Shown here piece by piece: positions 1 to 64,000 of a stretch of DNA of 64,000 nt (its first letter is position 1; each line of letters begins with the position of its first letter). The notes below the pieces were generated by a model. It was not told where the DNA came from. It ran no database searches and saw nothing but the letters and a program-made list of their open reading frames with translations. Made by a program: the position numbers and the translations under genes. Source of the DNA: Paracoccus fistulariae (lineage in GTDB: Bacteria > Pseudomonadota > Alphaproteobacteria > Rhodobacterales > Rhodobacteraceae); assembly GCF_028553785.1 (NCBI RefSeq), contig NZ_CP067136.1, forward strand, positions 1,364,001-1,428,000. The letters are read 5' to 3'.

Positions 1-1
1 G

Positions 2-1132
2 GCGGTGTTCTTTCCCGAGGATCGCGGCCCGATGATGATCGGCGAAGAGGCCGTGGCCGCCCTGATCGCACGGGATGAGGGACGCTTCATGCGGGCGTTG
101 AAAAGCATCCTCGGCACCACGCTGTTTCACGAAAGCCGCTTGATCGCGGGCAAGCGGCGCACGATGGCCCAGATCGTGACCCAGTTTCTGATCTCCGTCA
201 AAACCAATGCTGAACAGACCACCGGATATCGCTTCTCTGCGGTGCTGTCGGGGCGGCCCGTGCATTTCCATTCCGCCGATCCAACCCGCGATCAGAAGGC
301 GCAAGAGGATCTGCGCCACTGCTATCATCAGGCGGGCTTCGACCGGGTCGATTTCCTTTATGAGCCAGAGGCCGCCGCCCTTGCCAGCCATGCGCCGGGC
401 CAGGGTGGCCAGTTGGGGCTGATCGTCGATATCGGCGGCGGCACATCAGATTTCACGCTGTTTCGCAGCCGGGGCGACAGGGTCGATATCCTGTCCAGCC
501 ACGGCATCCGGCTGGGTGGGACGGATTTCGATCATGCCATCTCGCTTAGCCATGTCATGCCGCTGCTGGGTCAGGGCGGAGAATTGCGCCGCAGCATGGG
601 TCAGGGCCTGCTGCCGGTGCCGAATGCGCTGTATTCGGAACTGGCGAACTGGGCCAAGATCCCGTTTCTCTATACCCGCGACACCTTGCGCAGGATCGAG
701 GATATGCAGCGCCACGCGGTTGAGCCCGAAAAGATCGGCAGGCTGCATCACGTGATCGAGGAAGAGCTGGGCCATCAGCTGGCCTTCGCCGTCGAAAAGG
801 GCAAGATCGCCGCCAACGGTCCGGCACAAGAGGCCGCGATCCGGCTTGACTTCATCCAGCGCGATCTTGACGCGCCCATCACCGCGCGATCCATGGACGC
901 GGCGCTGGCCGATTTCCGCGCCCGGCTGGGTCAGGCGATCGAGGAGACGCTGACGGCTGCCGACATCCGCCCGGATCAGATCGACGCCGCCGTGCTGGTC
1001 GGGGGCTCCAGCCTGATGAACATGGTCGCAGCCGAGGTGCAGGACCGATGCCCCGCCGCGCAGTTGCGATATTCCGACGCCTTTACCGCCGTCGTGGACG
1101 GGCTGGCGCTGGCCACGCAAGGGCGGAGCTGA
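2..1132 (+). CDS. Hsp70 family protein, YegD-like (5' end outside window)
   Basis: Actin-fold ATPase of the Hsp70 superfamily, probably a YegD-type chaperone-like protein without the peptide-binding domain. The visible 376 or so codons start inside the gene. They open with a PEDR segment that in YegD proteins lies well after the N-terminal phosphate-1 loop, so the true start is upstream of the window. Visible motifs are EPEAAA (about residue 120), the phosphate-2 motif DIGGGTSDFT (about 142-151) and the adenosine motif VLVGGSS near the C-terminus. The reading frame is open to the window edge, and the GTG at position 5 is not a credible start. It ends 73 bp before the phospholipase D gene and may be co-transcribed with it. 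Superfamily assignment is firm; the cellular role is unknown. Confidence 0.85.
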   Translation, partial: AVFFPEDRGPMMIGEEAVAALIARDEGRFMRALKSILGTTLFHESRLIAGKRRTMAQIVTQFLISVKTNAEQTTGYRFSAVLSGRPVHFHSADPTRDQKAQEDLRHCYHQAGFDRVDFLYEPEAAALASHAPGQGGQLGLIVDIGGGTSDFTLFRSRGDRVDILSSHGIRLGGTDFDHAISLSHVMPLLGQGGELRRSMGQGLLPVPNALYSELANWAKIPFLYTRDTLRRIEDMQRHAVEPEKIGRLHHVIEEELGHQLAFAVEKGKIAANGPAQEAAIRLDFIQRDLDAPITARSMDAALADFRARLGQAIEETLTAADIRPDQIDAAVLVGGSSLMNMVAAEVQDRCPAAQLRYSDAFTAVVDGLALATQGRS

Positions 1133-1205
1133 ACGGAAAAGGCAACCAATACAGCCACACCGCGTTGGGCAAGGGGCGACACCTTATCATCACGAGACGG
1201 AATTC

Positions 1206-2717
1206 ATGACGGATCTGACTTTCCAACCCGGTCGAAACTGCTGGCGCGTTGCACATGCCGACCGGTTTTCTGTCATCGTGGACGGCAAGGATTATTTCCG
1301 TACCTTGCGTGAATCGCTGCTGAAGGCGCGGCGCTTCGTCATTCTGGTCGGCTGGGATTTCGACTTCGAGATCGAGATGCTGCCCGGCGAAAGCGATGAT
1401 GAGGGCAATGCGCCCGATGGCTTTCCCAATGCCATCGGACCATTTTTTGACGCGCTGGTGACGCGGCGCGAGGGGCTGGACATCTATCTGCTGAAATGGA
1501 GCGGCGGCGCCCTGATCGCCCCGGCCCGCACCGTGCCCACGATCCAGATCAAGCTGATGTCGCCCGATCAGCTTCATCTGGGATTTGACGGTCGCCACCC
1601 CATCGGCGCCTGCCACCATCAGAAAATCGTGGTGATCGACGATTCACTGGCCTTTTGCGGCGGGATCGACGTGACCGAAGGCCGTTGGGACACTCGCGCG
1701 CATGGATCCTACAACCCCTTGCGCGTCAAGAAGGATGGCGAGGTTGCCCAGCCCTGGCATGACAGCACGACGCTGATGTCGGGCGATGCGGCCTCGGCCC
1801 TCAGCGAGCTGTGCCGAAGCCGCTGGCAGCGCGCCATGGATGAACCGATTGGCGAGGAATTCTCGCCCGGTCACGATATCTGGCCCAAGGGGATCGAGCC
1901 CGATTTCACCGATATCGAGGTCGCCATCGCCCGCACCGCACCGCCCGAGCGTCATCACGAGGCGGTCAATGAGATCGAGACGCTTTATCTGGACAGCATC
2001 GCCGCTGCGACGGACTGCATCTATCTGGAATCGCAATATTTCGCCGCCGATGGTATCGCGGATGCGATTCGCGCGCGCCTGCAGGAGCCCGATGGGCCAG
2101 AGGTGGTCATCATCAATCCCAATGCCGCGCAGGGCATGGTCGAGGATGAGGCCATGCATGTCACCCGCAGCCGCCTGATCGAGGATCTGGAAGCCCATGA
2201 CCCGCATGGCCGCTTTACCATCCTCTATCCCGTGAATGAGACGGGACAGGATATCTATGTCCATTCCAAGACCAGCATCATCGACGACGCGTTTCTGCGC
2301 ATCGGGTCCAGCAATATCGACCGCCGCTCGATGGGGTTCGATACGGAAAGCGATGTCGCGCTGATCGCCCGGCGCGATCAGCACAGGCAGCGCATTACCG
2401 AGATCCGCAACGGGCTGCTGGCCGAACATCTGGCCGTGTCGCCGGAACAGGTGGTCAGCGCCATCGACAGCCATGGCAGCGTGATCGGCGCCATCAGGGC
2501 GCTGAACGACCGGCAAGGCCGGGGTTTGCGCCCGATCACCCCGCGCAAGGAAACCATGCTGGGCAAGTTCCTGTCAGATACACGCCTGTTCGACCCTCGC
2601 TATCGCAGCAGCGCGCAGGCAAGGATCGGGATCACCTCTCGTCACGTGGTCTATGGTGCGGTGGCGCTGGCGGCGGGTGTGATGCTGTGGCGGCGCTATC
2701 GCCGCAAGCGCGACTGA
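1206..2717 (+). CDS. Phospholipase D / cardiolipin synthase family protein
   Basis: A 503-residue phospholipase D superfamily enzyme with two HxKxxxxD catalytic motifs, one at H138/K140/D145 and one at H353/K355/D360. These would act together in phosphodiester hydrolysis or transphosphatidylation. The second motif is followed by GSSN, also typical of the family. The last 26 residues form a hydrophobic stretch (about 478-494) capped by RRYRRKR. This suggests a C-terminal membrane anchor with its basic tail in the cytoplasm. No signal peptide is seen. It could be a phospholipase D or a cardiolipin synthase-like enzyme; the substrate cannot be told from sequence. Its 3' end is only 12 bp from the convergent aldolase gene, and no clear terminator lies between them. 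Confidence 0.85.
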   Translation: MTDLTFQPGRNCWRVAHADRFSVIVDGKDYFRTLRESLLKARRFVILVGWDFDFEIEMLPGESDDEGNAPDGFPNAIGPFFDALVTRREGLDIYLLKWSGGALIAPARTVPTIQIKLMSPDQLHLGFDGRHPIGACHHQKIVVIDDSLAFCGGIDVTEGRWDTRAHGSYNPLRVKKDGEVAQPWHDSTTLMSGDAASALSELCRSRWQRAMDEPIGEEFSPGHDIWPKGIEPDFTDIEVAIARTAPPERHHEAVNEIETLYLDSIAAATDCIYLESQYFAADGIADAIRARLQEPDGPEVVIINPNAAQGMVEDEAMHVTRSRLIEDLEAHDPHGRFTILYPVNETGQDIYVHSKTSIIDDAFLRIGSSNIDRRSMGFDTESDVALIARRDQHRQRITEIRNGLLAEHLAVSPEQVVSAIDSHGSVIGAIRALNDRQGRGLRPITPRKETMLGKFLSDTRLFDPRYRSSAQARIGITSRHVVYGAVALAAGVMLWRRYRRKRD

Positions 2718-2729
2718 CCGCCGGTCGCA

Positions 2730-3767
2730 TCATCCATAGCTGCGCGCCATGGCCGACAGCGGCAGCGGACGGATCTTGTCGGCGTGGCCTGCGGTGCCAA
2801 AAGCCTCAAAGCGGGCCTTGCAGACCTCTGCCATCATCTCCATCGCCGGTTTCAGATATTTGCGCGGATCGAACTCCGCCGGATCGCGGACCAGAGTGCG
2901 CCGGATCGCGGCGGTCATGGCCAGCCGGTTGTCGGTGTCGATATTCACCTTGCGCACGCCCGACCTGATGCCGCGCTGGATCTCTTCGACGGGGACGCCC
3001 CATGTCGGGCGGATATCGCCGCCATGGCTGTTGATGATCGCCTGCAAATCCTCGGGCACGGAAGAGGATCCATGCATCACCAGATGGGTGTCGGGGATCC
3101 GGGCGTGGATCGCCTCGATCACATGCATGGCCAGGATATCGCCATCGGGTTTGCGACTGAATTTATAGGCGCCGTGGCTTGTGCCCATCGCCACCGCCAG
3201 CGCATCCACCCCGGTATCGGCGACAAAGCGCGCGGCCTCGTCCGGGTCGGTCAGCAGCTGATGCTCGGCCAGCTTTTCGGTCGCGCCGTGGCCGTCCTCC
3301 TGATCGCCCATTCCGGTTTCCAGACTGCCCAGCACGCCCAGTTCCCCCTCGACCGAGACGCCGCAGGCATGGGCCATCCCGACCACCTGCGCGGTGATAT
3401 CGCGGTTATAGGCATAATCGGCGGGCGTCGTGCCATCGGCTTTCAGGCTGCCATCCATCATCACGCTGGTAAAACCGTTCTGAATGGCGGTGGCGCAGGT
3501 CGCCAGCCCGTTGCCATGATCCAGATGCATGCAGACCGGAATATCGGGAAAGGCCCGCGCAAAGCCCGAAATCAGCCCCGCCAGCACCAGATCATTGGCA
3601 TAGGCGCGCGCGCCCCGGCTGGCTTGCAGGATCACCGGCGAATGCGTCGCCTGCGCGGCTGTCATCACGGCCAGCCCCTGCTCCATATTGTTGATATTGA
3701 AGGCGGGCACGGCATAGCTGTTCTCGGCCGCGTGGTCGAGAGGCTGGCGCAGCGTGATCATGGCCAT
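2730..3767 (-). CDS. fba: Class II fructose-bisphosphate / sedoheptulose-bisphosphate aldolase
   Basis: A 345-residue class II (zinc) aldolase of the Calvin-cycle (CbbA-like) subtype. It carries the HLDHG motif at 81-85, whose His and Asp serve metal binding and catalysis, and a VEGELG segment further on. Family members join dihydroxyacetone phosphate to glyceraldehyde-3-phosphate, and many also accept erythrose-4-phosphate to make sedoheptulose-1,7-bisphosphate. It is the last gene of eryR-tpiA-rpiB-fbp-fba and starts 3 bp after fbp. The surrounding genes deliver erythrose-4-phosphate and triose phosphate, so a sedoheptulose-bisphosphate role is plausible (inference). No RuBisCO or phosphoribulokinase gene is nearby, so the Calvin-cycle subtype need not mean CO2 fixation. 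Confidence 0.92.
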
Positions 3768-3770
3768 GGG

Positions 3771-4751
3771 TTAGGATCCTTTGTCAGCAGAGAGATAGCG
3801 CAGGATGTTTTCGACCTCGTCCCGCGCACCAAAGATAAGGGGCGACATCTGATGCAGGCCGCCCGGCGCGATATCCAGAACAGGCGTGGAGCCATCGGTG
3901 GCGATGCCGCCCGCCTGTTCGATCAGAAAAGCCATCGGCGCGCATTCATACAGCAGGCGCAGGCGGCCATTCTCATATCCCGGCCGACTGTCGGCGGGAT
4001 ACAGGAAAACACCCCCCTGCAGCAGGATCCGGTGCAGATCGCCCACGGCGGCGGCCAGCCAGCGCATGTTCGGATCGCGCTGAAACGGGCCATCCCTGCC
4101 CGCCAGAAGATCGTGCAGCCAATCCTGCAGGCCCTGCGCCCAGAACCGCTGGTTCGAGGCGTTATAGGCAAAGACCGATGCCGTCGGCTGCAGCGTCACA
4201 TCCTCGCGGATCAGCCGAAAATCCCCGGCCTCGGCATCATAGGTGGCAATCGTCACGCCATCACCCAGCGAATAGCCGAAATCCAGCGAGTGCCCGAAAG
4301 AGGCATAGCCCGCCGCGACAATCGCCCGACCCGTGCGCATGAAGCCCTCGGGCGCGGCGGGCAGGATGCTGAACAGCATGCCCAGGGGCGCGCCGATCCC
4401 GATGCTGCCAGAGCCGTCGATCGGGTCCATCGCCACATCATAGGCGCCATCGGGGTTCAGGTGGACGACCTGCTCCATCTCTTCGGACAGGACCTGCCGC
4501 ACGCCGGCCTTGCGCAGGGCGGCGACGACGTGGTGATGGGCGGCGACATCCAGCGCCTTTTGCTTATCGCCGCTGTCATTGACGCCGACGATGGCATCGG
4601 GGTCGCTGTGCAACCGCCCCGCTGCCAGCCGTTGGGCCAGATCGGGCATCGCACCGGCCATCGCCAGAACAATGGATGCCGGGCCATCGCCGGTCAGCAG
4701 ATCACGCAGCAGGGCGCCTTTGGCCGGACCATCGGCGGGCAGCTTCAGCAT
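3771..4751 (-). CDS. fbp: Class I fructose-1,6-bisphosphatase (possible sedoheptulose-1,7-bisphosphatase)
   Basis: A 326-residue class I FBPase. It shows the metal-binding acidic segment SEE at 89-91, the signature DPIDGS at 109-114, and the C-terminal RLRLLYECAP motif of the family. It removes the C1 phosphate of fructose-1,6-bisphosphate, and several bacterial class I enzymes also take sedoheptulose-1,7-bisphosphate. It sits between rpiB and fba with 3-bp gaps on both sides, so the genes are almost certainly co-transcribed and translationally coupled. Next to an erythrose-4-phosphate-producing pathway and an aldolase, it would pull the condensation product towards sedoheptulose-7-phosphate (inference). 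Standard length for the family. Confidence 0.92.
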   Translation of the reverse strand: MLKLPADGPAKGALLRDLLTGDGPASIVLAMAGAMPDLAQRLAAGRLHSDPDAIVGVNDSGDKQKALDVAAHHHVVAALRKAGVRQVLSEEMEQVVHLNPDGAYDVAMDPIDGSGSIGIGAPLGMLFSILPAAPEGFMRTGRAIVAAGYASFGHSLDFGYSLGDGVTIATYDAEAGDFRLIREDVTLQPTASVFAYNASNQRFWAQGLQDWLHDLLAGRDGPFQRDPNMRWLAAAVGDLHRILLQGGVFLYPADSRPGYENGRLRLLYECAPMAFLIEQAGGIATDGSTPVLDIAPGGLHQMSPLIFGARDEVENILRYLSADKGS

Positions 4752-4754
4752 GGC

Positions 4755-5216
4755 TCAGCCCTTGTTATATTTGGCATCGACCTGATCGATGGCATTCACA
4801 TTGCCTGCCGACCGGCCTGCGGCGTCGAAATTCATCGTCTCGGCCAGCCAGGCATCGGCGATGGCCTTGGCCAGTTCGGACCCGATGACGCGCGCGCCCA
4901 TGGTGATGATCTGCGCATTGTTCGACAGCGCCGCGCGTTCCGCCGAATAGGTGTCATGGGTCAGCGCCGCGCGAATGCCCGGCACCTTGTTGGCCGAGAT
5001 GCAGACCCCGATCCCGGTGCCGCAGACCAGAATGGCACGGTCATAGGTGCCTGCCAGAACCTCGGATGCGACGCGGTCCGACAGATCGGCATAGAACGCA
5101 TCCGGACCGGCATCGGTGCGGCTGATCTCGGCCACGTCATGCTTGTCCTTCAGATGATCGGCCAGAACCTTGGCCAGACCTTCGCCCGCGCTGTCGCCTG
5201 CAATTGCCAGTTTCAT
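4755..5216 (-). CDS. rpiB: RpiB/LacAB-type sugar-phosphate isomerase, EryI-like
   Basis: A 153-residue RpiB family isomerase with the diagnostic [14 protein letters not shown] segment carrying the catalytic cysteine. In Brucella the ery-linked RpiB (EryI) converts D-erythrulose-4-phosphate to D-erythrose-4-phosphate; the same role is inferred here from the tpiA-rpiB-eryABC context. The start at 5216 is chosen because the protein then begins [13 protein letters not shown], the usual RpiB N-terminus, and AAGGAG lies at good spacing in front of it. An in-frame upstream start at 5246 would overlap tpiA and lacks such support. It lies 11 bp after tpiA and 3 bp before fbp. Confidence 0.93.
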
Positions 5217-5227
5217 ATCATTCTCCT

Positions 5228-5989
5228 TCAGATCTTCGCGGCGCATTTCGCCAGAATGTTAAGATACCCCTCCACCTGCCAGGCCGAGCGGCCGATGAAC
5301 AACCCGTCGATATGCGGGCATTGGATCAGCTCTTCGCAATTCCCGGGATTGACCGAGCCGCCATAGAGGCAGGGGATCTTGCGGCCCAGAACCTCTTGCG
5401 CGACCTGGATGATCTCGCGCTGGCGATCATCGGCGTAATCCGAGGTGGCGGGAATCCCGTTCACGCCAATCGCCCAGACCGGCTCATAGGCCAGCAGGAT
5501 GGGCGCGGATTTCTGATCCTCGCGCAGCTTGCCAAGCGCGCCGCGCACCTGCGCTGCCAGCACCTCTTGCGCGCGACCGGATTCGCGCTCGGCCAGGGTT
5601 TCGCCGATGCAGATCAGCGGGATCAGCCCGTGGCGCACGGCGGCTTCGGTCTTGAGGCCGACCGTCTCATCGGTTTCACCGAAATATTCGCGCCGTTCCG
5701 AATGGCCCAGTTCGACGATATCCAAGTGGCAATCCGTCAGCATGGCCGGGCTGATTTCGCCGGTCCAGGCACCGGCATCGTCCCAATGCATGTTCTGCGC
5801 CCCGACCTTGACCGAGGTTTCGGCCAATATCTGTTTCACCTGCCGGACAGCGGTAAAGGGCGGGATCACGAAACGCTGGATACGCGGATCGCGTGCCGCA
5901 TCTGCAGCGGCCAGCGCGGTCGCAAATTCCTGCGCTTCGGCCAGCGTCTTGTTCATCTTCCAACTGGTTCCGATCCAGATATCGGGCAT
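5228..5989 (-). CDS. tpiA: Triose-phosphate isomerase paralogue, EryH/TpiA2-like
   Basis: A 253-residue triose-phosphate isomerase family protein. It has the substrate-loop lysine in GTSWKMNK, the catalytic His in ELGHSERR and the catalytic Glu in AYEPVWAIG. Brucella and Sinorhizobium carry such a second TpiA in the erythritol locus, where it isomerises L-3-tetrulose-4-phosphate (L-erythrulose-1-phosphate). The same role is inferred here. The start at 5989 ([10 protein letters not shown]) has an AAGGA ribosome-binding site located inside the end of eryR, only 4 bp away, so the two genes are coupled. A TTG at 6007 is a weaker alternative. Ordinary triose isomerase activity cannot be excluded from sequence. 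Confidence 0.92.
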
Positions 5990-5993
5990 GTTC

Positions 5994-6758
5994 TTAATCC
6001 TTGGCAATGGTCAGCCGCCGCCCTGCCCGCCGCATCGCGGCACTGACATCGGGGCCGGGTTCGGCATCGGTGATCACGGTTTCGAACTGGCTCAGATCGG
6101 CCAGCAGGTTCAGGGCAGAGCGGCCGAAACGCTGATGGTTGACCAGCAGAACCGAGCGGTTTGCCGCCGCCATCATCGCCTGCTTGGCCCGCACCACCGC
6201 ATCATCCATGTGAAAGGCCTGCATGCCCGACACGGCGGGGGTCGAGATGAAGGCCAGATCGGCGCGCAGCCGTGACAGGGCCTGTTCGGTGACGACACCG
6301 AAAAAGCCGTTGAATTTCGGACTATAGCTGCCGCCAAGCGCGATCAGCGTGATCCGGGGCGCGTCTTTCAGCCGGTCGACCACCGCAAGATTGTTGGTAA
6401 TCACCGTCAAGGGCGGCTTCTCCGCCAGCCGCGTACCCAGAAGCGCCGCCATGGACCCGTCATTGACCATCACCGTCATCCCCGGCTCGACCAGGGCCAG
6501 CGCGGCGCGGGCCATGCGGGCCTTGGCATCGCCATCCTGCAACTCGCGGATGCGGAAATCGCTTTCGAACTGCGTCCCGGCCTCGATGGTGGCGCCGCCC
6601 CGCACCTTCCGCAGCAGGCCGGTCTGTTCCAGATCGTCCAGATCGCGATGGATGGTCATCTTGGAAACCGCAAAACGCTCGGCCAGATCGTCCAGATCGA
6701 CCGCCCGCGCCTCGACCAGCGCGTCCATGATGGCCTGCCTGCGCTCTTCGCGTTTCAC
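5994..6758 (-). CDS. eryR: DeoR/GlpR-family transcriptional regulator, EryR-like
   Basis: A 254-residue DeoR family regulator. An N-terminal helix-turn-helix (about 3-58, containing the family motif region VSKMTIHRDLDDLEQTGLLRK) precedes a C-terminal phosphosugar-sensing domain with the ISD/NDGS-like segment and the ITNN motif. It starts with GTG at 6758 behind GGAG. It is the first gene of eryR-tpiA-rpiB-fbp-fba and faces the divergent transketolase gene. The shared intergenic region holds several TTGTGAT heptamers that are its likely operators. In S. meliloti and Brucella a DeoR-type gene sits in front of tpiA-rpiB in the erythritol locus, so it probably responds to a tetrose or tetrulose phosphate (inference). 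Confidence 0.88.
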   Translation of the reverse strand: MKREERRQAIMDALVEARAVDLDDLAERFAVSKMTIHRDLDDLEQTGLLRKVRGGATIEAGTQFESDFRIRELQDGDAKARMARAALALVEPGMTVMVNDGSMAALLGTRLAEKPPLTVITNNLAVVDRLKDAPRITLIALGGSYSPKFNGFFGVVTEQALSRLRADLAFISTPAVSGMQAFHMDDAVVRAKQAMMAAANRSVLLVNHQRFGRSALNLLADLSQFETVITDAEPGPDVSAAMRRAGRRLTIAKD

Positions 6759-6807
6759 GACTCACTCTCCGGTAAGGAACATCGGCAACTTAACACCAGT
6801 TTTCATT

Positions 6808-6863
6808 ATCACAACATATATTTTGTGATTTTGTGATTTTATCTTGTGATCTCTGGTTGTGGT
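6808..6863. promoter_or_regulatory. Array of TTGTGAT operator-like heptamers between eryR and tkt
   Basis: A perfect 7-bp inverted repeat, ATCACAA (6808-6814) and TTGTGAT (6823-6829), is separated by 8 AT-rich bases. It is followed by direct copies of TTGTGAT at 6831-6837 and 6844-6850 and a one-mismatch copy TTGTGGT at 6857-6863. The copies step by 8, 13 and 13 bp. Repeated heptamers on one face of a divergent promoter are typical of DeoR-family operators, so EryR is the likely ligand (inference). This is the most AT-rich stretch between the two genes, so the promoters probably lie here too. Confidence 0.6.
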
Positions 6864-6908
6864 TTTCCGCAGGACGCAGTATCCGGGGGCAAACCCGGAG
6901 GACCGCAT

Positions 6909-8939
6909 ATGCCCCTAGATTCGCCCAAAGACCCGAAGATCGCCGAAAAGGCAGCCCTCGACCCCGAAAACTTCGCCCTGGCCAATGCCATTCGCGCGCT
7001 GTCGATCGACGCGGTGAACGCGGCGAATTCGGGCCATCCGGGCGCGCCGATGGGCATGGCCGACGCGGCTGCCGTGCTGTTTGGCAAGCATCTGAAATTC
7101 GACGCCAAGAACCCCGACTGGCCGGATCGCGACCGTTTTGTGCTGTCCAATGGCCACGCCTCGATGCTGCTTTACAGCGTGCTGCACCTGACCGGCTATG
7201 AGGACATGACGCTGGAGCAGGTCAGGAATTTCCGGCAATGGGGCTCGATCACGGCGGGTCACCCCGAATATGGCCATGCCAAGGGGATCGAGACCACCAC
7301 CGGCCCGCTGGGTCAGGGTCTGGCCACGGCGGTCGGCATGGCGCTTGCGGAAAAGCGGCTGGCGCAGGAATTCGGCGATGATGTGGTCGATCACCGCACC
7401 TATGTGTTCGTCGGCGACGGCTGCCTGCAGGAAGGCATCGGGCAAGAGGCGGCAAGCCTTGCGGGCCATCTGGGTCTGGGCAAGATGATCGTGCTGTATG
7501 ACGACAACTCGATCACCATCGACGGCCCCACCTCGGTCAGCTTCTCGGAAGATATTCCGGCTCGCTTCCGCGCGCTTGGCTGGCATGTCCAGTCCTGCGA
7601 CGGCCATGACGGCAAGGCGCTGGATCAGGCCATTGCAGCCGCCAAGGCGGAAACCGACAAGCCCTCGCTGATCGCGATGAAGACGGTGATCGGCTTCGGC
7701 TCGCCCAACAAGGCGGGGACCTATTCGGTGCACGGCTCGCCCCTGGGCAAGGACGAGGCCGCCCTGACGAGAGAGGCGATTGGCTGGACCCACGCCCCCT
7801 TCGACATCCCCGAAGAACTGCTGGCGAAATGGCGCGCCATCGGCCAGCGCGGCCAGGAAGAGCGCGAGGCCTGGGAACAGCGTTTCGCCGCAAAGCCCGC
7901 CGATGAACGGGCAGAGTTCGAACGCCGTCTGGCCCGCCGTCTGCCGGGCGATTACGATGCGGTCGTCAAGGCCGCGCGCGACAAGCTGTTCGCCGACCCC
8001 AAGAAAGCCGCGACCCGCAAGGCCAGCCAGATGGCGCTGGAGCCGCTGACGGCGGCGCTGCCCGAAATGATCGGCGGTTCTGCCGATCTGACCGGCTCGA
8101 ACCTGACCCGCGTTCCGGCCGTGGACAGCCAGTTCACCCGCGATCAGGCCGGGCGCTATATCGGCTATGGCGTGCGTGAATTCGGCATGGCGGCGGCCAT
8201 GAACGGGATCAGCCTGCATGGCGGTTTTATCCCCTATGGCGGCACGTTCCTGGTATTCTCGGACTATGCGCGCAACGCCATCCGCCTGTCCGCGCTGATG
8301 GGTCTGGGCACGGTCTATGTCATGACCCATGACAGCATCGGCCTGGGCGAAGACGGCCCGACGCACCAGCCCATCGAACATCTGGCCAGCCTGCGCGCGA
8401 TCCCGAACCTGACCGTGCTGCGCCCCGCAGACACGGTCGAGACGCTGGAAGCGTGGGACATCGCCATCCGTAATCGCGAGGTGCCTTCGCTGCTGGCGCT
8501 GTCGCGTCAGGACGTGCCGCAGCTTCGTCTTGAGGCCGGCGACGAGAACCTGACCGCCAAGGGCGCCTATGTGATCCGCCAGTTCGGCGAGGGCCGCGAC
8601 GTGACCCTGATCGCCACCGGCACCGAAGTTGCGCTGGCCGTCGAAGCCGCCGAGGCGCTGCATGCGGACGGTCTGAACGTCGCCGTCGTCTCGATGCCAT
8701 CATGGGAGCTGTTCGACGCCCAGCCCGAGGCTTACCGCGCCGAAACGCTGGGCAACGCCCCGCGCATCGCCGTCGAGGCAGCGGGCAAGTTCGGCTGGAC
8801 CCGCTATGTCGCCAGCGAGGATGACGTGATCGGCATGGACGGCTTCGGCGCCTCGGCCCCGATCGACCGGCTGTATCAGGAATTCGGCATCACCAAGGAC
8901 GCCATCATGGCCCGCGCCAAGGCCCTGACGGGCAAGTAA
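6909..8939 (+). CDS. tkt: Transketolase
   Basis: A 676-residue thiamine-diphosphate transketolase, normal family length. It shows the N-terminal SGHPGAPMG segment, the ThDP/metal-binding [13 protein letters not shown] region, and the pyrimidine-domain stretch beginning about residue 410. It moves two-carbon units between ketose and aldose phosphates in the pentose phosphate pathway. The start at 6909 is chosen because GGAGGA lies 7 bases upstream; an in-frame ATG at 6846 lies inside the operator array. It is divergent from eryR and probably co-regulated with it. It would combine erythrose-4-phosphate or sedoheptulose-7-phosphate from the neighbouring pathway with other sugar phosphates. It could also be the main cellular transketolase. 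Confidence 0.95.
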
Positions 8940-8959
8940 GCGTCCCCCCGCGATTACAG

Positions 8960-8994
8960 AAATGCCCCCTGCGAGGATTTGCGGGGGGCATTTT
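8960..8994. terminator. Intrinsic terminator between tkt and the symporter gene
   Basis: A perfect 10-bp stem, AAATGCCCCC at 8960-8969 and GGGGGCATTT at 8984-8993, encloses a 14-base loop and is followed by T-rich sequence. It lies about 20 bp after the tkt stop. The flanking A and T runs mean it may also stop transcription of the convergent symporter gene. Confidence 0.85.
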
Positions 8995-9040
8995 GCATTT
9001 CGGGATCTGCGCGTTGGACGACAGGGGTATAGCTGCGCCT

Positions 9041-10471
9041 TCAGACCTCCTGAACCTCATCGCCTCTCCGACGCTGCGCCGTACGCAGCATGAAAGGCAG
9101 CATCGAGCAGGCAAGCGGCAACCCGATAAAGACGGGATGAATGCCAAAGGGCTGGCCCAATAGCTGCCAGAGACTTGCCGCGCCAAGCCCCAGCCACATC
9201 GAAGCCACGGCGAATTTCGGGTCCAGATCGTCAAACAGCAATGCCGCCATGGCAGGCACAAGAAGCCCGCAGACCAGCATGGCGCTGCCAAGGATCCAGA
9301 TCGCCACCAGATTTGGCGCATAAAGCGCAAGCGCGACAGAGATGATGGACATCAGGATCACGGCATGACGGCTCATTTGCAGCAGCTTGTGGTCATCCGT
9401 AATCTTGAACACCGGCTTCAGAATATCGTTCGAGATCGACGAAGCCCCGGCGATAAAGAAGGAATCCGCGCAAGAGACAACTGTTGCAAGCAGCACAAGG
9501 ATCATCAGCGCCACAAGGGCAAAGGGCAGGGTCTCGTTCAACACGGCATAGTAGATGAGATCGGGGTTTTCGATATCGATGCCAAGCCCAAGCCGCGCCA
9601 TCGCACCGGTCAGGACCGCCGCGCCACCGATTGCCATCGTGAAGACCACGGCTACGACGTAACCGCTATGGGCTGTGCGCGCACTGTCAGCAGCCCAGAA
9701 GCGTTGCCACAGATCCTGACGCACCAGTTGGTAGCCACCGATGGTCATCAGATAGACGAACAGATCCGCCGCACTGATATTGAAGATGCTGAGGAAATCG
9801 GGATGTTCCTGCAGGTAAGGGCTTTTCATCAGGCCAGCCACGCCGCCGGACTGGACGAAGACAACGGCCATCAGGAAGAACACACCGACTGTCTGCAACG
9901 CCCCAAGGATGGCGTCGGACCAGATGACGGCGACAAGCCCGCCCAGCCACGTTTTTGCTGTCAGCAGCAGCCAAGTGATGATGATGGCGACGAACAGATC
10001 AAGGCCGAAGACAAGCTGCAGCACGGTTCCGATGGCGACAAACTGCATCCCGGTGATCGCCGCATAGGCGCACAGGATGCTGATGACCGTGGGCAGACGT
10101 GCGGCGGTACCATAGCGGCGTACCATGAAATCGGCGATGGTCACCATATTATACCGCTCTCCCCACGCGCGGATGCGTGACAGGAAGAAGACAAGCAGGA
10201 TGATCCCGCTGACGGTAATCGCGCCGGGCAGCCAGATCTGCCCAACGCCCGAGGTAAAGCCGCTGGACATGAACCCAAGCAGTGTCGAGCCACCGACCGC
10301 CGTGCCCACAAGCGTGCAGATCAGCGGAAAAAGCGAGGTCGAGCGCCCGGCGACGTTGTAATCGTCATAGGTGTGGATCCTGCGATAGAAAAACCACGAC
10401 AGACCCATCAGCCCGATGGCGGTGGCGATCACGATAAGGGAAAGGATGATTTTCTCTGAGTCGTCGAACAT
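9041..10471 (-). CDS. Sodium:solute symporter family (SSF) permease
   Basis: A 476-residue SSF-type membrane transporter with about 13 predicted membrane segments. The TLVGTAVGGSTLLGF segment near residue 52, the conserved LVRQDLWQRFWAA region after the middle helices, and the ATVVSCADSFFIAGASSISNDI region are characteristic of the family. Such proteins co-transport a small organic solute with sodium. It lies between transketolase (convergent) and eryD (same strand, 268 bp upstream), so it may import a polyol or other substrate of the ery pathway. The spacing suggests its own promoter, and the substrate cannot be deduced. Confidence 0.85.
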   Translation of the reverse strand: MFDDSEKIILSLIVIATAIGLMGLSWFFYRRIHTYDDYNVAGRSTSLFPLICTLVGTAVGGSTLLGFMSSGFTSGVGQIWLPGAITVSGIILLVFFLSRIRAWGERYNMVTIADFMVRRYGTAARLPTVISILCAYAAITGMQFVAIGTVLQLVFGLDLFVAIIITWLLLTAKTWLGGLVAVIWSDAILGALQTVGVFFLMAVVFVQSGGVAGLMKSPYLQEHPDFLSIFNISAADLFVYLMTIGGYQLVRQDLWQRFWAADSARTAHSGYVVAVVFTMAIGGAAVLTGAMARLGLGIDIENPDLIYYAVLNETLPFALVALMILVLLATVVSCADSFFIAGASSISNDILKPVFKITDDHKLLQMSRHAVILMSIISVALALYAPNLVAIWILGSAMLVCGLLVPAMAALLFDDLDPKFAVASMWLGLGAASLWQLLGQPFGIHPVFIGLPLACSMLPFMLRTAQRRRGDEVQEV

Positions 10472-10739
10472 GGCCTCGGCTTTCTTCTGAAATGTGAAGA
10501 GAATTCGAATAGGAACGGTGAACGACGATCAGCCTAGGCATCGCCGGATCGGTGTCAAACGAGGGGCCTGGAAAGCTCACAAATATTGGCCGTCAGGGGC
10601 GCCGCCGAAGATCTGGGCTCCCGCTGTCGGCTATCTTTGCGGGAAGATGCACAAGACGCCGTTGATCGGCATCGGGCCGACATCGGCGCGGATGGCGGTA
10701 TCGCGGATCTTGGCGGCGACGCATCCGCCGCAACGCGCC
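10472..10739. other. Spacer between eryD and the symporter gene, with a coding-like stretch
   Basis: A 268-bp gap that must hold the symporter promoter. On the minus strand, right after the eryD stop, a frame ending with TAG at 10631-10633 reads CGGCVAAKIRDTAIRADVG and shows the same C/G third-position bias as real genes here. It has no start of its own. It may be a relic of a gene end displaced by insertion of eryD. No clear terminator for eryD was found. Confidence 0.3.
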
Positions 10740-11690
10740 CTACCCCGCCAGAACCCGCGCCGTTACCTCATCCGTGATCAGGCCCGACAACCGGCCGCTT
10801 TTCAGCACGGCGCGCAAGCCCTCGATCTTGCCGGGGCCGCCCGCGATGACGACGATGCGGCTTTCGGTGGGGCCGTCCAGCGGGGCAGAGAGCGTGCGGG
10901 CCGAGAGGGTGGTTTCCAGCACATTGCCCTCGGCATCGAAGAAATGGCCCATCATCTCACCAACCGCGCCGCCAGCGATGATCTCTTCGATCTCATGCGG
11001 CTCGATCATGCCGGATTCGACCAGTTGGGCGCTGGCATCTGCGGCACCAAGCCCGACCAGTTTCAGCGTCGCGCCATAGGACAGGTCCAGAATCTCTCGC
11101 ACCCCAGGCTGGGCCATCAGCACCGCCAGATCCTGCTCGGAATTGGCAAAGAACGGCACCGGCAGCACGAAGGCCTGCGCGCCGGTCTTTTCGGCCAGCG
11201 TATGCATTACGTCATGCGGGTTGGCCGAATAGTTCCGCGTCAGGCCGCCAAGCACCGACACGAAGCGTTGCCCCTTGCCGTCAAAGCGCGGCAGTTGATG
11301 CACCGCCGCGGCCAGCGTGCGGCCGTGACCAAGCCCGATCACCTCATGCTCACCCCGCTCGATCTCGCGGCGCAGGAAGTTGGCGCCCGCCAGCCCAAGC
11401 GCGCGCAGCGGCACGTCGACCTCACCCAGATCCGGGGCGACCTCGCAATAATCCAGCCCAAAGCGTTGGCAGATGCTGTCCTCAAGTTGGACGCATTCGA
11501 CGATATCGCCATCGATCGAGACCTTGACCGCGCCTTCGGCCACGGCCCGCGCGATCAGGCGGTGCGCCTTGACCGAGGGCAGGCCCAGCCGCTTGGCCAC
11601 CGCCGTCTGTGTCAGCCCACCGGCGTAATGCAGCCAGGCCGCACGGATGGCCAGACTGTGATCGGGATCGCCTTTGCCATAACGTGCCAT
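10740..11690 (-). CDS. eryD: SorC/DeoR-type transcriptional regulator, EryD-like
   Basis: A 316-residue SorC-family regulator. An N-terminal helix-turn-helix (about 19-42, LTQTAVAKRLGLPSVKAHRL) precedes a long sugar-phosphate-sensing domain with the family's GLGHGRTLAAAV segment. Length and position as last gene of the operon match EryD, the erythritol-responsive repressor of Brucella eryABCD. The start at 11690 overlaps the stop of the iron ADH gene by one base (TGATG), so it is translationally coupled. The frame stays open for about 500 bp upstream, but that part lies inside the ADH gene in another frame and does not look like protein. It probably acts on the 16.9-17.3 kb divergent region. 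Confidence 0.88.
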   Translation of the reverse strand: MARYGKGDPDHSLAIRAAWLHYAGGLTQTAVAKRLGLPSVKAHRLIARAVAEGAVKVSIDGDIVECVQLEDSICQRFGLDYCEVAPDLGEVDVPLRALGLAGANFLRREIERGEHEVIGLGHGRTLAAAVHQLPRFDGKGQRFVSVLGGLTRNYSANPHDVMHTLAEKTGAQAFVLPVPFFANSEQDLAVLMAQPGVREILDLSYGATLKLVGLGAADASAQLVESGMIEPHEIEEIIAGGAVGEMMGHFFDAEGNVLETTLSARTLSAPLDGPTESRIVVIAGGPGKIEGLRAVLKSGRLSGLITDEVTARVLAG

Positions 11691-12844
11691 CAGCCTGCAG
11701 CCTCCATCAGTTGCATCAGATCCTGCACATCCAAGGCCGCCGGATTTGCCTTCATCGACGAAGAGCTTGCCGCAGCTTCCGCCGCAGCGATCCGGACCGT
11801 GCGGTCGATCCCAAGCGCGGTCAGCCCGGGCAGGCCCGCCTGCCGCGACCAGTCGGCCAGCAGATCCGCCGCCTGCGCCAGATCGGCCTGTGGCTGCCCG
11901 AAGGCCGCCCCGATCCAGCCGCCGACCTGATCCATCCTGTCGCGCAGCATCGGATCGGTGACCTTGGCGCGGTTCGCCTTCAGCGCATGTGGCAGCAGCG
12001 CGCCGCAAATCGCGCCATGCGCCGCGCCGGTCAGTCCACCCAAGGGGCCGGCCAGACCATGCACCGCGCCCAGACCGGCATTGGCCAGTGCCATGCCACC
12101 ACAAAGGCTGACCCAGGCCATTTCGTCCCGCGCCGCCGCATCCTCGGCCCGCATCAGCACGGGCAGCGCGGCCAGCCCGCGCGGAGTGGCATCGCGGCAC
12201 AGCGCGTCGGTCAGCGGGTTGGTGCGGGTGCAGATATAGGGCTCGATCACCTGCGTGATGGCGTCCAACCCCGAGGCCAACGTGATCGCGGGCGGGCAGT
12301 GATCGGTCAGGGCCGGATCGACGATCGCCAGATCCGGCAACATGCGCGCATCGCGCAGGCTGACCTTGCGGCGATGCTCTGGCACGGCGATCACGGCATT
12401 GCGGGTGACCTCTGCCCCCGTACCTGCCGTCGTTGGCAGGGCGACACAGGGCAAGGGCGCCCGATCCAGCGGCAGGCCCTGCCCTACGACCTCAAGATAG
12501 GTCATCCCATCGCGGGGTGCGGGCACCAGAGCTGCGATGGCCTTGCCCGCATCGATGACGGCACCGCCGCCGATGGCGACGACCACCTGCGCGCCCATGT
12601 CGCGCGCCTGCGCCACACCGGCTTCGATCAGCGCCAGATCGGGCTCGGCGGGCACCGGAAATTCCGTCACCGTGCAGCCCAGATCGACCAGCGCCGCCGT
12701 CAGCCATGCGCTGCGCGCCGAACTGCGGCCGTGAAGCAGGAAAACATGCTGACCAAATGCCGAGATCCGCGCCGCCGCATCTTTCGCCTGGCCCCGGCCA
12801 AACAGGATCTGGGTGGCGGTGGCAAAGGCGAAGGGTGGCGTCAT
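11690..12844 (-). CDS. Iron-containing alcohol dehydrogenase family protein within the ery operon
   Basis: A 384-residue group III (Fe-ADH) protein. It has the nucleotide-binding GGGAVIDAGK at about 92-101, the LPTTAGTGAEVT segment, and a C-terminal helical domain. Compared with E. coli FucO, the metal-binding Asp (GLDAITQ) and the His residues of AVHG and AAHG are kept. The second ligand His is Gln (DAITQ instead of DALTH), and the His of MAHPLG is Gly (LAGPLG). Such variants occur in subfamilies with altered metal use, so substrate and metal are uncertain. It sits between eryC and eryD, 12 bp after eryC and overlapping eryD by one base. I know of no such gene in the classical Brucella eryABCD operon. 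A role in oxidising or reducing a polyol, tetrose or tetrulose is inferred. Confidence 0.8.
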   Translation of the reverse strand: MTPPFAFATATQILFGRGQAKDAAARISAFGQHVFLLHGRSSARSAWLTAALVDLGCTVTEFPVPAEPDLALIEAGVAQARDMGAQVVVAIGGGAVIDAGKAIAALVPAPRDGMTYLEVVGQGLPLDRAPLPCVALPTTAGTGAEVTRNAVIAVPEHRRKVSLRDARMLPDLAIVDPALTDHCPPAITLASGLDAITQVIEPYICTRTNPLTDALCRDATPRGLAALPVLMRAEDAAARDEMAWVSLCGGMALANAGLGAVHGLAGPLGGLTGAAHGAICGALLPHALKANRAKVTDPMLRDRMDQVGGWIGAAFGQPQADLAQAADLLADWSRQAGLPGLTALGIDRTVRIAAAEAAASSSSMKANPAALDVQDLMQLMEAAG

Positions 12845-12856
12845 CGGGTCATCCGA

Positions 12857-13789
12857 TCAAATATTCAGCTTATGTCTACCGGTATCGATATATGGCGCCC
12901 AAAATGCAATACTCTCCGCGATATGGGGGATCACCATCCGGTCGTCAGGCTCTCTTTCCTTGAAGCTGAGCTCAAGACAGATCTCGTTATCCACCGCCCC
13001 ACCCTCGGCCAGCGCCCTGAGCAAGGGGTCGGGCTGGATCCGTCCCCGGGCGTTGTAATCAGCAGTAAAAGGGCGATGGCCGCCCTTATCCAGCAGCGAT
13101 TGCTTGATATGAATGATCGGAGACAGGCGCGGCACCGCGCCCGCCCAGGCATAGGGATCAAAATCACTGGGGTTGTCCGAGCTGATATCGCCATGGTCGA
13201 TATCGGCCATCATCCACATCGGCACCGCCAGATCGGCGGCATTCAGCCGATCCTGAAGGGCCAGACAGGCGCTGATCGTCTCACCGAATTCGCGGCCCAC
13301 GCTCATCGGTTCCCAGAAGACGTAATCCAGACCGGCACCCTTGGCATGTTCGGCCACCTCGGCCCAGCAGTCGATGGCGATGCGGATCAGATCCTCGCGG
13401 CGCTGCGGATCGTCGTAATCGCGATAGGTCAGGATGGCGAATTGCGTGCCGACCGACCTGCCGCCCAGATCGGCGATGATATCGGCAAAGGTCTTGAACC
13501 AGTCGATGTAATAGCGGCGCACCTCTGCATCGGGATGGCCGAAATGGTTCAGCCGCCCATAAGGGCCGGTCATGCCGCTTGTCACCCGAACGCCGGTGCG
13601 CGCCAGCGCCGCGCCCATCTGGCGGGTCAGGCGGCGGATCACATGGGATTGCCAGCTGGGATTGATGAATTCATGGGTCAGTTGCAAATCGCGGATCCGC
13701 AGATCGCGGGCGACCGTGTCGATCAGGTCGTCCGGATCGGCAAAGCGATTGACCAGCGGATTGGTGTTCAGCGAAAGCGTCAGCGCCAT
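12857..13789 (-). CDS. eryC: EryC-like tetrulose-4-phosphate racemase/epimerase (AP endonuclease 2 fold)
   Basis: A 310-residue sugar-phosphate isomerase/epimerase TIM-barrel protein, close to the length of Brucella EryC. In the revised erythritol pathway EryC converts L-3-tetrulose-4-phosphate into D-3-tetrulose-4-phosphate. Visible metal/active-site-type segments are LTHEFINPSW (about 36-45), the FWEPMSVGREFGE region and the MMADIDHGDISS region. The start at 13789 (MALTLSLNTNPLVNRF) lies 2 bp after the eryB stop; longer in-frame options would overlap eryB heavily. Second in confidence only to eryA/eryB because this fold is widespread, but the operon order A-B-C is exactly that of Brucella and Sinorhizobium. 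Confidence 0.87.
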   Translation of the reverse strand: MALTLSLNTNPLVNRFADPDDLIDTVARDLRIRDLQLTHEFINPSWQSHVIRRLTRQMGAALARTGVRVTSGMTGPYGRLNHFGHPDAEVRRYYIDWFKTFADIIADLGGRSVGTQFAILTYRDYDDPQRREDLIRIAIDCWAEVAEHAKGAGLDYVFWEPMSVGREFGETISACLALQDRLNAADLAVPMWMMADIDHGDISSDNPSDFDPYAWAGAVPRLSPIIHIKQSLLDKGGHRPFTADYNARGRIQPDPLLRALAEGGAVDNEICLELSFKEREPDDRMVIPHIAESIAFWAPYIDTGRHKLNI

Positions 13790-13791
13790 CC

Positions 13792-15309
13792 TCAGGCCCC
13801 CCGCGTCAGATCGGACGCATTGAACCAATCGGTGAAGTCCTGCTGTTCTTGGCTGGTCAGATGCAGCAGGTGCTTGGTCCGGCGCCACAGGATATCCTCG
13901 GGCGTTTGCGCCCATTCCTTCGCCACCAGATAGCGGGCCTCTGCCTCGTAAAGCTGGCCGCCGAAATGGCGCCCCAGATCCGCCACCCCGATGGCGCTGC
14001 CGACCAGATCGTTGGTGCGCGCGCCATAAAGCCGCGCGTAATGATGGACCAGCTTGCGCGGCATCCAGGGGTAAAGCTCTCGCATCAATTCGACATAGGA
14101 TTCGTAATCGGCATTGGCCATTTCGCCGCCGGGCAGGGTCGCGTCTTCGGTCCAGTCGGGGCCCATATCCGGAAAGACCTGCCGCAACCGCTGCATGCCG
14201 CGTTCGGCCAGTTCGCGGAAGGTGGTGATCTTGCCGCCAAAGACATTCATCAAGGGCGCGCCATCGCCCATATCCAGATCAAAGACATAATCCCGCGTCA
14301 CGGCGGACGGATTGCCCTGCCCGTCATCGAACAGCGCCCGCACACCCGAAAAGCTGTGCAGGACATCGTCGCGCCGCAGCTTTTCCTTGAAATACCGGTT
14401 CACGACACCCAGCAGATAGTCGATTTCCGACGCATCCGCCGTGACATCGCCGGCAGACCCGTCATAGGCGATATCGGTCGTCCCGATCAGCGCCATGTCG
14501 CCCTCATAAGGGTTGATGAAGATCACCCGCTTGTCGTGGTTCTGCACCAGATAGGCGTGATCGCCGGACCAGAATTTCGGCACGATGATATGGCTGCCTT
14601 TGACCAGACGGACATTTCGGGCGCTTTGCGCCTCGGCGACATTGTCGATCACATCGCGCACCCATGGCCCGGCGCAATTGGCGATGCAGCGGGCGCGGAA
14701 GCTGCGGATCTCTCCGGTCCTGTCGTCCCGCGTCCTGATAGTCCAGGCGCCGCCCTCTCGCCGGGCCGAGATGCAGGGCGTGCGGGTCAAAACCTCGGCC
14801 CCGCGCTCGGCCGCATCGACGGCGTTCAGCACGACCAGCCGGGCGTCATCGACCCAGCAATCGGAATATTCGAAGCCCTTGAAATAGCGATCCAGCAGCG
14901 GCGCCCCCTGCGGGTCGCGGCGCAGATCCAGCGTGCGCGTGCCCGGCAGGCGCTTTCGCCCGCCCAGATTGTCATAGAGAAACAGCCCCAGCCGGATCAG
15001 CCATGCCGGGCGATCCTGCGGCGAATGCGGCAGAACGAAGCGCATCGGCCAGATGATATGCGGCGCGGCGCGCAACAGCACCTCGCGTTCGATCAGCGCC
15101 TCGCGCACCAGCCGGAATTCGTAATATTCCAGATAGCGCAGCCCGCCATGGACCAGCTTGCCCGAACGCGACGAGGTGCCCTGCGCCAGATCGTCCTTTT
15201 CGCACAGCACCACGCGCAGCCCGCGACCGGCCGCATCCCGCGCCAGCCCGGCGCCATTGATGCCGCCACCGATGACGAAAAGATCGATCATGTCGTTATC
15301 GCCTGTCAT
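13792..15309 (-). CDS. eryB: Erythritol-phosphate dehydrogenase, EryB-like FAD enzyme
   Basis: A 505-residue FAD-dependent enzyme of the glycerol-3-phosphate dehydrogenase (GlpD) family. The FAD-binding glycine motif GGGINGAG (about 14-21), the TSSRSGKLVHGGLRYLE segment (about 46-61) and the GGKITTFRELAE motif are plain. In the ery pathway EryB oxidises L-erythritol-4-phosphate to L-3-tetrulose-4-phosphate and passes electrons to the respiratory chain. The ATG at 15309 has AGGAG at correct spacing and lies one base after the eryA stop. A GlpD role is possible from sequence alone, but kinase and isomerase neighbours make EryB far more likely. Confidence 0.9.
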   Translation of the reverse strand: MTGDNDMIDLFVIGGGINGAGLARDAAGRGLRVVLCEKDDLAQGTSSRSGKLVHGGLRYLEYYEFRLVREALIEREVLLRAAPHIIWPMRFVLPHSPQDRPAWLIRLGLFLYDNLGGRKRLPGTRTLDLRRDPQGAPLLDRYFKGFEYSDCWVDDARLVVLNAVDAAERGAEVLTRTPCISARREGGAWTIRTRDDRTGEIRSFRARCIANCAGPWVRDVIDNVAEAQSARNVRLVKGSHIIVPKFWSGDHAYLVQNHDKRVIFINPYEGDMALIGTTDIAYDGSAGDVTADASEIDYLLGVVNRYFKEKLRRDDVLHSFSGVRALFDDGQGNPSAVTRDYVFDLDMGDGAPLMNVFGGKITTFRELAERGMQRLRQVFPDMGPDWTEDATLPGGEMANADYESYVELMRELYPWMPRKLVHHYARLYGARTNDLVGSAIGVADLGRHFGGQLYEAEARYLVAKEWAQTPEDILWRRTKHLLHLTSQEQQDFTDWFNASDLTRGA

Positions 15310-15310
15310 A

Positions 15311-16873
15311 TCATTCTCCTGTCGGTGCGCGTGTCGATTTCAGGGCAGCCCAGGCCGGGCTCAGCGCCTGTCGCGATGTCTGAAATGCGGGGAAAAGCCT
15401 GTCATAGGCGGCCACAAGCTGCGGATCGGGCGGCTCTGCCTCGCCCAGCAGGGGCGTGACCCATTCGGCGATACAGCTTTCCATGTCGGGATAGGCGCCG
15501 ATGGCCACGGCGGCCATCATCGCGGCACCTGCCGCCCCGGCCTCATCCCGATGCGTGACCCGGCCCGGCGCGTTCAGCGATGCCGACAGGATGCCGCGCA
15601 ACGCGGATGAGCGTGCGGCCCCCCCGGTCAGGCGCAATTCCGACGGCAGCCGACCCATGGCGGCATAGCAATCGCGCATCGCCATGCCCAGACCTTCGGC
15701 CACGGCCCGCATCAGGTCGGGGAACCGGTGATGCTGGGCCAGCCCGACAAAGCCCGCCCGCGCATCGGCATTGACAAAGGGCCCACGCTCGCCCGCCTCG
15801 GAAATATAGGGATGATAGACGATCTGTCCCGGCGGGCTTTGCGCCAGCCAGTCGTCGATACGCGCCACCAGATCGCGCGGCGTCGCGGTATGGCCAAGAT
15901 CCGACATGATCCCGGCGGCAAGGCCAAGCGCCCAGTCGATGTTCAGGGTGGCCGCCATATTCGTCTGAACCTGCGTGACGATGCCGGGAATGGGCAGGCA
16001 GATGACATAGCCGGTGCCCGCGCTGTTCAGATGCACGTCCCCGGCGGCCACCGCACGCAGATGCACCCCGGTCGAGCCCACGGTCGAACAGGCCACATCC
16101 CCCGCCCCGCCATAGACACCGGCGCCAAGCGCGGTCATCACCATATCGACATAGCCCAGACTGACCGGCGTTCCGGCCAGCAGGCCGGTCTGCTCCGCAG
16201 CGCCGACAGTCAAGGGATGGGTGATCTGGCTGCCATCGACAATCGGCGGCAGCAGTTTCCGGCGATGTGTCAGGCCTAGCGCCGCGATCACCCCGTCGTC
16301 ATAGCTGCGCGTGCGGAAATCACCAAAGGTAAAGCTGGCTTCCGAGGGATCGGTGGCGCGGATGCCGGTCAGGTTCAGATACAGCCAGTCCTTGCAATGC
16401 AGCGCGACCTCTGCCCCGTCCAGAAGCTCGGGGCATTGCGCGTCCATATGCGCCATCTGACTGCCCTGCTGGCAGGTATTCAGCCCGGTGCCCGTGGCCT
16501 CGAATCGGGCGCGGTCGGCCTGCCGGGCCGTCAGCCGAGCGACGGTGGGGGCCGCGCGGGCATCCAGCCACAGCCAGGCATCGCAGACCGGTCCGTCACG
16601 CCCCACCAGCCAGGTGCCATCGCCCTGCGCCGTGACCGAGATCGCCGCCGTCCGCCGTGGCAGATCCGCGACCCTCTGGCCCAGCCCCCGCAGCGCCAGC
16701 GCGCAATCGTCCCATGTCTGCTGCAGCGATTGCGTCACCGCCCCGTCCTGCCCGGCGTGATAGCGGTTCGGCACCGAAGAGGCCGCAAGCTGCCGCCCGC
16801 CCAGATCGAATGCCACGGCCTTGATGACCGAAGTGCCGGCGTCGATGCCGATCAGGATATCCGCTTCAGTCAT
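15311..16873 (-). CDS. eryA: FGGY-family erythritol kinase, EryA-like
   Basis: A 520-residue FGGY carbohydrate kinase, essentially the length of Brucella EryA. The N-terminal phosphate-binding segment ILIGIDAGTSVIKAVAFDLGG, the STVGSTG segment in the middle, and the C-terminal LRLTGGAARSSALRG segment mark the two ASKHA domains. It would phosphorylate erythritol to L-erythritol-4-phosphate. The start at 16873 (MTEADILIGIDAG) is chosen by alignment to kinase N-termini; the frame stays open about 350 bp further upstream, but that stretch is promoter DNA. It is first in eryA-eryB-eryC-ADH-eryD and divergent from the ABC importer. Other polyols (such as ribitol or L-arabitol) cannot be ruled out. 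Confidence 0.9.
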   Translation of the reverse strand: MTEADILIGIDAGTSVIKAVAFDLGGRQLAASSVPNRYHAGQDGAVTQSLQQTWDDCALALRGLGQRVADLPRRTAAISVTAQGDGTWLVGRDGPVCDAWLWLDARAAPTVARLTARQADRARFEATGTGLNTCQQGSQMAHMDAQCPELLDGAEVALHCKDWLYLNLTGIRATDPSEASFTFGDFRTRSYDDGVIAALGLTHRRKLLPPIVDGSQITHPLTVGAAEQTGLLAGTPVSLGYVDMVMTALGAGVYGGAGDVACSTVGSTGVHLRAVAAGDVHLNSAGTGYVICLPIPGIVTQVQTNMAATLNIDWALGLAAGIMSDLGHTATPRDLVARIDDWLAQSPPGQIVYHPYISEAGERGPFVNADARAGFVGLAQHHRFPDLMRAVAEGLGMAMRDCYAAMGRLPSELRLTGGAARSSALRGILSASLNAPGRVTHRDEAGAAGAAMMAAVAIGAYPDMESCIAEWVTPLLGEAEPPDPQLVAAYDRLFPAFQTSRQALSPAWAALKSTRAPTGE

Positions 16874-17343
16874 GGGCAACCTCTGACCTTGTGGAACGTG
16901 GATTCTTGCAGACGACAGATATGCGCAGATACCCCCCGGATGCGATAGCTCGGCAGGCGCGCCCCGCCGATATTCATTTGTGCTTATACCAGAGAAATCC
17001 GGAAATGAATGTATTTTTTTACGGACACAGTAATTTTTTTCAGTTAGCATTCTGGAAAGGGATGGCCCACCGGAGAGGACCGGGGGGGGCATTTCAGGGA
17101 CAGGGGCGCCGCAAGCCACGACTGACTCGCCCCGAGAGGAGGAGTTCCGGATAAATGACTGAGAAGACATATTTTTGCAGCAGTTCCACCGGCGTGAAAC
17201 CGACCGGGAATCACCCCGCGAATCCGGCACGGGCTAGGCGGTCGAAACTGATTCGGGCTAGGCTTGGTCCAGCGTCCCCGTCGTTTTCAGCCTGATCCAT
17301 CCTGCGCCGATCCACGTTACACAACCCTATCGGAAGGCCGCCC
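16874..17343. promoter_or_regulatory. Divergent promoter region between eryA and the importer operon
   Basis: A 470-bp non-coding region driving eryABC (minus) and the DUF2291-ABC operon (plus). It contains an 8-bp inverted repeat ATTCATTT (16972-16979) and AAATGAAT (17003-17010) in an AT-rich patch that continues with T runs to about 17040. It also contains a direct repeat CGGGCTAGGC at 17230-17239 and 17254-17263, spaced 24 bp. These are candidate EryD/EryR sites or promoter elements. No convincing small gene was found in it. Confidence 0.5.
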
Positions 17344-18018
17344 ATGACCCAGAATTCTGCCGCGACCCCGCAACAGCCCCCCGCACCCAAGGCCCCTGCC
17401 CCGTCCCGACGCGGGCTTTATGTCGGCCTGGGGCTGGCGGCGCTTGTTCTGGCCGGGATCGCCCTTGATACCACCGTCGTTCGCATCGGATCGGATGCCG
17501 ATGTTCGTGCGCAGGCCTTTTCCGCAGACAGCTATGGCACCGCCGAATTCCCGCGCATTCAGGCTTTCCTGACGGAAAAGGCCGTCGATGCCGTGACGCT
17601 GGCCAGCGAGGTCATGGCCGACAAGAATGCCGCGATCGAGGCTTATGGCACCGCCGCCTCGACCGGGGCGATCATGCCGGTCAGCCTGACCGGGATCGCC
17701 GGGGAACCGCGCTCTGGCATCTATCCGCTGACGGTCGAAGGTGTGCCGGAAGAGATCACCATCCGCGTCCAGACCGGCCCCGCGATCAACGGCACCGAGC
17801 TGCGCGACGCGCCCGGCGATATCGCCTTTGGGCAGTTCAAGAACCAGATCGAATATCAGGATGCCGGATCCGGCATCAATCGCGCGATGAAAGCGGCGGT
17901 TCTGGACGATCTGGACACCGCGAACCTGACCGGCAAAACGGTCGAGATCACCGGCGCCTTTCGCATGATCAACCCCAAGAACTGGCTGATCACCCCGGCC
18001 CGCATGGTGGTGAAATGA
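17344..18018 (+). CDS. DUF2291 family periplasmic/membrane-anchored transporter-associated protein
   Basis: A 224-residue protein with one N-terminal membrane segment (about 24-44, GLYVGLGLAALVLAGIAL) after a Pro/Ala-rich cytoplasmic tail, and a soluble periplasmic domain. DUF2291 proteins are found almost only next to CUT2-type sugar ABC transporters; their function is not established. It is the first gene of the importer operon: GGAAGG precedes its ATG and its stop overlaps the ATPase start (ATGA). By position it may assist the binding protein or the permease, but that is inference. Confidence 0.82.
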   Translation: MTQNSAATPQQPPAPKAPAPSRRGLYVGLGLAALVLAGIALDTTVVRIGSDADVRAQAFSADSYGTAEFPRIQAFLTEKAVDAVTLASEVMADKNAAIEAYGTAASTGAIMPVSLTGIAGEPRSGIYPLTVEGVPEEITIRVQTGPAINGTELRDAPGDIAFGQFKNQIEYQDAGSGINRAMKAAVLDDLDTANLTGKTVEITGAFRMINPKNWLITPARMVVK

Positions 18019-19544
18019 CCATGGCCGCTGATGCACCGCAAAATTCCGAAGTCGTCATGTCGGCGCGCAATGTGGCCAAATCCTATGGCCAGGTCCATGC
18101 GCTGAAGGGCGTGAATTTCGACATCCATCGCGGGCAGGTCACCACCCTGTTCGGCGAAAACGGCGCGGGCAAATCCACGCTGATGAAGATCCTGTCAGGC
18201 GTTATCCAGCCGACCAGTGGCCAGATGATCCTCGACGGTCAGCCGGTCAGTTTCGCCAATGCCAATGAGGCGCGCGACCGGGGCATCTCGATCATCCACC
18301 AGGAGCTGAGCCTGGCACCGAACCTGTCCGTGCGCGACAATATCTTCATGGGCCGCGAGATCATCGGCCCGGCAGGCGTCGATTTCGCCGAGGAAGAGCG
18401 TCAGGTCCGCGCCCTGATGGCCGAGCTGGAAGAGGATATCGACCCGCTGACCCCGGTCGAGGATCTGCGCCTTGGTCAGCAGCAGATCGTGGAAATCGCC
18501 CGCGCCCTGTCGGTGGACAGCCGCATCCTGATCATGGACGAACCCACCAGCGCGCTTTCGGCCAGCGAGGTCGAGGTGCTGTTCAAGGTGATCCGCGACC
18601 TGAATGCCAAGGGCGTCAGCATCGTCTATATCTCGCATCATCTGGAAGAGGCGCTGACCATCACCAATCATGCGGTCGTGCTGCGCGATGGCAATATGAC
18701 CGCCTATGCCCCCCGGTCCCAGATCGATCTGGAATGGATCGTGCGCAATATGGTCGGCGACAATTACGACCTCGGCTCGCCCCCGGACAGCGACAAGGGC
18801 GATGTGGCCCTGTCGATCCGCAATCTTTCGGTGCCCGATCAGACCGGACAGGATCTGGTGCGCGACCTGTCGCTGGACATCCGCGCCGGAGAGATCGTCT
18901 GCATATACGGGCTGATGGGCGCGGGACGGACCGAATTGCTGGAAACCTGCGCCGGGCGCCTGCGCCAAAGCAGCGGCCAGATCGTGCTGGAAGGGAAAGA
19001 GGTCTCGGACCTGTCGATTGCGCAGCGGATCGCGCGCGGGCTGGCGCTGGTGCCCGAAGATCGCCAGCGCGACGGTCTGGTCCAGACCATGACCGTGGGT
19101 CAGAACCTGTCGCTGGCCTCGATCGCCAGCTTTACCCGTGGCATCTTCACGCAGCGCAGCGCCGAACAGAAGCTGATCGACGACACCATCCGCGACGTGA
19201 CCATCAAGACCGATGGCGGCGGCGCGGCCATCGGATCGCTGTCCGGGGGCAACCAGCAGAAGGTGGTGATCGGCAAGATCCTGGCGACGAAACCGCGCGT
19301 GATCATGCTGGACGAGCCGTCCCGGGGCATCGATATCGGCGCCAAGGCCGAGGTGTTCCGACTGCTGGCCGAAGGCGCGCGCGACGGCCTGGCCGTCATC
19401 TATTCGACCTCTGAGGTCAGCGAATGCCTGTCCATCGCGCATCGCATCATCGTCATGCACAAGGGCCATATCTCGGCCGAATTCGATTCCAGCGTCTCGA
19501 AGGAAAAGATCATGGCCGCCTCGGGCGAATCCGTGGCTGCCTGA
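18015..19544 (+). CDS. eryE: CUT2 sugar/polyol ABC transporter, double ATPase, EryE-like
   Basis: A 509-residue fused double ATPase of the ribose/polyol (CUT2) class. The first domain has Walker A GENGAGKST, signature LRLGQQQIVEIARAL and Walker B ILIMDEPTSAL. The second has the degenerate Walker A GLMGAGRTE typical of this class, signature SLSGGNQQKVVIG and Walker B VIMLDEPSRGID. It energises import by the permease encoded downstream. The start overlaps the DUF2291 stop by 4 bases. Erythritol as substrate is inferred from divergence from eryABC and from similar loci in Rhizobium leguminosarum (eryEFG) and S. meliloti (multiple-polyol transporter). Confidence 0.88.
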   Translation: MTMAADAPQNSEVVMSARNVAKSYGQVHALKGVNFDIHRGQVTTLFGENGAGKSTLMKILSGVIQPTSGQMILDGQPVSFANANEARDRGISIIHQELSLAPNLSVRDNIFMGREIIGPAGVDFAEEERQVRALMAELEEDIDPLTPVEDLRLGQQQIVEIARALSVDSRILIMDEPTSALSASEVEVLFKVIRDLNAKGVSIVYISHHLEEALTITNHAVVLRDGNMTAYAPRSQIDLEWIVRNMVGDNYDLGSPPDSDKGDVALSIRNLSVPDQTGQDLVRDLSLDIRAGEIVCIYGLMGAGRTELLETCAGRLRQSSGQIVLEGKEVSDLSIAQRIARGLALVPEDRQRDGLVQTMTVGQNLSLASIASFTRGIFTQRSAEQKLIDDTIRDVTIKTDGGGAAIGSLSGGNQQKVVIGKILATKPRVIMLDEPSRGIDIGAKAEVFRLLAEGARDGLAVIYSTSEVSECLSIAHRIIVMHKGHISAEFDSSVSKEKIMAASGESVAA

Positions 19545-19564
19545 GACAAGAGCAAGGAAGAACC

Positions 19565-20605
19565 ATGTCGGATACCGCATCCACCACCGCCGCTGGCAAA
19601 AGCCGCAACTTCAGCATCGGTCGCCTGCTGCTGGAAGGCCGCGCCTTCTTCGCGCTGATCGCGATCATTGCCGTTTTCTCGTTCCTGTCGCCGAATTATT
19701 TCACCGTCAGCAACTTTCTGATCATGTCCAGCCAGGTCGCGATCTATGGCATCCTGTCCATCGGCATGCTGCTGGTGATCCTGAATGGCGGGATCGACCT
19801 GTCGGTCGGGTCGATCCTGGCGCTGTCGGGCGTCTGTGCGGGCGCGATGATGCAGGGGATCACGCTGGATTTCGCGGGGGTCATCCTCTACCCGCCGGTC
19901 TGGGCGGTGGTCATCCTGACGCTGCTGGTCGGCGCGGCTGTGGGCGCGCTGAACGGCGTGCTGATCGCCTTTTTCAAGGTGCCGCCCTTCGTGGCCACGC
20001 TGGGCGTGATGTATGTCGCGCGCGGGGTCGCGCTGCTGATGACCAACGGTCTGACCTATAACAACCTGCGCGGCAGCGAGGATCTGGGCAATACCGGCTT
20101 CGCCTGGCTGGGCTTCAACCGCCTGTGGGGCGTGCCGATTTCGGTCATCGTGCTGGCGGTGATCGCGATCCTGACCGGGCTGATGCTGTCGCGTTCGGCC
20201 TTCGGGCGCTGGCTTTACGCCTCGGGCGGGAATGAGCGCGCGGCGGATCTGTCGGGCGTGCCGGTGCGCCGCGTCAAGATCACCGTCTATACGCTGTCGG
20301 GGATGCTGTCGGCGGTGGCGGGGCTGGTGCTGGCCTCGCAGCTGACCTCGGCCGGGCCGACGGCGGGCATGACCTACGAACTGACGGCCATCGCCGCCGT
20401 GGTCATCGGCGGGGCCGCCCTGACCGGCGGGCGCGGCAATGTGCGCGGCACGATGCTGGGCGCCTTCGTGATCGGCTTTCTGTCAGCGGGCCTCGTCATC
20501 ATCGGCGTGTCCTCTTACTGGCAGACGGTCTTCACCGGCGCGGTAATCGTGCTGGCCGTGCTGCTGAACTCTTTGCAATATGGCGGCGGCAGCCGCCGGG
20601 GATAG
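19565..20605 (+). CDS. eryF: CUT2 ABC transporter permease, EryF-like
   Basis: A 346-residue inner-membrane permease with about 8-10 helices. It carries the NGGIDLSVGSILALSG segment (about 77-92) that is nearly invariant in ribose/polyol-type permeases, and the C-terminal IGGAALTGGRGNVRGTMLGA segment. The start at 19565 (MSDTASTTAAG) follows AAGGAAG, 20 bp after the ATPase stop; an in-frame start further upstream would lie inside the ATPase gene. It would form a homodimeric channel with the double ATPase. Substrate inferred as erythritol or related polyols. Confidence 0.88.
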   Translation: MSDTASTTAAGKSRNFSIGRLLLEGRAFFALIAIIAVFSFLSPNYFTVSNFLIMSSQVAIYGILSIGMLLVILNGGIDLSVGSILALSGVCAGAMMQGITLDFAGVILYPPVWAVVILTLLVGAAVGALNGVLIAFFKVPPFVATLGVMYVARGVALLMTNGLTYNNLRGSEDLGNTGFAWLGFNRLWGVPISVIVLAVIAILTGLMLSRSAFGRWLYASGGNERAADLSGVPVRRVKITVYTLSGMLSAVAGLVLASQLTSAGPTAGMTYELTAIAAVVIGGAALTGGRGNVRGTMLGAFVIGFLSAGLVIIGVSSYWQTVFTGAVIVLAVLLNSLQYGGGSRRG

Positions 20606-20621
20606 CGCGTTACGACATTCC

Positions 20622-20652
20622 CCGCCGGGCCACAGGCAACGGGGCCCGGCGG
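20622..20652 (+). other. Intercistronic hairpin between permease and binding-protein genes
   Basis: A perfect 10-bp GC stem, CCGCCGGGCC at 20622-20631 and GGCCCGGCGG at 20643-20652, with an 11-base loop and no T run. Such hairpins between importer genes and a binding-protein gene commonly protect or separate the mRNA so that the binding protein is made in excess. That role is inferred here. Confidence 0.6.
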
Positions 20653-20700
20653 ATCCTGTGCCACTCACGGCAGATCAACCAACCCAAGGGAGAGAGACTT

Positions 20701-21648
20701 ATGCTGAAAATGACGCGCCGCATGTTACTGGCCGCCGCAGCCTCGGTGCCGCTGCTGGCCAGTGCCGCCTCGGCCGAGGGGCTGATGACGATCATCGTCA
20801 ACGACCCCGCCAACCCCTATTGGTTCACCGAGGGCGAGGTCGCCAAGGCCACCGCCGAAGAGCTGGGCTATACCGCCAATGTCGCGGCCCATCGCGGTGA
20901 CACCAATACCGAAAGCACGCTGATCGACACGGCGATCACCAATAAATCCGCCGCCATCATTCTGGATCCCGCCAATGCCGATGGCTCGATCGGGGCGGTA
21001 CAGAAGGCCGTCGATGCGGGCATCCCGGTGTTTCTGATCAATGCAGAGATCAACCAGGAAGGTCTGGCCAAGGCGCAGCTTGTGTCCAACAACGCGCAGG
21101 GCGCGGCCCTTGGCGCGCAGGCCTGGGTCGAGGCCGTGGGCGACAGCGGCAATTACGTGGAACTGTTCGGCGCCCCGCCCGATAACAACGCCCAGACACG
21201 CTCGAACGGGTTCGAGACGGTGCTGAGCCAATATCCCGACCTGAACAAGGCCGGGCAAGAGGTCGCCAATTGGGACCGCACGCAGGGCTATCAGAAGATG
21301 CAATCGCTGCTGCAGGCCAATCCCGACATCATCGGCGTGATCTCGGGCAATGACGAAATGGCGCTTGGCGCCATCGCGGCGCTGAAGGAATCCGGCAATC
21401 TGGAGCAGATCAAGGTCGGCGGCTTCGACGGCTCGCCCGACGCGGTCGAGGCGGTGAAGGCCGGTGAGATGCAATATACCGTGCTGCAGCCCGTCGCAAT
21501 CTTTTCCGAGGCTGCGGTCCGTCAGGCCGATAATTTCATCAAGACCGGCGAAACCGGCGTCGATCAGGAGAAGCAGCTTTTCGACTGCCTGCTTATCACC
21601 GCCGACAATGCCGACAACTACACCTCGGCCTTCGTGCTGGAACAGTAA
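20701..21648 (+). CDS. eryG: Periplasmic polyol/sugar-binding protein, EryG-like
   Basis: A 315-residue type 1 periplasmic binding protein (ribose-binding fold). Its signal peptide MLKMTRRMLLAAAASVPLLA.. probably ends after ASA near residue 24. The mature protein starts with a strand followed by NDPANPYWFTEGEV, the usual ligand-contacting start of this fold, and keeps the hinge and VISGNDEMALGAI segments. It follows GGGAGAG and ends in front of a strong terminator. With the DUF2291 protein, ATPase and permease it makes a complete CUT2 importer opposite the ery operon. Erythritol is the inferred ligand; ribitol or L-arabitol are alternatives. Confidence 0.88.
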   Translation: MLKMTRRMLLAAAASVPLLASAASAEGLMTIIVNDPANPYWFTEGEVAKATAEELGYTANVAAHRGDTNTESTLIDTAITNKSAAIILDPANADGSIGAVQKAVDAGIPVFLINAEINQEGLAKAQLVSNNAQGAALGAQAWVEAVGDSGNYVELFGAPPDNNAQTRSNGFETVLSQYPDLNKAGQEVANWDRTQGYQKMQSLLQANPDIIGVISGNDEMALGAIAALKESGNLEQIKVGGFDGSPDAVEAVKAGEMQYTVLQPVAIFSEAAVRQADNFIKTGETGVDQEKQLFDCLLITADNADNYTSAFVLEQ

Positions 21649-21654
21649 CCACGC

Positions 21655-21681
21655 AAAAGGGCGCCCACGCGGCGCCCTTTT
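21655..21681. terminator. Intrinsic terminator between importer operon and ribH2
   Basis: A perfect 11-bp stem, AAAAGGGCGCC at 21655-21665 and GGCGCCCTTTT at 21671-21681, with a 5-base loop CACGC. Flanking A and T runs make it work in both directions, fitting the convergent eryG and ribH2 genes. Confidence 0.92.
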
Positions 21682-21715
21682 CAAATATCCTTCTGGCCGA
21701 TTTGCAATCGGCAGA

Positions 21716-22189
21716 TCAGGCCGCGTCGGCGCGGTCGTCTGCTGCCAGTTGCGCGTCCAGTTCAAGGACCTGGCGGACGGCTTCGGCAGCCTCGGCACCT
21801 TTTTTCACGAAATGCTCGCGGAAGAAGCCTGCCACGACCTCTTCTTCGCGATAGTGATGCGGCGTCAGCGAGACCGAGAAGCAGGGCACGCCGGTGTCCA
21901 GCCCGACATTCATCAGGCCCGTAACCACGGCACCCGCGACGAAATCGTGGCGGTAGATGCCGCCATCCACGACCAGCGCGGCGGCAACCACGGCGTCATA
22001 TTTGCCGGTCTGAGCCAGCTTTTTGGCCAGCAAGGGCATTTCGAACGCGCCCGGCACGTCGAAGGCATCGACAGCCGCGCCCGGGATCAGCTTCGGGACT
22101 TCTGCCATGAAACCATCATAAGCGCGGTCCACGGTGTCGGAATGCCAGCGCGCTTTGATGAAGGCGATACGAGGGGTTTTATTGGTCAT
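21716..22189 (-). CDS. ribH2: 6,7-dimethyl-8-ribityllumazine synthase, RibH2 type
   Basis: A 157-residue lumazine synthase of the type II (RibH2, decameric) class known from Brucella and other alphaproteobacteria. It makes the riboflavin precursor 6,7-dimethyl-8-ribityllumazine. The FDVPGAFEMP segment (about 43-52) and the GGIYRHDF segment with the active-site His (about 75-82) identify it; type I enzymes have a different sequence here. The start at 22189 (MTNKTPRIAF) has GGAAGG upstream. It stands alone, with no other riboflavin genes near, and its leader is an FMN riboswitch, so it is repressed by FMN as a single-gene unit. Confidence 0.93.
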   Translation of the reverse strand: MTNKTPRIAFIKARWHSDTVDRAYDGFMAEVPKLIPGAAVDAFDVPGAFEMPLLAKKLAQTGKYDAVVAAALVVDGGIYRHDFVAGAVVTGLMNVGLDTGVPCFSVSLTPHHYREEEVVAGFFREHFVKKGAEAAEAVRQVLELDAQLAADDRADAA

Positions 22190-22267
22190 CTTACAGGAAC
22201 CTTCCGTTAACGTCGTCAGGTCCCAGAGCACGAGCCTTGGCCGCCCCTTGGGATGGATGCGGCCTCG
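22190..22267 (-). promoter_or_regulatory. Expression platform between FMN riboswitch and ribH2
   Basis: The 78 bases between aptamer and ribH2 start contain an inverted repeat GGCCGC/GCGGCC (minus strand, about 22240-22264) shortly after the aptamer. There is no T run, which argues for control of translation or Rho-dependent termination rather than a simple intrinsic attenuator. Confidence 0.45.
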
Positions 22268-22390
<123 letters not shown>

Positions 22391-22487
22391 ATGACATAGA
22401 TAGCATTCCCCGGGGCCAAGTCAAAGGGCCTCTTGGCATTTTACCGCAACGGAACACCCGTTACGCCACAACCAAGCTCTGTCGCAG

Positions 22488-22516
22488 AACAGGCCGAGGC
22501 GGTGCCCCGGCCTGTT
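22488..22516 (-). terminator. Probable terminator of the pxp/biotin operon
   Basis: Inverted repeat AACAGGCCG (22488-22496) and CGGCCTGTT (22508-22516), 9-bp stem with an 11-base loop, about 37 bp after bioY on the minus strand. The T run is short, so strength is uncertain. The 22391-22487 stretch beyond it holds only the ribH2 promoter region. Confidence 0.6.
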
Positions 22517-22552
22517 TGCCGCCCTGATCCTATAGATCGTTGCCGCGCCGGA

Positions 22553-23152
22553 TCATGTTCGATCCGGTCCGGCGGCGGCGCGCCAGGCCAGTGGCAGCAC
22601 GACCGCCGCCAGCGCGATCTTGAACGCCGCGCCCGGCAGGAAGGGATAGAGGCCGAATTCCAGGATCGGCTTGTCCCAGCCCAGCACCGCGCCCAACCAC
22701 AGGACGCCGATGCCCAGAATCATGGCCGTGCCCAGAGCCATGGCGGCAAAGGTCGTCGCCAGATTGCGGCCCCATCCTCGCTGCGCCAGCCAGCCGACCA
22801 GCGCGGCCGACAGCACGAAGCCCAGCAGATAGCCCCCGGTCGGCCCCACCATATAGGCCAGACCGATGCCCTTTTCGGGCGTCCCGGCAAAGACGGGCAG
22901 ACCCGCCACGCCCTCGGCCAGATACAGCAGCACGGTCGCCGCCCCAAGCCGCCAGCCATAGGCCATGCCGATCACCAGCACCACGAAGGTCTGCATGGTC
23001 ATGGGCACGGGATAGAATGGCACCTGCAGCTTGGCCGAGGCCCAAAGCGCAAGGCTGCCCGCAATGGCCAGGATCACCTTGCGCGGCAGGGCCTGATCGC
23101 CACGCCACAGCCGGTCGGCCAGCGTCGCAGAATGAGTTGCTCGTATCGTCAT
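22553..23152 (-). CDS. bioY: BioY biotin transporter S-component
   Basis: A 199-residue membrane protein with about six helices and the BioY hallmark QVPFYPVPMTMQTF (about 43-56) that lines the biotin site, plus the GPTGGYLLGF segment. BioY takes up biotin alone or with an energy-coupling ATPase/T-unit; none is encoded here. It ends a nine-gene operon that contains a biotin carboxylase and a biotin carrier protein. This context indicates that its job is to supply biotin to that carboxylase. AAGGAA precedes the ATG. Confidence 0.93.
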   Translation of the reverse strand: MTIRATHSATLADRLWRGDQALPRKVILAIAGSLALWASAKLQVPFYPVPMTMQTFVVLVIGMAYGWRLGAATVLLYLAEGVAGLPVFAGTPEKGIGLAYMVGPTGGYLLGFVLSAALVGWLAQRGWGRNLATTFAAMALGTAMILGIGVLWLGAVLGWDKPILEFGLYPFLPGAAFKIALAAVVLPLAWRAAAGPDRT

Positions 23153-23182
23153 GGTCCGTTCCTTCCAGATAGCTGATGACAG

Positions 23183-24157
23183 TCAGGCCAGCGCGGCGCG
23201 CACGCGATCCAGCATGGCGGCGCGATCCTTGCGGGCGTCCAGCGCGGTCTGCATGTCGACCTTGACAAAGCGCGTCGGCGTATTGGGGGGCAGTTGCCCG
23301 ATCAGATCCATATCGGCCGAAATCACCGTGCCCAGCATGAAATATCCTCCGCCCGACACCGCGTCGCGATGCAGGACGATCGGCTCGGTCCCGCTGGGCA
23401 CCTGAATAGAGCCGTAGGGATAGCAGGCATCGGTGATATTGGACGGATCCGACCCGGCACCGAAGGGCGGCTCTCGATCCACGAATTCCAGCGGCGATCC
23501 GCCCTGGAAACGATAGCCCATGCGATCCGCCTCGGATGCGACCTTCCATGTCTCGTCAAAGAAGGTCCTGCCCGCCGCTTCGGTGATGCGATGCCAATAA
23601 AGACCGGGCACCACCCGCAGTTCTGCCGGACTGCCGGGGCTGCGGCGCAGAGCCGCGTGCAGGCTGCGGCCTTCGTCCACTCTACGTCTTGCCGCGCCTA
23701 TGGGCAGCACATCGCCCGCCTGAACCGCGCGGCCCTCGACACCGCCCAGCGCCCCGATGGCATAGGTCGAGCGACTGCCCAGCGTGGGCGGCGTGTCGAT
23801 CCCGCCCGAGATGGCGATATAGGCCCGCGCCCCCGATTTCAGATAGTCGAAGGACAGCACCTGACCGGCCTTCACCCTGATCGCGCTCCAGCTTTCCTTC
23901 ACCTCGCCATCGATCTTGGGCGGCAGGTCGCCGCCGGTCACGGCGATCACCGCATCTTCGCTGAATTCCAGTGTCGGTCCCATGAAGACACATTCCAGAC
24001 AGGCCGCACCTTCGTCATTGCCGACCAGAAGATTGGCGCTGCGCAGGGCAAAGCGGTCCATCGCGCCACCCATGGGAATGCCAAGATGATAGTAACCGGG
24101 GCGTCCCAGATCCTGAACAGTGGTCGCGAAACCCGCTGATACGACATTAACCGGCAT
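23183..24157 (-). CDS. pxpC: PxpC/KipA-like biotin-dependent carboxyltransferase subunit
   Basis: A 324-residue protein of the KipA/YbgK (AHS2) family. In E. coli PxpC is a subunit of ATP-dependent 5-oxoprolinase, and the same fold forms half of the carboxyltransferase domain of urea carboxylase. Typical segments are VQDLGRPGYYHLGIPMGGAMD (about 14-34) and AYIAISGGID. Its start overlaps pxpB by 11 bases and has GGAGG inside pxpB. Because biotin carboxylase and carrier genes lie in the same operon, it may transfer carboxyl groups rather than act as a plain oxoprolinase subunit; sequence alone does not decide. Confidence 0.88.
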   Translation of the reverse strand: MPVNVVSAGFATTVQDLGRPGYYHLGIPMGGAMDRFALRSANLLVGNDEGAACLECVFMGPTLEFSEDAVIAVTGGDLPPKIDGEVKESWSAIRVKAGQVLSFDYLKSGARAYIAISGGIDTPPTLGSRSTYAIGALGGVEGRAVQAGDVLPIGAARRRVDEGRSLHAALRRSPGSPAELRVVPGLYWHRITEAAGRTFFDETWKVASEADRMGYRFQGGSPLEFVDREPPFGAGSDPSNITDACYPYGSIQVPSGTEPIVLHRDAVSGGGYFMLGTVISADMDLIGQLPPNTPTRFVKVDMQTALDARKDRAAMLDRVRAALA

Positions 24158-25022
24158 AGAGAGCCTCCATCAGCTTGGCATTGGTGCCGTCGATATCCCT
24201 GTTGAAATCATCCAGCGAGAATTGCACGTCGCGGATGCGCGGCTGATAGGTATTCGCCTCGACCTCGGACAGGCAGCGGTCATATTCGGCGCGGTCGACG
24301 GGTTTCCATTTCACGATATCGCCGGGTTTGAAGAAGACCATGAAATCGCTGAGATAGCTGGTCCTTTGTGTCGGGTCATAGATCGGCATGGGCGTCACCC
24401 CGAACATCTGATAGCCGCCTGCCCCGCGCACCGAATAGACGCAGGAAAAGCAGCCACCATAGCCCACCGTCAGCCTGGGCGTATCGGTGCGCGGGCGCAG
24501 GTATTTCGGCACCTGAATCTGCCGGTCGCGGTCGACCATCTGATAGAGGAACGGCAGACCCGACACGAAGCCCACCATCGACACGAACCAGGGCGCGCCC
24601 GAATGCGCGGCGATGAAATCCTGCACGCTGTCATAGCCGTTGATCCGCGCCGCATATTCGATATCGGTCGCCTCCGGATCCTGATGCCGCTCGCGAAAGC
24701 GCATCAGCGTTTCATGCGTCCAGGGGTCCTGATAATAGACCGGGATCTCGATAATCCGGGTGTTCAGAACCGGATCGGCCTGCGCGGCGGTTTCCTCGAT
24801 CTGTTGCAGCCTTGTCATCAGATCGTCGGGGTGGATCACATCCGGGTCGAACTTGATCTGGAAAGAGGCATTCGCGGGACAGATCTCGGTGATCCCGTCA
24901 ATGCCCGCCTCGCGGATGGCATTGGTCATCGAAAGGGTCTTGAAGAATGCCTCCAGCGACATTTCCTCGCTGACCTCGACAAAGATATGTTCGTCCGCAC
25001 CAAAGGTGAATCTCGATGTCAT
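24147..25022 (-). CDS. pxpB: PxpB/KipI-like carboxyltransferase/oxoprolinase subunit
   Basis: A 291-residue AHS1 (KipI/YbgJ) family protein, partner of the following pxpC product. The conserved core is FVSMVGFVSGLPFLYQM (about 145-161) followed by VPKYLRPRTDTPRLTVGYGG. At 291 residues it is longer than E. coli PxpB (about 218) or B. subtilis KipI (about 240), with extra sequence mainly in the N-terminal part. It overlaps accC by 4 bases (ATGA) and pxpC by 11, so the three proteins are made in a coupled way. It is the second half of a urea-carboxylase-like carboxyltransferase or of a 5-oxoprolinase. Confidence 0.87.
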   Translation of the reverse strand: MTSRFTFGADEHIFVEVSEEMSLEAFFKTLSMTNAIREAGIDGITEICPANASFQIKFDPDVIHPDDLMTRLQQIEETAAQADPVLNTRIIEIPVYYQDPWTHETLMRFRERHQDPEATDIEYAARINGYDSVQDFIAAHSGAPWFVSMVGFVSGLPFLYQMVDRDRQIQVPKYLRPRTDTPRLTVGYGGCFSCVYSVRGAGGYQMFGVTPMPIYDPTQRTSYLSDFMVFFKPGDIVKWKPVDRAEYDRCLSEVEANTYQPRIRDVQFSLDDFNRDIDGTNAKLMEALYAG

Positions 25023-26404
25023 GCGGCATTCCCTTTCTTGTCTGTCAGGGTTGCAGAATGGCTGTCCAGCCAGGGTTCAAGCCATTTGGTGTGCAGCTTG
25101 CCTGCCTGAACCTCTGGATCTTCGGCCAGCGCCAGAAACAGCGGCGCGGTCGTCTTCAGCCCGTCAAGGCGAAGCTCGGTCGCGGCGCGTTTCAGCCGGG
25201 TGATCGCCGCGTCGCGACTGTCGGCATGGACGATCAGCTTGCCCAGAAGGGAATCGTAGAAAGGCGGGATCTGATAGCCCTGATACAGCATGTGATCGAA
25301 GCGGACCCCCGGCCCGCCGGGCAGGCGCATATCGCCGACCACGCCCGGAAAGGGCATGAAGTTATTCGACGGGTCCTCGGCATTGATGCGCACCTCGATC
25401 GCGTGACCGGACACTGTGATGTCATCCTGTGACACCGACAGGGCCGCGCCGCCCGCGATGCGGATCATTTCGGCGACCAGATCAATGCCGGTGATCGCCT
25501 CGGTCACCGGATGTTCGACCTGAATGCGGGTGTTCATCTCGATGAAATAGAAATCGCCGGTCTGGTCGTCATAGAGATATTCGACCGTGCCCGCGCCGCG
25601 ATAGCCCACCGATTTCGCCAGTGCCACGGCCGAGGCGCACAGCGCATCCCGCACCGACGCGGAAAGGGCCGAGGACGGCGCCTCTTCCCACACCTTCTGC
25701 CGACGACGTTGCAGCGAACATTCGCGTTCAAAGCAATGCACGACATTTCTGCCGTCGCCCAGCATTTGCACCTCGATATGGCGGGCGCGTTCGATCAGCT
25801 TTTCCAGATACAGACCGCCATCGCCAAAGGCGGCCTTCGCCTCGGCCGCGGCCTGCGGGGCCAGCTTGGCGAAATCCGCAGCGTTGTCAGCCACGCGGAT
25901 GCCGCGACCGCCACCGCCTGCCGTGGCCTTGATCATTACCGGAAAGCCGATCTGCGCGGCCAGTTCGGCAGCCGCCTGCAGATCATCAACCACGCCATCG
26001 CTGCCGGGCACGGTGGGGACATTCGCCGCCTGCGCCGCCTTGCGGGCCGAGGCCTTGTCGCCCATCGCGCGGATCATGTCGCCGGTCGGCCCGACAAAGG
26101 CGATGCCCGCAGCTGCGACCGCATCCGCGAATGCGGCATTCTCGGCCAGGAAGCCATAGCCCGGATGGATGCCATCCGCGCCTGTGTCGCGCGCGGCCTG
26201 CAAGACGGCCTCGGCGTTCAGATAGGATTTCGCAGCGGCGGGCGGTCCAATCTCGACCGCCTCATCCGCCATCTCGACGGCCAGCGAATTCGCGTCGGCG
26301 GCGCTGTAGACCTGCACCGTGCGGATGCCCAATTCGCGGGCGGCGCGATTGATCCGCACCGCGATCTCGCCGCGATTGGCGATCAGAAGTTTGGTCATAG
26401 CCAT
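25019..26404 (-). CDS. accC: Biotin carboxylase (AccC-like) of the pxp operon
   Basis: An ATP-grasp biotin carboxylase of about 461 residues: KLLIANRGEIAVR at the N-terminus, glycine-rich ATP loop GGGGRGI (about 165-171), and catalytic/metal segment EMNTRIQVEHPVTE. It carboxylates biotin on a carrier protein with ATP and bicarbonate. I chose ATG 26404 because AGGTGG lies 8 bases before it; ATG 26398 and GTG 26416 are alternatives. It follows accB directly. Lying between the carrier gene and pxpB/pxpC, it is probably dedicated to this system and not the fatty-acid-synthesis AccC. Confidence 0.92.
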   Translation of the reverse strand: MAMTKLLIANRGEIAVRINRAARELGIRTVQVYSAADANSLAVEMADEAVEIGPPAAAKSYLNAEAVLQAARDTGADGIHPGYGFLAENAAFADAVAAAGIAFVGPTGDMIRAMGDKASARKAAQAANVPTVPGSDGVVDDLQAAAELAAQIGFPVMIKATAGGGGRGIRVADNAADFAKLAPQAAAEAKAAFGDGGLYLEKLIERARHIEVQMLGDGRNVVHCFERECSLQRRRQKVWEEAPSSALSASVRDALCASAVALAKSVGYRGAGTVEYLYDDQTGDFYFIEMNTRIQVEHPVTEAITGIDLVAEMIRIAGGAALSVSQDDITVSGHAIEVRINAEDPSNNFMPFPGVVGDMRLPGGPGVRFDHMLYQGYQIPPFYDSLLGKLIVHADSRDAAITRLKRAATELRLDGLKTTAPLFLALAEDPEVQAGKLHTKWLEPWLDSHSATLTDKKGNAA

Positions 26405-26416
26405 CGGCCCGCCCAC

Positions 26417-26659
26417 CTAGATCTCAAGCTCGGCCAGCGGCTGGCCGGGCATGATGGCGTCCTCATCCTCGACCAGAAAGGCGGTGATGGTGCCCGCCTG
26501 ATCCGCCGTCACCTCGGTGAAGCTTTTCATCACCTCGACCAGACCGATTACGTCGCCCGCTGCGACGGTATCGCCGACCTCCTTGTAATTGGGCTGATCC
26601 GGGGCTGGCTTTCGGTAAAAGACGCCGGGCAAGGGTGATCGGATTTCTGCTTTAGCCAT
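26417..26659 (-). CDS. accB: Biotin carboxyl carrier protein (AccB-like, short form)
   Basis: An 80-residue single-domain biotinyl carrier. The biotinylation motif is LVEVMKSFTEV, with Val in place of the usual Ala in the EAMKM motif and the Lys retained. It lacks the long N-terminal part of fatty-acid AccB (about 150 residues in total), so it is little more than the biotinyl domain. The start at 26659 (MAKAEIRSPLPG) overlaps the end of pxpA by 8 bases. It would shuttle the carboxyl group from the AccC-like protein to PxpB/PxpC. Confidence 0.9.
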   Translation of the reverse strand: MAKAEIRSPLPGVFYRKPAPDQPNYKEVGDTVAAGDVIGLVEVMKSFTEVTADQAGTITAFLVEDEDAIMPGQPLAELEI

Positions 26660-27422
26660 GGGTCGCTCCTGTGATGTCGGTTTGGGTCGCCGTGGGATCG
26701 GCCAGATAATCGGCCAGCGCCGCGCGAACGGATTGCGCGATGGCCAGCACATTCGGCGTGTCGGAATGAATGCAGATCGTTTCGACGCGCACCGGGTTTT
26801 CGACGCCTCCGGGGCTTAGCACCGTGCCGTCACGCACGGCGCGCAGGGCCTTTTGGGCCACGGCGTCGGGGTCCAGCTTCGGATGCTGGCGTGTGATCAG
26901 CAATCTGCCCTGATCGTCGTAATCCAGATCGGCAAAGAATTCCGGCGTGAACTGCAGCCCACGCGCGGTATAGATTTCCTCGTGCAAGGTGCCGCTGAGA
27001 CCGAAGATCGGCACCCCAAGATGCTGGGTCGCATCGCAGATCGCATGGGCGATATGGTCCTGACGCGCGGCCATCCCGTATAACGCGCCATGCGGTTTGA
27101 CATGGCCGAGCCGCAGCCCGGCGATGGACAGGAATTCTTTCAGCGCACCGATCTGATAGATGACGATATTGGCCATCTCGGCGCGGTCGATCTTCATCTC
27201 TCGCCGTCCGAAGCCGGGCAGGTCGGGCAGCGAGACATGGGCGCCGATGCTGACCCCGTGGCGCTTGGCCAGTTCGACCGTCTGGCGCATGTGATTGGGG
27301 TCGGATCCGTGAAAGCCGCAGGCGATGTTGGCCTGGGTGATATAGGGCATGATCGCCTCGTCATCCCCCATCGTGTAGAGGCTGAAGCTTTCGCCCATGT
27401 CGCAGTTGATGTTGACGGCCAT
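26652..27422 (-). CDS. pxpA: 5-oxoprolinase subunit A (PxpA, LamB/YcsF family)
   Basis: A 256-residue LamB/YcsF protein: NINCDMGESF at the N-terminus, NIACGFHGSDP (about 32-42), GAHVSLPDLPGFGRR and VKPHGALYG. PxpA proteins, with PxpB and PxpC, open 5-oxoproline to glutamate using ATP. The start at 27422 has AAGGAG at proper spacing. It lies between the permease gene and accB, in the same operon as pxpB/pxpC but separated from them by the two biotin genes, which supports joint action of all five proteins. Confidence 0.92.
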   Translation of the reverse strand: MAVNINCDMGESFSLYTMGDDEAIMPYITQANIACGFHGSDPNHMRQTVELAKRHGVSIGAHVSLPDLPGFGRREMKIDRAEMANIVIYQIGALKEFLSIAGLRLGHVKPHGALYGMAARQDHIAHAICDATQHLGVPIFGLSGTLHEEIYTARGLQFTPEFFADLDYDDQGRLLITRQHPKLDPDAVAQKALRAVRDGTVLSPGGVENPVRVETICIHSDTPNVLAIAQSVRAALADYLADPTATQTDITGATHG

Positions 27423-27444
27423 TTCGGCATCTCCTTGAACGGTC

Positions 27445-28473
27445 TCAGTCTTTGAGCGTGGCGACATAGCGAAGGCGGATCTGGTCGGCGATCACGGCAA
27501 GGATCAGCAGCGCCCCCAGAACGACCGTCTGCAGATAGGATTCGATCCGCGCCAGGTTCATGCCGTTTTCGACCAGCCCGATGAACAGCGCCCCCAGGAT
27601 CACGCTTTCCAGCCGCCCCACCCCGCCGCGCAGGCTGACCCCCGCGATGACACAGGCCGCAATCGATTGCAGCGGCATGGAAGAGCCGATATTCGCCTCG
27701 CCCGTATCCAGACGCGCGGTCAGCAGCATCCCCGCGACGGCTGCCAGCGCGGCGCACAGCACATAGGTCCAGAACAGGGTGGCGCGGGTATTGATGCCCG
27801 ACAGCGCGGCGGCCTTGGCATTGCCGCCAACGGCATAGAAATAGCGGCCAAAGGGCGTGCGATACAGGACCACATAAAGCAGCAGCGCGATCAGCCCGGC
27901 GACATAGATCGGCGTCGGCACGCCCAGCCAGGTACCAAAGCCGAAGATATCGCCAAAGGCCTGCGGCATGCCATAGACCGGCACGCCTCCGGTCAGGAAC
28001 AGCGCGATCCCGAAGCCCACCGAGGTCATGCCCAGCGACATCATGAAGGGCGAGACGCCAAAGAACGCCACGCCGATGCCGTTGCAGAGCCCGATCAGCG
28101 TGCCTGCGGCGATGCCTGCAAGGCAGCCGATGGCGATGGCCAGACCCGCAGCCTCGGGCATGGCGGCATAGGTCGCGGCCATGGTCAGCGCCCCCACGAC
28201 CGAGGTGACGGCCAGCGTGGTCCCGACCGACAGATCGAAACCGCCGGTCAGCAAGGCCAGCATCTGCCCCATGGACACGATAGTCAGGTACACCGATTGC
28301 CGCAGCACGTTCATCAGGTTCTTCGCCGTCAGGAAATTCTCGGACATCATCGCGAAGACCAGAACGGCAATGGCCAGCAGGAAAGGCAGGATGCCCAGCC
28401 TGACGAACAGGCGCTTTGGCAGATCGGTCAGGGCGCGATCCGGGCGCGGGATGGCTTTTGCGGGGCTCGTCAT
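27445..28473 (-). CDS. CUT2-type ABC transporter permease of the pxp operon
   Basis: A 342-residue permease with about 8-10 membrane helices and the family segment GGFDLSVGTTLAVTS (about 77-91), plus VIAGVSLRGGVGRLESVILGA near the C-terminus. It works with the preceding double ATPase (overlapping by one base, TAATG) and the TorT-like binding protein. The CUT2 class usually carries sugars, but the binding-protein type here is unusual, so the substrate may not be a sugar. It lies 22 bp before pxpA in the same transcript. Confidence 0.9.
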   Translation of the reverse strand: MTSPAKAIPRPDRALTDLPKRLFVRLGILPFLLAIAVLVFAMMSENFLTAKNLMNVLRQSVYLTIVSMGQMLALLTGGFDLSVGTTLAVTSVVGALTMAATYAAMPEAAGLAIAIGCLAGIAAGTLIGLCNGIGVAFFGVSPFMMSLGMTSVGFGIALFLTGGVPVYGMPQAFGDIFGFGTWLGVPTPIYVAGLIALLLYVVLYRTPFGRYFYAVGGNAKAAALSGINTRATLFWTYVLCAALAAVAGMLLTARLDTGEANIGSSMPLQSIAACVIAGVSLRGGVGRLESVILGALFIGLVENGMNLARIESYLQTVVLGALLILAVIADQIRLRYVATLKD

Positions 28474-30038
28474 TATGCGGCGTCCCTTTCGAAAAAGTTG
28501 GAGAGCAGGTTTTCCTCGGTGATCTGATCGCCGGTCAGCTCTGCCTGAACGCGACCCTGATGAAAGACATAGGCCCGGTTCGACAGGTTCAGGATTTCGG
28601 GCAGATCGGACGAGATCAGCAGGATCGCAGCCCCCTTGGCGCATAGTTCGGCGATGAAGTCGTAAATCGCCGCGCGGGTGCCGACATCGACGCCGACCGT
28701 GGGTTCATCAAAGACAATCAGGTCGAAATCGCGGGTCAGGCTACGGGCCAGCATCAGCTTTTGCTGGTTGCCGCCGGAAAACTGGCCCGCATCACGCTCG
28801 ATCCGGCATGGTGACAGGTTCAGCCGTCTGGCCAGATCGCCCGCGATGCGCGCCTCTGCCTTGCGGTCCAGAAAGGCGCCGTTGCGAAAGGGCGAAATAT
28901 CCAGCGAGGCGAGCGAGATATTTTCCCGCGCAGGCCGCAGCAGCATCAACCCGTCGCCATGCCGGTCAGAGGTCAGATACAAAAAGCCACGCCGCAGCAT
29001 GTCACGGGTGCGGGGTCTGTCGATCCGCTGACCCTTGAAGCTGATCGACCCGCTGTCGATGCCAAGCGCACCAAAGCAGGCACGGGCGAATTTCGATTTG
29101 CCCGATCCGACAAGCCCGGCGAGGCCCACGATCTCGCCCCGGCGCAGGGCGACAGACGCGCCCTTCACCGCCCCGCCTGCCGTGCGAAGATCCTGCACAT
29201 CCAGAACGATCTCACCGGGTCGGAAGGTCAGCTTGGGAAAGATCTGGCCGACGACCCGTCCGGTCATCAGGCTGACCAGCTCCTCCTCGGAGGTGGTTCG
29301 GGCGTCCACCGTATCGATGAACCGGCCATCGCGCAGCACGGTGATGCGATCCGCGATCTGCCGGATTTCCGCCATGCGATGCGTGATATAGATGATGCCG
29401 ACGCCACGGGCCTTCAGCCGCGCGACCAGACGGAAAAGCTGTTGGGTTTCGTGATGGGTCAGCGAGGCTGTCGGCTCATCCAGGATCAGGACCGAGGGTT
29501 CGGTTCTGAAGGCCTTGGCGATCTCGACCATCTGCTGTTCCGCCCGCGTCAGGCGGTCAATGCGCGCCATCGGGTCCAGATGGAACTCCAGCGCGTCAAG
29601 AATTTCCTGCGCCTTGCGGCGCTGCGATTTCGGTTGCAAGAGGCCGCGCCTGACCGGCTCGGCCCCCAGAAAGATATTCTCGGCCACGGTCATCTGCGGG
29701 ATCAGCGAGAATTCCTGAAACACCGCAGAGATGCCCAATTCGCGGGCCTGATGCACGCTGTTCAGCGCGACCGGGCTGCCATCGAACAGGATGCGGCCAG
29801 CCGTGGGCGAATTCGCCCCGGCCAGCAACGAAATCATGGTTGATTTCCCGGCCCCGTTTTCGCCGAAGAGCACATGCACCTCGCCAGCGCGCAGATCGAA
29901 ATTCACATCGTCCAGCGCGCGAATGCCCGGATAATCCCTGGTCAGGCCGACGGTCTGCAACAGCGGATAAGGATGTTTCTGACCCGCGACCGCTGCCGAT
30001 TTCGGGCGCGGGCCGACCCCGTATTGCCCGGACATCAT
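28473..30038 (-). CDS. CUT2-type double ATPase of the pxp operon
   Basis: A 521-residue fused double ATPase. Domain 1 has GENGAGKST, the unusual signature LTRAEQQMVEIAKA and Walker B VLILDEPTASL. Domain 2 has GLVGSGKSKFA, signature FSGGNQQKLMLARSL and Walker B LIVFDEPTVGVD. Unlike most CUT2 ATPases, the second Walker A keeps a canonical GSGKS, so both sites may bind ATP productively. The ATG at 30038 overlaps the binding-protein stop (ATGA); a second ATG follows immediately. Confidence 0.9.
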   Translation of the reverse strand: MMSGQYGVGPRPKSAAVAGQKHPYPLLQTVGLTRDYPGIRALDDVNFDLRAGEVHVLFGENGAGKSTMISLLAGANSPTAGRILFDGSPVALNSVHQARELGISAVFQEFSLIPQMTVAENIFLGAEPVRRGLLQPKSQRRKAQEILDALEFHLDPMARIDRLTRAEQQMVEIAKAFRTEPSVLILDEPTASLTHHETQQLFRLVARLKARGVGIIYITHRMAEIRQIADRITVLRDGRFIDTVDARTTSEEELVSLMTGRVVGQIFPKLTFRPGEIVLDVQDLRTAGGAVKGASVALRRGEIVGLAGLVGSGKSKFARACFGALGIDSGSISFKGQRIDRPRTRDMLRRGFLYLTSDRHGDGLMLLRPARENISLASLDISPFRNGAFLDRKAEARIAGDLARRLNLSPCRIERDAGQFSGGNQQKLMLARSLTRDFDLIVFDEPTVGVDVGTRAAIYDFIAELCAKGAAILLISSDLPEILNLSNRAYVFHQGRVQAELTGDQITEENLLSNFFERDAA

Positions 30039-31108
30039 TCCACCTGAAAGACGGGCTTGAAACCGTCCGGCGCCAGGGTCGAGGTCGGATCGAAACCTTC
30101 GACATTTTCGCCGGTGACCACGAACAGCGCCGGGCCGACATGTTTCAGCAGATCCTCTCCTTCCAGGGCACGGACCGCCTGATCGACAGCGATGCGGCCC
30201 TGAACGGCGGTGGAGTCCGTCGGCGCGCCAAGGATCTGACCGCGCCTGATCCCCTGATAGACGCCGGGCGTGAAATAATAGGCGGCGACCTTGATCTGGT
30301 CGGTCAGCCCCTGCGCGCGCAGGATCGGGACTGCGGCTTCGGCCGTCACGGCGGTGCCGACGATATAATCCAGATCGGGATTTGCGGCGATGGTGTCCTC
30401 GACCAGCTTCGCCTGAACCTCTTTGCCGGTATCGCCGTATTTCGTCTCGACCAGTTCGATCGCGCTGCCCTGAATCGCCTCGGCAAAGCCTGCATTTCCG
30501 GCCTCGACCCAGCCTGCACCGGCGGGACCGGGGAACCAGGCGACCTTGACGGGATCGCTCCCGGCGGGATGCAGCCCGGCCAGGTAGTCGCCGGTCTTGG
30601 CGCCCATTTCGCCAAAGGATACCAGCGATTTGGCCGTCAGCGCGGGCGAGGAAATCCCGTTGATCACATCAATGACCGGGATGTCGCGGGACCGGACCTC
30701 TTCGACCACATTGTTCAGCCCATCCAGCGAGATCGCCCCGATGATCACCGCATCCGCGCCGGCGGCCACGCAATCCTCGATCTGCGAAATCTGCTTGTTC
30801 AGCTCGGTATATCCGCCGGCCTCGACGACCTGCATCCTGACGCCCAGACGCTTGGCCTCTTCGGTCACGCCGTAATCGACGCCCAGCCAATAGGCATCCT
30901 TCATATGCGGAAAGGACACGCAGATATCCCAGGCCTGAGAGGCCTTTTCCAACGGCGTGTAATCGGCGTCGCGGCGCGGGCTGTCCATGTCGAAGGCAGG
31001 CTGCCAGACCTGCACCGGATAGGGATACCAGCCTTCTGCGGTGGCGGCGGCGACCGGCAGCGCCGCAAGGGCCGCTGTCATCGTCAGCCGAAACATGGCC
31101 TTGTTCAT
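30035..31108 (-). CDS. TorT-like periplasmic binding protein, first gene of the pxp operon
   Basis: A 357-residue periplasmic protein with a signal peptide (MNKAMFRLTMTAALAALPVA.., cleavage near ATA-EG at about 24). The mature part resembles TorT, the periplasmic trimethylamine-N-oxide sensor partner of TorS: a SFPHMKDAYWLGVDYG segment, then VVEAGGYTELNKQISQIEDC, AGADAVIIGAIS and VGTAVTAEAAVPIL. No TorS, TorR or TMAO reductase gene is present. It is instead followed at ATGA overlap by an ABC ATPase and permease, so it most likely acts as their solute-binding protein. GGGAGGAAG precedes the start at 31108. Ligand unknown; an amide, lactam or methylamine-like compound would fit the context (inference). 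Confidence 0.82.
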   Translation of the reverse strand: MNKAMFRLTMTAALAALPVAAATAEGWYPYPVQVWQPAFDMDSPRRDADYTPLEKASQAWDICVSFPHMKDAYWLGVDYGVTEEAKRLGVRMQVVEAGGYTELNKQISQIEDCVAAGADAVIIGAISLDGLNNVVEEVRSRDIPVIDVINGISSPALTAKSLVSFGEMGAKTGDYLAGLHPAGSDPVKVAWFPGPAGAGWVEAGNAGFAEAIQGSAIELVETKYGDTGKEVQAKLVEDTIAANPDLDYIVGTAVTAEAAVPILRAQGLTDQIKVAAYYFTPGVYQGIRRGQILGAPTDSTAVQGRIAVDQAVRALEGEDLLKHVGPALFVVTGENVEGFDPTSTLAPDGFKPVFQVE

Positions 31109-31390
31109 TGTCTTCCTCCCTTGGGTGCCCACGTTCCGGGGCGTGACGCTTGCTGCGCCTTTCAGGCAACGGCGAAGGCCCGCCGCAGCACCTTTGAGAG
31201 TGAGAGCGGATGACATTATTGTAAAATTCAAATATTTTCTATGTGATATCGCTTTATAAGATATGATCGCCTGAACGCCGGGCGGGCTTTTCGCCCGAAA
31301 ACCGGACGAACAGTCAGCGGAGCACGCGAAAGGGCGGAATAACTGCAGACGAGAGCAGCTAAAAACAGATAAGGGATATCCGAAAAACAG
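31109..31390. promoter_or_regulatory. Divergent promoter region of the pxp operon and its LysR gene
   Basis: A 282-bp region with a clear AT-rich core at about 31210-31265. It contains the dyad ATATC (31246-31250) and GATAT (31260-31264) with 9 bases between, of the size expected for a LysR-type site. It lies roughly 130-145 bp from both start codons. Assignment to the adjacent regulator is inference. Confidence 0.5.
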
Positions 31391-32326
31391 ATGGAGCCGA
31401 CATTCCGCCAGATTCGCTATTTCATCGCCGCAGCCAATGCGGGCCAGCTTTCCAAGGCCGCGATGGAGATCAATGTCTCGCAATCGGTGATCACCACGGC
31501 GATCAAATCGCTGGAAGAGATGGTCGGCACGCCGCTGTTCGACCGCCATTCCGGCGGCGTCAGGCTGACCTATGAGGGCAATCTGTTCCTGGATCACGCC
31601 CGCCATATCGTCGAATCCGTGGAAGAGGCGATCCGCAGTCCGCGCCGGATCAGGGATGATATTCGCGGCACGATCAATCTGGCGATGTCCTATACGGTCG
31701 CGGGCTATTTCCTGCCCAGCTATCTGGCCCGCTTCGCCCGGGCCTTCCCACAGGTGCAGATCAACCTGTCCGAAACCGACCGCGCCAATATCGAAGAGGG
31801 GTTGGTGACCGGGCGCTTTGATCTGGCCGTGATGCTGACCTCGAACCTCGTGAACCATGAAGAGCTGTCGCATGACGTGCTGATCCGCAATCGTCGGCGC
31901 CTGTGGGTGAATGCGCATCACAAATTCCTGACGCGGCCCTCGGTCTCGCTGCAGGATATCGCGACCGAGCCCTATATCATGCTGACCGTGGATGAGGCCA
32001 GCAACACTGCCCAGCGATACTGGAACCGCACGCCTTACCGGCCCAATGTCACGTTCAGAACCTCCTCGGTCGAGGCGGTGCGCAGCATGGTCGCGAACGG
32101 AATGGGGATCTGTATCCTGTCGGATCTGGTCAGCAGGCCGTGGTCGCTTGAGGGGCGGCGGGTCGAGCGTCTGGACGTGACCGAGACCATTCCCACCATG
32201 GATGTCGGGCTGGTCTGGGCACATGCCCGGACGCAATCACCCGCGACAAGGGCCTTTGTCGAATTCATGCAACTGGCCATCAGCGTGAACGACCATCAGG
32301 CCTCTGTCCATTCCAGTCTTGACTGA
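31391..32326 (+). CDS. LysR-type regulator divergent from the pxp operon
   Basis: A 311-residue LysR-type regulator. The winged helix-turn-helix occupies about 1-62 (FRQIRYFIAAANAGQLSKAA, with SQSVITTAIKSLEEMVG as recognition part), and the effector-binding domain follows from about 90. It is divergent from the nine-gene operon, the standard arrangement for a LysR regulator of the genes opposite. Its co-inducer is presumably the imported compound or a breakdown product. Two features of the family can be expected: autorepression and activation of the operon on ligand binding. Confidence 0.88.
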   Translation: MEPTFRQIRYFIAAANAGQLSKAAMEINVSQSVITTAIKSLEEMVGTPLFDRHSGGVRLTYEGNLFLDHARHIVESVEEAIRSPRRIRDDIRGTINLAMSYTVAGYFLPSYLARFARAFPQVQINLSETDRANIEEGLVTGRFDLAVMLTSNLVNHEELSHDVLIRNRRRLWVNAHHKFLTRPSVSLQDIATEPYIMLTVDEASNTAQRYWNRTPYRPNVTFRTSSVEAVRSMVANGMGICILSDLVSRPWSLEGRRVERLDVTETIPTMDVGLVWAHARTQSPATRAFVEFMQLAISVNDHQASVHSSLD

Positions 32327-32350
32327 CAGGCCCCTGCCCTCTGGCAGCTA

Positions 32351-32360
32351 AAGTCAAATT
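32351..32360 (+). promoter_or_regulatory. AAGTCAAATT motif, copy 1 (acyl-CoA ligase)
   Basis: One of three copies of AAG(T/C)CAAATT that lie in the same orientation in front of the ligase, SDR and cupin genes of the AraC-linked cluster. Candidate regulator half-site; this copy is 344 bp from the ligase start, in the region where its promoter is expected. Confidence 0.4.
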
Positions 32361-32488
32361 CTCATCGCGCGGACACAATTTTCGCGCCCGGTTTCATGTC
32401 AGTTTCGCCGCAGTGACCCCGAACGGGGATCGGCGCGACATTCGGCCTTGCACGCCCGTCGCCCGGATTGTGGCAACGGGAGGACGCC

Positions 32489-32605
32489 ATGTTCACAAGC
32501 ACCATGACACAGGCATCGCCTGCATCCTGCGCAAACTGCGCCGCCTGCCCAGGACCGCGATCGGCGGACGGGCGCGGCGCCGGTCGCAGACCCGGCTGTC
32601 ACTGA
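32489..32605 (+). CDS. Possible 38-residue cysteine-rich leader peptide or small protein
   Basis: An ATG at 32489 with GGGAGGA at ideal distance opens a 38-codon frame ending in TGA at 32603-32605. The peptide contains CANCAAC (three Cys spaced CxxCxxC at about 14, 17 and 20) and ends in GCH. It lies about 100 bp before the acyl-CoA ligase gene. The strong ribosome-binding site argues for translation, but the composition is low-complexity and no family is recognised. It could be a small metal- or redox-binding protein, a leader peptide, or chance. Confidence 0.35.
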   Translation: MFTSTMTQASPASCANCAACPGPRSADGRGAGRRPGCH

Positions 32606-32703
32606 CGCGCTGCAACGGGGCCGAAGCCGCAGGGACAGGGCGGCGGACCCACCACATCTATCACCGACATCAGAACAAGCCCCAACCGGGGCGGGAGGAA
32701 CAC

Positions 32704-34335
32704 ATGAACAAACCCTGGCTCGACACCTATGGCGACAGCATTCCGGCGACCATCGACGCGGATATCTACCCCTCGGTTACGGCGCTGTTTCAGCGCGCGG
32801 TCAGTGATTACGGCGATTTGCCCGCCTTTGAATGTTTCGGCCAGCGGATGACCTATGCCCAGATCGACCGGCAGGCGACGGCCTTTGCCGCCTGGTTGCA
32901 GGGTAAGCTGGGCATTCGTCGCGGCGATCGCGTGGCGCTGATGTGCCCCAATATCTTTGCCTTCCCGATCGTCATGCACGGGATCATCCGGGCCGGTGCC
33001 GCGCAGGTAAATGTGAACCCGCTTTATACCCCGCGGGAACTGGCCCATCAGCTGACCGATGCGGGCGCCGAGACCATCGTGATCTTTGGCGGCTCGACCC
33101 CGGTTCTGGCCGAGATCATCGACCAGACGCCCGTGCGCAATGTCATCACCGTGGATCTGGGCGACGGGGCCGGGCTGGCGATCCCCTCACCCCAGGTCGA
33201 TGCGCGGCTGGACGGCGCGGTGGCGTTGGCCGATGCGCTGCGCGAAGGCGCCGATCTGCCCTTCGCCCCCGTCAAACTGAAGGGCGATGACATCTTGTTC
33301 TTCCAATATACCGGCGGCACCACCGGCCTGTCCAAAGGCGCGGTGCTGACCCATCGCAACCTTGTCGCCAATACCGAGCAGTTCAAGGCGATGCTGCCCG
33401 AGGCGCAGGTCCCTTCCAGCGAGGTCGTGGTACTGGCCCTGCCGCTGTATCACATCTTTGGCCTGATGATGATGGTGGCCTATTCCGCGCTTGGCGCGCG
33501 CATGGTGCTGATCCCCAATCCGCGTGACATGGACGCCTTTGTGGATGCGATCAAGGATACGAAATTCTCGGTCCTGCCGGGGGTAAACACGCTGTTTCAG
33601 GCGCTGACGGCGCATCCGCGTGCAAGCCAGATCGACCTGTCGAATTACAAGGTCGCCATCGGTGGCGGTGCCGCCGTGATCGAAGCCACCTCGCGGAAAT
33701 GGCACGCGCTGACCGGCTCGCATATCAAGGAAGGCTATGGCCTGTCCGAAACCTCGCCGGTGCTGTGCCTGAACACGATGGCGATCACCGACTTCACCGG
33801 CACATGCGGCCTGCCCGTCCCCTCGACCGAGATCCGCCTGCTGGACGATGACGGCAATCCCGTGCCGATGGGCGAAGCCGGCGAAATCTGCGCACGCGGC
33901 CCGCAGGTCATGCGCGGCTATTGGAATAATGATGAGGCCAACAGCGCCGCCTTTACGGCGAACCGCTTCTTTCGCACCGGCGATGTCGGGGTGTTCACGC
34001 CGGAAGGCTTCGTCAAGATCGTGGATCGCAAGAAGGATATGGTGATCGTGTCCGGCTTCAACGTCTATCCCAACGAGATCGAGGCCACCGTGACCGCCTG
34101 CGACGGCATCGTCGAATGCGCCTGCATCGGTGTACCCGACGACAAGACCGGCGAAGCGCTGCGCGTCTATGCCGTCCGCAGCCAGGACAGCGCGCCCTCG
34201 GAGCAGGATGTCATCGCGCATTGCCGCAAACATCTGACCGGATACAAGGTGCCAAAACAGATCGTCTTTATCGAGGCGCTGCCGAAATCGAATGTCGGCA
34301 AGATCCTGCGCCGCGAATTGCGCAAGGACGCCTGA
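32704..34335 (+). CDS. fadD: Long-chain acyl-CoA ligase, FadD-like
   Basis: A 543-residue AMP-binding acyl-CoA synthetase. It shows the AMP-binding P-loop YTGGTTGLSK (202-211), the GYGLSET motif (344-350), the hinge DRKKDM (441-446) and the C-terminal catalytic lysine in KSNVGKIL (about K533). It activates a carboxylic acid with ATP and CoA. The start at 32704 follows GGGAGGAA. Long- or medium-chain fatty acid is the default substrate for FadD-like sequences, but the neighbours do not form a full beta-oxidation set, so a special acid is possible. It is followed by a 3-hydroxyacyl-CoA dehydrogenase gene on the same strand. Confidence 0.88.
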   Translation: MNKPWLDTYGDSIPATIDADIYPSVTALFQRAVSDYGDLPAFECFGQRMTYAQIDRQATAFAAWLQGKLGIRRGDRVALMCPNIFAFPIVMHGIIRAGAAQVNVNPLYTPRELAHQLTDAGAETIVIFGGSTPVLAEIIDQTPVRNVITVDLGDGAGLAIPSPQVDARLDGAVALADALREGADLPFAPVKLKGDDILFFQYTGGTTGLSKGAVLTHRNLVANTEQFKAMLPEAQVPSSEVVVLALPLYHIFGLMMMVAYSALGARMVLIPNPRDMDAFVDAIKDTKFSVLPGVNTLFQALTAHPRASQIDLSNYKVAIGGGAAVIEATSRKWHALTGSHIKEGYGLSETSPVLCLNTMAITDFTGTCGLPVPSTEIRLLDDDGNPVPMGEAGEICARGPQVMRGYWNNDEANSAAFTANRFFRTGDVGVFTPEGFVKIVDRKKDMVIVSGFNVYPNEIEATVTACDGIVECACIGVPDDKTGEALRVYAVRSQDSAPSEQDVIAHCRKHLTGYKVPKQIVFIEALPKSNVGKILRRELRKDA

Positions 34336-34361
34336 ACGGCCCTTTCGATACATCCATGTCA

Positions 34362-34383
34362 CGGGCCGCGATACCGCGGCCCG
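34362..34383 (+). other. GC hairpin between fadD and the dehydrogenase gene
   Basis: Perfect 9-bp stem CGGGCCGCG (34362-34370) and CGCGGCCCG (34375-34383) with a 4-base loop and no T run. It lies in the 76-bp gap between the two genes and could stabilise or partly terminate the upstream message. Confidence 0.5.
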
Positions 34384-34411
34384 CGCCCCCTATCACGAAA
34401 CGAGGCAACCC

Positions 34412-35371
34412 ATGTCTGGAAGCAATATCAATCATGTGACCGTGCTTGGCGGCGGCGTTCTTGGCGGGCAGATCGCCTGGCACAGCGCCTTCAAGGGCAA
34501 GACCGTCAGCGTCTTCGACCCCTCGCCCGAGGCGCTGCGGAAATGCCGGGACGCCCATCGCAGCTATGCCGAGATCTACACGCGCGATCTGGGCGCCAGC
34601 GCGGCCGATATCGCTGCCACACACGACCGCGTGACCTATCGCGGCGATCTGGCCAGCGCCGTCGCCCAGGCCGATCTGGTGATCGAGGCCGTTCCCGAAG
34701 TGCCCGGGATCAAGAAGAAAGCCTATACCGATATGGCGCCGCTGCTGCCCGCGCATACGATCATCGCGACGAATTCCTCGACCCTGCTGCCCAGCGATTT
34801 CGCCGAGGATACCCGCCGCCCCGACAGATATTGCGCGCTGCATTTCGCCAATCTGATCTGGACCTATAATGTCGCGGAATTCATGGCCCATCCGGGCACC
34901 TCGGCCGAGACGCTTAAAAAAATCGCGCTCTTTGCGATCGAGATCGGACAGGTGCCGGTTGCCACGCAGAAAGAGGTGAACGGCTATGTGCTGAACGGCT
35001 GGTTCGTGCCGCTGCTGACCTCGGGCCTGTCGCTGGTGGTCAATGGGGTCGCCACGCCCGAGGATGTCGACCGGACCTTCATGATCTACAATCGCGGCTG
35101 CGGCGTCGGGCCCTGCGGCTTTATCGACATGGTCGGGATCAAGACCGCCTATGACGTCTCGGCCTATTGGGGCGAGGTCGCGGGCGATCAGCAGATGAAG
35201 GACAATGCCGCCTATCTGAAAGAGCGTTTTCTGGACAAGGGGCTGCAGGGGATGATGGGCGGTCAGGGCTTTTACAGCTATCCCAACCCGGCCTATGCCG
35301 ATCCCGGCTTCCTGGCGGTTCCCGACGCGACCGTGGTGCCGGATCTGGTGCGCCGCGCGCTGCTGACCTGA
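34412..35371 (+). CDS. 3-hydroxyacyl-CoA dehydrogenase family protein
   Basis: A 319-residue single-function 3-hydroxyacyl-CoA dehydrogenase. The NAD-binding glycine motif is GGGVLGGQ (13-20), the active-site Ser/Asn cluster TNSST is near 120-124, and the likely catalytic His is H144 in ALHFANLIW. Its length is that of 3-hydroxybutyryl-CoA dehydrogenase and carnitine dehydrogenase relatives; there is no fused hydratase. It oxidises a 3-hydroxyacyl-CoA (or carries out the reverse) with NAD. It is probably co-transcribed with the acyl-CoA ligase. Specific substrate unknown. Confidence 0.87.
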   Translation: MSGSNINHVTVLGGGVLGGQIAWHSAFKGKTVSVFDPSPEALRKCRDAHRSYAEIYTRDLGASAADIAATHDRVTYRGDLASAVAQADLVIEAVPEVPGIKKKAYTDMAPLLPAHTIIATNSSTLLPSDFAEDTRRPDRYCALHFANLIWTYNVAEFMAHPGTSAETLKKIALFAIEIGQVPVATQKEVNGYVLNGWFVPLLTSGLSLVVNGVATPEDVDRTFMIYNRGCGVGPCGFIDMVGIKTAYDVSAYWGEVAGDQQMKDNAAYLKERFLDKGLQGMMGGQGFYSYPNPAYADPGFLAVPDATVVPDLVRRALLT

Positions 35372-35383
35372 TCGGTCGCGGTA

Positions 35384-36400
35384 TCAGGCAGGCGCGCTGT
35401 CGCGCAGCGCCTGCCTGCGATAGGCCAGCGGTCCGGCCCCGTGCCAGCGCTGAAAGGCGCGACTGAAGATGCTTTGATCCGAATAGCCAAGCGCCAGCGA
35501 GATTTCGGACAGGGGCAGCCGCGTTTGCGTGACCAGCGCCTTGGCCCGCGCCTTGCGCCAGTCATCCACCAGATCGCGAAAGCTCAGCCCCTCATGTTTC
35601 AACCGCCGCTGCAGGCTGCGCGGTTCCAGCCGCAGGCTGTTGGCAACGCTGTCCAGCGTGCAGACATCCAGCTCCATCTGCCGCGCGATCTCGTGGCGCA
35701 CGTCATCGCTGAACCGGCCCGAAGCCTCTTGCCGCGCGGTCAGCAGATAGCGTTCGATGATCGCATGATAGGCCGCATCGCTGTGTTCCAGCGGCCGGTC
35801 CAGCGTGGCGCGGTCGAAATAGATCGCATTGCGTTCCGCCCCGAAGCGGATCGGACAGCCGAAATAACGCTCGGCCGCGGCCTGCACATCGCCCGCATCA
35901 TGGCGAAAGCTGACCTCGATCAGATCGACCTTCTGCTCTCCTGCCTGCTCCAGCACATTGCGCGCGACGCCGATCGCCAGCAGCATGTATTGACGCGTCC
36001 CGGCGGCGGATGGCTGCATCTCGACCCCGATGGATGCGACATCGCCCTGTTCGTCCAGCGTCGCCGACAGCGCATTGCTGTGGATCAGCAGATTGCGGGT
36101 GATCGCCTGCATCGCGCTGCGCAGATCGCGCTCCATCTTGGTGACCAGCGCCACCGGACCAAGCACCTCAAGATGCTGGAACGGCGCCAGACGAAGGCCG
36201 AAATCCGGCATCTGCCAGCTTGCCGCGCAATGTTCGAACAGCGCGCAGATATCGTCAAAGGCAATCCGCTCATCGGGCTTGTTGAACAGCGCCATCGGCA
36301 GGCCCACCGCCTGCATTGCCGCGCTGACATCCTTGCCGGCCTGCGCGGCGACCTCGCGCGTGCCGACCAATGTGCTGGCGCGATTGAAATAGCTAGCCAC
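35384..36400 (-). CDS. AraC-family transcriptional regulator (OruR/ArgR-like N-terminal domain)
   Basis: A 338-residue AraC/XylS-type regulator. It has a long N-terminal ligand-binding domain of the kind seen in OruR-type regulators (about 20-205) and a C-terminal double helix-turn-helix (about 240-335), ending with the family signature ALGYSDQSIFSRAFQRWHGAGPLAYRR. The GTG start at 36400 follows GGAGGGG. It faces the divergent SDR gene and lies inside a set of lipid/acyl-CoA-type genes that share the AAG(T/C)CAAATT motif. This makes it the likely regulator of the cluster. Confidence 0.85.
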   Translation of the reverse strand: MASYFNRASTLVGTREVAAQAGKDVSAAMQAVGLPMALFNKPDERIAFDDICALFEHCAASWQMPDFGLRLAPFQHLEVLGPVALVTKMERDLRSAMQAITRNLLIHSNALSATLDEQGDVASIGVEMQPSAAGTRQYMLLAIGVARNVLEQAGEQKVDLIEVSFRHDAGDVQAAAERYFGCPIRFGAERNAIYFDRATLDRPLEHSDAAYHAIIERYLLTARQEASGRFSDDVRHEIARQMELDVCTLDSVANSLRLEPRSLQRRLKHEGLSFRDLVDDWRKARAKALVTQTRLPLSEISLALGYSDQSIFSRAFQRWHGAGPLAYRRQALRDSAPA

Positions 36401-36424
36401 CTGTTCCCCTCCCCGTGTCGCCTC

Positions 36425-36434
36425 AAGCCAAATT
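36425..36434 (+). promoter_or_regulatory. AAGCCAAATT motif, copy 2 (araC/SDR divergent promoter)
   Basis: One-mismatch copy of the motif found before fadD and the cupin gene, 80 bp before the SDR start and just upstream of the AraC gene start. It is placed where an AraC-type activator of the SDR gene would bind. Confidence 0.4.
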
Positions 36435-36513
36435 ACCGCAATTTCGGATCAAGAGAAGCATTCATCCTATCGGCATGGTGTCGGCAGGCATTCATTGTCC
36501 GGGAGGAGAGGTC

Positions 36514-37404
36514 ATGAAATACCCTTGGAAAAAAGGCGCCCCGAAAGTTGCATTCGTCACCGGAGGCGGCAGCGGACTGGGGCGCGAATTCGCAAAATTG
36601 CTGCTTGGGGAAGGCAGCAGCGTCGCCCTGTTCGATCTGCGCGTCAGCGATGAGGTCCTGGCCGAGATGCGCGCCCTGACCAGCGGCGACCAGAAGGTTC
36701 AGGCCTTTGCCGTCGATATCACCGATGCGGCCGCGGTGAACGCCGCCGTATCCGACGCGGCCCGGCAATTCGGCGCGCCCGATCTGGCGATCAACTGCGC
36801 GGGCATCGCAATCAACCGCCCCTTCGAAAGCCTCACCGGGCCCGAGTTCGAGAAGGTGATCGCCGTCAACCTGTTCGGTTCGCGCAATTTCGCCGCCGCC
36901 GTTCTGCCGCAGATGCGCGCGGGCGGGCATCTGGCCTTCGTCGCCTCGCTTGCGGGCAAGACCGGCAGCTTCGGCTATGCCGCGTATAGCGCCTCGAAAT
37001 TCGCGGTGATCGGACTGGCCGAGACGCTGCGCATCGAAGAGAAACTGCGCGGGGTCGAGATTTCGGTCCTCTGTCCGGGCGAGATCGACACCCCGCTGGT
37101 CACCGAAGAGGCCAAGACCATTCACCCGATCGCCCGCGCGATCAAGGATACCGGCGGCACGCTGCAGGTCGGCCCGGCCTGCGACGCGATGATGCGCGAT
37201 CTGGCCCGTGGCAAGTTCACAATCATTCCGGGGTTCCAGTCGAAGATGACCAATTTCGTGGCAACGCGCTTTCCCGGCCTGCTGCGCGCGGTGATCGATT
37301 CCAAGGCCCGCAAGGTTGCCCGCTCGATCGCGCCCGACCGCTATACCCAGCCGCGCGGCGCTGACGGGCAAAGTCAAATTCCGGTCAGCCAGAGCCAAAC
37401 CTGA
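36514..37404 (+). CDS. Short-chain dehydrogenase/reductase
   Basis: A 296-residue classical SDR with coenzyme motif TGGGSGLG (16-23), NCAG, catalytic S145 and Y158-S-A-S-K162. It oxidises or reduces an alcohol/ketone with NAD(P). A GGGAGGAG ribosome-binding site precedes the ATG. The C-terminal extension (about 245-296, ending in a Gln/Ser-rich tail) is longer than in most SDRs. Divergent from the AraC gene and followed by the cupin gene. Substrate unknown; a lipid-derived hydroxy compound is possible given the ligase and hydroxyacyl-CoA dehydrogenase nearby. Confidence 0.87.
   Translation: MKYPWKKGAPKVAFVTGGGSGLGREFAKLLLGEGSSVALFDLRVSDEVLAEMRALTSGDQKVQAFAVDITDAAAVNAAVSDAARQFGAPDLAINCAGIAINRPFESLTGPEFEKVIAVNLFGSRNFAAAVLPQMRAGGHLAFVASLAGKTGSFGYAAYSASKFAVIGLAETLRIEEKLRGVEISVLCPGEIDTPLVTEEAKTIHPIARAIKDTGGTLQVGPACDAMMRDLARGKFTIIPGFQSKMTNFVATRFPGLLRAVIDSKARKVARSIAPDRYTQPRGADGQSQIPVSQSQT
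37371..37380 (+). promoter_or_regulatory. AAGTCAAATT motif, copy 3 (cupin gene)
   Basis: Exact copy of the fadD-leader motif, 100 bp before the cupin start. It lies within the last codons of the SDR gene, suggesting that the cupin gene has its own regulated promoter. Confidence 0.4.
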
Positions 37405-37479
37405 CACCGGCCCGACTGCTATACCTGAACCCATCACGGCGACCAGGAGGGGACGCCGATTTACAGGAGGAATACGCAA

Positions 37480-37962
37480 ATGTCGCTTGATCTGACATCC
37501 ACGCAAGACCGTCTGCTGACGCTGAACATCAAGGATGGCGAGGTGCTGAACACCCTGCCCGGCGTTCACGTCACCCCGATGTATCTGGATCGCGAAAAGG
37601 GCATCTGGGTGCTCTATGCCCGCTTCGAGCCCGGCACCCGCCTGCCCCGCCACTACCATTCCGGCGTGGTCCATTTCTTCACCACCAAAGGCTCCTGGGC
37701 CTATGTCGAACATCCCGAGGATGTCCAGACCGAAGGCAGCTACCTGTTCGAACCCGCAGGTTCCCACCACACCTTCGAATCGAAGGAAGGGACCGAAGGC
37801 TTCATGCTGGTCGAGGGCGCGAATGTGAACCTGAACGAGGACGGCTCGCTGATGTTCATCATGGATGCCGGCTGGATCGAGGACGCGGTCAAGCAGGTCG
37901 CCCAGGAAACCGGCCAGACCGTGCCGCGCTACATCCGCCCGGGCGCCGTCAATCAGGGCTAA
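37480..37962 (+). CDS. Cupin of the 2,4'-dihydroxyacetophenone dioxygenase-like family
   Basis: A 160-residue single-domain cupin. Metal-ligand candidates are H58 and H60 in LPRHYHSG, and H96/H97 in the second cupin motif. The protein resembles small cupins named after 2,4'-dihydroxyacetophenone dioxygenase, an iron enzyme that cleaves a C-C bond. Most proteins with this name are untested, so a catalytic role is uncertain. AGGAGGAA precedes the ATG. It is followed by a strong terminator, closing the transcript that starts with the SDR or with its own promoter. Confidence 0.8.
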   Translation: MSLDLTSTQDRLLTLNIKDGEVLNTLPGVHVTPMYLDREKGIWVLYARFEPGTRLPRHYHSGVVHFFTTKGSWAYVEHPEDVQTEGSYLFEPAGSHHTFESKEGTEGFMLVEGANVNLNEDGSLMFIMDAGWIEDAVKQVAQETGQTVPRYIRPGAVNQG

Positions 37963-38613
37963 GGTCCGTACTGACCCATAAACCGGCGCGGCAGAACACA
38001 TCGTTCCGCCGCGCCGTTTTTTACGGTCCGCGCATTCCACTGCCACCCCTGCGACCGCGATCCGGAAATCCGCCATATCGCAATCCGGCCCTGTGAGATA
38101 TGCGCAGGCATCACATGGATAGACGAACCGGACGAAGGGATTCGAGGCATGTCGCTAACCGCGCGCGCCAGAGCAGATGTATGAGCTGTGTGCCACAAAT
38201 TGAGTGTAAAGATCCGCGACACCTGCAGCCCGAGGGTCGAGAAACAGACCTGCTCACAGAAGCCTAAGCTTCACCCACGCTAGAGAGCGGGAGTTTCGGG
38301 CCTCTTGATCGCGGCAACTCGGCCAGATCCAGGCCCTTGCCGAGCTATCGCTTTCGCCGATGGCAAAGGCTGATCAACGAACGTGATCCGCCTGATTTGC
38401 TTCAGGCCGCCGCCGCCCGCGACGTCAGCACTAACTTCACGCCACTTCGGCGCGATATCTTTGGGCAGCAGCATCGCTTCCGTCCTGCGGCTTTCAGATA
38501 TTACAGCGGGCGGACGCCGGAATGATCATTTAACCACTGTGCAGCCCCGACTTGCGTGCTAGCTTACCCGTGCCTCCTGCAGCGCGATACAGGCCAACCA
38601 AAAGGTATTTCAA
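37963..38613. other. 651-bp intergenic region with no recognisable gene
   Basis: After the cupin terminator nothing convincing is coded. Short open frames exist (for example about 64 codons on the minus strand ending near 38280), but they lack ribosome-binding sites and recognisable similarity. Its lower GC skew and patchy composition compared with the flanking genes suggest decayed DNA, perhaps an old insertion site. The final 60 bp contain the promoter/RBS region of the ZIP-like gene (AAAGG before ATG). Confidence 0.4.
37984..38022 (+). terminator. Intrinsic terminator after the cupin gene
   Basis: Perfect 9-bp stem CGGCGCGGC (37984-37992) and GCCGCGCCG (38008-38016), followed directly by six T residues (38017-38022). 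It lies 22 bp after the stop codon. Confidence 0.93.
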
Positions 38614-39363
38614 ATGAGTGGACTATGGCAGGTTCTGTTGCTGTCCCTGTTACCCGGGCTTGGGAATTTCATCGGCGGACTTGCAGCGGAATTCGGGCCG
38701 AATTCGCCGCGCGCGCTGAATCGGGCGCTGCATGCGGCATCCGGGATCGTGATCGCGATCGTTGCGGTCGAACTGATGCCCGAAGCGGTTGCCGTGCTGG
38801 ACGGCTGGTGGATCGCAGCGGGATTTGCGGCCGGCGCCATGGCCTATATTCTGATCGACAGATTCGTCGAAAGCCTTCAGGAAAAAGACGAAGGCACGAC
38901 GTCGTCGCGAATGTGGATGATCTATGTTGCGGTCGCGGTGGATCTGGCCAGCGATGGCTTGATGCTGGGATCGGGCGCGGCGCTATCCTGGGGGTTGGCG
39001 CTGACGCTGGCTCTGGGGCAGGTGCTGGCCGATCTGCCCGAAGGCTATGCCGTCATTGCCAATTTCCGGGCCAAGGGCGTCCCACGTGCGCGTCGGATCT
39101 GGTTGTCGGCCTCTTTCATCCTGTTTTCGGTGGGCGCGGCGCTGCTGTCTTATCTGCTGCTGCGCGACGCCCCAGAAACAGTCAAGATGCTGGCGCTGAC
39201 ATTCGTCGCGGGACTGCTGACCGTCGCCGCCGTCGAAGAGATGCTGGGCGAGGCGCATGAGGCGGAAGAGGACAGCAAAGTCTCGGTCATTGCCTTCGCC
39301 GGTGGCTTTGTCCTCTTCACCCTTGTGTCAGCCGGGATCGAAGCCGTGATCGGCGCGGGTTAG
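38614..39363 (+). CDS. ZIP-family-like metal transporter with altered metal site
   Basis: A 249-residue membrane protein with seven or eight helices and overall ZIP (GufA/ZupT-like) layout: SGIVIAIVAVELMPEA early, a charged loop (about 88-97), and two helices with the metal-site positions. Where ZIP proteins usually have HN..DG/EG and HNIPEG, this one has DLASDG (110-115) and ADLPEG (139-144). The His residues are absent, the Asp/Glu-Gly parts kept. It may move a different cation or have another function. Its 3' end overlaps the convergent oxidoreductase gene by 4 bp. Confidence 0.75.
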   Translation: MSGLWQVLLLSLLPGLGNFIGGLAAEFGPNSPRALNRALHAASGIVIAIVAVELMPEAVAVLDGWWIAAGFAAGAMAYILIDRFVESLQEKDEGTTSSRMWMIYVAVAVDLASDGLMLGSGAALSWGLALTLALGQVLADLPEGYAVIANFRAKGVPRARRIWLSASFILFSVGAALLSYLLLRDAPETVKMLALTFVAGLLTVAAVEEMLGEAHEAEEDSKVSVIAFAGGFVLFTLVSAGIEAVIGAG

Positions 39364-40001
39364 ACCCGGACGAAACGGTAGCCCAGTTCCGGGCCGTCCT
39401 TGCCGCCATAGGCCAGCAATGAGACGACCAGGCCAAAGGGTTCCATATAGCGCGAGCTCCGCAACTTGCCCAGATCGACCGGGTTGAAGCCGACATCGCG
39501 GATCAGCGCGGCAACGCGTTCTTTGGCCGCGCGGTTATCGCCGCAATAGATCAGGTCGGGCGGGGTCTGATCCTTGCCCCTGGCCTCGAAGAGGGGAAAC
39601 AGGATTTCTCCGGGAATGGTGTTGAAGGCACCCACCACCTGCGCACCCGGTGCCTTTTCCGCCAAGGCTTCAGGGCCGGAACTCGTATGGCCAAGAACCA
39701 GATGGCTGTTATCCTCGCTCATCGCCAGCGAACAGGTCAGAACGACCTTGCCGGACAGATCGCCCGCCTGCGCAAGAACATCGTCGATGCGCGACCAATG
39801 CACGGCGATCAGCACTACGTCTGCATCCGCCACAGCCTGGGCGGGGGTTCCGCTCCGGGCCGTGGGACCGGCTTCTTGCGCCAGCTTTTCAAGCTTCTCC
39901 TGACTGCGGGCATAGCTGAAAGTGACCTCATGGCCGCAGCGGGACCAGATCGTCCCCAGCCTGCCGCCCATTCCGCCCGCGCCCAATATTCCAATACGCA
40001 T
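39360..40001 (-). CDS. NADP-binding oxidoreductase, F420H2:NADP reductase-like fold
   Basis: A 213-residue Rossmann protein: GILGAGGMGGRLG at 4-16, and a segment with AVHWSRIDDVLAQ, followed by AFNTIPGE and the C-terminal helical part typical of the NPD/F420-dependent NADP reductase family. Alphaproteobacteria of this kind generally lack F420, so an NADP-dependent reductase of unknown substrate is the safer call. It is the last gene of a minus-strand series with the SDR-like and two hydrolase genes. The next gene upstream ends only 17 bp away. Confidence 0.82.
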   Translation of the reverse strand: MRIGILGAGGMGGRLGTIWSRCGHEVTFSYARSQEKLEKLAQEAGPTARSGTPAQAVADADVVLIAVHWSRIDDVLAQAGDLSGKVVLTCSLAMSEDNSHLVLGHTSSGPEALAEKAPGAQVVGAFNTIPGEILFPLFEARGKDQTPPDLIYCGDNRAAKERVAALIRDVGFNPVDLGKLRSSRYMEPFGLVVSLLAYGGKDGPELGYRFVRV

Positions 40002-40018
40002 CTTGCAGTCTCCAGAAT

Positions 40019-40654
40019 TTACATGAAGGCGGGCTTGTCGCCCTCGGTGCCCGGTTTGTGCAGGCCGATATTGCCGCCGATATCCCTGGCGGGATCTTCC
40101 AGCAGCGTCAGGATGTAGGCGGCGACGCTTTTGCGCGATACCTCTGTACCCTTGAAGGGTTCATTTCGGGTGGTGGTCTCGTATTCCACCTCGTCCCTGT
40201 CGGTCAGCCAGGCCGGGCGCAGGATGGTGTAATCCAGATCGGTTGCCTCGATCAGATCGGCCGCGCGGCGGAAGGGCGGAAGATAGGCGCCGATCTCGCG
40301 GCGGTTCCAGTCACCGAACTTGCCCGGCACCTCATCATAGATGCCCAGCGAGGTGACGAAGATCAGACGCTTCACGCCCGCCGCGTTCATCGCGTCCAGC
40401 ACAGCTTGCGCCAGGATGTCCATCTCGCCGGTGAGGTTGGCATAGACGATATCCTGCCCCTGCATCGCCTCGGTCAGGCGGGCAGTGTCGGTCACGTCGC
40501 CCTCGACGATCTTCATGCCCGTGGTGTCGAGATCCGAAATCCGCGCGGCATTCCGCAGATAAAGCGTCGTGCGCATGTCATGCCGACCGGCAAGATCCGC
40601 GACAACATGGCGGGCGATGGCGCCGCTGGCGCCGATAACAAGAACATTGGTCAT
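40019..40654 (-). CDS. NAD(P)-binding reductase of the NmrA/atypical SDR group
   Basis: A 211-residue atypical SDR with coenzyme motif VIGASGAIARH (5-15) and the conserved IFVTSLGIY segment, as in YwnB/NmrA-type NAD(P)H-binding proteins. The start at 40654 (MTNVLVIGASG) has AGGAG; a longer frame upstream is not supported. It follows a hairpin after the first hydrolase gene, so it may be transcribed partly from its own promoter. Function unknown; redox partner or regulator roles are both seen in the family. Confidence 0.82.
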   Translation of the reverse strand: MTNVLVIGASGAIARHVVADLAGRHDMRTTLYLRNAARISDLDTTGMKIVEGDVTDTARLTEAMQGQDIVYANLTGEMDILAQAVLDAMNAAGVKRLIFVTSLGIYDEVPGKFGDWNRREIGAYLPPFRRAADLIEATDLDYTILRPAWLTDRDEVEYETTTRNEPFKGTEVSRKSVAAYILTLLEDPARDIGGNIGLHKPGTEGDKPAFM

Positions 40655-40712
40655 GTCGGGAACTCCTGTGACCCCGTGGGGTGAGCACTGGATCACTCAG
40701 GTTAGGGGAAAG

Positions 40713-40737
40713 CCCCCGGCGGCGAGCCTGCCGGGGG
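40713..40737 (-). terminator. Hairpin terminator-like element downstream of the first hydrolase
   Basis: 8-bp stem CCCCCGGC (40713-40720) and GCCGGGGG (40730-40737) with a 9-base loop. On the minus strand it is followed by CTTTCCCC, so termination would be weak or partial. Confidence 0.55.
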
Positions 40738-40745
40738 ACGCCGGA

Positions 40746-41684
40746 TCATTCAGTGGTGAGGTGCTGTTTCAGGAAGGGCAGCATCTGCTCCATGGCGAGG
40801 GCGACCGGTTCGTCCTTGTCATAGATATCGTAATGCGACCAATCCTCCAGCTCGACCAGCCGACGGTCCTTCGACGCGGTGGCGCGGCCATAGGCCTCCA
40901 TCCCGTCGCGATAGGCGCCAAACGCACCGACCTTGCGCCCGACCACCACCATCATGGGTTGGGTCATCAGCATCTCGGTAAAGGCGAAGGCGTCCCAGGC
41001 CAGCGTATTCTGCGCATGGCTGAACAGCATCCGGGTTGCGCCGCCGGGTTCCTGGCCGCGCGGGGTCTTGTAGTAATCCGTGGCCTCTGCCACATCGCGG
41101 TCGGTCAGGCCGGCCTCGCGGGCGGCTTCGGGGCTGGCGGGCAGAAGTTCGTTGACCTGCAGGTCACCGCCGCGGGCTTCGGCCGTGCGCTGCGCGGCCA
41201 TCGCGTCCAACGCCCCAAGCGGGTCGTGATTGCTGAAGCCTTCGCGGAACAGGCGGCCGATATTGACCGGCGTGATTCCCACCACCGCCTTGATGCGCTT
41301 TTCGGTCAGCGTCGCGTTCAGGATATAGCCGCCACCGCCGCAGATGCCGATGGCCCCGATCCGGTCCGCATCGACATAGGGCAGCGTCACCGCATAGTCG
41401 ATGACGTGGCTGACATCCTCGACCCGCTGCGTGGGATCTTCGACCCAACGCGGCTCACCACCCGAAGCGCCCTGATAGCTGGCATCAAAGGCGATGACGA
41501 CGAACCCCTGCTCGGCCAGCGCCTTGCCATATACCGCGCTGGAGGTCTGTTCCTTGCAACTGCCAAAGGGGTGGACGCTGATGATGGTCGGGTATTTCTT
41601 TGCCGGATCGAAACCCGGCGGGGTCAGGATCAGGGCGGCGATATCCCAGGCCATGTCCCTGTTACGAAAGCTCACACGTTCCAT
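40746..41684 (-). CDS. Alpha/beta hydrolase, dienelactone hydrolase-like (copy 2)
   Basis: A 312-residue alpha/beta hydrolase of the DLH/YcjY type. The nucleophile elbow is GICGGGG (about residues 117-123), i.e. a Cys where serine hydrolases have Ser, as in dienelactone hydrolase. The likely acid and His are in the C-terminal WSHYDIYDK region. It is a clear paralogue of the product of 41752-42675; both have YVDxDRIGAxGICxGGGY and LFREGF/MFRNGW. The start at 41684 is preceded by AAAAGG. Substrate unknown; probably a lactone or ester. Confidence 0.85.
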   Translation of the reverse strand: MERVSFRNRDMAWDIAALILTPPGFDPAKKYPTIISVHPFGSCKEQTSSAVYGKALAEQGFVVIAFDASYQGASGGEPRWVEDPTQRVEDVSHVIDYAVTLPYVDADRIGAIGICGGGGYILNATLTEKRIKAVVGITPVNIGRLFREGFSNHDPLGALDAMAAQRTAEARGGDLQVNELLPASPEAAREAGLTDRDVAEATDYYKTPRGQEPGGATRMLFSHAQNTLAWDAFAFTEMLMTQPMMVVVGRKVGAFGAYRDGMEAYGRATASKDRRLVELEDWSHYDIYDKDEPVALAMEQMLPFLKQHLTTE

Positions 41685-41712
41685 AGAGTTTTGCCTTTTA
41701 TGGGAAAGAGGG

Positions 41713-41742
41713 CTGCCCGGACAGCCATTGGCGGCCGGGCAG
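41713..41742 (-). other. Hairpin between the two hydrolase genes
   Basis: 8-bp stem CTGCCCGG (41713-41720) and CCGGGCAG (41735-41742) with a 14-base loop and no T run. It occupies the 67-bp gap between the paralogues and may be a processing or stability element. Confidence 0.5.
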
Positions 41743-41751
41743 ATGGGGCGC

Positions 41752-42675
41752 TCAAGCGCCCAGATTTTTCTGAAAGAAGGGCGCCAACTGACCGATGGCC
41801 TCGTTGATCTGAGGCTCGCCATCATACATCTGCATGTGGTTCGCGCCTTCGATGACGTGGAATGTCTTGTCGGTGCTGGCGGCGCGGGCATAAAGGTCAT
41901 CGCTCATCCACTTGCTGCCGGCTTCCGAACCCGCAATCACCAGCAAGGGCTGCGTCAGATAGGCCTCTGCCTTGTGAAAGGCGTCATAAGGGATGATCTG
42001 GTCGAGGCTGCGGGCCGTCATGTAGCCGGGGGCCGTCGGGTATTCCGCGCGGGGCGTATGGTAATATTCCCAGGCCTGACGCAGTTCTTCATTCGGGGCG
42101 TCCGCCTCGTTCATCGGCGCAAGGGGGAAGCGTGCGGGATCGCCACCTTGGGCATCTGCGCTGCGGGCATCGGCGCCCATCTGGATGACGGCGCGGGCAT
42201 CCTCGTCGGCAATATCACCCTCCCAACCGTTGCGGAACATCTGGCCGATATTGACGGCGCTGACCGTACCCACGGCCTTGATACGCGGATCGTTGATCGC
42301 CGCATTGGCCGTATAACCGCCGCCCGCGCAAATCCCCATGGCGCCGATCCGGTCCGTATCGACATAGGGCAGCGTGGTCAGGTGATCCAGCACGGCGCTG
42401 ACATCTTCGGTGCTGACATGCGGGTTTTCCTGCTGCCGCGGCAGGCCACCGGATTCGCCCTGATAAGAGCGGTCGAAGGCGATGGTGACAAAACCGTTCT
42501 CTGCCAGTTTCTTCGCATAGGTGCCGGCGGTCTGCTCCTTCACGCCGCCGCCGGGATGGCTGACGATCACCGCCGGATAGGTTTTCGATTCATCGAAACC
42601 TTCGGGAAGATTGATCACCGCCGACATGTCGATCGTGGGGTTGTTGCTGTTCTTGAAGCTGATCTTGTTGGACAT
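41752..42675 (-). CDS. Alpha/beta hydrolase, dienelactone hydrolase-like (copy 1)
   Basis: A 307-residue DLH/YcjY-type hydrolase with nucleophile elbow GICAGGG (Cys nucleophile) after YVDTDRIGAM, and a probable catalytic His in IEGANHMQMYD. It is first in the minus-strand set hydrolase-hydrolase-reductase-reductase and divergent from a LysR gene. The two hydrolase paralogues point to tandem duplication followed by divergence. A role in opening a lactone or hydrolysing an ester of an aromatic or xenobiotic compound is a reasonable guess, no more. Confidence 0.85.
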   Translation of the reverse strand: MSNKISFKNSNNPTIDMSAVINLPEGFDESKTYPAVIVSHPGGGVKEQTAGTYAKKLAENGFVTIAFDRSYQGESGGLPRQQENPHVSTEDVSAVLDHLTTLPYVDTDRIGAMGICAGGGYTANAAINDPRIKAVGTVSAVNIGQMFRNGWEGDIADEDARAVIQMGADARSADAQGGDPARFPLAPMNEADAPNEELRQAWEYYHTPRAEYPTAPGYMTARSLDQIIPYDAFHKAEAYLTQPLLVIAGSEAGSKWMSDDLYARAASTDKTFHVIEGANHMQMYDGEPQINEAIGQLAPFFQKNLGA

Positions 42676-42802
42676 TTCAGTCTCCTTCTCTCGTTAAACG
42701 TGCAATTCAGCCAGCCGATTTGGCCCTGTCGAACCTATATGGAGCATGGCTCAGGAAGTTATAATGCGCTAAAACTGCATGCATCTATTAATGAGGTGAT
42801 AA
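42676..42802. promoter_or_regulatory. Divergent promoter between hydrolase set and LysR gene
   Basis: 127 bp, AT-rich from about 42755 on (GTTATAATGCGC, then ATCTATTAATGAGGTGATAA). The GAGGTGATAA just before the ATG at 42803 is the LysR ribosome-binding site. No unambiguous T-N11-A dyad was found, but this is the expected place for LysR control of the hydrolase genes. Confidence 0.4.
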
Positions 42803-43696
42803 ATGCAGCGCGAGGACATGGCCGACCTGACCGCCTTCGTGACCGTGGCGCAAGAGCGGAACTTTACCCGTGCCGCCGCCAAGCTTGGCATTTCGCAATC
42901 CGCGCTGAGCCAGATCATTCGCCGGCTGGAGGAACGGCTGCAATTGCGCCTGCTGTCGCGCACAACGCGCAGCGTCGCGCCCACCGAAGTAGGTGAGCGG
43001 CTTTTTCAAACGCTTGACCCGATGATGCGCGAGATCGAAGAGAGCCTTGGCCTGCTGGGCCAGTTACGCGACCATCCTTCCGGCAAGATCCGGATCACGA
43101 CGGTCGAGCATGCCGCACGGGCCTTTATCCTTCCTGCCATGCGCAAACTGCTGCACGAGAACCCCGATATCACGGTCGAACTGATCGTGGATTACGGACT
43201 GGCCGATATCGTCGGTGATCGCTTCGATGCAGGGGTCCGGCTGGGCGCCGATGTTGCGAAAGACATGATCGCGGTCAGAATTTCGCCCGACATCCCGATG
43301 TCGATTGTCGGTGCGCCCGCCTATTTCGCGGATCGTCCTATCCCCATGGTCCCGCAGGATCTGGTTTCGCATCGCGCGGTCAATCTGCACCTGCCGACAT
43401 CTGACACGGTGAACGCCTGGCGGCTGACCGACGACGGTCAAGAGACCCGCGTCCGGGTTGAAAGCGCGATGATCTTCAACACGATAGACCTGATCCTCGA
43501 TGCGGTTCTGGATGGGCACGGATTGGGCTATCTGCCAAGCGATCAGGTTGGGCACCATATTGAGAAAGGCCGACTTGTCGCCGCCTTGCCAGAACACCTG
43601 CCACCGCTGCCCGGCTACCATCTCTATTACGCCAACCGACGCAACGCCTCACCCGCGTTCAGGCTGTTCGTCGAGGCCCTGCGGTGGCGGGGGTGA
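42803..43696 (+). CDS. LysR-type transcriptional regulator
   Basis: A 297-residue LysR regulator of the DsdC/AaeR-like group common in front of oxidoreductase or hydrolase genes. It has a helix-turn-helix at about 5-64 (FTRAAAKLGISQSALSQIIRRLEE) and an effector domain from about 92. It is divergent from the DLH-like hydrolase set and probably controls it. The gene stops just before a transposase remnant, but its C-terminus looks complete (FRLFVEALRWRG). Confidence 0.88.
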   Translation: MQREDMADLTAFVTVAQERNFTRAAAKLGISQSALSQIIRRLEERLQLRLLSRTTRSVAPTEVGERLFQTLDPMMREIEESLGLLGQLRDHPSGKIRITTVEHAARAFILPAMRKLLHENPDITVELIVDYGLADIVGDRFDAGVRLGADVAKDMIAVRISPDIPMSIVGAPAYFADRPIPMVPQDLVSHRAVNLHLPTSDTVNAWRLTDDGQETRVRVESAMIFNTIDLILDAVLDGHGLGYLPSDQVGHHIEKGRLVAALPEHLPPLPGYHLYYANRRNASPAFRLFVEALRWRG

Positions 43697-43704
43697 AAGC
43701 ACTC

Positions 43705-43899
43705 GGGGCTGATCAGCAGCACCCACGTTGCACCAAGCCGATCCCGCCCGACGCCGAAATGCACAAAAGACGGCATTTGATCGAAAACTGCTTTTGCAAG
43801 CTCAAAGTGTTCAAGCGCAGCGCCATGGGTGCCCGCCACACCAACCAGAGCTTTGAAGCCATGATCTATATCGCAGCCGCCATTATCATTTCACGATGA
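43705..43899 (+). pseudogene. C-terminal fragment of an IS5-family transposase
   Basis: About 60 codons reading IPPDAEMHKRRHLIENCFCK... and ...NQSFEAMIYIAAAIII, which is the usual end of DDE transposases of IS5-family elements (motif region around the catalytic Glu in LIENCFCKLK). Everything upstream of it is missing, because the LysR gene ends at 43696. No inverted repeats or direct repeats could be matched, so this is an immobile relic marking an old insertion or deletion boundary between the hydrolase and pectin clusters. Confidence 0.8.
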
Positions 43900-43982
43900 T
43901 GTCCAACAGGCCTTGATCCACGCCCCCCTGGTGATCGCTTCGGCCAGCTAAAATCGGCTCGACATATCCGGTTGGTCATGAA

Positions 43983-44915
43983 CTATGGCAATGCGATTCC
44001 AGCAAGCTCTGCGAGATCGGTATCCGGCAGTATCGCGCCGCGCCCCGCTATCACCTTGCCTGCTACCTGATGGCCGCGACGGGCCGCGTTTGCAAGATCA
44101 GCGGGCGCGCTGAGCCAGCGGGACAGGAAGCCCGCGTTAAAACTATCGCCCGCCGCCGTCGTATCGATGGGCGAGACCGCGTCGCCGACCGGCACCTCAG
44201 ACCCGCCCGCGCTGTTGACGATCAGGCAGGGATCTGGGCCCATCTTCATCACCACGGTTCCTGCACCGCTGTCACGATTGCGTTGCGCTGCAGCTTCAGG
44301 CGTCTTGTCGCCCCAAAGCAGAACCTCATCCTCATAGGTCATCAGTGCCAGATCGGTCAGTGACATTATATTTGCATGGGCGAGCCGAGCCTCGATCAGA
44401 TCCTGCTGCCAGAGCCTTGGGCGAAAATTCCCGTCAAAAACGATCCGGCACCCCCGGTCCCGCGCCATGTCAAGAAAGCCGAACAGCTCCGCCAGTGCGG
44501 CCCTGAGAACCCAGAGCGTGATCCCGCTCAGATAGATCGTTTGCCCCTGAACAGCCTTCCCCAGACGCGTCAGGTCAAGGCCGCTCAGCATGGAACGCGC
44601 GACCGAGCTGTCACGCCAGTAATGGAAGCTCCGCTCTCCTTGCGCATCGGTGCTGATCGAATAGAGCCCGGTCGAACCGGGCATGGTGGCAAGGAAGTCC
44701 CGACCAACCCCGTGATGCCGCAACTGGCGCAGGATCAGGGCACCGAACGGGTCATCGCCCACCGCGCTGACAAATTCCGTCGCGACGCCCAGATGCGCCA
44801 GATAGACGGCCGTATTGAACACATCGCCGCCCACGGCGACCTGCGGCGCGGCGTCTGCGGGCATCGAGATTTCGCCCATCGCCTCGCCCAGACAGAAGAT
44901 CCGGTCCGTGCTCAT
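43983..44915 (-). CDS. kdgK: 2-keto-3-deoxygluconate kinase (PfkB family)
   Basis: A 310-residue PfkB-family sugar kinase. It has the N-terminal GG motif (VAVGGDVFNTAVYLA, about 27-41), a KDG-type substrate segment ERSFHYWRD (94-102) and the ATP/catalytic motif DTTAAGDSFNAG (251-262, catalytic Asp 257). It phosphorylates 2-keto-3-deoxygluconate to KDPG. The start at 44915 overlaps the kduD stop by 4 bases (ATGA). It is the last gene of the uronate operon; the KDPG aldolase is not in the window and must be supplied elsewhere. Confidence 0.9.
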   Translation of the reverse strand: MSTDRIFCLGEAMGEISMPADAAPQVAVGGDVFNTAVYLAHLGVATEFVSAVGDDPFGALILRQLRHHGVGRDFLATMPGSTGLYSISTDAQGERSFHYWRDSSVARSMLSGLDLTRLGKAVQGQTIYLSGITLWVLRAALAELFGFLDMARDRGCRIVFDGNFRPRLWQQDLIEARLAHANIMSLTDLALMTYEDEVLLWGDKTPEAAAQRNRDSGAGTVVMKMGPDPCLIVNSAGGSEVPVGDAVSPIDTTAAGDSFNAGFLSRWLSAPADLANAARRGHQVAGKVIAGRGAILPDTDLAELAGIALP

Positions 44916-45655
44916 CGTGCCAGCCATCCGCCATCGACATTGAGCACGGCGCCCGTGATGTAGCGCGCGGCAGGCGAGCAGAGAAAGGCCGCCGTGCCGC
45001 CGATATCCTCGGGCCGACCCCAGCGGCCGGCCGGGATGCGTTCAAGAATTTGCCGCGACCGTTCGGGATCTTCGCGCAGCGCCTCGGTATTGTTGGTGGC
45101 GATATATCCCGGGGCGATGGCGTTGACCGTGATACCGTGTGGCGCCCATTCATTCGCCAACAGCTTGGTGATGCCCGCTATGCCATGCTTGCTGGCGGTA
45201 TAGCCCGGCACGCGAATGCCGCCCTGAAAGCTGAGGAGCGAGGCGATATTGAGGATCGCGCCCTGGCGGCCCGCGCCGATCAGTTCGCGGCCGAAGGCCT
45301 GGCATGTAAAGAACACGGCTTTCAGGTTCACATCGACCACCGCGTCCCAGTCGGCCTCGGAATGGCTGACGGCATCCTCGCGCCGGATGATCCCGGCATT
45401 GTTGACCAGCAGCGAATAATCCGCGCCCGCAAAAATATCACGCGCTGCCAGAGGGTCCGCGAAATCGATCTGCAAATCATCGGCCTCGCCGCCCGCGGCC
45501 CTGATCATGGAGATGGTGTCATGGCAGGGCCGCCGCCCCGCGCAGGTGACAGAGGCGCCCTGCCCGGCCAGCGCGACGGCGATGGCCTGACCGATCCCGG
45601 TATTCGCGCCCGTGACCAAAGCGCGTTGCCCCTGCAGTGAAAACGGTCCGGCCAT
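44912..45655 (-). CDS. kduD: 2-deoxy-D-gluconate 3-dehydrogenase / DKII reductase
   Basis: A 247-residue classical SDR: coenzyme motif TGANTGIG (15-22), NNAG, catalytic S139 and Y152-K156. In the KduD role it reduces 2,5-diketo-3-deoxygluconate to 2-keto-3-deoxygluconate with NAD(P)H. The assignment comes from its place between kduI and kdgK: it overlaps kduI by one base and kdgK by four. By sequence alone it could be another SDR. Confidence 0.9.
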   Translation of the reverse strand: MAGPFSLQGQRALVTGANTGIGQAIAVALAGQGASVTCAGRRPCHDTISMIRAAGGEADDLQIDFADPLAARDIFAGADYSLLVNNAGIIRREDAVSHSEADWDAVVDVNLKAVFFTCQAFGRELIGAGRQGAILNIASLLSFQGGIRVPGYTASKHGIAGITKLLANEWAPHGITVNAIAPGYIATNNTEALREDPERSRQILERIPAGRWGRPEDIGGTAAFLCSPAARYITGAVLNVDGGWLAR

Positions 45656-46479
45656 CAGCGCATGTCCCTGGGCTGGATGAATTCCATGTCGGTATAATCG
45701 ACATTATCACCCGCCATTGCCCAGATGAAGGTGTATTCGCCGATGCCCGCCCCGGAATGGACCGACCAGGGCGGTGAGATCGCGCCCTCTTCATTGGCAA
45801 TGAAGAGGTGGCGGGTTTCCTGCGGCTCACCCATCAGGTGCAGAACGCGCGCCTCATCGCTCATCCCCCAGTAAAGATAAGCCTCCATTCGCCGGTCGTG
45901 GACATGGCTTGGGATCGTGTTCCAGACCGAACCGTCCTCAAGCGAGGTATAGCCAAGGATCAGTTGGCAGCTTTCCATGACCTGCGGGTGGATGAACTGC
46001 TTGATCGTGCGCTTGTTCGAACTCGCGGCGTCGCCCATCTTGACCTCCTTGCACTCCGCAAGGGTCACCAATCGCGAGGGATAGGTCTGATGCGCCGGAC
46101 AAGAGGTGATGTAGAAGCGGCCATCGCCTGAAAAAGTGACGGCCCCGCTGTCCTTGCCAAGATACAGCACGTCGCCGCGGTTCATGGCATAGCGCTGTCC
46201 GTCCGCCTCGACCGTTCCGGCCGCGCCGATATTGACGATGCCCATTTCGCGCCGGTCCAGAAAAGAAGGTGTCTTGGTCTCTTCCACCATATCCAGCACC
46301 AGATCCGATCCGGCAGGCACCGCGCCGCCCATGACGAAACGGTCGTAATGCGTATAGATCAGCCGGATCTCACCCGCCGCGAACAGGTCCCGGGCCAGGA
46401 AGCTTGCCCGAAGAGAAGCGGTATCCATCGATTTGGCGTGATCGGGGTGGATGGCGTGACGGGTTTCGACGGTCAGCAT
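45655..46479 (-). CDS. kduI: 4-deoxy-L-threo-5-hexosulose-uronate ketol-isomerase
   Basis: A 274-residue cupin-fold isomerase. All four zinc ligands of KduI are visible: H192, H194 and E199 in SHVHDRRMEA, and H241 in WSVHSG. It converts 5-keto-4-deoxyuronate, formed from unsaturated galacturonate, to 2,5-diketo-3-deoxygluconate. The start at 46479 (MLTVETRHAIHP) has AAGGAG. It follows the TRAP permease gene by 61 bp and overlaps kduD. Confidence 0.94.
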   Translation of the reverse strand: MLTVETRHAIHPDHAKSMDTASLRASFLARDLFAAGEIRLIYTHYDRFVMGGAVPAGSDLVLDMVEETKTPSFLDRREMGIVNIGAAGTVEADGQRYAMNRGDVLYLGKDSGAVTFSGDGRFYITSCPAHQTYPSRLVTLAECKEVKMGDAASSNKRTIKQFIHPQVMESCQLILGYTSLEDGSVWNTIPSHVHDRRMEAYLYWGMSDEARVLHLMGEPQETRHLFIANEEGAISPPWSVHSGAGIGEYTFIWAMAGDNVDYTDMEFIQPRDMR

Positions 46480-46540
46480 TTGAACTCCTTGGAAATGACA
46501 GCCGGGCATGGACGCACGGCCGGTTCTTGATGGGCTATGG

Positions 46541-47839
46541 TCAAAGACCGAAATGGCGCGGCAGCGACATGGTCAGCGAAGGGAAATAGGTCACGACCAG
46601 CAGCAGGGCGAAAAGAAGCATGTAGAACGGCCCCAGCGCGCGGATACAGGTCTCGACCTTGACGCGGGCCACACCGGCCCCCACGAAAAGCCCGGTGCCG
46701 ACCGGCGGCGTGATCGTCCCGATTGCCAGGTTGAAGATCATGATCACCCCGAAATGCACCGGGTCATAGCCGACCTTTTGCGCAATCGGCAGCAGGATCG
46801 GGGTGAAGATCAGGATTGCCGGCCCCATATCCATGAAGCAGCCGACGAACAGCAGCACCAGGTTGATGATCAGCATGACGATGATCGGGTTTTCCGAAAT
46901 CGCCAGGATCAGCGACGTGACCGCCGCCGGGATGCCGGTAAAGGCCATTGCAAAGCTTAGCGCGGCAGAGGCCGCCAGCAACAGCATGATGGTGCCGGTG
47001 ATCAGGACCGTCTCCATCAGGAATTTCGGCAATGCGCTGATCGGCATCGTGCGGTGGATCACAAAGGCCAGCAGCAGCGTGTAGATGACCGCGATGCCCG
47101 AGGCCTCGACCGCGGTGACGACGCCCAGCATGATGCCGCCGATGATGAAGACGATCAGCATCAGGCTGGGCAGCGCGCGGCCGATCACGCGCATCGCCTC
47201 GGCGGGGCCGACGCGGTCGGCGACCGGCCAGCCCCGGCGGCGGGCGACAATGGCGGTGACGATCATCATGCCCAGCCCCCAGAAGCCGCCCGCGACCGCG
47301 CCGGCCAGAAACAGCGCGGCAATCGAGGCACCGCCCGCCACCAGCGAATAGATGATGAAGGCGGTCGACGGCGGGATCAGCATTCCGGTCGGCGCCGAGG
47401 CGATATTCACCGCCGCCGCAAAGCCCGGCTCATAGCCTTCGCGCTTTTGCATCGGAACCATCACACCCCCGATCGAGGTCGAAGCCGCGATGGCCGAGCC
47501 CGAGATCGAGCCGAAGAGCATGTTTCCCGCGATATTGGTCTGCGCCAGCGATCCGGGCACGCGCCCCGCGATCAGCTTGGCGAAATCGACCAGCCGGATG
47601 GCGATGCCGCCGGAATTCATGATCACGCCCGACAGGATGAAAAACGGCACCGCCAGCAGCGAAAAGCTGTCAAGGCTGGCCAGCATCTTCTGGGACGAGG
47701 TGAACAGCGCCATATCGAAGGGCACCACCAGCAGCACGGCGGCGATGGCCGCTGCGGTGATCGCCAGTGCCAGCGGGATGCCAAGCAATGTCAGCGTGCC
47801 AAAGACCAGCATCAGGATCAGGCTTGCGGGACCGGCCAT
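46541..47839 (-). CDS. dctM: TRAP transporter large permease (DctM type)
   Basis: A 432-residue DctM-type permease with about 12 helices and the family segments ALFLAGAVAGG and FNLAIGTITPPVGTGLFVG. With the small permease and the binding protein it imports an organic acid driven by sodium. In this operon the natural substrate is an unsaturated uronide (inference). It lies 3 bp after the small permease gene. Confidence 0.92.
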   Translation of the reverse strand: MAGPASLILMLVFGTLTLLGIPLALAITAAAIAAVLLVVPFDMALFTSSQKMLASLDSFSLLAVPFFILSGVIMNSGGIAIRLVDFAKLIAGRVPGSLAQTNIAGNMLFGSISGSAIAASTSIGGVMVPMQKREGYEPGFAAAVNIASAPTGMLIPPSTAFIIYSLVAGGASIAALFLAGAVAGGFWGLGMMIVTAIVARRRGWPVADRVGPAEAMRVIGRALPSLMLIVFIIGGIMLGVVTAVEASGIAVIYTLLLAFVIHRTMPISALPKFLMETVLITGTIMLLLAASAALSFAMAFTGIPAAVTSLILAISENPIIVMLIINLVLLFVGCFMDMGPAILIFTPILLPIAQKVGYDPVHFGVIMIFNLAIGTITPPVGTGLFVGAGVARVKVETCIRALGPFYMLLFALLLVVTYFPSLTMSLPRHFGL

Positions 47840-47842
47840 GGA

Positions 47843-48355
47843 TTACTCTCCCATCATCTCGGGTTGCTCTTCGGGATCGACGTGATGCGTGCGGCCCTGG
47901 CTCAGATCCGCCAGGTTCAGCAGGCTGTAGAGGATCATCAGCGCACCGCTGACCGGCAGCGACAGATAGACCCAGCTCATCGGGATCTGCATGACGGCAC
48001 TGGTCTGGCGCGACGCGATGGTCACGCCCTTCCAGCCGCCCCAGACCAGCACCACACCGGCAAACAGCATGAAGGCCAGCGCAATCACCGCATCCAGCCG
48101 CAGCTTGCCGCGATGCGACAGCCGGTCGCGCAGGATATCGACGCTAAGATGGCTGCCCTGCCCGACCGCATAGGCCGCGCCCAGCAGGGACATCCAGATC
48201 ACGCCATAGCGCAGGATTTCCTCGGTCGAAGAGGATGGCGCGTTCATCGCATAGCGACTGAAGACCTGCCAGACCAGCACCACGACCAGCGCGGCAAGCA
48301 GCGTGCAGCAGACCAGCCCCAGAAGCAGGTCCAGTCCACGGCGCACCCGCTGCAT
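47843..48355 (-). CDS. dctQ: TRAP transporter small permease (DctQ type)
   Basis: A 170-residue four-helix DctQ-type protein (helices about 10-30, 47-65, 86-108 and 126-147). It carries the family's VFSRYAMNAPSSSTEEILRYGVIWMSLLGAA stretch early on. The ATG at 48355 overlaps the stop of the binding-protein gene by one base; a GTG three bases earlier is the alternative. It scaffolds the DctP-DctM complex. Confidence 0.88.
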   Translation of the reverse strand: MQRVRRGLDLLLGLVCCTLLAALVVVLVWQVFSRYAMNAPSSSTEEILRYGVIWMSLLGAAYAVGQGSHLSVDILRDRLSHRGKLRLDAVIALAFMLFAGVVLVWGGWKGVTIASRQTSAVMQIPMSWVYLSLPVSGALMILYSLLNLADLSQGRTHHVDPEEQPEMMGE

Positions 48356-49323
48356 CACTGCGCCCCTGCGGCGCGGATCTGCTCGACAACGGCCTTCTTG
48401 TCTGCGTCAAGCTCGTCATACATGGGGGCGACCGCCTCGCGGAACGGGGCCGCATCGACCTCGTAGAAATTCACGCCCATCTCGGCTGCGGCGGCCTTTT
48501 CACTCTCGATCGAGGCATCCCACAGCGATTTGTGGAATTCGGTCGATTCCTTCGCCGCTTCCAGCACGGCGGCGCGGTTTTCCTCGGACAGCCGGTCCAG
48601 CGACATGGTGCCGATCAGCAGGATATCGGGAATGCGGGTATGCGCGTCATAGCTGTAATGCTTGGCCACCTCGCCATGACGGGCGATGGTCAGGGCGCTT
48701 TCATTATTCTCGGCCCCGTCCAGGATGCCCTGCTGCAGCGAGGTATAGACCTCGGCCTGGCCCATCGCGACGGGGGTGGCGCCCAGCAGTTCGGTCATGC
48801 GGATCGCGGTCGGGCTTTGCAGCACGCGGATTTTCAGGCCCTTCAGATCTTCCAGAGATTTCACCGGAACCTTGGTGGTATAGAAATTGCGCGCGCCCGA
48901 ATTGTAATAGGCCAGCCCGACAACGCCCTGGTCGCGCGTCGATTCGTAAACCGGCTGCATGATCGAGGCATCGTCCAGCGCCTTGTAGTAATGGTCCTGA
49001 TCGTTGAACAGATAGGGCATGGCAAAGATGCCATAAACCGGGCCGAAGCTTTCCATCAGCCCGGCCGAGACCTTGGTGATGTCCAGCGCGCCGCCCTGCA
49101 GCATCTCGACCATCTCGCGCTCTCCGCCAAGCTGGCTGTCGGGAAAGAACTGGACAGTGACATCGCCACCGGTCTTTTCCTCGACCAGTTCGCCGAATTT
49201 ATGCATCGCCTCGACCGTGGGGGCCGCATTCTGTGCATAGCCGAAGCGCAGCGTTTCTGCCGAAGCCGCGCCTGCGGACAGGATCAGTGCAAGGGCTGTC
49301 AGGGTTTTCATCGGTCGGTTCAT
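48355..49323 (-). CDS. dctP: TRAP transporter solute-binding protein (DctP type)
   Basis: A 322-residue DctP-type periplasmic protein with a signal peptide (cleavage near ASA-ET, about residue 22). It has the conserved LKGLKIRVLQSP stretch, whose Arg binds the carboxylate of the ligand, and the NNESAL segment typical of the fold. The start at 49323 follows GGAGGA. It gives the TRAP system its specificity; an unsaturated galacturonate, or an unsaturated galacturonyl oligosaccharide that GH105 can then cut, is inferred from the operon. Confidence 0.9.
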   Translation of the reverse strand: MNRPMKTLTALALILSAGAASAETLRFGYAQNAAPTVEAMHKFGELVEEKTGGDVTVQFFPDSQLGGEREMVEMLQGGALDITKVSAGLMESFGPVYGIFAMPYLFNDQDHYYKALDDASIMQPVYESTRDQGVVGLAYYNSGARNFYTTKVPVKSLEDLKGLKIRVLQSPTAIRMTELLGATPVAMGQAEVYTSLQQGILDGAENNESALTIARHGEVAKHYSYDAHTRIPDILLIGTMSLDRLSEENRAAVLEAAKESTEFHKSLWDASIESEKAAAAEMGVNFYEVDAAPFREAVAPMYDELDADKKAVVEQIRAAGAQ

Positions 49324-49355
49324 CGGTTTTTCCTCCTCCAGAATGAACATACGCG

Positions 49356-50474
49356 TCAGATGTAGCCGCGCAGGTATTCGGCCAGTGCAAACATCGCCAT
49401 CGCCTGCCCGTAGGGCATCGAGGTCAGCTTGATCTGACGATAGTAATCCAGGTCCTGGCCCATGGCCGTGCCAAAGGACACGTTCAGCAATTCGCCCTCC
49501 GGGCTGATATTTTCGATCACAGCCTTGATGGCGCGCTCGGCCACGGGGGCATAATCGGCGGGCAGGTAGCGCTTGCGCACGCCTTTCAGCAGGCCATAGG
49601 CAAATCCGGCGGTGGCAGAGGCCTCAAGATAGCTGTCGGGATCGTCCAGCAGCGTGTGCCACAGCCCGCTTGCATCCTGCGTCTCGCGCAGCGCCGCCGC
49701 CTGACGGGACAGAAGCGACAGCAGATGCCGGCGCAGCGGATCCTGCGGGGCAAGATCAAGCAGTTCCACGAATTCGGGGATGGCGATGGTTATCCAGCTG
49801 TTGCCGCGCGCCCAAAGCGCATTGGCGAAGTTGTGGTTGCCATCAAAGCTCCAGCCGTGGAACCACAGCCCGGTTGCATCATCGGCCAGATACTGAGCAT
49901 GTATCAGGAACTGATACTTCGCCTCTTCGACAAAATCCGGGCGGTTCAGCAGCAGCCCGATCTTGGCCAGGGGCAGCACGCTCATCATCAGCGTGTCATC
50001 CCACATCTGCTGATCGTTCACGTTGTTATAGACGATGTGCTGCAGGCCGCCTTCACGCGTCCGCGGCATGTCCTGCATCACCCATTCCGCCCAATCCTCA
50101 AGATAGGGCCGCCACATCGGGTTGCGATCGCGTTCGTAAAGATGGGCAAGGGTCAGGAAGGGCGCGACCGTGTTGACGTTCTTGGTCGGCACTCCCTCGG
50201 CCAGCCGCTCATCGAACCAGTCGCGGATGATGCCAATCGCCTTGTCGCTGCCGGTCAGCTCCCAATATTTCAAAAGCCCGTAAAGGCCGATCCCGTGGGT
50301 CCATTCCCAACCGGCCCAGCCCTTGGTGTCGATCACCCGGCCATCATCCAGCCGCAACAGGAATTCACCCGTTTCGTCTTTGATATCGACGAGATTGTCG
50401 GCCAGCCGCTCGATCAGCGCGGAAATATCATTGCGCGCGAAGGCCCGGTCTTTTTGCCGAAGTAGCGGGTGCAT
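49356..50474 (-). CDS. GH105 unsaturated rhamnogalacturonyl/glucuronyl-type hydrolase
   Basis: A 372-residue glycoside hydrolase of family 105. It contains DTKGWAGWEWTHGIGLYGL (about 49-67), MWDDTLMM with the probable catalytic Asp (about 159/160) and WARGNSW (221-227). GH105 enzymes remove the unsaturated uronic acid from the non-reducing end of rhamnogalacturonan or related fragments. There is no signal peptide, so it works in the cytoplasm on imported oligosaccharide. It is the first gene of GH105-dctP-dctQ-dctM-kduI-kduD-kdgK. The product 5-keto-4-deoxyuronate goes to KduI. If the substrate is the unsaturated galacturonyl-rhamnose disaccharide, the rhamnose goes to the adjacent rha genes. 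Confidence 0.9.
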   Translation of the reverse strand: MHPLLRQKDRAFARNDISALIERLADNLVDIKDETGEFLLRLDDGRVIDTKGWAGWEWTHGIGLYGLLKYWELTGSDKAIGIIRDWFDERLAEGVPTKNVNTVAPFLTLAHLYERDRNPMWRPYLEDWAEWVMQDMPRTREGGLQHIVYNNVNDQQMWDDTLMMSVLPLAKIGLLLNRPDFVEEAKYQFLIHAQYLADDATGLWFHGWSFDGNHNFANALWARGNSWITIAIPEFVELLDLAPQDPLRRHLLSLLSRQAAALRETQDASGLWHTLLDDPDSYLEASATAGFAYGLLKGVRKRYLPADYAPVAERAIKAVIENISPEGELLNVSFGTAMGQDLDYYRQIKLTSMPYGQAMAMFALAEYLRGYI

Positions 50475-50497
50475 TCAGTCTCTCCTGATCGATTGAA

Positions 50498-50520
50498 TTT
50501 GGAATAGCGTTCCGAAAAAT
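50498..50520 (+). promoter_or_regulatory. Candidate KdgR site 1 (before GH105)
   Basis: Imperfect palindrome with core GGAA-N5-TTCC (50501-50513) and flanks TTT/AAA, ending about 25 bp from the GH105 start. It matches the second site at 17 of 23 positions. A GAA-N5-TTC type core is compatible with IclR-family operators; binding is inferred. Confidence 0.55.
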
Positions 50521-50655
50521 AGGGAACCATACTCCGCTTCATAAATCAACGCAAAACTTGGTCGGCGGTGGCGCGGCTAGAAATCTGATCAAAGCACTGA
50601 AATATATAAGTATATCGAGATATCGAAGCTGTTCTTGACTTCTGTGAACAAAATT

Positions 50656-50678
50656 TTCAGAATGGAGTTCCAAAAATT
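50656..50678 (+). promoter_or_regulatory. Candidate KdgR site 2 (before kdgR)
   Basis: Core GAA-N5-TTC (50660-50670) followed by CAAAAA, in the same orientation as site 1 and only 12 bp before the kdgR ATG. It would allow autoregulation. Confidence 0.5.
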
Positions 50679-50690
50679 TAAGAATGAAAA

Positions 50691-51476
50691 ATGACTCAGA
50701 AGCCTCAAAAATCGGAAAATGCGGCAGCGGTGCTGAAAGTTTTCGCCGTGCTCGAATCGCTGGTCGAGGACAGGCGCGCCAGCCTGGCCGATATCGCGCA
50801 ACGCGCCATGACCTCGAAGACGACAGCGCACCGCCTTTTGCAAACCATGGTCGATCTTGGCTATGTCGAGCAAGAGACCGATACCGAAAAATACGGCCTG
50901 ACGCTGAAACTTTTCGGTCTTGGCGCGCGCATCCTGCGCGGGCAAGAGGATCTGCTGCGCGTCTGCGACCGCGAGATGGGGAAATTGTCGCGCGCGATCG
51001 GGGAATCGATCAATCTTGGGGTGATGGATAATTTCGACCAGCGCGTCGCCTATATCCACAAATACGACTCGGCCTATAACCTGTCGATGCAATCCACGCT
51101 GGGCGCACGTAATCCGCTGCATTCGACATCGCTGGGCAAGGCCTTGCTGGCCTTTCGCGATGATGAAGAGATCCGAGAGCGCTTTGCGAAGATGGATTTC
51201 GTCAAGCTGGCCCCCGCCACGATCACCGAGCCTGAAACGCTGTTCGCACAGCTGATCGAGACGCGCGCGCGCGGCTATGCCGAAGAAGTCGAGGAAAGCG
51301 AGGCGGGCGTGCGCTGCATGGCGGTGCCGGTTCTGGACCATACCGGAAAATCGGTTGCGGCAATCAGCATGGCCTTTCCGCTGTTCCGCTTTGATGAAGC
51401 ACGAAAACCCGAATATGTTCAGCGGCTTACCGATGCCGGAAAGACGGCCTCTCTTGCGCTTGGCTATCCCGGCTGA
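50691..51476 (+). CDS. kdgR: IclR-family regulator of pectin catabolism, KdgR-like
   Basis: A 261-residue IclR-family regulator with a winged helix-turn-helix (about 12-70) and an effector domain with the family's EDxEEsExGxRC-like stretch (EEVEESEAGVRCMAVPVLD). Throughout its length it resembles E. coli KdgR, for example SSVLKVFAVLESL-type N-terminus, HKYDSAYNLSMQSTLG and RNPLHSTSLGKALLAF. KdgR binds 2-keto-3-deoxygluconate, which is an intermediate of the divergent operon. Its 3' end overlaps the convergent rhaK gene by 13 bp, so the two transcripts are antisense at their ends. Confidence 0.9.
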   Translation: MTQKPQKSENAAAVLKVFAVLESLVEDRRASLADIAQRAMTSKTTAHRLLQTMVDLGYVEQETDTEKYGLTLKLFGLGARILRGQEDLLRVCDREMGKLSRAIGESINLGVMDNFDQRVAYIHKYDSAYNLSMQSTLGARNPLHSTSLGKALLAFRDDEEIRERFAKMDFVKLAPATITEPETLFAQLIETRARGYAEEVEESEAGVRCMAVPVLDHTGKSVAAISMAFPLFRFDEARKPEYVQRLTDAGKTASLALGYPG

Positions 51477-52837
51477 CCCGCCGCGATCACCGCCGCGCGC
51501 CATTGCCTGGCATAATCGCGCAGCGCAGCGCCCTGTTCAGAGGGGCTATGCCGCAGCGTCTTGGGCGCCCCTGATCCGGGCAGGCACAGCAAAGCGGCGC
51601 CCGCCGATGTCCCCGTCGCCGAGATTGCCGTCTCAACGCCGTCGGGGCGAAGCGCCGCCAGCATATCGATAAAATCGGAATTGCGCGCGAAAGGCCCCTC
51701 GATGATGGTCGGGCCGCGCGCGCCGATCAGCCCAAGGCAGGTTTCGGTCATCAGGGCCAGATACCATGACAGCGCCACAAGGCGTTGCCCCTCGGTCTGG
51801 GGCCGGGTGGTCCAGCGCATTTCGCGCCCCTGAAACGGGCCAGATCCCGGTTCGATGGCCGGAAGGATCATCATGGCCTTTTTCAGCACCTCGTCGCGAT
51901 CCCTTTCATCTGGCTGGGCCGTGCTGCCGGCGCGGATCAGTTCGTATTCCCGGCCACCCATGAACCGGGCCGAGGGCACAGGCTGTCCAAGCGCATTCAC
52001 ATTCACCAACACATCGCGCCTGGCATCAAGCTTTTGCGGTGCCGCGCCCACCGCCATGGCCACGACCCAAGTTCCGGTCGAGACCGCCGTAAACGGTGCC
52101 TGCCGCCCAAGAACATAGGGGTAAAGCGAAGCGTTGCTGTCATGGATCCCCACAGCCACGGGCGTCGCCGCCGGTAGTCCAGTTTCCGCAGCCAGATCCT
52201 GACGCAATGTGCCCAGCACATCATTCGATCGCCGCGCCGCCGGGATCATCCCGCCAAGGCCCATACGATCGACCAGCGAGGATAGCCTGCCATTCCACGG
52301 GTCCCAAAGATCGGTGTGACAACCAAGCGAGGTGACATCGCTTGCCAGCTGGCCCGTCAAGCGCCAGCCCCAATATTGCGGGTAGGTCACGATATGCCCA
52401 AGCCCACCGGAAAGGTCGGGATGCGTTTCCAGAATCCAGTGCAGTTGCGCCCCCAGATTCAACCCGGCAGGCAGCCGTGGCGATCCGGTCTCTTCGAAAG
52501 GTGGGCGCAGCGCGTCATAGCGACGATGCAGCATGTCGGGGCCGTGATGTTCGTAATCAAGCATCGGCACCGCCAGCCTTGCCGATCTGTCAAGCAGAAC
52601 GGCGGCCGCGCCGTGGGTGGTCACCGAAATCGCGTCAACCCCGTGATCACGGTTGAATTGCGTCAGGTTGGCCAGAAAGAACTGCCAGTGCCCCTCCAGA
52701 TCGGCATGCGGCCATGGCGGGCCCACAAGCGGACGGTTGGGACGCGTGACCACGGCAATTTCGGTCAGGCTCTCTCCATCGACCAGGGCAAGTTTTGCGT
52801 TGGTCTTGCCGATATCTATGACGGCGATATGTGTCAT
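51464..52837 (-). CDS. rhaK: L-rhamnulokinase, RhaK-like FGGY kinase
   Basis: A 457-residue FGGY-family kinase with N-terminal [22 protein letters not shown] (about 71-76), the central [12 protein letters not shown] (about 233-244) and AVSTGTW. RhaK of Rhizobium phosphorylates L-rhamnulose and is also needed for rhamnose uptake by its ABC transporter. The start overlaps the rhaU stop by 4 bases (ATGA). It is the last gene of rhaRSTPQUK and overlaps the convergent kdgR by 13 bp. It is a different subgroup from E. coli RhaB. Confidence 0.9.
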
Positions 52838-53148
52838 GGCAGGTGAAACATCGGGATCAGGGGCACCGCGACCGGCTCGTTATCCTCATGCGTCACCATG
52901 AGATCGGCCATATGCGCCCACCATTTGCGCATCACCGGATGATCCGGCAGCGCATCCAGCCCATGATCGTCGCGACGCCACATCACGCCGAAAAGGGCGT
53001 TCGTTTCAGGGTCGAGGTGGATCGAATAATCCTCGACCCCGGCCTGACGCAGCAGCGCCGCCAGTTCGGGCCAGATCGCATCGTGGCGGCGCCGGTATTC
53101 ATCAGCCGCACCGGGATTAAGCATCATGCGAAACGCGTATTTCTGCAT
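52834..53148 (-). CDS. rhaU: L-rhamnose mutarotase
   Basis: A 104-residue RhaU/RhaM-type mutarotase (ferredoxin-like fold), the exact length of E. coli RhaM. Key segments: the catalytic-type H in [11 protein letters not shown] (about 22-32), YSIHLDPE and the C-terminal WWAHMADLM. It interconverts alpha and beta L-rhamnose so that the isomerase receives the right anomer. The start at 53148 ([10 protein letters not shown]) has GGAGGCGG before it and overlaps the rhaQ stop by one base. Confidence 0.93.
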
Positions 53149-54158
53149 CACCGCCTCCTCAGCATGAACCAAAGGCGCGGCAAGGCGATCACGCCAATCA
53201 GCAGCGCGCCCACGATGATCGACATCACGATCCCCGGCACATTCAGAAGGCCCAGTCCGAAGGTGACCAGCCCCATGACAAATGCAGCCAGAACAACGCC
53301 CGGAATCGACCCGGCGCCGCCCAGAATGCTGACCCCGCCCAGCACCACGATGGTCACGACCTCAAGTTCGAAACCGGTGGCGATGGATGGCCGGGTCGAT
53401 CCAAGGCGAGAGGTCAGGCAGATCGCGGCAATGCCGCTGAGAAGACCGGTCAGCAGGAACAGGATGAACTTCACCCGCTCGACCCGGATGCCCGAAAAGC
53501 GCGCGGCAGTCGCGTTATTGCCAATCGCATAGACGGCACGCCCGAAATTGGTGCGGTGCAGCAGCACGCCGAAAATCAGCGCGGCAATCGCGAAGATCAC
53601 CAGTTCAACGGTGATGACCCAGAACACGTAACCCTGACCGAACCAGGCGAAGCTGGGCGGATAGCCGGTAAAGGCACCATCGCCCAGCACGATATAGCTG
53701 ATCCCGCGAAACAGGCTCATCGTGCCGATGGTGACGACGATTGAAGGCAGGCCAAACCGCGCCACCAGAATGCCGTTGAACGCCCCGCATGCCAGACCCG
53801 TGCCAAGCCCAAGAAGCACGATCACGAAGGTCGAAGCCCCCTCGGTCATGGCCACCCCCATCACGGTCGAGGCCAGCGCAATGATGGCACCCACCGACAG
53901 GTCGATTTCGCCCGCGATGATCAGCATCGCCATGGCAAAGGCGATCATGGCCTTTTCCGTAAAGTTGAATGTCGCGTCGCTAAGGTTCCACGGATCAAGG
54001 AAATAGGGTGAGGCAAGGCTGTTCAGGATGAAGATCGCGACAGCCACGATCAGCAGCAGCGCCTCCCAGCTTTTCAGCAGCCGTGCGCCCGGACGCGTCA
54101 GCCGGTCGGGGATCTGCCGTCCCGTCGCCCGCATCGGGGTTTCTTCGGTGGTGCTCAT
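53148..54158 (-). CDS. rhaQ: Rhamnose ABC transporter permease, RhaQ
   Basis: A 336-residue CUT2-type permease with about 8-10 helices, segment [17 protein letters not shown] (about 81-97) and [17 protein letters not shown] near the C-terminus. It forms a heterodimer with RhaP, as in the Rhizobium leguminosarum rhamnose importer. The start overlaps the rhaP stop by 4 bases and the stop is coupled to rhaU. Confidence 0.92.
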
Positions 54159-55126
54159 GCCTGCTCCTCCGCTTGTCTCAGGATGATGCGGCCAGACTCT
54201 CGTTGGCTGGCGGCATGGACGGCAATCGCGATCAGGATGGCCGCACCCGAAATCGCCATCTGCCAGAAGGGTGAGATCCCGACGACCGGCAGGGCGTTCT
54301 TGATGATGCCAAGGAACAGCGCGCCCATCACTGCGCCCGCCACAGTGCCCGAACCACCGGTCAGCGCGATGCCCCCGATCACGCAGGCGGCGACAACGTC
54401 AAGTTCGAAGCCAGCCGCGATATCGACATAGGCCACGGCATAGCGCGCAACCCAAAGATAGCCCGTCAATCCTGCCAATGCGCCGGCGATGACAAAGGCC
54501 GCAAATTGCGTGCGCCCGACCGAGATCCCGGTATAGACCGCCGCATGCGGGTTCCCACCCACGGCATAAAAGGCGCGGCCAAGGGGGGTGCGGCTCAGCA
54601 GGACCGCCACGCCCAGAATGGCCAGAATGGCGATCCAGGCCATCACCGGCAGACCAAGGATCATGGCTCGGGGAAAGGCCTTGAAGGCATCGCTCATCTG
54701 ATGGGCATTGATCCATGCGCCGCCGGTCAGCAGAAAGATCGTGCCGCGATAGATCGTCATCGTACCCAGCGTGACAACGATCGAGGGGATCGCCAGCTTC
54801 CAGACCAGAAGGCCGTTGACTGCGCCAAGGGCAGCGCCCAGCGCAACGACAGTCGGCAGGATCACCGGCAGGGGGATCCCGGCGCCATCCAACAGCGCCG
54901 CGACCATTCCGCACAGCGCCAGATTTGCCGCCACCGAAAGGTCGATACATCTGGTCAGGATCACGATCATCTGCCCCAGCGCAAGAAGGATCAGCGGCGA
55001 GGTGTCGGTGAACACCTTGGCCAGATTGCGCGGCGTGACGAAGCCCGGAAATCGGGCCGCAATCGCGATCAGCAGGGCCAGTATGGCGAAGGCCAGGATC
55101 AGTTCGCGGGATCTGAGCAGGCTCAT
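54155..55126 (-). CDS. rhaP: Rhamnose ABC transporter permease, RhaP
   Basis: A 323-residue CUT2-type permease with segment ILTRCIDLSVAANLALCG, a variant of the usual GGIDLSVG, and CVIGGIALTGGSGTVAGAVMG. It is the second permease of the system, overlapping rhaT and rhaQ by 4 bases each (ATGA). The two permease genes distinguish this importer from the single-permease CUT2 systems at 20 kb and 28 kb. Confidence 0.92.
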   Translation of the reverse strand: MSLLRSRELILAFAILALLIAIAARFPGFVTPRNLAKVFTDTSPLILLALGQMIVILTRCIDLSVAANLALCGMVAALLDGAGIPLPVILPTVVALGAALGAVNGLLVWKLAIPSIVVTLGTMTIYRGTIFLLTGGAWINAHQMSDAFKAFPRAMILGLPVMAWIAILAILGVAVLLSRTPLGRAFYAVGGNPHAAVYTGISVGRTQFAAFVIAGALAGLTGYLWVARYAVAYVDIAAGFELDVVAACVIGGIALTGGSGTVAGAVMGALFLGIIKNALPVVGISPFWQMAISGAAILIAIAVHAASQRESGRIILRQAEEQA

Positions 55127-56652
55127 GCGGCGACCCCTTCGATCCCGACGGCGGCACGCACCAGATGCTCGGGCGTCATCCTGTCCCGGTCGAACTGGCC
55201 GACGATACGCCCTTCACGCATCACGATCACGCGGTCGGACATGCCCAGCACCTCGGGGATCTCGCTTGAGACCATGATGACGGCAAGGCCCTGCGCGGCA
55301 AGTTCAGACATGAAATCATAGACCGCGGCCTTTGATCCGATGTCGATCCCCTTGGTCGGCTCATCAAGAATGATGATCCGCGGGCGCGTGGCCAGCCATT
55401 TGGCGATGACCACTTTCTGCTGATTGCCGCCCGACAATTGGCCGATTTCCTGATCCAGACTCGCGGCGCGCAGATCAAGCCGCTGGGTATAGTCGCGGGC
55501 CAGCGCAAATTCCTCTGCCTGTCGCAGGAAACCGGAACGGCTGGTCCGGGCCAGTGATGGCAGCGTCACGTTCTGATAGATGGGCAGCCCCTTGACGGTG
55601 CCTTGCCGCCCGCGATCCTCGGGAACATAGACGATACCGGCATCCACGGCCTGCGCGGTCGAGCGGATGACCTTCACATCATCGCCAATCCGTGTCGCGC
55701 CCCGTGATGGCTGCGTGATGCCAAACAGCGCCTGCATCAGCTCTGACCGGCCAGCGCCGACCAGCCCGTAGAACCCCAGGATCTCACCTTCGTGCAATGT
55801 GAAGTTTATGTCATCGAACTCGGTCGGATGCGCATAGCCTGCCACGGTCAGCACCGGCCCGCCAATCGTCGCCGGGCGCTTGGGATAGATCTGATCGACC
55901 GAGCGGCCGACCATCAGCTGAACCAGCTCTGCCTCATTCGTCGCGGCGATCTGACCCTCATCGACGAATTGACCATCGCGGAACACCGTCCAGCGATCGG
56001 CAATGCGGAAAATCTCGTCGAATTTATGGCTGATGAACAGGATCGCCTTGCCCTGCGCCTTCAGCTTTTCAACCAGTTCGTAAAGTTCGGCGATTTCCTT
56101 ATGGGACAGCGCCGCCGTCGGCTCATCCATGATCACGACACGCGCATCGATCGACAGGGCGCGCGCAATCGCGACAAGGTGCTTGCTGGCGATCCCCAGA
56201 TCGTGAAGCTTTGCGCCCGGATCAAGATCGGCGCCGATGCTTTGCAGGATTTCTGACGCGCGGCGGCGCATCGCGCGACGGTCGATGAGGCCAAAGGACC
56301 CGCGCGGCGCATGGCCGATGAAGATATTCTCGGCCACCGTCAACTCGTCGAAAAGAACCGTTTCCTGATGGATCGCGGTTACACCCGCCTGCCCCGCCAC
56401 CTGCGCGGTTGGCAAGGCGACCTCGATGCCGTCAATCAGGATCTGCCCCTCTTCGGGCTGATAGATCCCGGTCAGAACCTTGACGATAGTGGATTTTCCC
56501 GCGCCGTTTTCCCCGATCAGCGCGGTGACCTGACCCGGATAGAGATCCAGCAGCACGCCATCAAGCGCGCGCACACCGGGAAATGTCTTGACGATGCCGC
56601 GCAGCGACAGCACGGGGGCTGCGCCATCCTGCGGCACAAGATCGGCCTGCAT
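55123..56652 (-). CDS. rhaT: Rhamnose ABC transporter double ATPase, RhaT
   Basis: A 509-residue fused double ATPase. Domain 1 has GENGAGKST, a weak signature region LGIASKHLVAIARAL and Walker B VVIMDEPTAAL. Domain 2 has degenerate Walker A GLVGAGRSE, signature LSGGNQQKVVIAKWL and Walker B IIILDEPTKGID. The start at 56652 (MQADLVPQDG) has AAGGAAA. It follows rhaS after 67 bp that contain a hairpin. The same gene name is used for an unrelated proton symporter in E. coli; this is the ABC protein of the Rhizobium nomenclature. Confidence 0.92.
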   Translation of the reverse strand: MQADLVPQDGAAPVLSLRGIVKTFPGVRALDGVLLDLYPGQVTALIGENGAGKSTIVKVLTGIYQPEEGQILIDGIEVALPTAQVAGQAGVTAIHQETVLFDELTVAENIFIGHAPRGSFGLIDRRAMRRRASEILQSIGADLDPGAKLHDLGIASKHLVAIARALSIDARVVIMDEPTAALSHKEIAELYELVEKLKAQGKAILFISHKFDEIFRIADRWTVFRDGQFVDEGQIAATNEAELVQLMVGRSVDQIYPKRPATIGGPVLTVAGYAHPTEFDDINFTLHEGEILGFYGLVGAGRSELMQALFGITQPSRGATRIGDDVKVIRSTAQAVDAGIVYVPEDRGRQGTVKGLPIYQNVTLPSLARTSRSGFLRQAEEFALARDYTQRLDLRAASLDQEIGQLSGGNQQKVVIAKWLATRPRIIILDEPTKGIDIGSKAAVYDFMSELAAQGLAVIMVSSEIPEVLGMSDRVIVMREGRIVGQFDRDRMTPEHLVRAAVGIEGVAA

Positions 56653-56680
56653 ATGACGTTTCCTTCGACAGATAAAAGAT

Positions 56681-56705
56681 GGTCCGCGCCTGGCGCACGC
56701 GGACC
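56681..56705 (-). other. Intercistronic hairpin between rhaS and rhaT
   Basis: Perfect 8-bp stem GGTCCGCG (56681-56688) and CGCGGACC (56698-56705) with a 9-base loop and no T run. It sits directly after the binding-protein gene, where it can stabilise a short rhaS message relative to the rest of the operon. Compare the element at 20622-20652. Confidence 0.6.
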
Positions 56706-56719
56706 GGAACTTGCCGGTT

Positions 56720-57718
56720 TCAGAAGACCGAGCTGAACTCGTCCACGTTGCTTGCGTCATAGACGAAGGGGTCGGCCATGGCGGCCTCGGTATTGTCGTC
56801 CAGAACCACCTCGCCCATGCGGCCGATGGGAATGGTCGCGCCCGGCTCGGCCGTCGCGTCGCCCTTGGCAAGGTGATATGCGATCATCGTGGCGGAATAG
56901 CCCAGATCGATCGGGTTCCAGATCGCGAAGGATTGCGAAGCCCCGGATTTGACATGACCCGCCATTTCCGAGGGCAGGCCAAGGCCCGTCACATTCACCT
57001 CTCCGATCTTGCCGGCATCGGTGACAGCCTGCGCGGCGGCCACGATCCCGACCGAGGTCGGCGCGATGATGGCCCTGAGATCGGGATAGGTCTGGATAAG
57101 GCCCTGCGTCTCACGATAGGATTTGTCGGCAAGATCATCGCCATAGACAGTGCCGACGATCTCGACATCGGGATAATCGCCCGCCACCTTGTTCATCTCT
57201 TCGATCCATGTGTTCTGGTTCGTCGATGTGGTCGTCGCCGACAGCACGGCGACCTGGCCGCCCTCGGCTGGCAGGTGGTCGGCGGCAAGCTTGATGATCA
57301 TATTGCCGATCAGCGGCGCAGAAGACGGGTTCAGTTGCATCTGGCGACCCTCGGCCGCGACGCCCGAATCCCAACTGATCACGGTAATGCCGCGATCCAT
57401 GGCTTTCTTGAGTGTCGGCACCAGCGCATCGGTATCATTGGCGCTGACCGCGATTGCATCGACACGCTGGGCGATCAGGCTGTTGATAACCTCGATCTGG
57501 CCCTCGGCGGTGGTGTCGGTCGGTCCGGTATAGATGATTTCGACATTGCCAAGTTCGGCCGCAGCTTCTTCTGCACCTTTATTGGCGGCCTCGAAAAAGC
57601 CGATCCCAAGTGCCTTCACGACCAGCGCGATACGCATGTCGTCCTGGGCCTGCGCGTTCCCCGCCATCATGGCGGATGCCAGTGCAACGCTGGTCAGTAT
57701 GTTCGTCAGTTTACTCAT
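56720..57718 (-). CDS. rhaS: Periplasmic rhamnose-binding protein, RhaS
   Basis: A 332-residue type 1 periplasmic binding protein with a signal peptide (cleavage near AQA-QD at about 24). It continues MRIALVVKALGIGFFEAANKGAEEA, with later segments AIAVSANDTDALVP and VLSATTTSTNQNTW. Binding-protein genes of this kind head the rhamnose ABC operon in Rhizobium. It lies 27 bp after rhaR and is followed by the hairpin above, so it may be produced in excess of the membrane parts. Confidence 0.92.
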   Translation of the reverse strand: MSKLTNILTSVALASAMMAGNAQAQDDMRIALVVKALGIGFFEAANKGAEEAAAELGNVEIIYTGPTDTTAEGQIEVINSLIAQRVDAIAVSANDTDALVPTLKKAMDRGITVISWDSGVAAEGRQMQLNPSSAPLIGNMIIKLAADHLPAEGGQVAVLSATTTSTNQNTWIEEMNKVAGDYPDVEIVGTVYGDDLADKSYRETQGLIQTYPDLRAIIAPTSVGIVAAAQAVTDAGKIGEVNVTGLGLPSEMAGHVKSGASQSFAIWNPIDLGYSATMIAYHLAKGDATAEPGATIPIGRMGEVVLDDNTEAAMADPFVYDASNVDEFSSVF

Positions 57719-57745
57719 CTGTTCCTCCCTTTGATCCGCAAAGCG

Positions 57746-58552
57746 CTACCGCTCTGCGCTTTTCTTTCGGTCGGTCGCGGCCACCTCGGCCACGATCAGC
57801 CTGATTTCGGCGGCCTCCAGCATCTGGGCGACATGATCCTCGATCCCGTCATCGGTGATGACGGTGTGAATGCGGCTCAGCGGGCACAGCAGCAGGCTGG
57901 ATCGCTGACCGAATTTCGAGCTGTCGGCCAGAACCACCAGTTCATCCGCCTGATCTATCAGCTTCTGCTCGGCCTGAATCAGAAGCGGGTCACCTTCCAT
58001 GAGGCCAAGGGGACCAAGCCCACGACAGCCCATGAACATCCGGCTGGCGCAGAAATGATCGCTGCCATCGGCATCGAAGGGCGACAGGATGATATTCTGT
58101 TCGCGATAGATGGCGCCGGCCGGCAGCAGGACCGTATTCTTGGATTGCTTCAGCAGATGCTCGGCAATGGGAAAGCTGTTGGTAAAGACCTGCATCCGCT
58201 TGGCCGTCAGCGGGTGGACCATCTGGAAGGTGGTGGTGCCGCCATTGATGATGATGGCATCGCCGTCCTGACACAGATCGACAGCGGCGCGCGCGATTGC
58301 GCGCTTCTGCGCGATGTTGATCGTTTCATTAAAGGCAAAGGGTCGTGCGTTGATGCCGACAAATTGAGGCGGTGAAATCGCCTCTGCGCCACCACGAACG
58401 CGGCGCAGCTTCTTGGCCATGTGCAAATGAGCGATATCCCGGCGCACTGTGGCCTCGGACGCGCCGGTCAGGTCACATAAATCGCTGACGGTGACCACCG
58501 GCCTTTCCTGAACGGCCGACAGAATGATGCGGTGACGCTCGGTTTCCAACAT
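57746..58552 (-). CDS. rhaR: DeoR-family regulator of rhamnose catabolism, RhaR
   Basis: A 268-residue DeoR-type regulator. It has an N-terminal helix-turn-helix (about 6-57, containing TVSDLCDLTGASEATVRRDIAHL) and a C-terminal sugar-phosphate domain with NGGTTTFQMVHPL and TNSFPIAEHL. The start at 58552 (MLETERHRII) follows GGGAGAG; the frame upstream is open for another 51 bases but has no support. It is first in rhaRSTPQUK and divergent from rhaDI, with mirrored operator-like arms in between. It is unrelated to the AraC-type RhaR of E. coli. Confidence 0.9.
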   Translation of the reverse strand: MLETERHRIILSAVQERPVVTVSDLCDLTGASEATVRRDIAHLHMAKKLRRVRGGAEAISPPQFVGINARPFAFNETINIAQKRAIARAAVDLCQDGDAIIINGGTTTFQMVHPLTAKRMQVFTNSFPIAEHLLKQSKNTVLLPAGAIYREQNIILSPFDADGSDHFCASRMFMGCRGLGPLGLMEGDPLLIQAEQKLIDQADELVVLADSSKFGQRSSLLLCPLSRIHTVITDDGIEDHVAQMLEAAEIRLIVAEVAATDRKKSAER

Positions 58553-58597
58553 AAGATTCTCTCCCTTGCCTGGCAGCTTCTCAAAGTTAAGACGCAT

Positions 58598-58670
58598 AGT
58601 CAATCATAAACAATCAAAATTTGCATTTATTGATCGGTTTAAGATTGCATTTGATCGTTTTTGATTGACT
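58598..58670. promoter_or_regulatory. RhaR operator-like mirrored repeats between rhaR and rhaD
   Basis: Two 21-base arms, 58598-58618 and 58650-58670, are inverted copies of each other with only two mismatches. Each ends in TGATTGACT (or its complement) and contains TTTGAT(T/C)GTTT. A third, partial copy TTGATCGGTTT lies between them at 58630-58640. The two full arms sit symmetrically in front of rhaR (minus) and rhaD (plus), so both transcripts are probably controlled by RhaR binding here. Confidence 0.75.
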
Positions 58671-58736
58671 TTAGCCCTGATGATGTCGTATCGGCAGTCT
58701 CAGCACAGGCATTCGCCGCGATCCAGGGAGGCATCC

Positions 58737-60839
58737 ATGACTATCAATCACACCGGCAATCGGCTGGAAAACCTTTGGGACGACACCGAAGCCGCATCGA
58801 TGAGCGAATCGGAAAAGCTGCTCTATCGCTCGAATCTGCTGGGATCGGACAAGCGGGTGACCAATTATGGCGGGGGCAACACCTCTGCGAAGGTCACGGA
58901 GACCGACCCGCTGACCGGCGAACCGGTTGAGGTGCTTTGGGTAAAGGGCTCGGGTGGCGATATCGGATCAATCAGGATCGATGGCTTCTCGACGCTTTAC
59001 ATGGACAAGCTGCACGCGTTGAAGGGGAAATATCGCGGCGTCGAACACGAGGATGAGATGGTCGCCTACCTGCCCCATTGCACCTTCGGGCTGAACCCGC
59101 GCGCGGCGTCAATCGACACGCCGCTTCATGCCTATGTGCCGCGCAAACATGTCGATCACGTCCATTCGGATGCCATCATCGCGATTGCCGCCTCGGTCAA
59201 CTCGCGGGAATTGACGCAAGAGATCTTTGGCGATGAAATCGGCTGGCTGCCGTGGAAAAAACCCGGATACGAGCTGGGTCTGTGGCTTGAAAAGCTTGCG
59301 CGTGAAAATCCGCAGATGCGCGGGGCCGTTCTGGAAAGCCACGGGCTTTTCACATGGGCCGACGATGCCAGGGATTGCTACCTGACCACGCTTGAAATCA
59401 TCAACAAGGCGGCCGCATGGCTAGAGCGGAAATCCAGCGGCAAAGCAGCCTTTGGCGGCCAGAAAAGCCCGACGCTGAACCCCGAAGAGCGCCGAAACAT
59501 CGCGGCCCGGCTGATGCCGGTCATCCGCGGCCTGATTTCGAAAGATCGCCACAAGGTCGGCCATTTCGATGATCAGGATGCGGTGCTGGAATTTGTCGGC
59601 TCGGCCATGCTGGACGATCTTGCGCCCCTTGGCACGTCTTGCCCCGATCACTTTCTGCGCACGAAGATCAGGCCCCTTGTCATCGATTTCGACCCGGCCG
59701 ATCCCGATCTGGATGCGGTGATTGCAGGCCTTCCCGACGCCGTCGCCGCCTATCGCGATGATTACGCGGCCTATTACGAGCGCTGCAAACATGATGACAG
59801 CCCGGCCCTTCGCGACCCGAATGCCGTGGTTTATCTGGTGCCGGGCGTCGGCATGATCACATTCGCGCTGGACAAGGCCACGGCCCGAATCTCGGGCGAG
59901 TTCTACGTCAACGCCATCAATGTGATGCGCGGCGCCTCGACCGTCAGCACCTATCAGGGCCTGCCCGAGCAGGAAGCCTTCGATATCGAATACTGGCTGT
60001 TGGAAGAGGCCAAGTTGCAGCGCATGCCCAAGCCGAAATCGCTTGCGGGGCGCGTCGCGCTGGTGACGGGTGGCGCGGGCGGGATTGGCGCCGCAACCGC
60101 CGAACGCTTCCTGCGCGAAGGCGCCTGCGTCATGCTGGCCGATATTGATGCGGATGCGCTGACCTCGGTCAAAACCGGCTTGGACGCGCAATTCGGTGCG
60201 GATGTGGTGCGAACGGTGCTGATGAATGTCACCGACGAAGATCAGGTCATCGCCGCCTTTGACGATCTGGCTGTCGAATTCGGCGGCAACGACATTCTGG
60301 TCTCGAATGCCGGTATTGCCTCTTCCGCACCGCTGGAAGAGACTACGCTGGCCCTATGGAACAAGAACATGGACATCCTGTCCACCGGCTATTTCCTGGT
60401 CAGCCGCGAGGCGTTCAAGACCTTTCGCAAGCAGGATATCGGCGGCGCCGTGATCTTCGTGGCATCGAAGAACGGGCTTGCGGCAAGCCCCAATGCCTCG
60501 GCCTACTGCACGGCCAAGGCGGCCGAGATCCATCTGGCCCGCTGCCTTGCGCTGGAGGGCGCCGAGGCAGGTATCCGCGTCAATGTGGTCAATCCCGACG
60601 CCGTTCTGCGCGGCTCGCGGATCTGGTCGGGTGACTGGCTTGACCAGCGTGCCTCGACCTACAAGACCGACAAGGACGGGCTGGAAGAGATGTATCGTCA
60701 ACGATCAATGCTGAAACGCTCGGTACTCCCCGAGGACATCGCCGAAGGCGCCTATTTCTTCGCAAGCGATCTGTCCGCGAAATCGACCGGCAACATTCTT
60801 AACGTGGACGCAGGCAACGTCCAGGCCTTCACGAGGTAA
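58737..60839 (+). CDS. rhaD: Bifunctional rhamnulose-1-phosphate aldolase / short-chain dehydrogenase
   Basis: A 700-residue fusion. The N-terminal class II aldolase part (about 1-420) has GGGNTSAK (45-52) and the metal-binding HVDHVHSD (138-145). The C-terminal SDR part has TGGAGGIG (444-451) and YCTAK (590-594). The aldolase splits L-rhamnulose-1-phosphate into dihydroxyacetone phosphate and L-lactaldehyde; the SDR part then handles lactaldehyde. This fusion is the normal RhaD of Rhizobium and Bacillus-type clusters. The start at 58737 follows GGGAGG; an upstream in-frame ATG at 58665 overlaps the operator. Confidence 0.93.
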   Translation: MTINHTGNRLENLWDDTEAASMSESEKLLYRSNLLGSDKRVTNYGGGNTSAKVTETDPLTGEPVEVLWVKGSGGDIGSIRIDGFSTLYMDKLHALKGKYRGVEHEDEMVAYLPHCTFGLNPRAASIDTPLHAYVPRKHVDHVHSDAIIAIAASVNSRELTQEIFGDEIGWLPWKKPGYELGLWLEKLARENPQMRGAVLESHGLFTWADDARDCYLTTLEIINKAAAWLERKSSGKAAFGGQKSPTLNPEERRNIAARLMPVIRGLISKDRHKVGHFDDQDAVLEFVGSAMLDDLAPLGTSCPDHFLRTKIRPLVIDFDPADPDLDAVIAGLPDAVAAYRDDYAAYYERCKHDDSPALRDPNAVVYLVPGVGMITFALDKATARISGEFYVNAINVMRGASTVSTYQGLPEQEAFDIEYWLLEEAKLQRMPKPKSLAGRVALVTGGAGGIGAATAERFLREGACVMLADIDADALTSVKTGLDAQFGADVVRTVLMNVTDEDQVIAAFDDLAVEFGGNDILVSNAGIASSAPLEETTLALWNKNMDILSTGYFLVSREAFKTFRKQDIGGAVIFVASKNGLAASPNASAYCTAKAAEIHLARCLALEGAEAGIRVNVVNPDAVLRGSRIWSGDWLDQRASTYKTDKDGLEEMYRQRSMLKRSVLPEDIAEGAYFFASDLSAKSTGNILNVDAGNVQAFTR

Positions 60840-60842
60840 GCC

Positions 60843-62117
60843 ATGATCAATGCACAGATTATCGAGGCGGAAAACGCCGCTCGCACGGCCGATCTCAGCG
60901 CGGATTACGACGCCCTTGGCAGCCGGCTGGCACGCCGGGGTATCGACATCGAGGCGCTGACAGCGCGCGCGATGGCCTTTGGCGTGGCCGTGCCAAGTTG
61001 GGGCACCGGAACGGGCGGCACCCGCTTTGCGCGCTTTCCCGGTGAGGGAGAGCCAAACGGCATCATGGACAAGCTGGACGATTGCGCCGTCATTCACCAA
61101 CTGACCGATGCCACCCCCAGCGTCAGCCTGCACATCCCCTGGGACAAGGCCGATCCCGCCTTGCTGCGCGAAAAGGCCGAGGAAACCGGACTGGCCTTCG
61201 ACGCGATGAACTCGAATACGTTTCAGGATCAGCCCGGTCAGGCCCTCAGCTACAAATTCGGATCACTGTCGCATGCTGACAGCGCGACCCGTGAACAGGC
61301 CGTCGCGCATAACCTTGAATGTATCGAGATCGGGCGGCAGATCGGATCAAAGGCATTGACAGTCTGGATCGGCGACGGCTCGAACTTTCCCGGCCAGACC
61401 TCACTGTCGAAACAATTCGATCGCTATCTGGAGTCCATGCACCGGATCTATGCCGGTCTTCCCGATGACTGGCGGATTTTCAGCGAGCACAAGATCTACG
61501 AACCCGCGTTTTACTCCACCGTGGTTCAGGACTGGGGAAGCAGCCTGATGATCGCGCAGGAACTGGGCGAAAAGGCGCAATGTCTTGTCGATCTGGGCCA
61601 TCACGCGCCCAATGTGAACATCGAGATGATCGTGGCGCGGTTGATCCGCGCGGGCAAACTGGGCGGCTTTCATTTCAATGACAGCAAATATGGTGATGAC
61701 GATCTGGATAGCGGCACGATAGAGCCCTTCCGCCTGTTCCTTGTCTTCAACGAGCTTGTCGAGCTTGAGGGCACAGCCGGCCTGGATCTGGCGCATATGA
61801 TCGATCAAAGCCACAATGTCACCGACCCGATAGAAAGCCTGATCATCTCTGCCTGCGAGATCCAGCGCGCCTTTGTTCAGGCCTCGCTGGTGGATCGCAT
61901 CGCGCTGGAAGGTTATCAGCGTGAAAGCGACGCGCTCATGGCCGCGGCCACCTTGCGGGCGGCATTCCGGACCGATGTCGAACCGATCCTGGCCATGGCG
62001 CGCCTTCGCGCGAACGCGGCAATTGACCCGGTGGCGACCTATCGCGCTTCGGCCTATCGTGCCGAGGTCGCGGAAAAGCGCCCGAAATCATCAGGCGCGG
62101 GCGGCGGGATCGTCTAG
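60843..62117 (+). CDS. rhaI: L-rhamnose isomerase, RhaI type
   Basis: A 424-residue TIM-barrel isomerase of the RhaI group (related to Pseudomonas stutzeri-type rhamnose isomerase, not the E. coli RhaA type). It shows metal-site segments SEHKIYEPAFYSTV (about 213-226) and LVDLGHHAPNVNIE, and the later FNDSKYGDDDLDSG. It converts L-rhamnose to L-rhamnulose. It starts 3 bp after rhaD, so the two genes form one transcript divergent from rhaR. Confidence 0.93.
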   Translation: MINAQIIEAENAARTADLSADYDALGSRLARRGIDIEALTARAMAFGVAVPSWGTGTGGTRFARFPGEGEPNGIMDKLDDCAVIHQLTDATPSVSLHIPWDKADPALLREKAEETGLAFDAMNSNTFQDQPGQALSYKFGSLSHADSATREQAVAHNLECIEIGRQIGSKALTVWIGDGSNFPGQTSLSKQFDRYLESMHRIYAGLPDDWRIFSEHKIYEPAFYSTVVQDWGSSLMIAQELGEKAQCLVDLGHHAPNVNIEMIVARLIRAGKLGGFHFNDSKYGDDDLDSGTIEPFRLFLVFNELVELEGTAGLDLAHMIDQSHNVTDPIESLIISACEIQRAFVQASLVDRIALEGYQRESDALMAAATLRAAFRTDVEPILAMARLRANAAIDPVATYRASAYRAEVAEKRPKSSGAGGGIV

Positions 62118-62544
62118 CTGATTAGTCCCATTGTGCAGCGGTTTACTGATCTGCGGCCATCGAAGAATGCACCATGGGACTAAACACCTAATCGTCTAAA
62201 ACAAAATAAAATTGCTGATAAAGGGATTTTGACTGAAACGGTAAGTTGGCCTATTGTCCGATCAGACGAATGAAGCTTGAGACGATCCGTAGCGGTCTGT
62301 GGCTGCAAGTGCGTATCATATCGGCCCACGCTCGCTGATATGTGGTCCCATCAGCACATCTGCCACCGTATTGCTACCACTCGCCTGAACGCTGGTATGA
62401 GCAACCCTTTTTGCGGAGTTGGGTGACGAGTTCGGTTTTGTCCTATCGCCTCTGGAAAAGCTGCGCCTGTGTAGAACAGCGCGGCCCCGGGACGACGGTG
62501 CTGCTTTGACCTGTCGCACTTCGCCTGAATGACGGACCCAAAGC
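62118..62544. other. 427-bp spacer between rhaI and the RTX gene
   Basis: AT-richer than the flanks in its first 150 bp, where it carries the 16-bp inverted repeat at 62122-62183. The rest has no recognisable gene, repeat or strong ribosome-binding site; the promoter of the RTX gene is expected here. The composition change fits a junction between the catabolic region and a different module. Confidence 0.45.
62122..62183. repeat. 16-bp inverted repeat after rhaI
   Basis: Arms TTAGTCCCATTGTGCA (62122-62137) and TGCACCATGGGACTAA (62168-62183) pair at 15 of 16 positions across a 30-base loop. It begins 5 bp after the rhaI stop and could act as a terminator-like hairpin, but the long AT-containing arms and large loop also resemble the ends of a very small mobile element. 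Confidence 0.65.
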
Positions 62545-64000
62545 ATGGCGACCTATAACGGCAATGGCGCGAACAACTCTTATACCGGTGGCGCTGATGG
62601 CGATACGGTCTCGGGCGGCTTTGGCAATGACACGCTGTCCGGCAATGGCGGCGCGGATACGATCTATGGCGAAGCGAATATCAATCCGCTGATCGCGAGG
62701 GGCACGGATAGCGGTGTCAGCGGCACCCAGACCTATGTCAACAATTCGACCGATACGGTCTATATCTACAGCGTCTATGTCGGTGGCAGCATTATCCTGC
62801 AGCATGTCCTGCAGCCCGGCGAAACCTGGAGCGAGAGCGTCCCGCTGAATGGCGGTCGGGTGATCGGGAATGTCGACCGCACGGAATATTACTCGGTCGC
62901 CAAGCAGCCGGGGACGGCGGCCGGAACCTATACGATCAGTTCCGCGAATGACCGGTTGCTGGGGGGTGCCGGGAATGACTCGCTCTATGGTCAGGTCGGC
63001 GACGATTATATCGATGGCGGCGCGGATGATGACCTGATCCAGGGCGGGACCGGCAACGATACCATCCTGGGTGGAAGCGGAAACGACAATCTCAGCGGAG
63101 GCGACGGGGCGGATTCGATCGTTGGCGGCACGGGCAATGACGAGATCTCTGGCGGTAACGGCAATGATACCATCTATGGCGATGAAGGCACCGATAATAT
63201 CCGTGCAGGCTCGGGCGCCGACCTGGTCCGGGGGGGCAGCGAAAACGACGTCATCATCGGCGAAGGCGGCAATGACACCATCTATGGCGACGGTGGCGCC
63301 GACACGCTGGACGGAAGCCTTGGCGACGATCTGATCTATGGCGGCGCCGATAACGACTCTATCTCCGGCGGGGCGGGCGCTGATACGCTGATGGGTGAAG
63401 CCGGCAATGACACCATTTCCGGCGGCGGCGGCGATGACAGCATTCTGGGCGGCGATAACGACGACAGGCTGATCGGCGATTCCGGCAATGACACGCTTGA
63501 GGGCGGCAGCGGAAATGACGTGCTCGAAGGCGGTCTGGGTAACGACAATCTGATCGGCGGCGACGGCGACGACACGATCTATGGCAATAATGATGCCAAC
63601 ACGCCCGGCGACGCGGATATCCAGATCACGGCTGGTAGCGTCAAGACCAACGACACCACCTTCACCAATATCGACAATGGCACCACGCCGATCAATCCGA
63701 CCTATTGGAATACGGTTACGGTCGACGGGAATCCCTTTGTCATCACGGCTGTGCAGGCCGTTAACGGCTATATGTCGATCTATCGCCTGAATGACGATGG
63801 ATCGCTGACAAAAACCGACTGGATGACGTTCAAGAACAACAATACCAGCGGCACATTGACCACAGGTTCGGGCGGCAGTTCGACCATCACCGAAAATGTC
63901 CGCGCCTATGGCAGCGCGACGAATTTCCAAAATATCGAGGTCATCAACGGCAAGACCACGATCTTTCTGACCTCGCAAAACGGCTCAGGCGTGACCGCTT
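62545..64000 (+). CDS. RTX-type calcium-binding repeat protein (3' end outside window)
   Basis: The frame from ATG 62545 is open to the window end (485 codons visible). It contains nonapeptide RTX repeats of the GGxGxDxUx type (GNDTLSGNGGADTIYG and similar) at about 18-42 and in a long block at about 137-350. A non-repeat segment of about 90 residues with many beta-type positions (YVNNSTDTVYIYSVYVGG) interrupts them, and another non-repeat domain follows from about 360. RTX repeats fold on calcium outside the cell, and such proteins usually leave by type I secretion with a C-terminal signal, not visible here. No ABC/MFP secretion genes are in the window. There is no N-terminal signal peptide, as expected. 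Confidence 0.85.
   Translation, partial: MATYNGNGANNSYTGGADGDTVSGGFGNDTLSGNGGADTIYGEANINPLIARGTDSGVSGTQTYVNNSTDTVYIYSVYVGGSIILQHVLQPGETWSESVPLNGGRVIGNVDRTEYYSVAKQPGTAAGTYTISSANDRLLGGAGNDSLYGQVGDDYIDGGADDDLIQGGTGNDTILGGSGNDNLSGGDGADSIVGGTGNDEISGGNGNDTIYGDEGTDNIRAGSGADLVRGGSENDVIIGEGGNDTIYGDGGADTLDGSLGDDLIYGGADNDSISGGAGADTLMGEAGNDTISGGGGDDSILGGDNDDRLIGDSGNDTLEGGSGNDVLEGGLGNDNLIGGDGDDTIYGNNDANTPGDADIQITAGSVKTNDTTFTNIDNGTTPINPTYWNTVTVDGNPFVITAVQAVNGYMSIYRLNDDGSLTKTDWMTFKNNNTSGTLTTGSGGSSTITENVRAYGSATNFQNIEVINGKTTIFLTSQNGSGVTA

Follow-up and report, generated by a model that had tools for sequence, protein, structure and literature searches.

Several described systems resemble the locus analysed here. 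In the urea amidolyase of K. lactis, K1605 is the likely general base, according to an excerpt of the report (PMC5770610), and split carboxyltransferase halves of unstudied function were pointed out in a passage of a 2011 paper (PMC3199775). Excerpts of two papers on A. nidulans describe lamB, linked to the PxpA relative YcsF, as serving the use of a lactam (2-pyrrolidinone), and the lam regulator as also governing the omega-amino acid genes gatA and gabA (PMC3412718, PMC8016842). Caprolactamase requires bicarbonate, as stated in a passage of PMC8453981. Gamma- and delta-lactams resist hydrolysis, and gamma-butyrolactam is handled poorly by the known opener OplAB, which an excerpt of a 2023 paper presents as not effective on this compound, with trace activity (PMC11033972).

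In this study, a window of 64,000 nt from Paracoccus fistulariae (GCF_028553785.1, NZ_CP067136.1, positions 1,364,001 to 1,428,000) was analysed, in which the minus strand carries nine genes from position 31111 to 22553. These encode, in order, a TorT-like binding protein (SBP) of the CUT2 type (30035..31111; PF13407), the double ATPase (28473..30038; two stretches of PF00005) and the permease (27445..28476; PF02653) of a CUT2-type ABC importer, PxpA, a LamB_YcsF hydrolase and predicted ring-opening subunit (26652..27422; PF03746, 291.8 bits), an AccB-like biotin carrier of 80 aa with the motif E-V-M-K-S-F (26417..26659; PF00364), a dedicated AccC-like biotin carboxylase (25019..26398, with ATG at 26398; PF00289, PF02786 and PF02785), the carboxyltransferase subunits of urea-carboxylase type 'PxpB' (CT_C_D, 24147..25022; PF02682) and 'PxpC' (CT_A_B, 23183..24157; PF02626), and the biotin transporter subunit BioY (22553..23152; PF02632, 129.5 bits). 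The gene of a LysR regulator (31391-32326, plus strand; PF00126 and PF03466) is divergent from this operon. Coordinates, strands and Pfam identities bear out the earlier note, which had described nine co-directional genes with a divergent LysR gene, and the computed gaps agree with all five overlaps it had named (SBP/ATPase, ATPase/permease and accC/pxpB, 4 bases each; pxpA/accB, 8; pxpB/pxpC, 11); the remaining spacers are of 22 (permease/pxpA), 18 (accB/accC) and 30 (pxpC/bioY) bases.

Both carboxyltransferase subunits scored below the 5-oxoprolinase equivalogs, i.e. PxpB with 70.8 bits against TIGR00370 (cut-off 145.55) and PxpC with 220.2 bits against NF045499 (cut-off 500). Lys173 of PxpB aligns with Lys1605 of the K. 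lactis urea amidolyase, and a lysine occupies this position in 106/106 window-type rows (in which the duplicates L147, L167 and L207, equal to L068, L070 and L073, remain) and 18/18 urea carboxylase rows, in contrast to the arginine found in 32/32 canonical PxpB proteins. A second split, Tyr in the window type versus Trp in canonical PxpB, is equally exceptionless, while Asp243 of PxpC is shared with urea carboxylase and is replaced by Ser in 32/32 canonical PxpC. Phylogenetic analysis placed the window type, urea carboxylase and the 35% type together and apart from 32/32 PxpBC (support 100/99); the window type and urea carboxylase are on one side of a 100/100 branch, yet form separate groups, the stem of the window-type clade measuring 1.25 changes per column. 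Judged by their sequences, PxpB and PxpC are not the PxpBC of ATP-dependent 5-oxoprolinase, and form a separate clade on the side of urea carboxylase. From the PxpABC reading put forward earlier, KipI/KipA-type carboxyltransferase halves acting with a biotin carboxylase can be retained, whereas cut-offs, residues and tree speak against their identity as 5-oxoprolinase PxpBC. PxpBC of the Arg type also accompany biotin carboxylases (at 5/30 canonical loci, at locus L009 and in PDB 9yx5), so the lysine marks the family and does not prove the mechanism. A structure model of PxpB, built from 28 sequences, had a mean pLDDT of 59 and was set aside.

AccB passed the cut-off of PRK07051 (128.1 bits; cut-off 87) and remained under that of the TIGR00531 BCCP (69.5; 115.2). 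AccC passed those of PRK12833 (757.4; 686) and PRK08591 (676.4; 597) and was under that of TIGR00514 accC (615.7; 626.5). The biotinyl lysine of AccB is kept in 99/99 rows covering the region, and ten AccC positions, which we take from E. coli BC to be the catalytic ones, are intact in 98/98 rows. The operon genes are not the housekeeping accB-accC, which form a second pair in the same genome (locus L010, 858-2739), the two AccC proteins being 54.7% identical. Since this separate pair exists, accB and accC of the operon are not sole copies serving only acetyl-CoA carboxylase, an outcome that the earlier note had named as fatal to its proposal, and a dedicated split biotin carboxylase is supported. 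Gene fusions of AccC with PxpB were found in about 30 clusters; a search for a wholly fused window-type form yielded such AccC-PxpB fusions and urea carboxylases, with no fungal-named protein among the 77 matches, just some of which bear names.

PxpA exceeded two subfamily cut-offs (NF003814, 273.7 versus 226 bits; NF003816, 219.3 versus 213) and was under those of three PxpA equivalogs (NF003813, NF003815 and NF003812). Thirty-four positions of the protein recur in E. coli PxpA, in the copy at L009 and in no fewer than 97% of 101 rows. L009, in the same genome, is a separate locus with canonical-type PxpA and PxpBC, also with a biotin carboxylase.

The core pxpA-accB-accC-pxpB-pxpC is conserved and, given its linkage in related loci, the gene arrangement is not a matter of chance. 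A co-occurrence search of genomes, proposed in the earlier note, revealed PxpB accompanied by AccC and PxpC in 80/80 named related loci, and by AccB and PxpA in 76/80 each; these are the best 80 of at least 594, are 71-87% identical to the window PxpB and include three duplicates. In all four loci without AccB and PxpA (L159, L163, L201 and L208), little contig lies ahead of PxpB. An even draw of genomes gave 25 loci, and in 21 of them both AccC and AccB were adjacent; the exceptions are L083, with AccC at the contig end, L071 (a contig of 4.7 kb), with AccB only, and L090 and L091 (one genus), where window-type PxpABC and LysR are linked to neither accB nor accC. The closest AccC in the latter two genomes is no nearer than 53%, so their systems would either rely on the housekeeping accB-accC or function with no biotin, which weighs against a biotin-dependent mechanism.

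The SBP scored 414.5 bits against PRK10936 TorT (cut-off 200) and 290.9 against TIGR02955 (under 310), and its nearest solved chain is 4yhs_A (482.7 bits). The double ATPase is nearest to the AraG/RbsA models, below the cut-off for all 25 models among the matches listed. Peripla_BP_4, double ATPase and BPD_transp_2 permease together have the composition of a CUT2 sugar ABC importer; the usual cargo of such importers is sugars, which is a point against a lactam substrate. SBP relatives (39-82% identical) occur in 41 of the best 80 of at least 594 related loci, among which there are importers of several different kinds. In the same best 80, BioY is present in 19 loci (on the operon strand in 18 of these) and a LysR relative in 67, divergent in 67/67. 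BioY was also considered as a mark of biotin auxotrophy, which was rejected, the genome having a bioB over the cut-off. A candidate regulatory block, TTGAATTTTACAA (31219..31231, minus strand), lies between the LysR and SBP genes; in the form T.GTATTTTACAAT, its named columns are at least 85% conserved across 21 aligned LysR-SBP intergenic regions. The exact 13-mer patterns tried were present in just 2/21 of these regions and yielded no exact LysR box.

Neighbour genes were counted in 102 loci (105 minus the duplicates L147, L167 and L207); canonical control loci were of up to 15 kb (L009, 19 kb) and the others of up to 20.9 kb, with ORFs called by a simple GC3 rule that left some missed or overlong. 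At ≥30% identity, CapA was found in 28/102 and CapB in 26/102 loci, versus 0/31 canonical loci for each, and 4/4 tested CapA copies of the closer sort exceeded the caprolactamase equivalog cut-off. At ≥50% identity, GABA transaminase was present in 8/102 and succinate-semialdehyde dehydrogenase (SSADH) in 6/102 loci, again versus 0/31 canonical loci each, with any GABA gene in just 9/102; at a looser threshold of 30%, a transaminase match also appears at a single canonical locus, L122. The gabT gene directly follows pxpC in L144, bioY in L143 and the importer in L151 and L184, with SSADH behind it in L143 and L151. The Fisher value of 0.0003 from the neighbour comparison and the Poisson value of 1e-5 (on the assumption of two gabT copies per genome; four copies would make it 1e-3) are both rough, as related genomes are not independent. 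None of gabT, SSADH and CapAB is in the window operon itself; the P. fistulariae genome has a GABA transaminase and an SSADH, both over the cut-off. Hydantoinase_A and Hydantoinase_B are absent from the operon, and the genome contains a single, partial match to Hydantoinase_A (positions 1-173 of 291). No locus among the 102 has both CapA and a GABA gene, so the substrates may differ between lineages. Next to caprolactamase-type genes, a second lactam opener could be redundant, or the system could act on something else. Of the 'lactam, amide or cyclic imide' suggested earlier, a lactam-like compound holds up, and because genes of GABA catabolism and of caprolactamase type adjoin related loci it is narrowed to a small lactam, with 2-pyrrolidinone, opened to GABA, as the predicted leading substrate.

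From the gene content, the conserved catalytic residues, the position in the tree, gene linkage and neighbours, and the fusions that occur in nature, we infer complex formation, carboxyl transfer, the order of steps and the substrate. The operon probably encodes a lactam carboxylase of split, urea-carboxylase-like design that works with a PxpA/LamB ring hydrolase on a small cyclic amide, in the first place 2-pyrrolidinone; of its parts, the putative biotin-dependent complex is well supported and lactam opening is likely. The substrate would enter through the CUT2 importer, and AccC would carboxylate the biotin on the short AccB from ATP and bicarbonate. The urea-carboxylase-type carboxyltransferase PxpB/PxpC would then pass CO2 to the lactam amide, yielding an N-carboxylactam whose activated ring would be hydrolysed by PxpA (LamB/YcsF fold), and the carbamate would decarboxylate to an omega-amino acid. 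With 2-pyrrolidinone (gamma-butyrolactam), the product would be GABA, converted to succinate by GABA transaminase and succinate-semialdehyde dehydrogenase. We propose, more tentatively and with rather less than even confidence, that this is a missing gamma-butyrolactam enzyme, spread over alpha- and gammaproteobacteria and misnamed '5-oxoprolinase subunit B/C', in which biotin-dependent N-carboxylation of an unstrained lactam precedes LamB/PxpA opening and feeds GABA catabolism.

The same mechanism with another substrate (a larger lactam such as 2-piperidone or caprolactam, an N-substituted lactam, or a cyclic imide or ureide) overlaps with this explanation and is the strongest of the alternatives, if still on the unlikely side. 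It is favoured by the CapA-type genes of 28 loci, with the four copies over the caprolactamase cut-off, by amidase (7) and PuuE-like deacetylase (11) neighbours in the best 80 of at least 594 related loci and by the varying importers, whereas no complete downstream pathway other than GABA transaminase with SSADH was seen immediately after the operon. It is improbable that the locus is an ordinary 5-oxoprolinase (PxpABC) operon, in which AccB and AccC play an accessory part or contribute a step with bicarbonate that acts on 5-oxoproline. The family names, the two PxpA subfamily cut-offs, the biotin carboxylases at canonical PxpBC loci and at L009 and the combination of AccA3 with Arg-type homologues in PDB 9yx5 agree with such a role; however, PxpB and PxpC score under half of their equivalog cut-offs, the residue and tree splits are clear-cut, the genome already has a canonical-type PxpA and PxpBC locus, and glutamate formation is ill-matched by GABA and caprolactamase neighbours.

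A split urea carboxylase would account for BC, BCCP, CT_A_B and CT_C_D as four genes, the retained catalytic lysine and the shared side of the tree, but is very unlikely: no allophanate hydrolase exceeds the cut-off genome-wide (best 187.6 of 511.05), PxpA is linked instead in 76 of the best 80 of at least 594 loci, and the window type forms its own long-stemmed clade. That AccB and AccC, as their NCBI names would have it, serve acetyl-CoA carboxylase only and are placed here by chance is scarcely credible in view of the housekeeping pair elsewhere in the genome and the AccC-PxpB fusions, and is contradicted by the linkage of AccC in all of the best 80 of at least 594 loci.

If true, the proposed lactam carboxylase would put the urea-carboxylase transferase to a new use and account for a large set of '5-oxoprolinase' genes adjoining 'acetyl-CoA carboxylase' genes. 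Applications could lie in nylon-4 monomers and pyrrolidone solvents, and the old lam genetics of A. nidulans would become testable in bacteria via five soluble proteins. No description of this gene set is apparent in the titles, abstract starts and passages of the open-licence literature, which leaves its absence from print unproven, and no publication on PDB 9yx5 was found in that literature. A size match between the P. putida 5-oxoprolinase (64, 51 and 82 kDa in a passage of PMC8453981) and BC-BCCP, fused PxpBC and a trimer of PxpA was dropped because a passage of PMC6061476 quotes 75 and 63 kDa.

Compared with known systems, the operon shares a biotin carboxylase-carrier and PxpB/PxpC homologues with PDB 9yx5 (AccA3 with allophanate hydrolase subunits 1 and 2), whose PxpB homologue carries Arg where the operon protein has Lys173. 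PxpABC of E. coli, B. subtilis and C. glutamicum likewise combines a PxpA-family hydrolase with a CT_C_D/CT_A_B pair; the operon differs in missing the PxpB and PxpC cut-offs, in having Lys and Tyr for Arg and Trp, and in its dedicated biotin carboxylase and carrier. LamB of the A. nidulans lamA/lamB system is, like the operon PxpA, a YcsF/PxpA relative, but that system is fungal. Caprolactamase (CapAB/OplAB) opens lactams with ATP and bicarbonate, as proposed for the operon, although its protein families are unrelated and it has no biotin. Urea carboxylase/urea amidolyase (Oleomonas, K. lactis KlUA) likewise has BC, BCCP, two CT halves and the general-base lysine, and carries out N-carboxylation ahead of hydrolysis, as would the operon; in contrast to it, the operon has four separate genes (scoring 22.7 to 529.2 bits each against the single-chain urea carboxylase TIGR02712, cut-off 1303.85), a clade of its own and, as hydrolase, PxpA/LamB instead of allophanate hydrolase.

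All nine genes, and the LysR gene divergent from them, were found where the earlier note had placed them, with identities (Pfam and NCBIfam) and overlaps computed. Its label for the transport part, a TorT-like ABC importer, is a fair one: with 414.5 bits the binding protein clears the cut-off of one TorT model (200), with 290.9 bits it stays below that of another (310), and its partners are CUT2-type. Among solved structures, 4yhs_A comes closest to it (482.7 bits). An FMN riboswitch (window 22264-22394, minus strand; RF00050, 117.8 bits) lies just past bioY and precedes what is probably a riboflavin synthase gene, with its end near 21716. Beyond the latter, a putative second pair of sugar-type (RbsC-like) permease and binding protein genes is encoded on the opposite strand (19424-21648).

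The naming of PxpB and PxpC as 5-oxoprolinase subunits appears not to hold. Neither protein reaches the respective NCBI 5-oxoprolinase equivalog cut-off (PxpB, 70.8 bits against 145.55; PxpC, 220.2 bits against 500). PxpB was aligned in 106 rows of its close relatives (the window type, three loci entered twice), 18 urea carboxylases, 5 proteins of a type about 35% identical to it and 32 canonical PxpB. Position 173 is Lys in all 106 window-type rows, all 18 urea carboxylases and four of the five proteins of the 35% type, and Arg in 32/32 canonical rows; position 204 is Tyr in every window-type and urea carboxylase row and Trp in 32/32 canonical ones. Lys173 aligns with Lys1012 of 3va7, a residue that 5i8i numbers as Lys1605 (offset of 593, from the aligned ranges); the relevant part of one report names it as the probable general base in carboxyl transfer, with activity severely reduced in K1605A (PMC5770610). 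In PxpC, Asp243 is present in 99% of window-type rows and all urea carboxylases, and is Ser in 32/32 canonical rows; 21 columns are common to the window type and urea carboxylase only, and 13 to the window type and PxpC only.

In a tree of both CT halves (81 rows), all 32 PxpBC are separated from the window type, urea carboxylase and the 35% type together (support 100/99). The window type forms its own clade (100/100), whose stem measures 1.25 changes per column; three of the 35% type group with urea carboxylase and two fall outside. Some canonical rows have long branches, and none of these lies on the window-type/urea carboxylase side. Loci L093-L097 (genomes G421 and G081) encode a CT group apart from the window type, at 27-35% identity to the window PxpB, with four copies in one genome and Lys at position 173 in four of five.

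Window-type PxpB was found in 12 of 190 genomes of the class (69-100% identical to the window protein) and 16 of 398 of the phylum (61-100%). Among the matches listed, the next best stand at 35%, in two genomes of which one has four copies, followed by urea carboxylases (23-31%) and canonical PxpB (23-36%); since identity thus falls from at least 61% to 35%, the window type forms, by sequence, a discrete family. The linkage of accB and accC to pxpABC that the earlier note had singled out is borne out: both adjoin window-type PxpB in 21 of 25 loci of the class and phylum samples, and among the best 80 of 594 relatives AccC is present in 80, AccB and PxpA in 76 each and LysR in 67. Near canonical PxpB, a biotin carboxylase lies in 5 of 30 loci (L115, L119, L121, L123 and L125). 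The gene set is real and widespread, and its "5-oxoprolinase" name is probably wrong.

The accB and accC of the operon are a dedicated pair, not the sole copies. The own genome encodes six biotin carboxylase C-terminal domains, one of them in a separate housekeeping accB-accC pair (L010 858-2739), whose AccC is 54.7% identical to that of the window. The window AccB is a bare carrier of 80 residues. The biotinyl lysine is kept in 99/99 AccB rows, and ten positions, which we take to be the catalytic ones of biotin carboxylase, are intact in 98/98 AccC rows (rows lacking the full region, eight AccC and seven AccB, L090 and L091 among them, were left out).

A search with the four parts joined in urea carboxylase order returned 77 proteins, of which about 30 carry AccC and window-type PxpB (60-73% identical to the window's) in one chain, and one joins parts of PxpA, AccB, AccC and PxpB. 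Because several AccC-PxpB fusions are equal in length and score, they may represent a handful of independent events, and some could be gene-calling artefacts. Other domain orders were also seen. P0158 and P0163 run PxpC-PxpB and carry the Lys-Tyr motif; P0171, P0173 and P0178 (about 730-760 aa) run PxpB-PxpC-biotin carrier and lack it, and two of their relatives bear the names of Thermomicrobiales MAGs.

Biotin linkage extends past the lysine type. PDB entry 9yx5 contains AccA3 with Arg-type PxpB/PxpC homologues, and a second locus of the own genome (L009 6703-12897, in C1:1940000-1959000) pairs a fused Arg-type PxpBC (526 aa) with a fused biotin carboxylase-carrier (626 aa), together with PxpA, a transporter and a neighbour, presumably NRAMP-like and YcsI/DUF1445-like, respectively, and a divergent GntR-type gene. 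Related loci are L115 (same set), L121 and L123, and the set is perhaps a biotin-dependent 5-oxoprolinase. Lys173 thus marks the family rather than proving the mechanism. Two loci, L090 and L091, count against the biotin-dependent reading: they retain window-type pxpA-pxpB-pxpC, with the catalytic lysine, and LysR, but have no accBC nearby and no AccC above 53% identity in the genome. They are a natural experiment on the need for biotin as against the borrowing of housekeeping AccBC. Their gene set adjoins phosphate transporter genes, and none of the nine neighbours tested hinted at a pathway.

When the genes around 105 loci, 102 of them distinct, were clustered, recurrent extra genes emerged. 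Genes of the Hydantoinase_A type, matching a CapA query at 30% identity or more, are present at 28/102 window-type and 0/31 canonical loci, in two sorts. In 13 loci the gene is about 70% or more identical to the L174 copy; all four tested (L174, L155, L197, L202) score above the 1000-bit cut-off for caprolactamase CapA, as L174 CapB exceeds its own, while two tested of the 34% sort score 513-535 bits. GABA transaminase (gabT; sharing 50% identity or more with the L151 copy) occurs at 8/102 window-type and 0/31 canonical loci, against about one in 102 expected by chance with two gabT copies per genome, and SSADH at 6/102 and 0/31; at a looser 30% identity, transaminases occur at nine window-type loci and one canonical. 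The transaminases tested (L133, L144, L151; 3/3) exceed TIGR00700, and the dehydrogenases (L069, L131, L133, L151; 4/4) exceed TIGR01780 and fall under the stricter PRK11241. On the operon's strand, the end of pxpC is the start of gabT in L144, bioY is followed by gabT and SSADH in L143, and importer genes are followed by gabT and SSADH in L151 and by gabT in L184. The pair lies 1.2 kb beyond bioY in L131, 5 kb downstream in L133 and upstream of LysR in L176 and L196; SSADH stands alone behind bioY in L069. The own genome has both genes away from the operon, and no allophanate hydrolase over the cut-off. At C1:3288794-3291502 of G000, an SSADH gene adjoins a frame that resembles GABA transaminase and contains one in-frame TAG. 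The nine GABA-gene loci and the 28 CapA loci never coincide among the 102, so window-type loci may serve more than one substrate; most loci have neither.

A biotin-dependent complex is strongly predicted from these comparisons, lactam ring opening would be its probable function, and 2-pyrrolidinone as the substrate is an evenly balanced prediction. In Aspergillus nidulans, lamA and lamB are described as serving lactam use, under a regulator shared with omega-amino acid genes (PMC8016842, in part), and the PxpA gene ycsF of Bacillus subtilis is described as related to lamB (PMC3412718, in part); the parallel reaches LamB, the PxpA side, only. On gamma-butyrolactam, OplAB is reported, in the relevant part of the source, to be ineffective and to show trace activity (PMC11033972). 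Both OplAB (same source) and caprolactamase (PMC8453981, in part) are described as requiring ATP and bicarbonate, and therefore provide a precedent for bicarbonate-dependent lactam activation.
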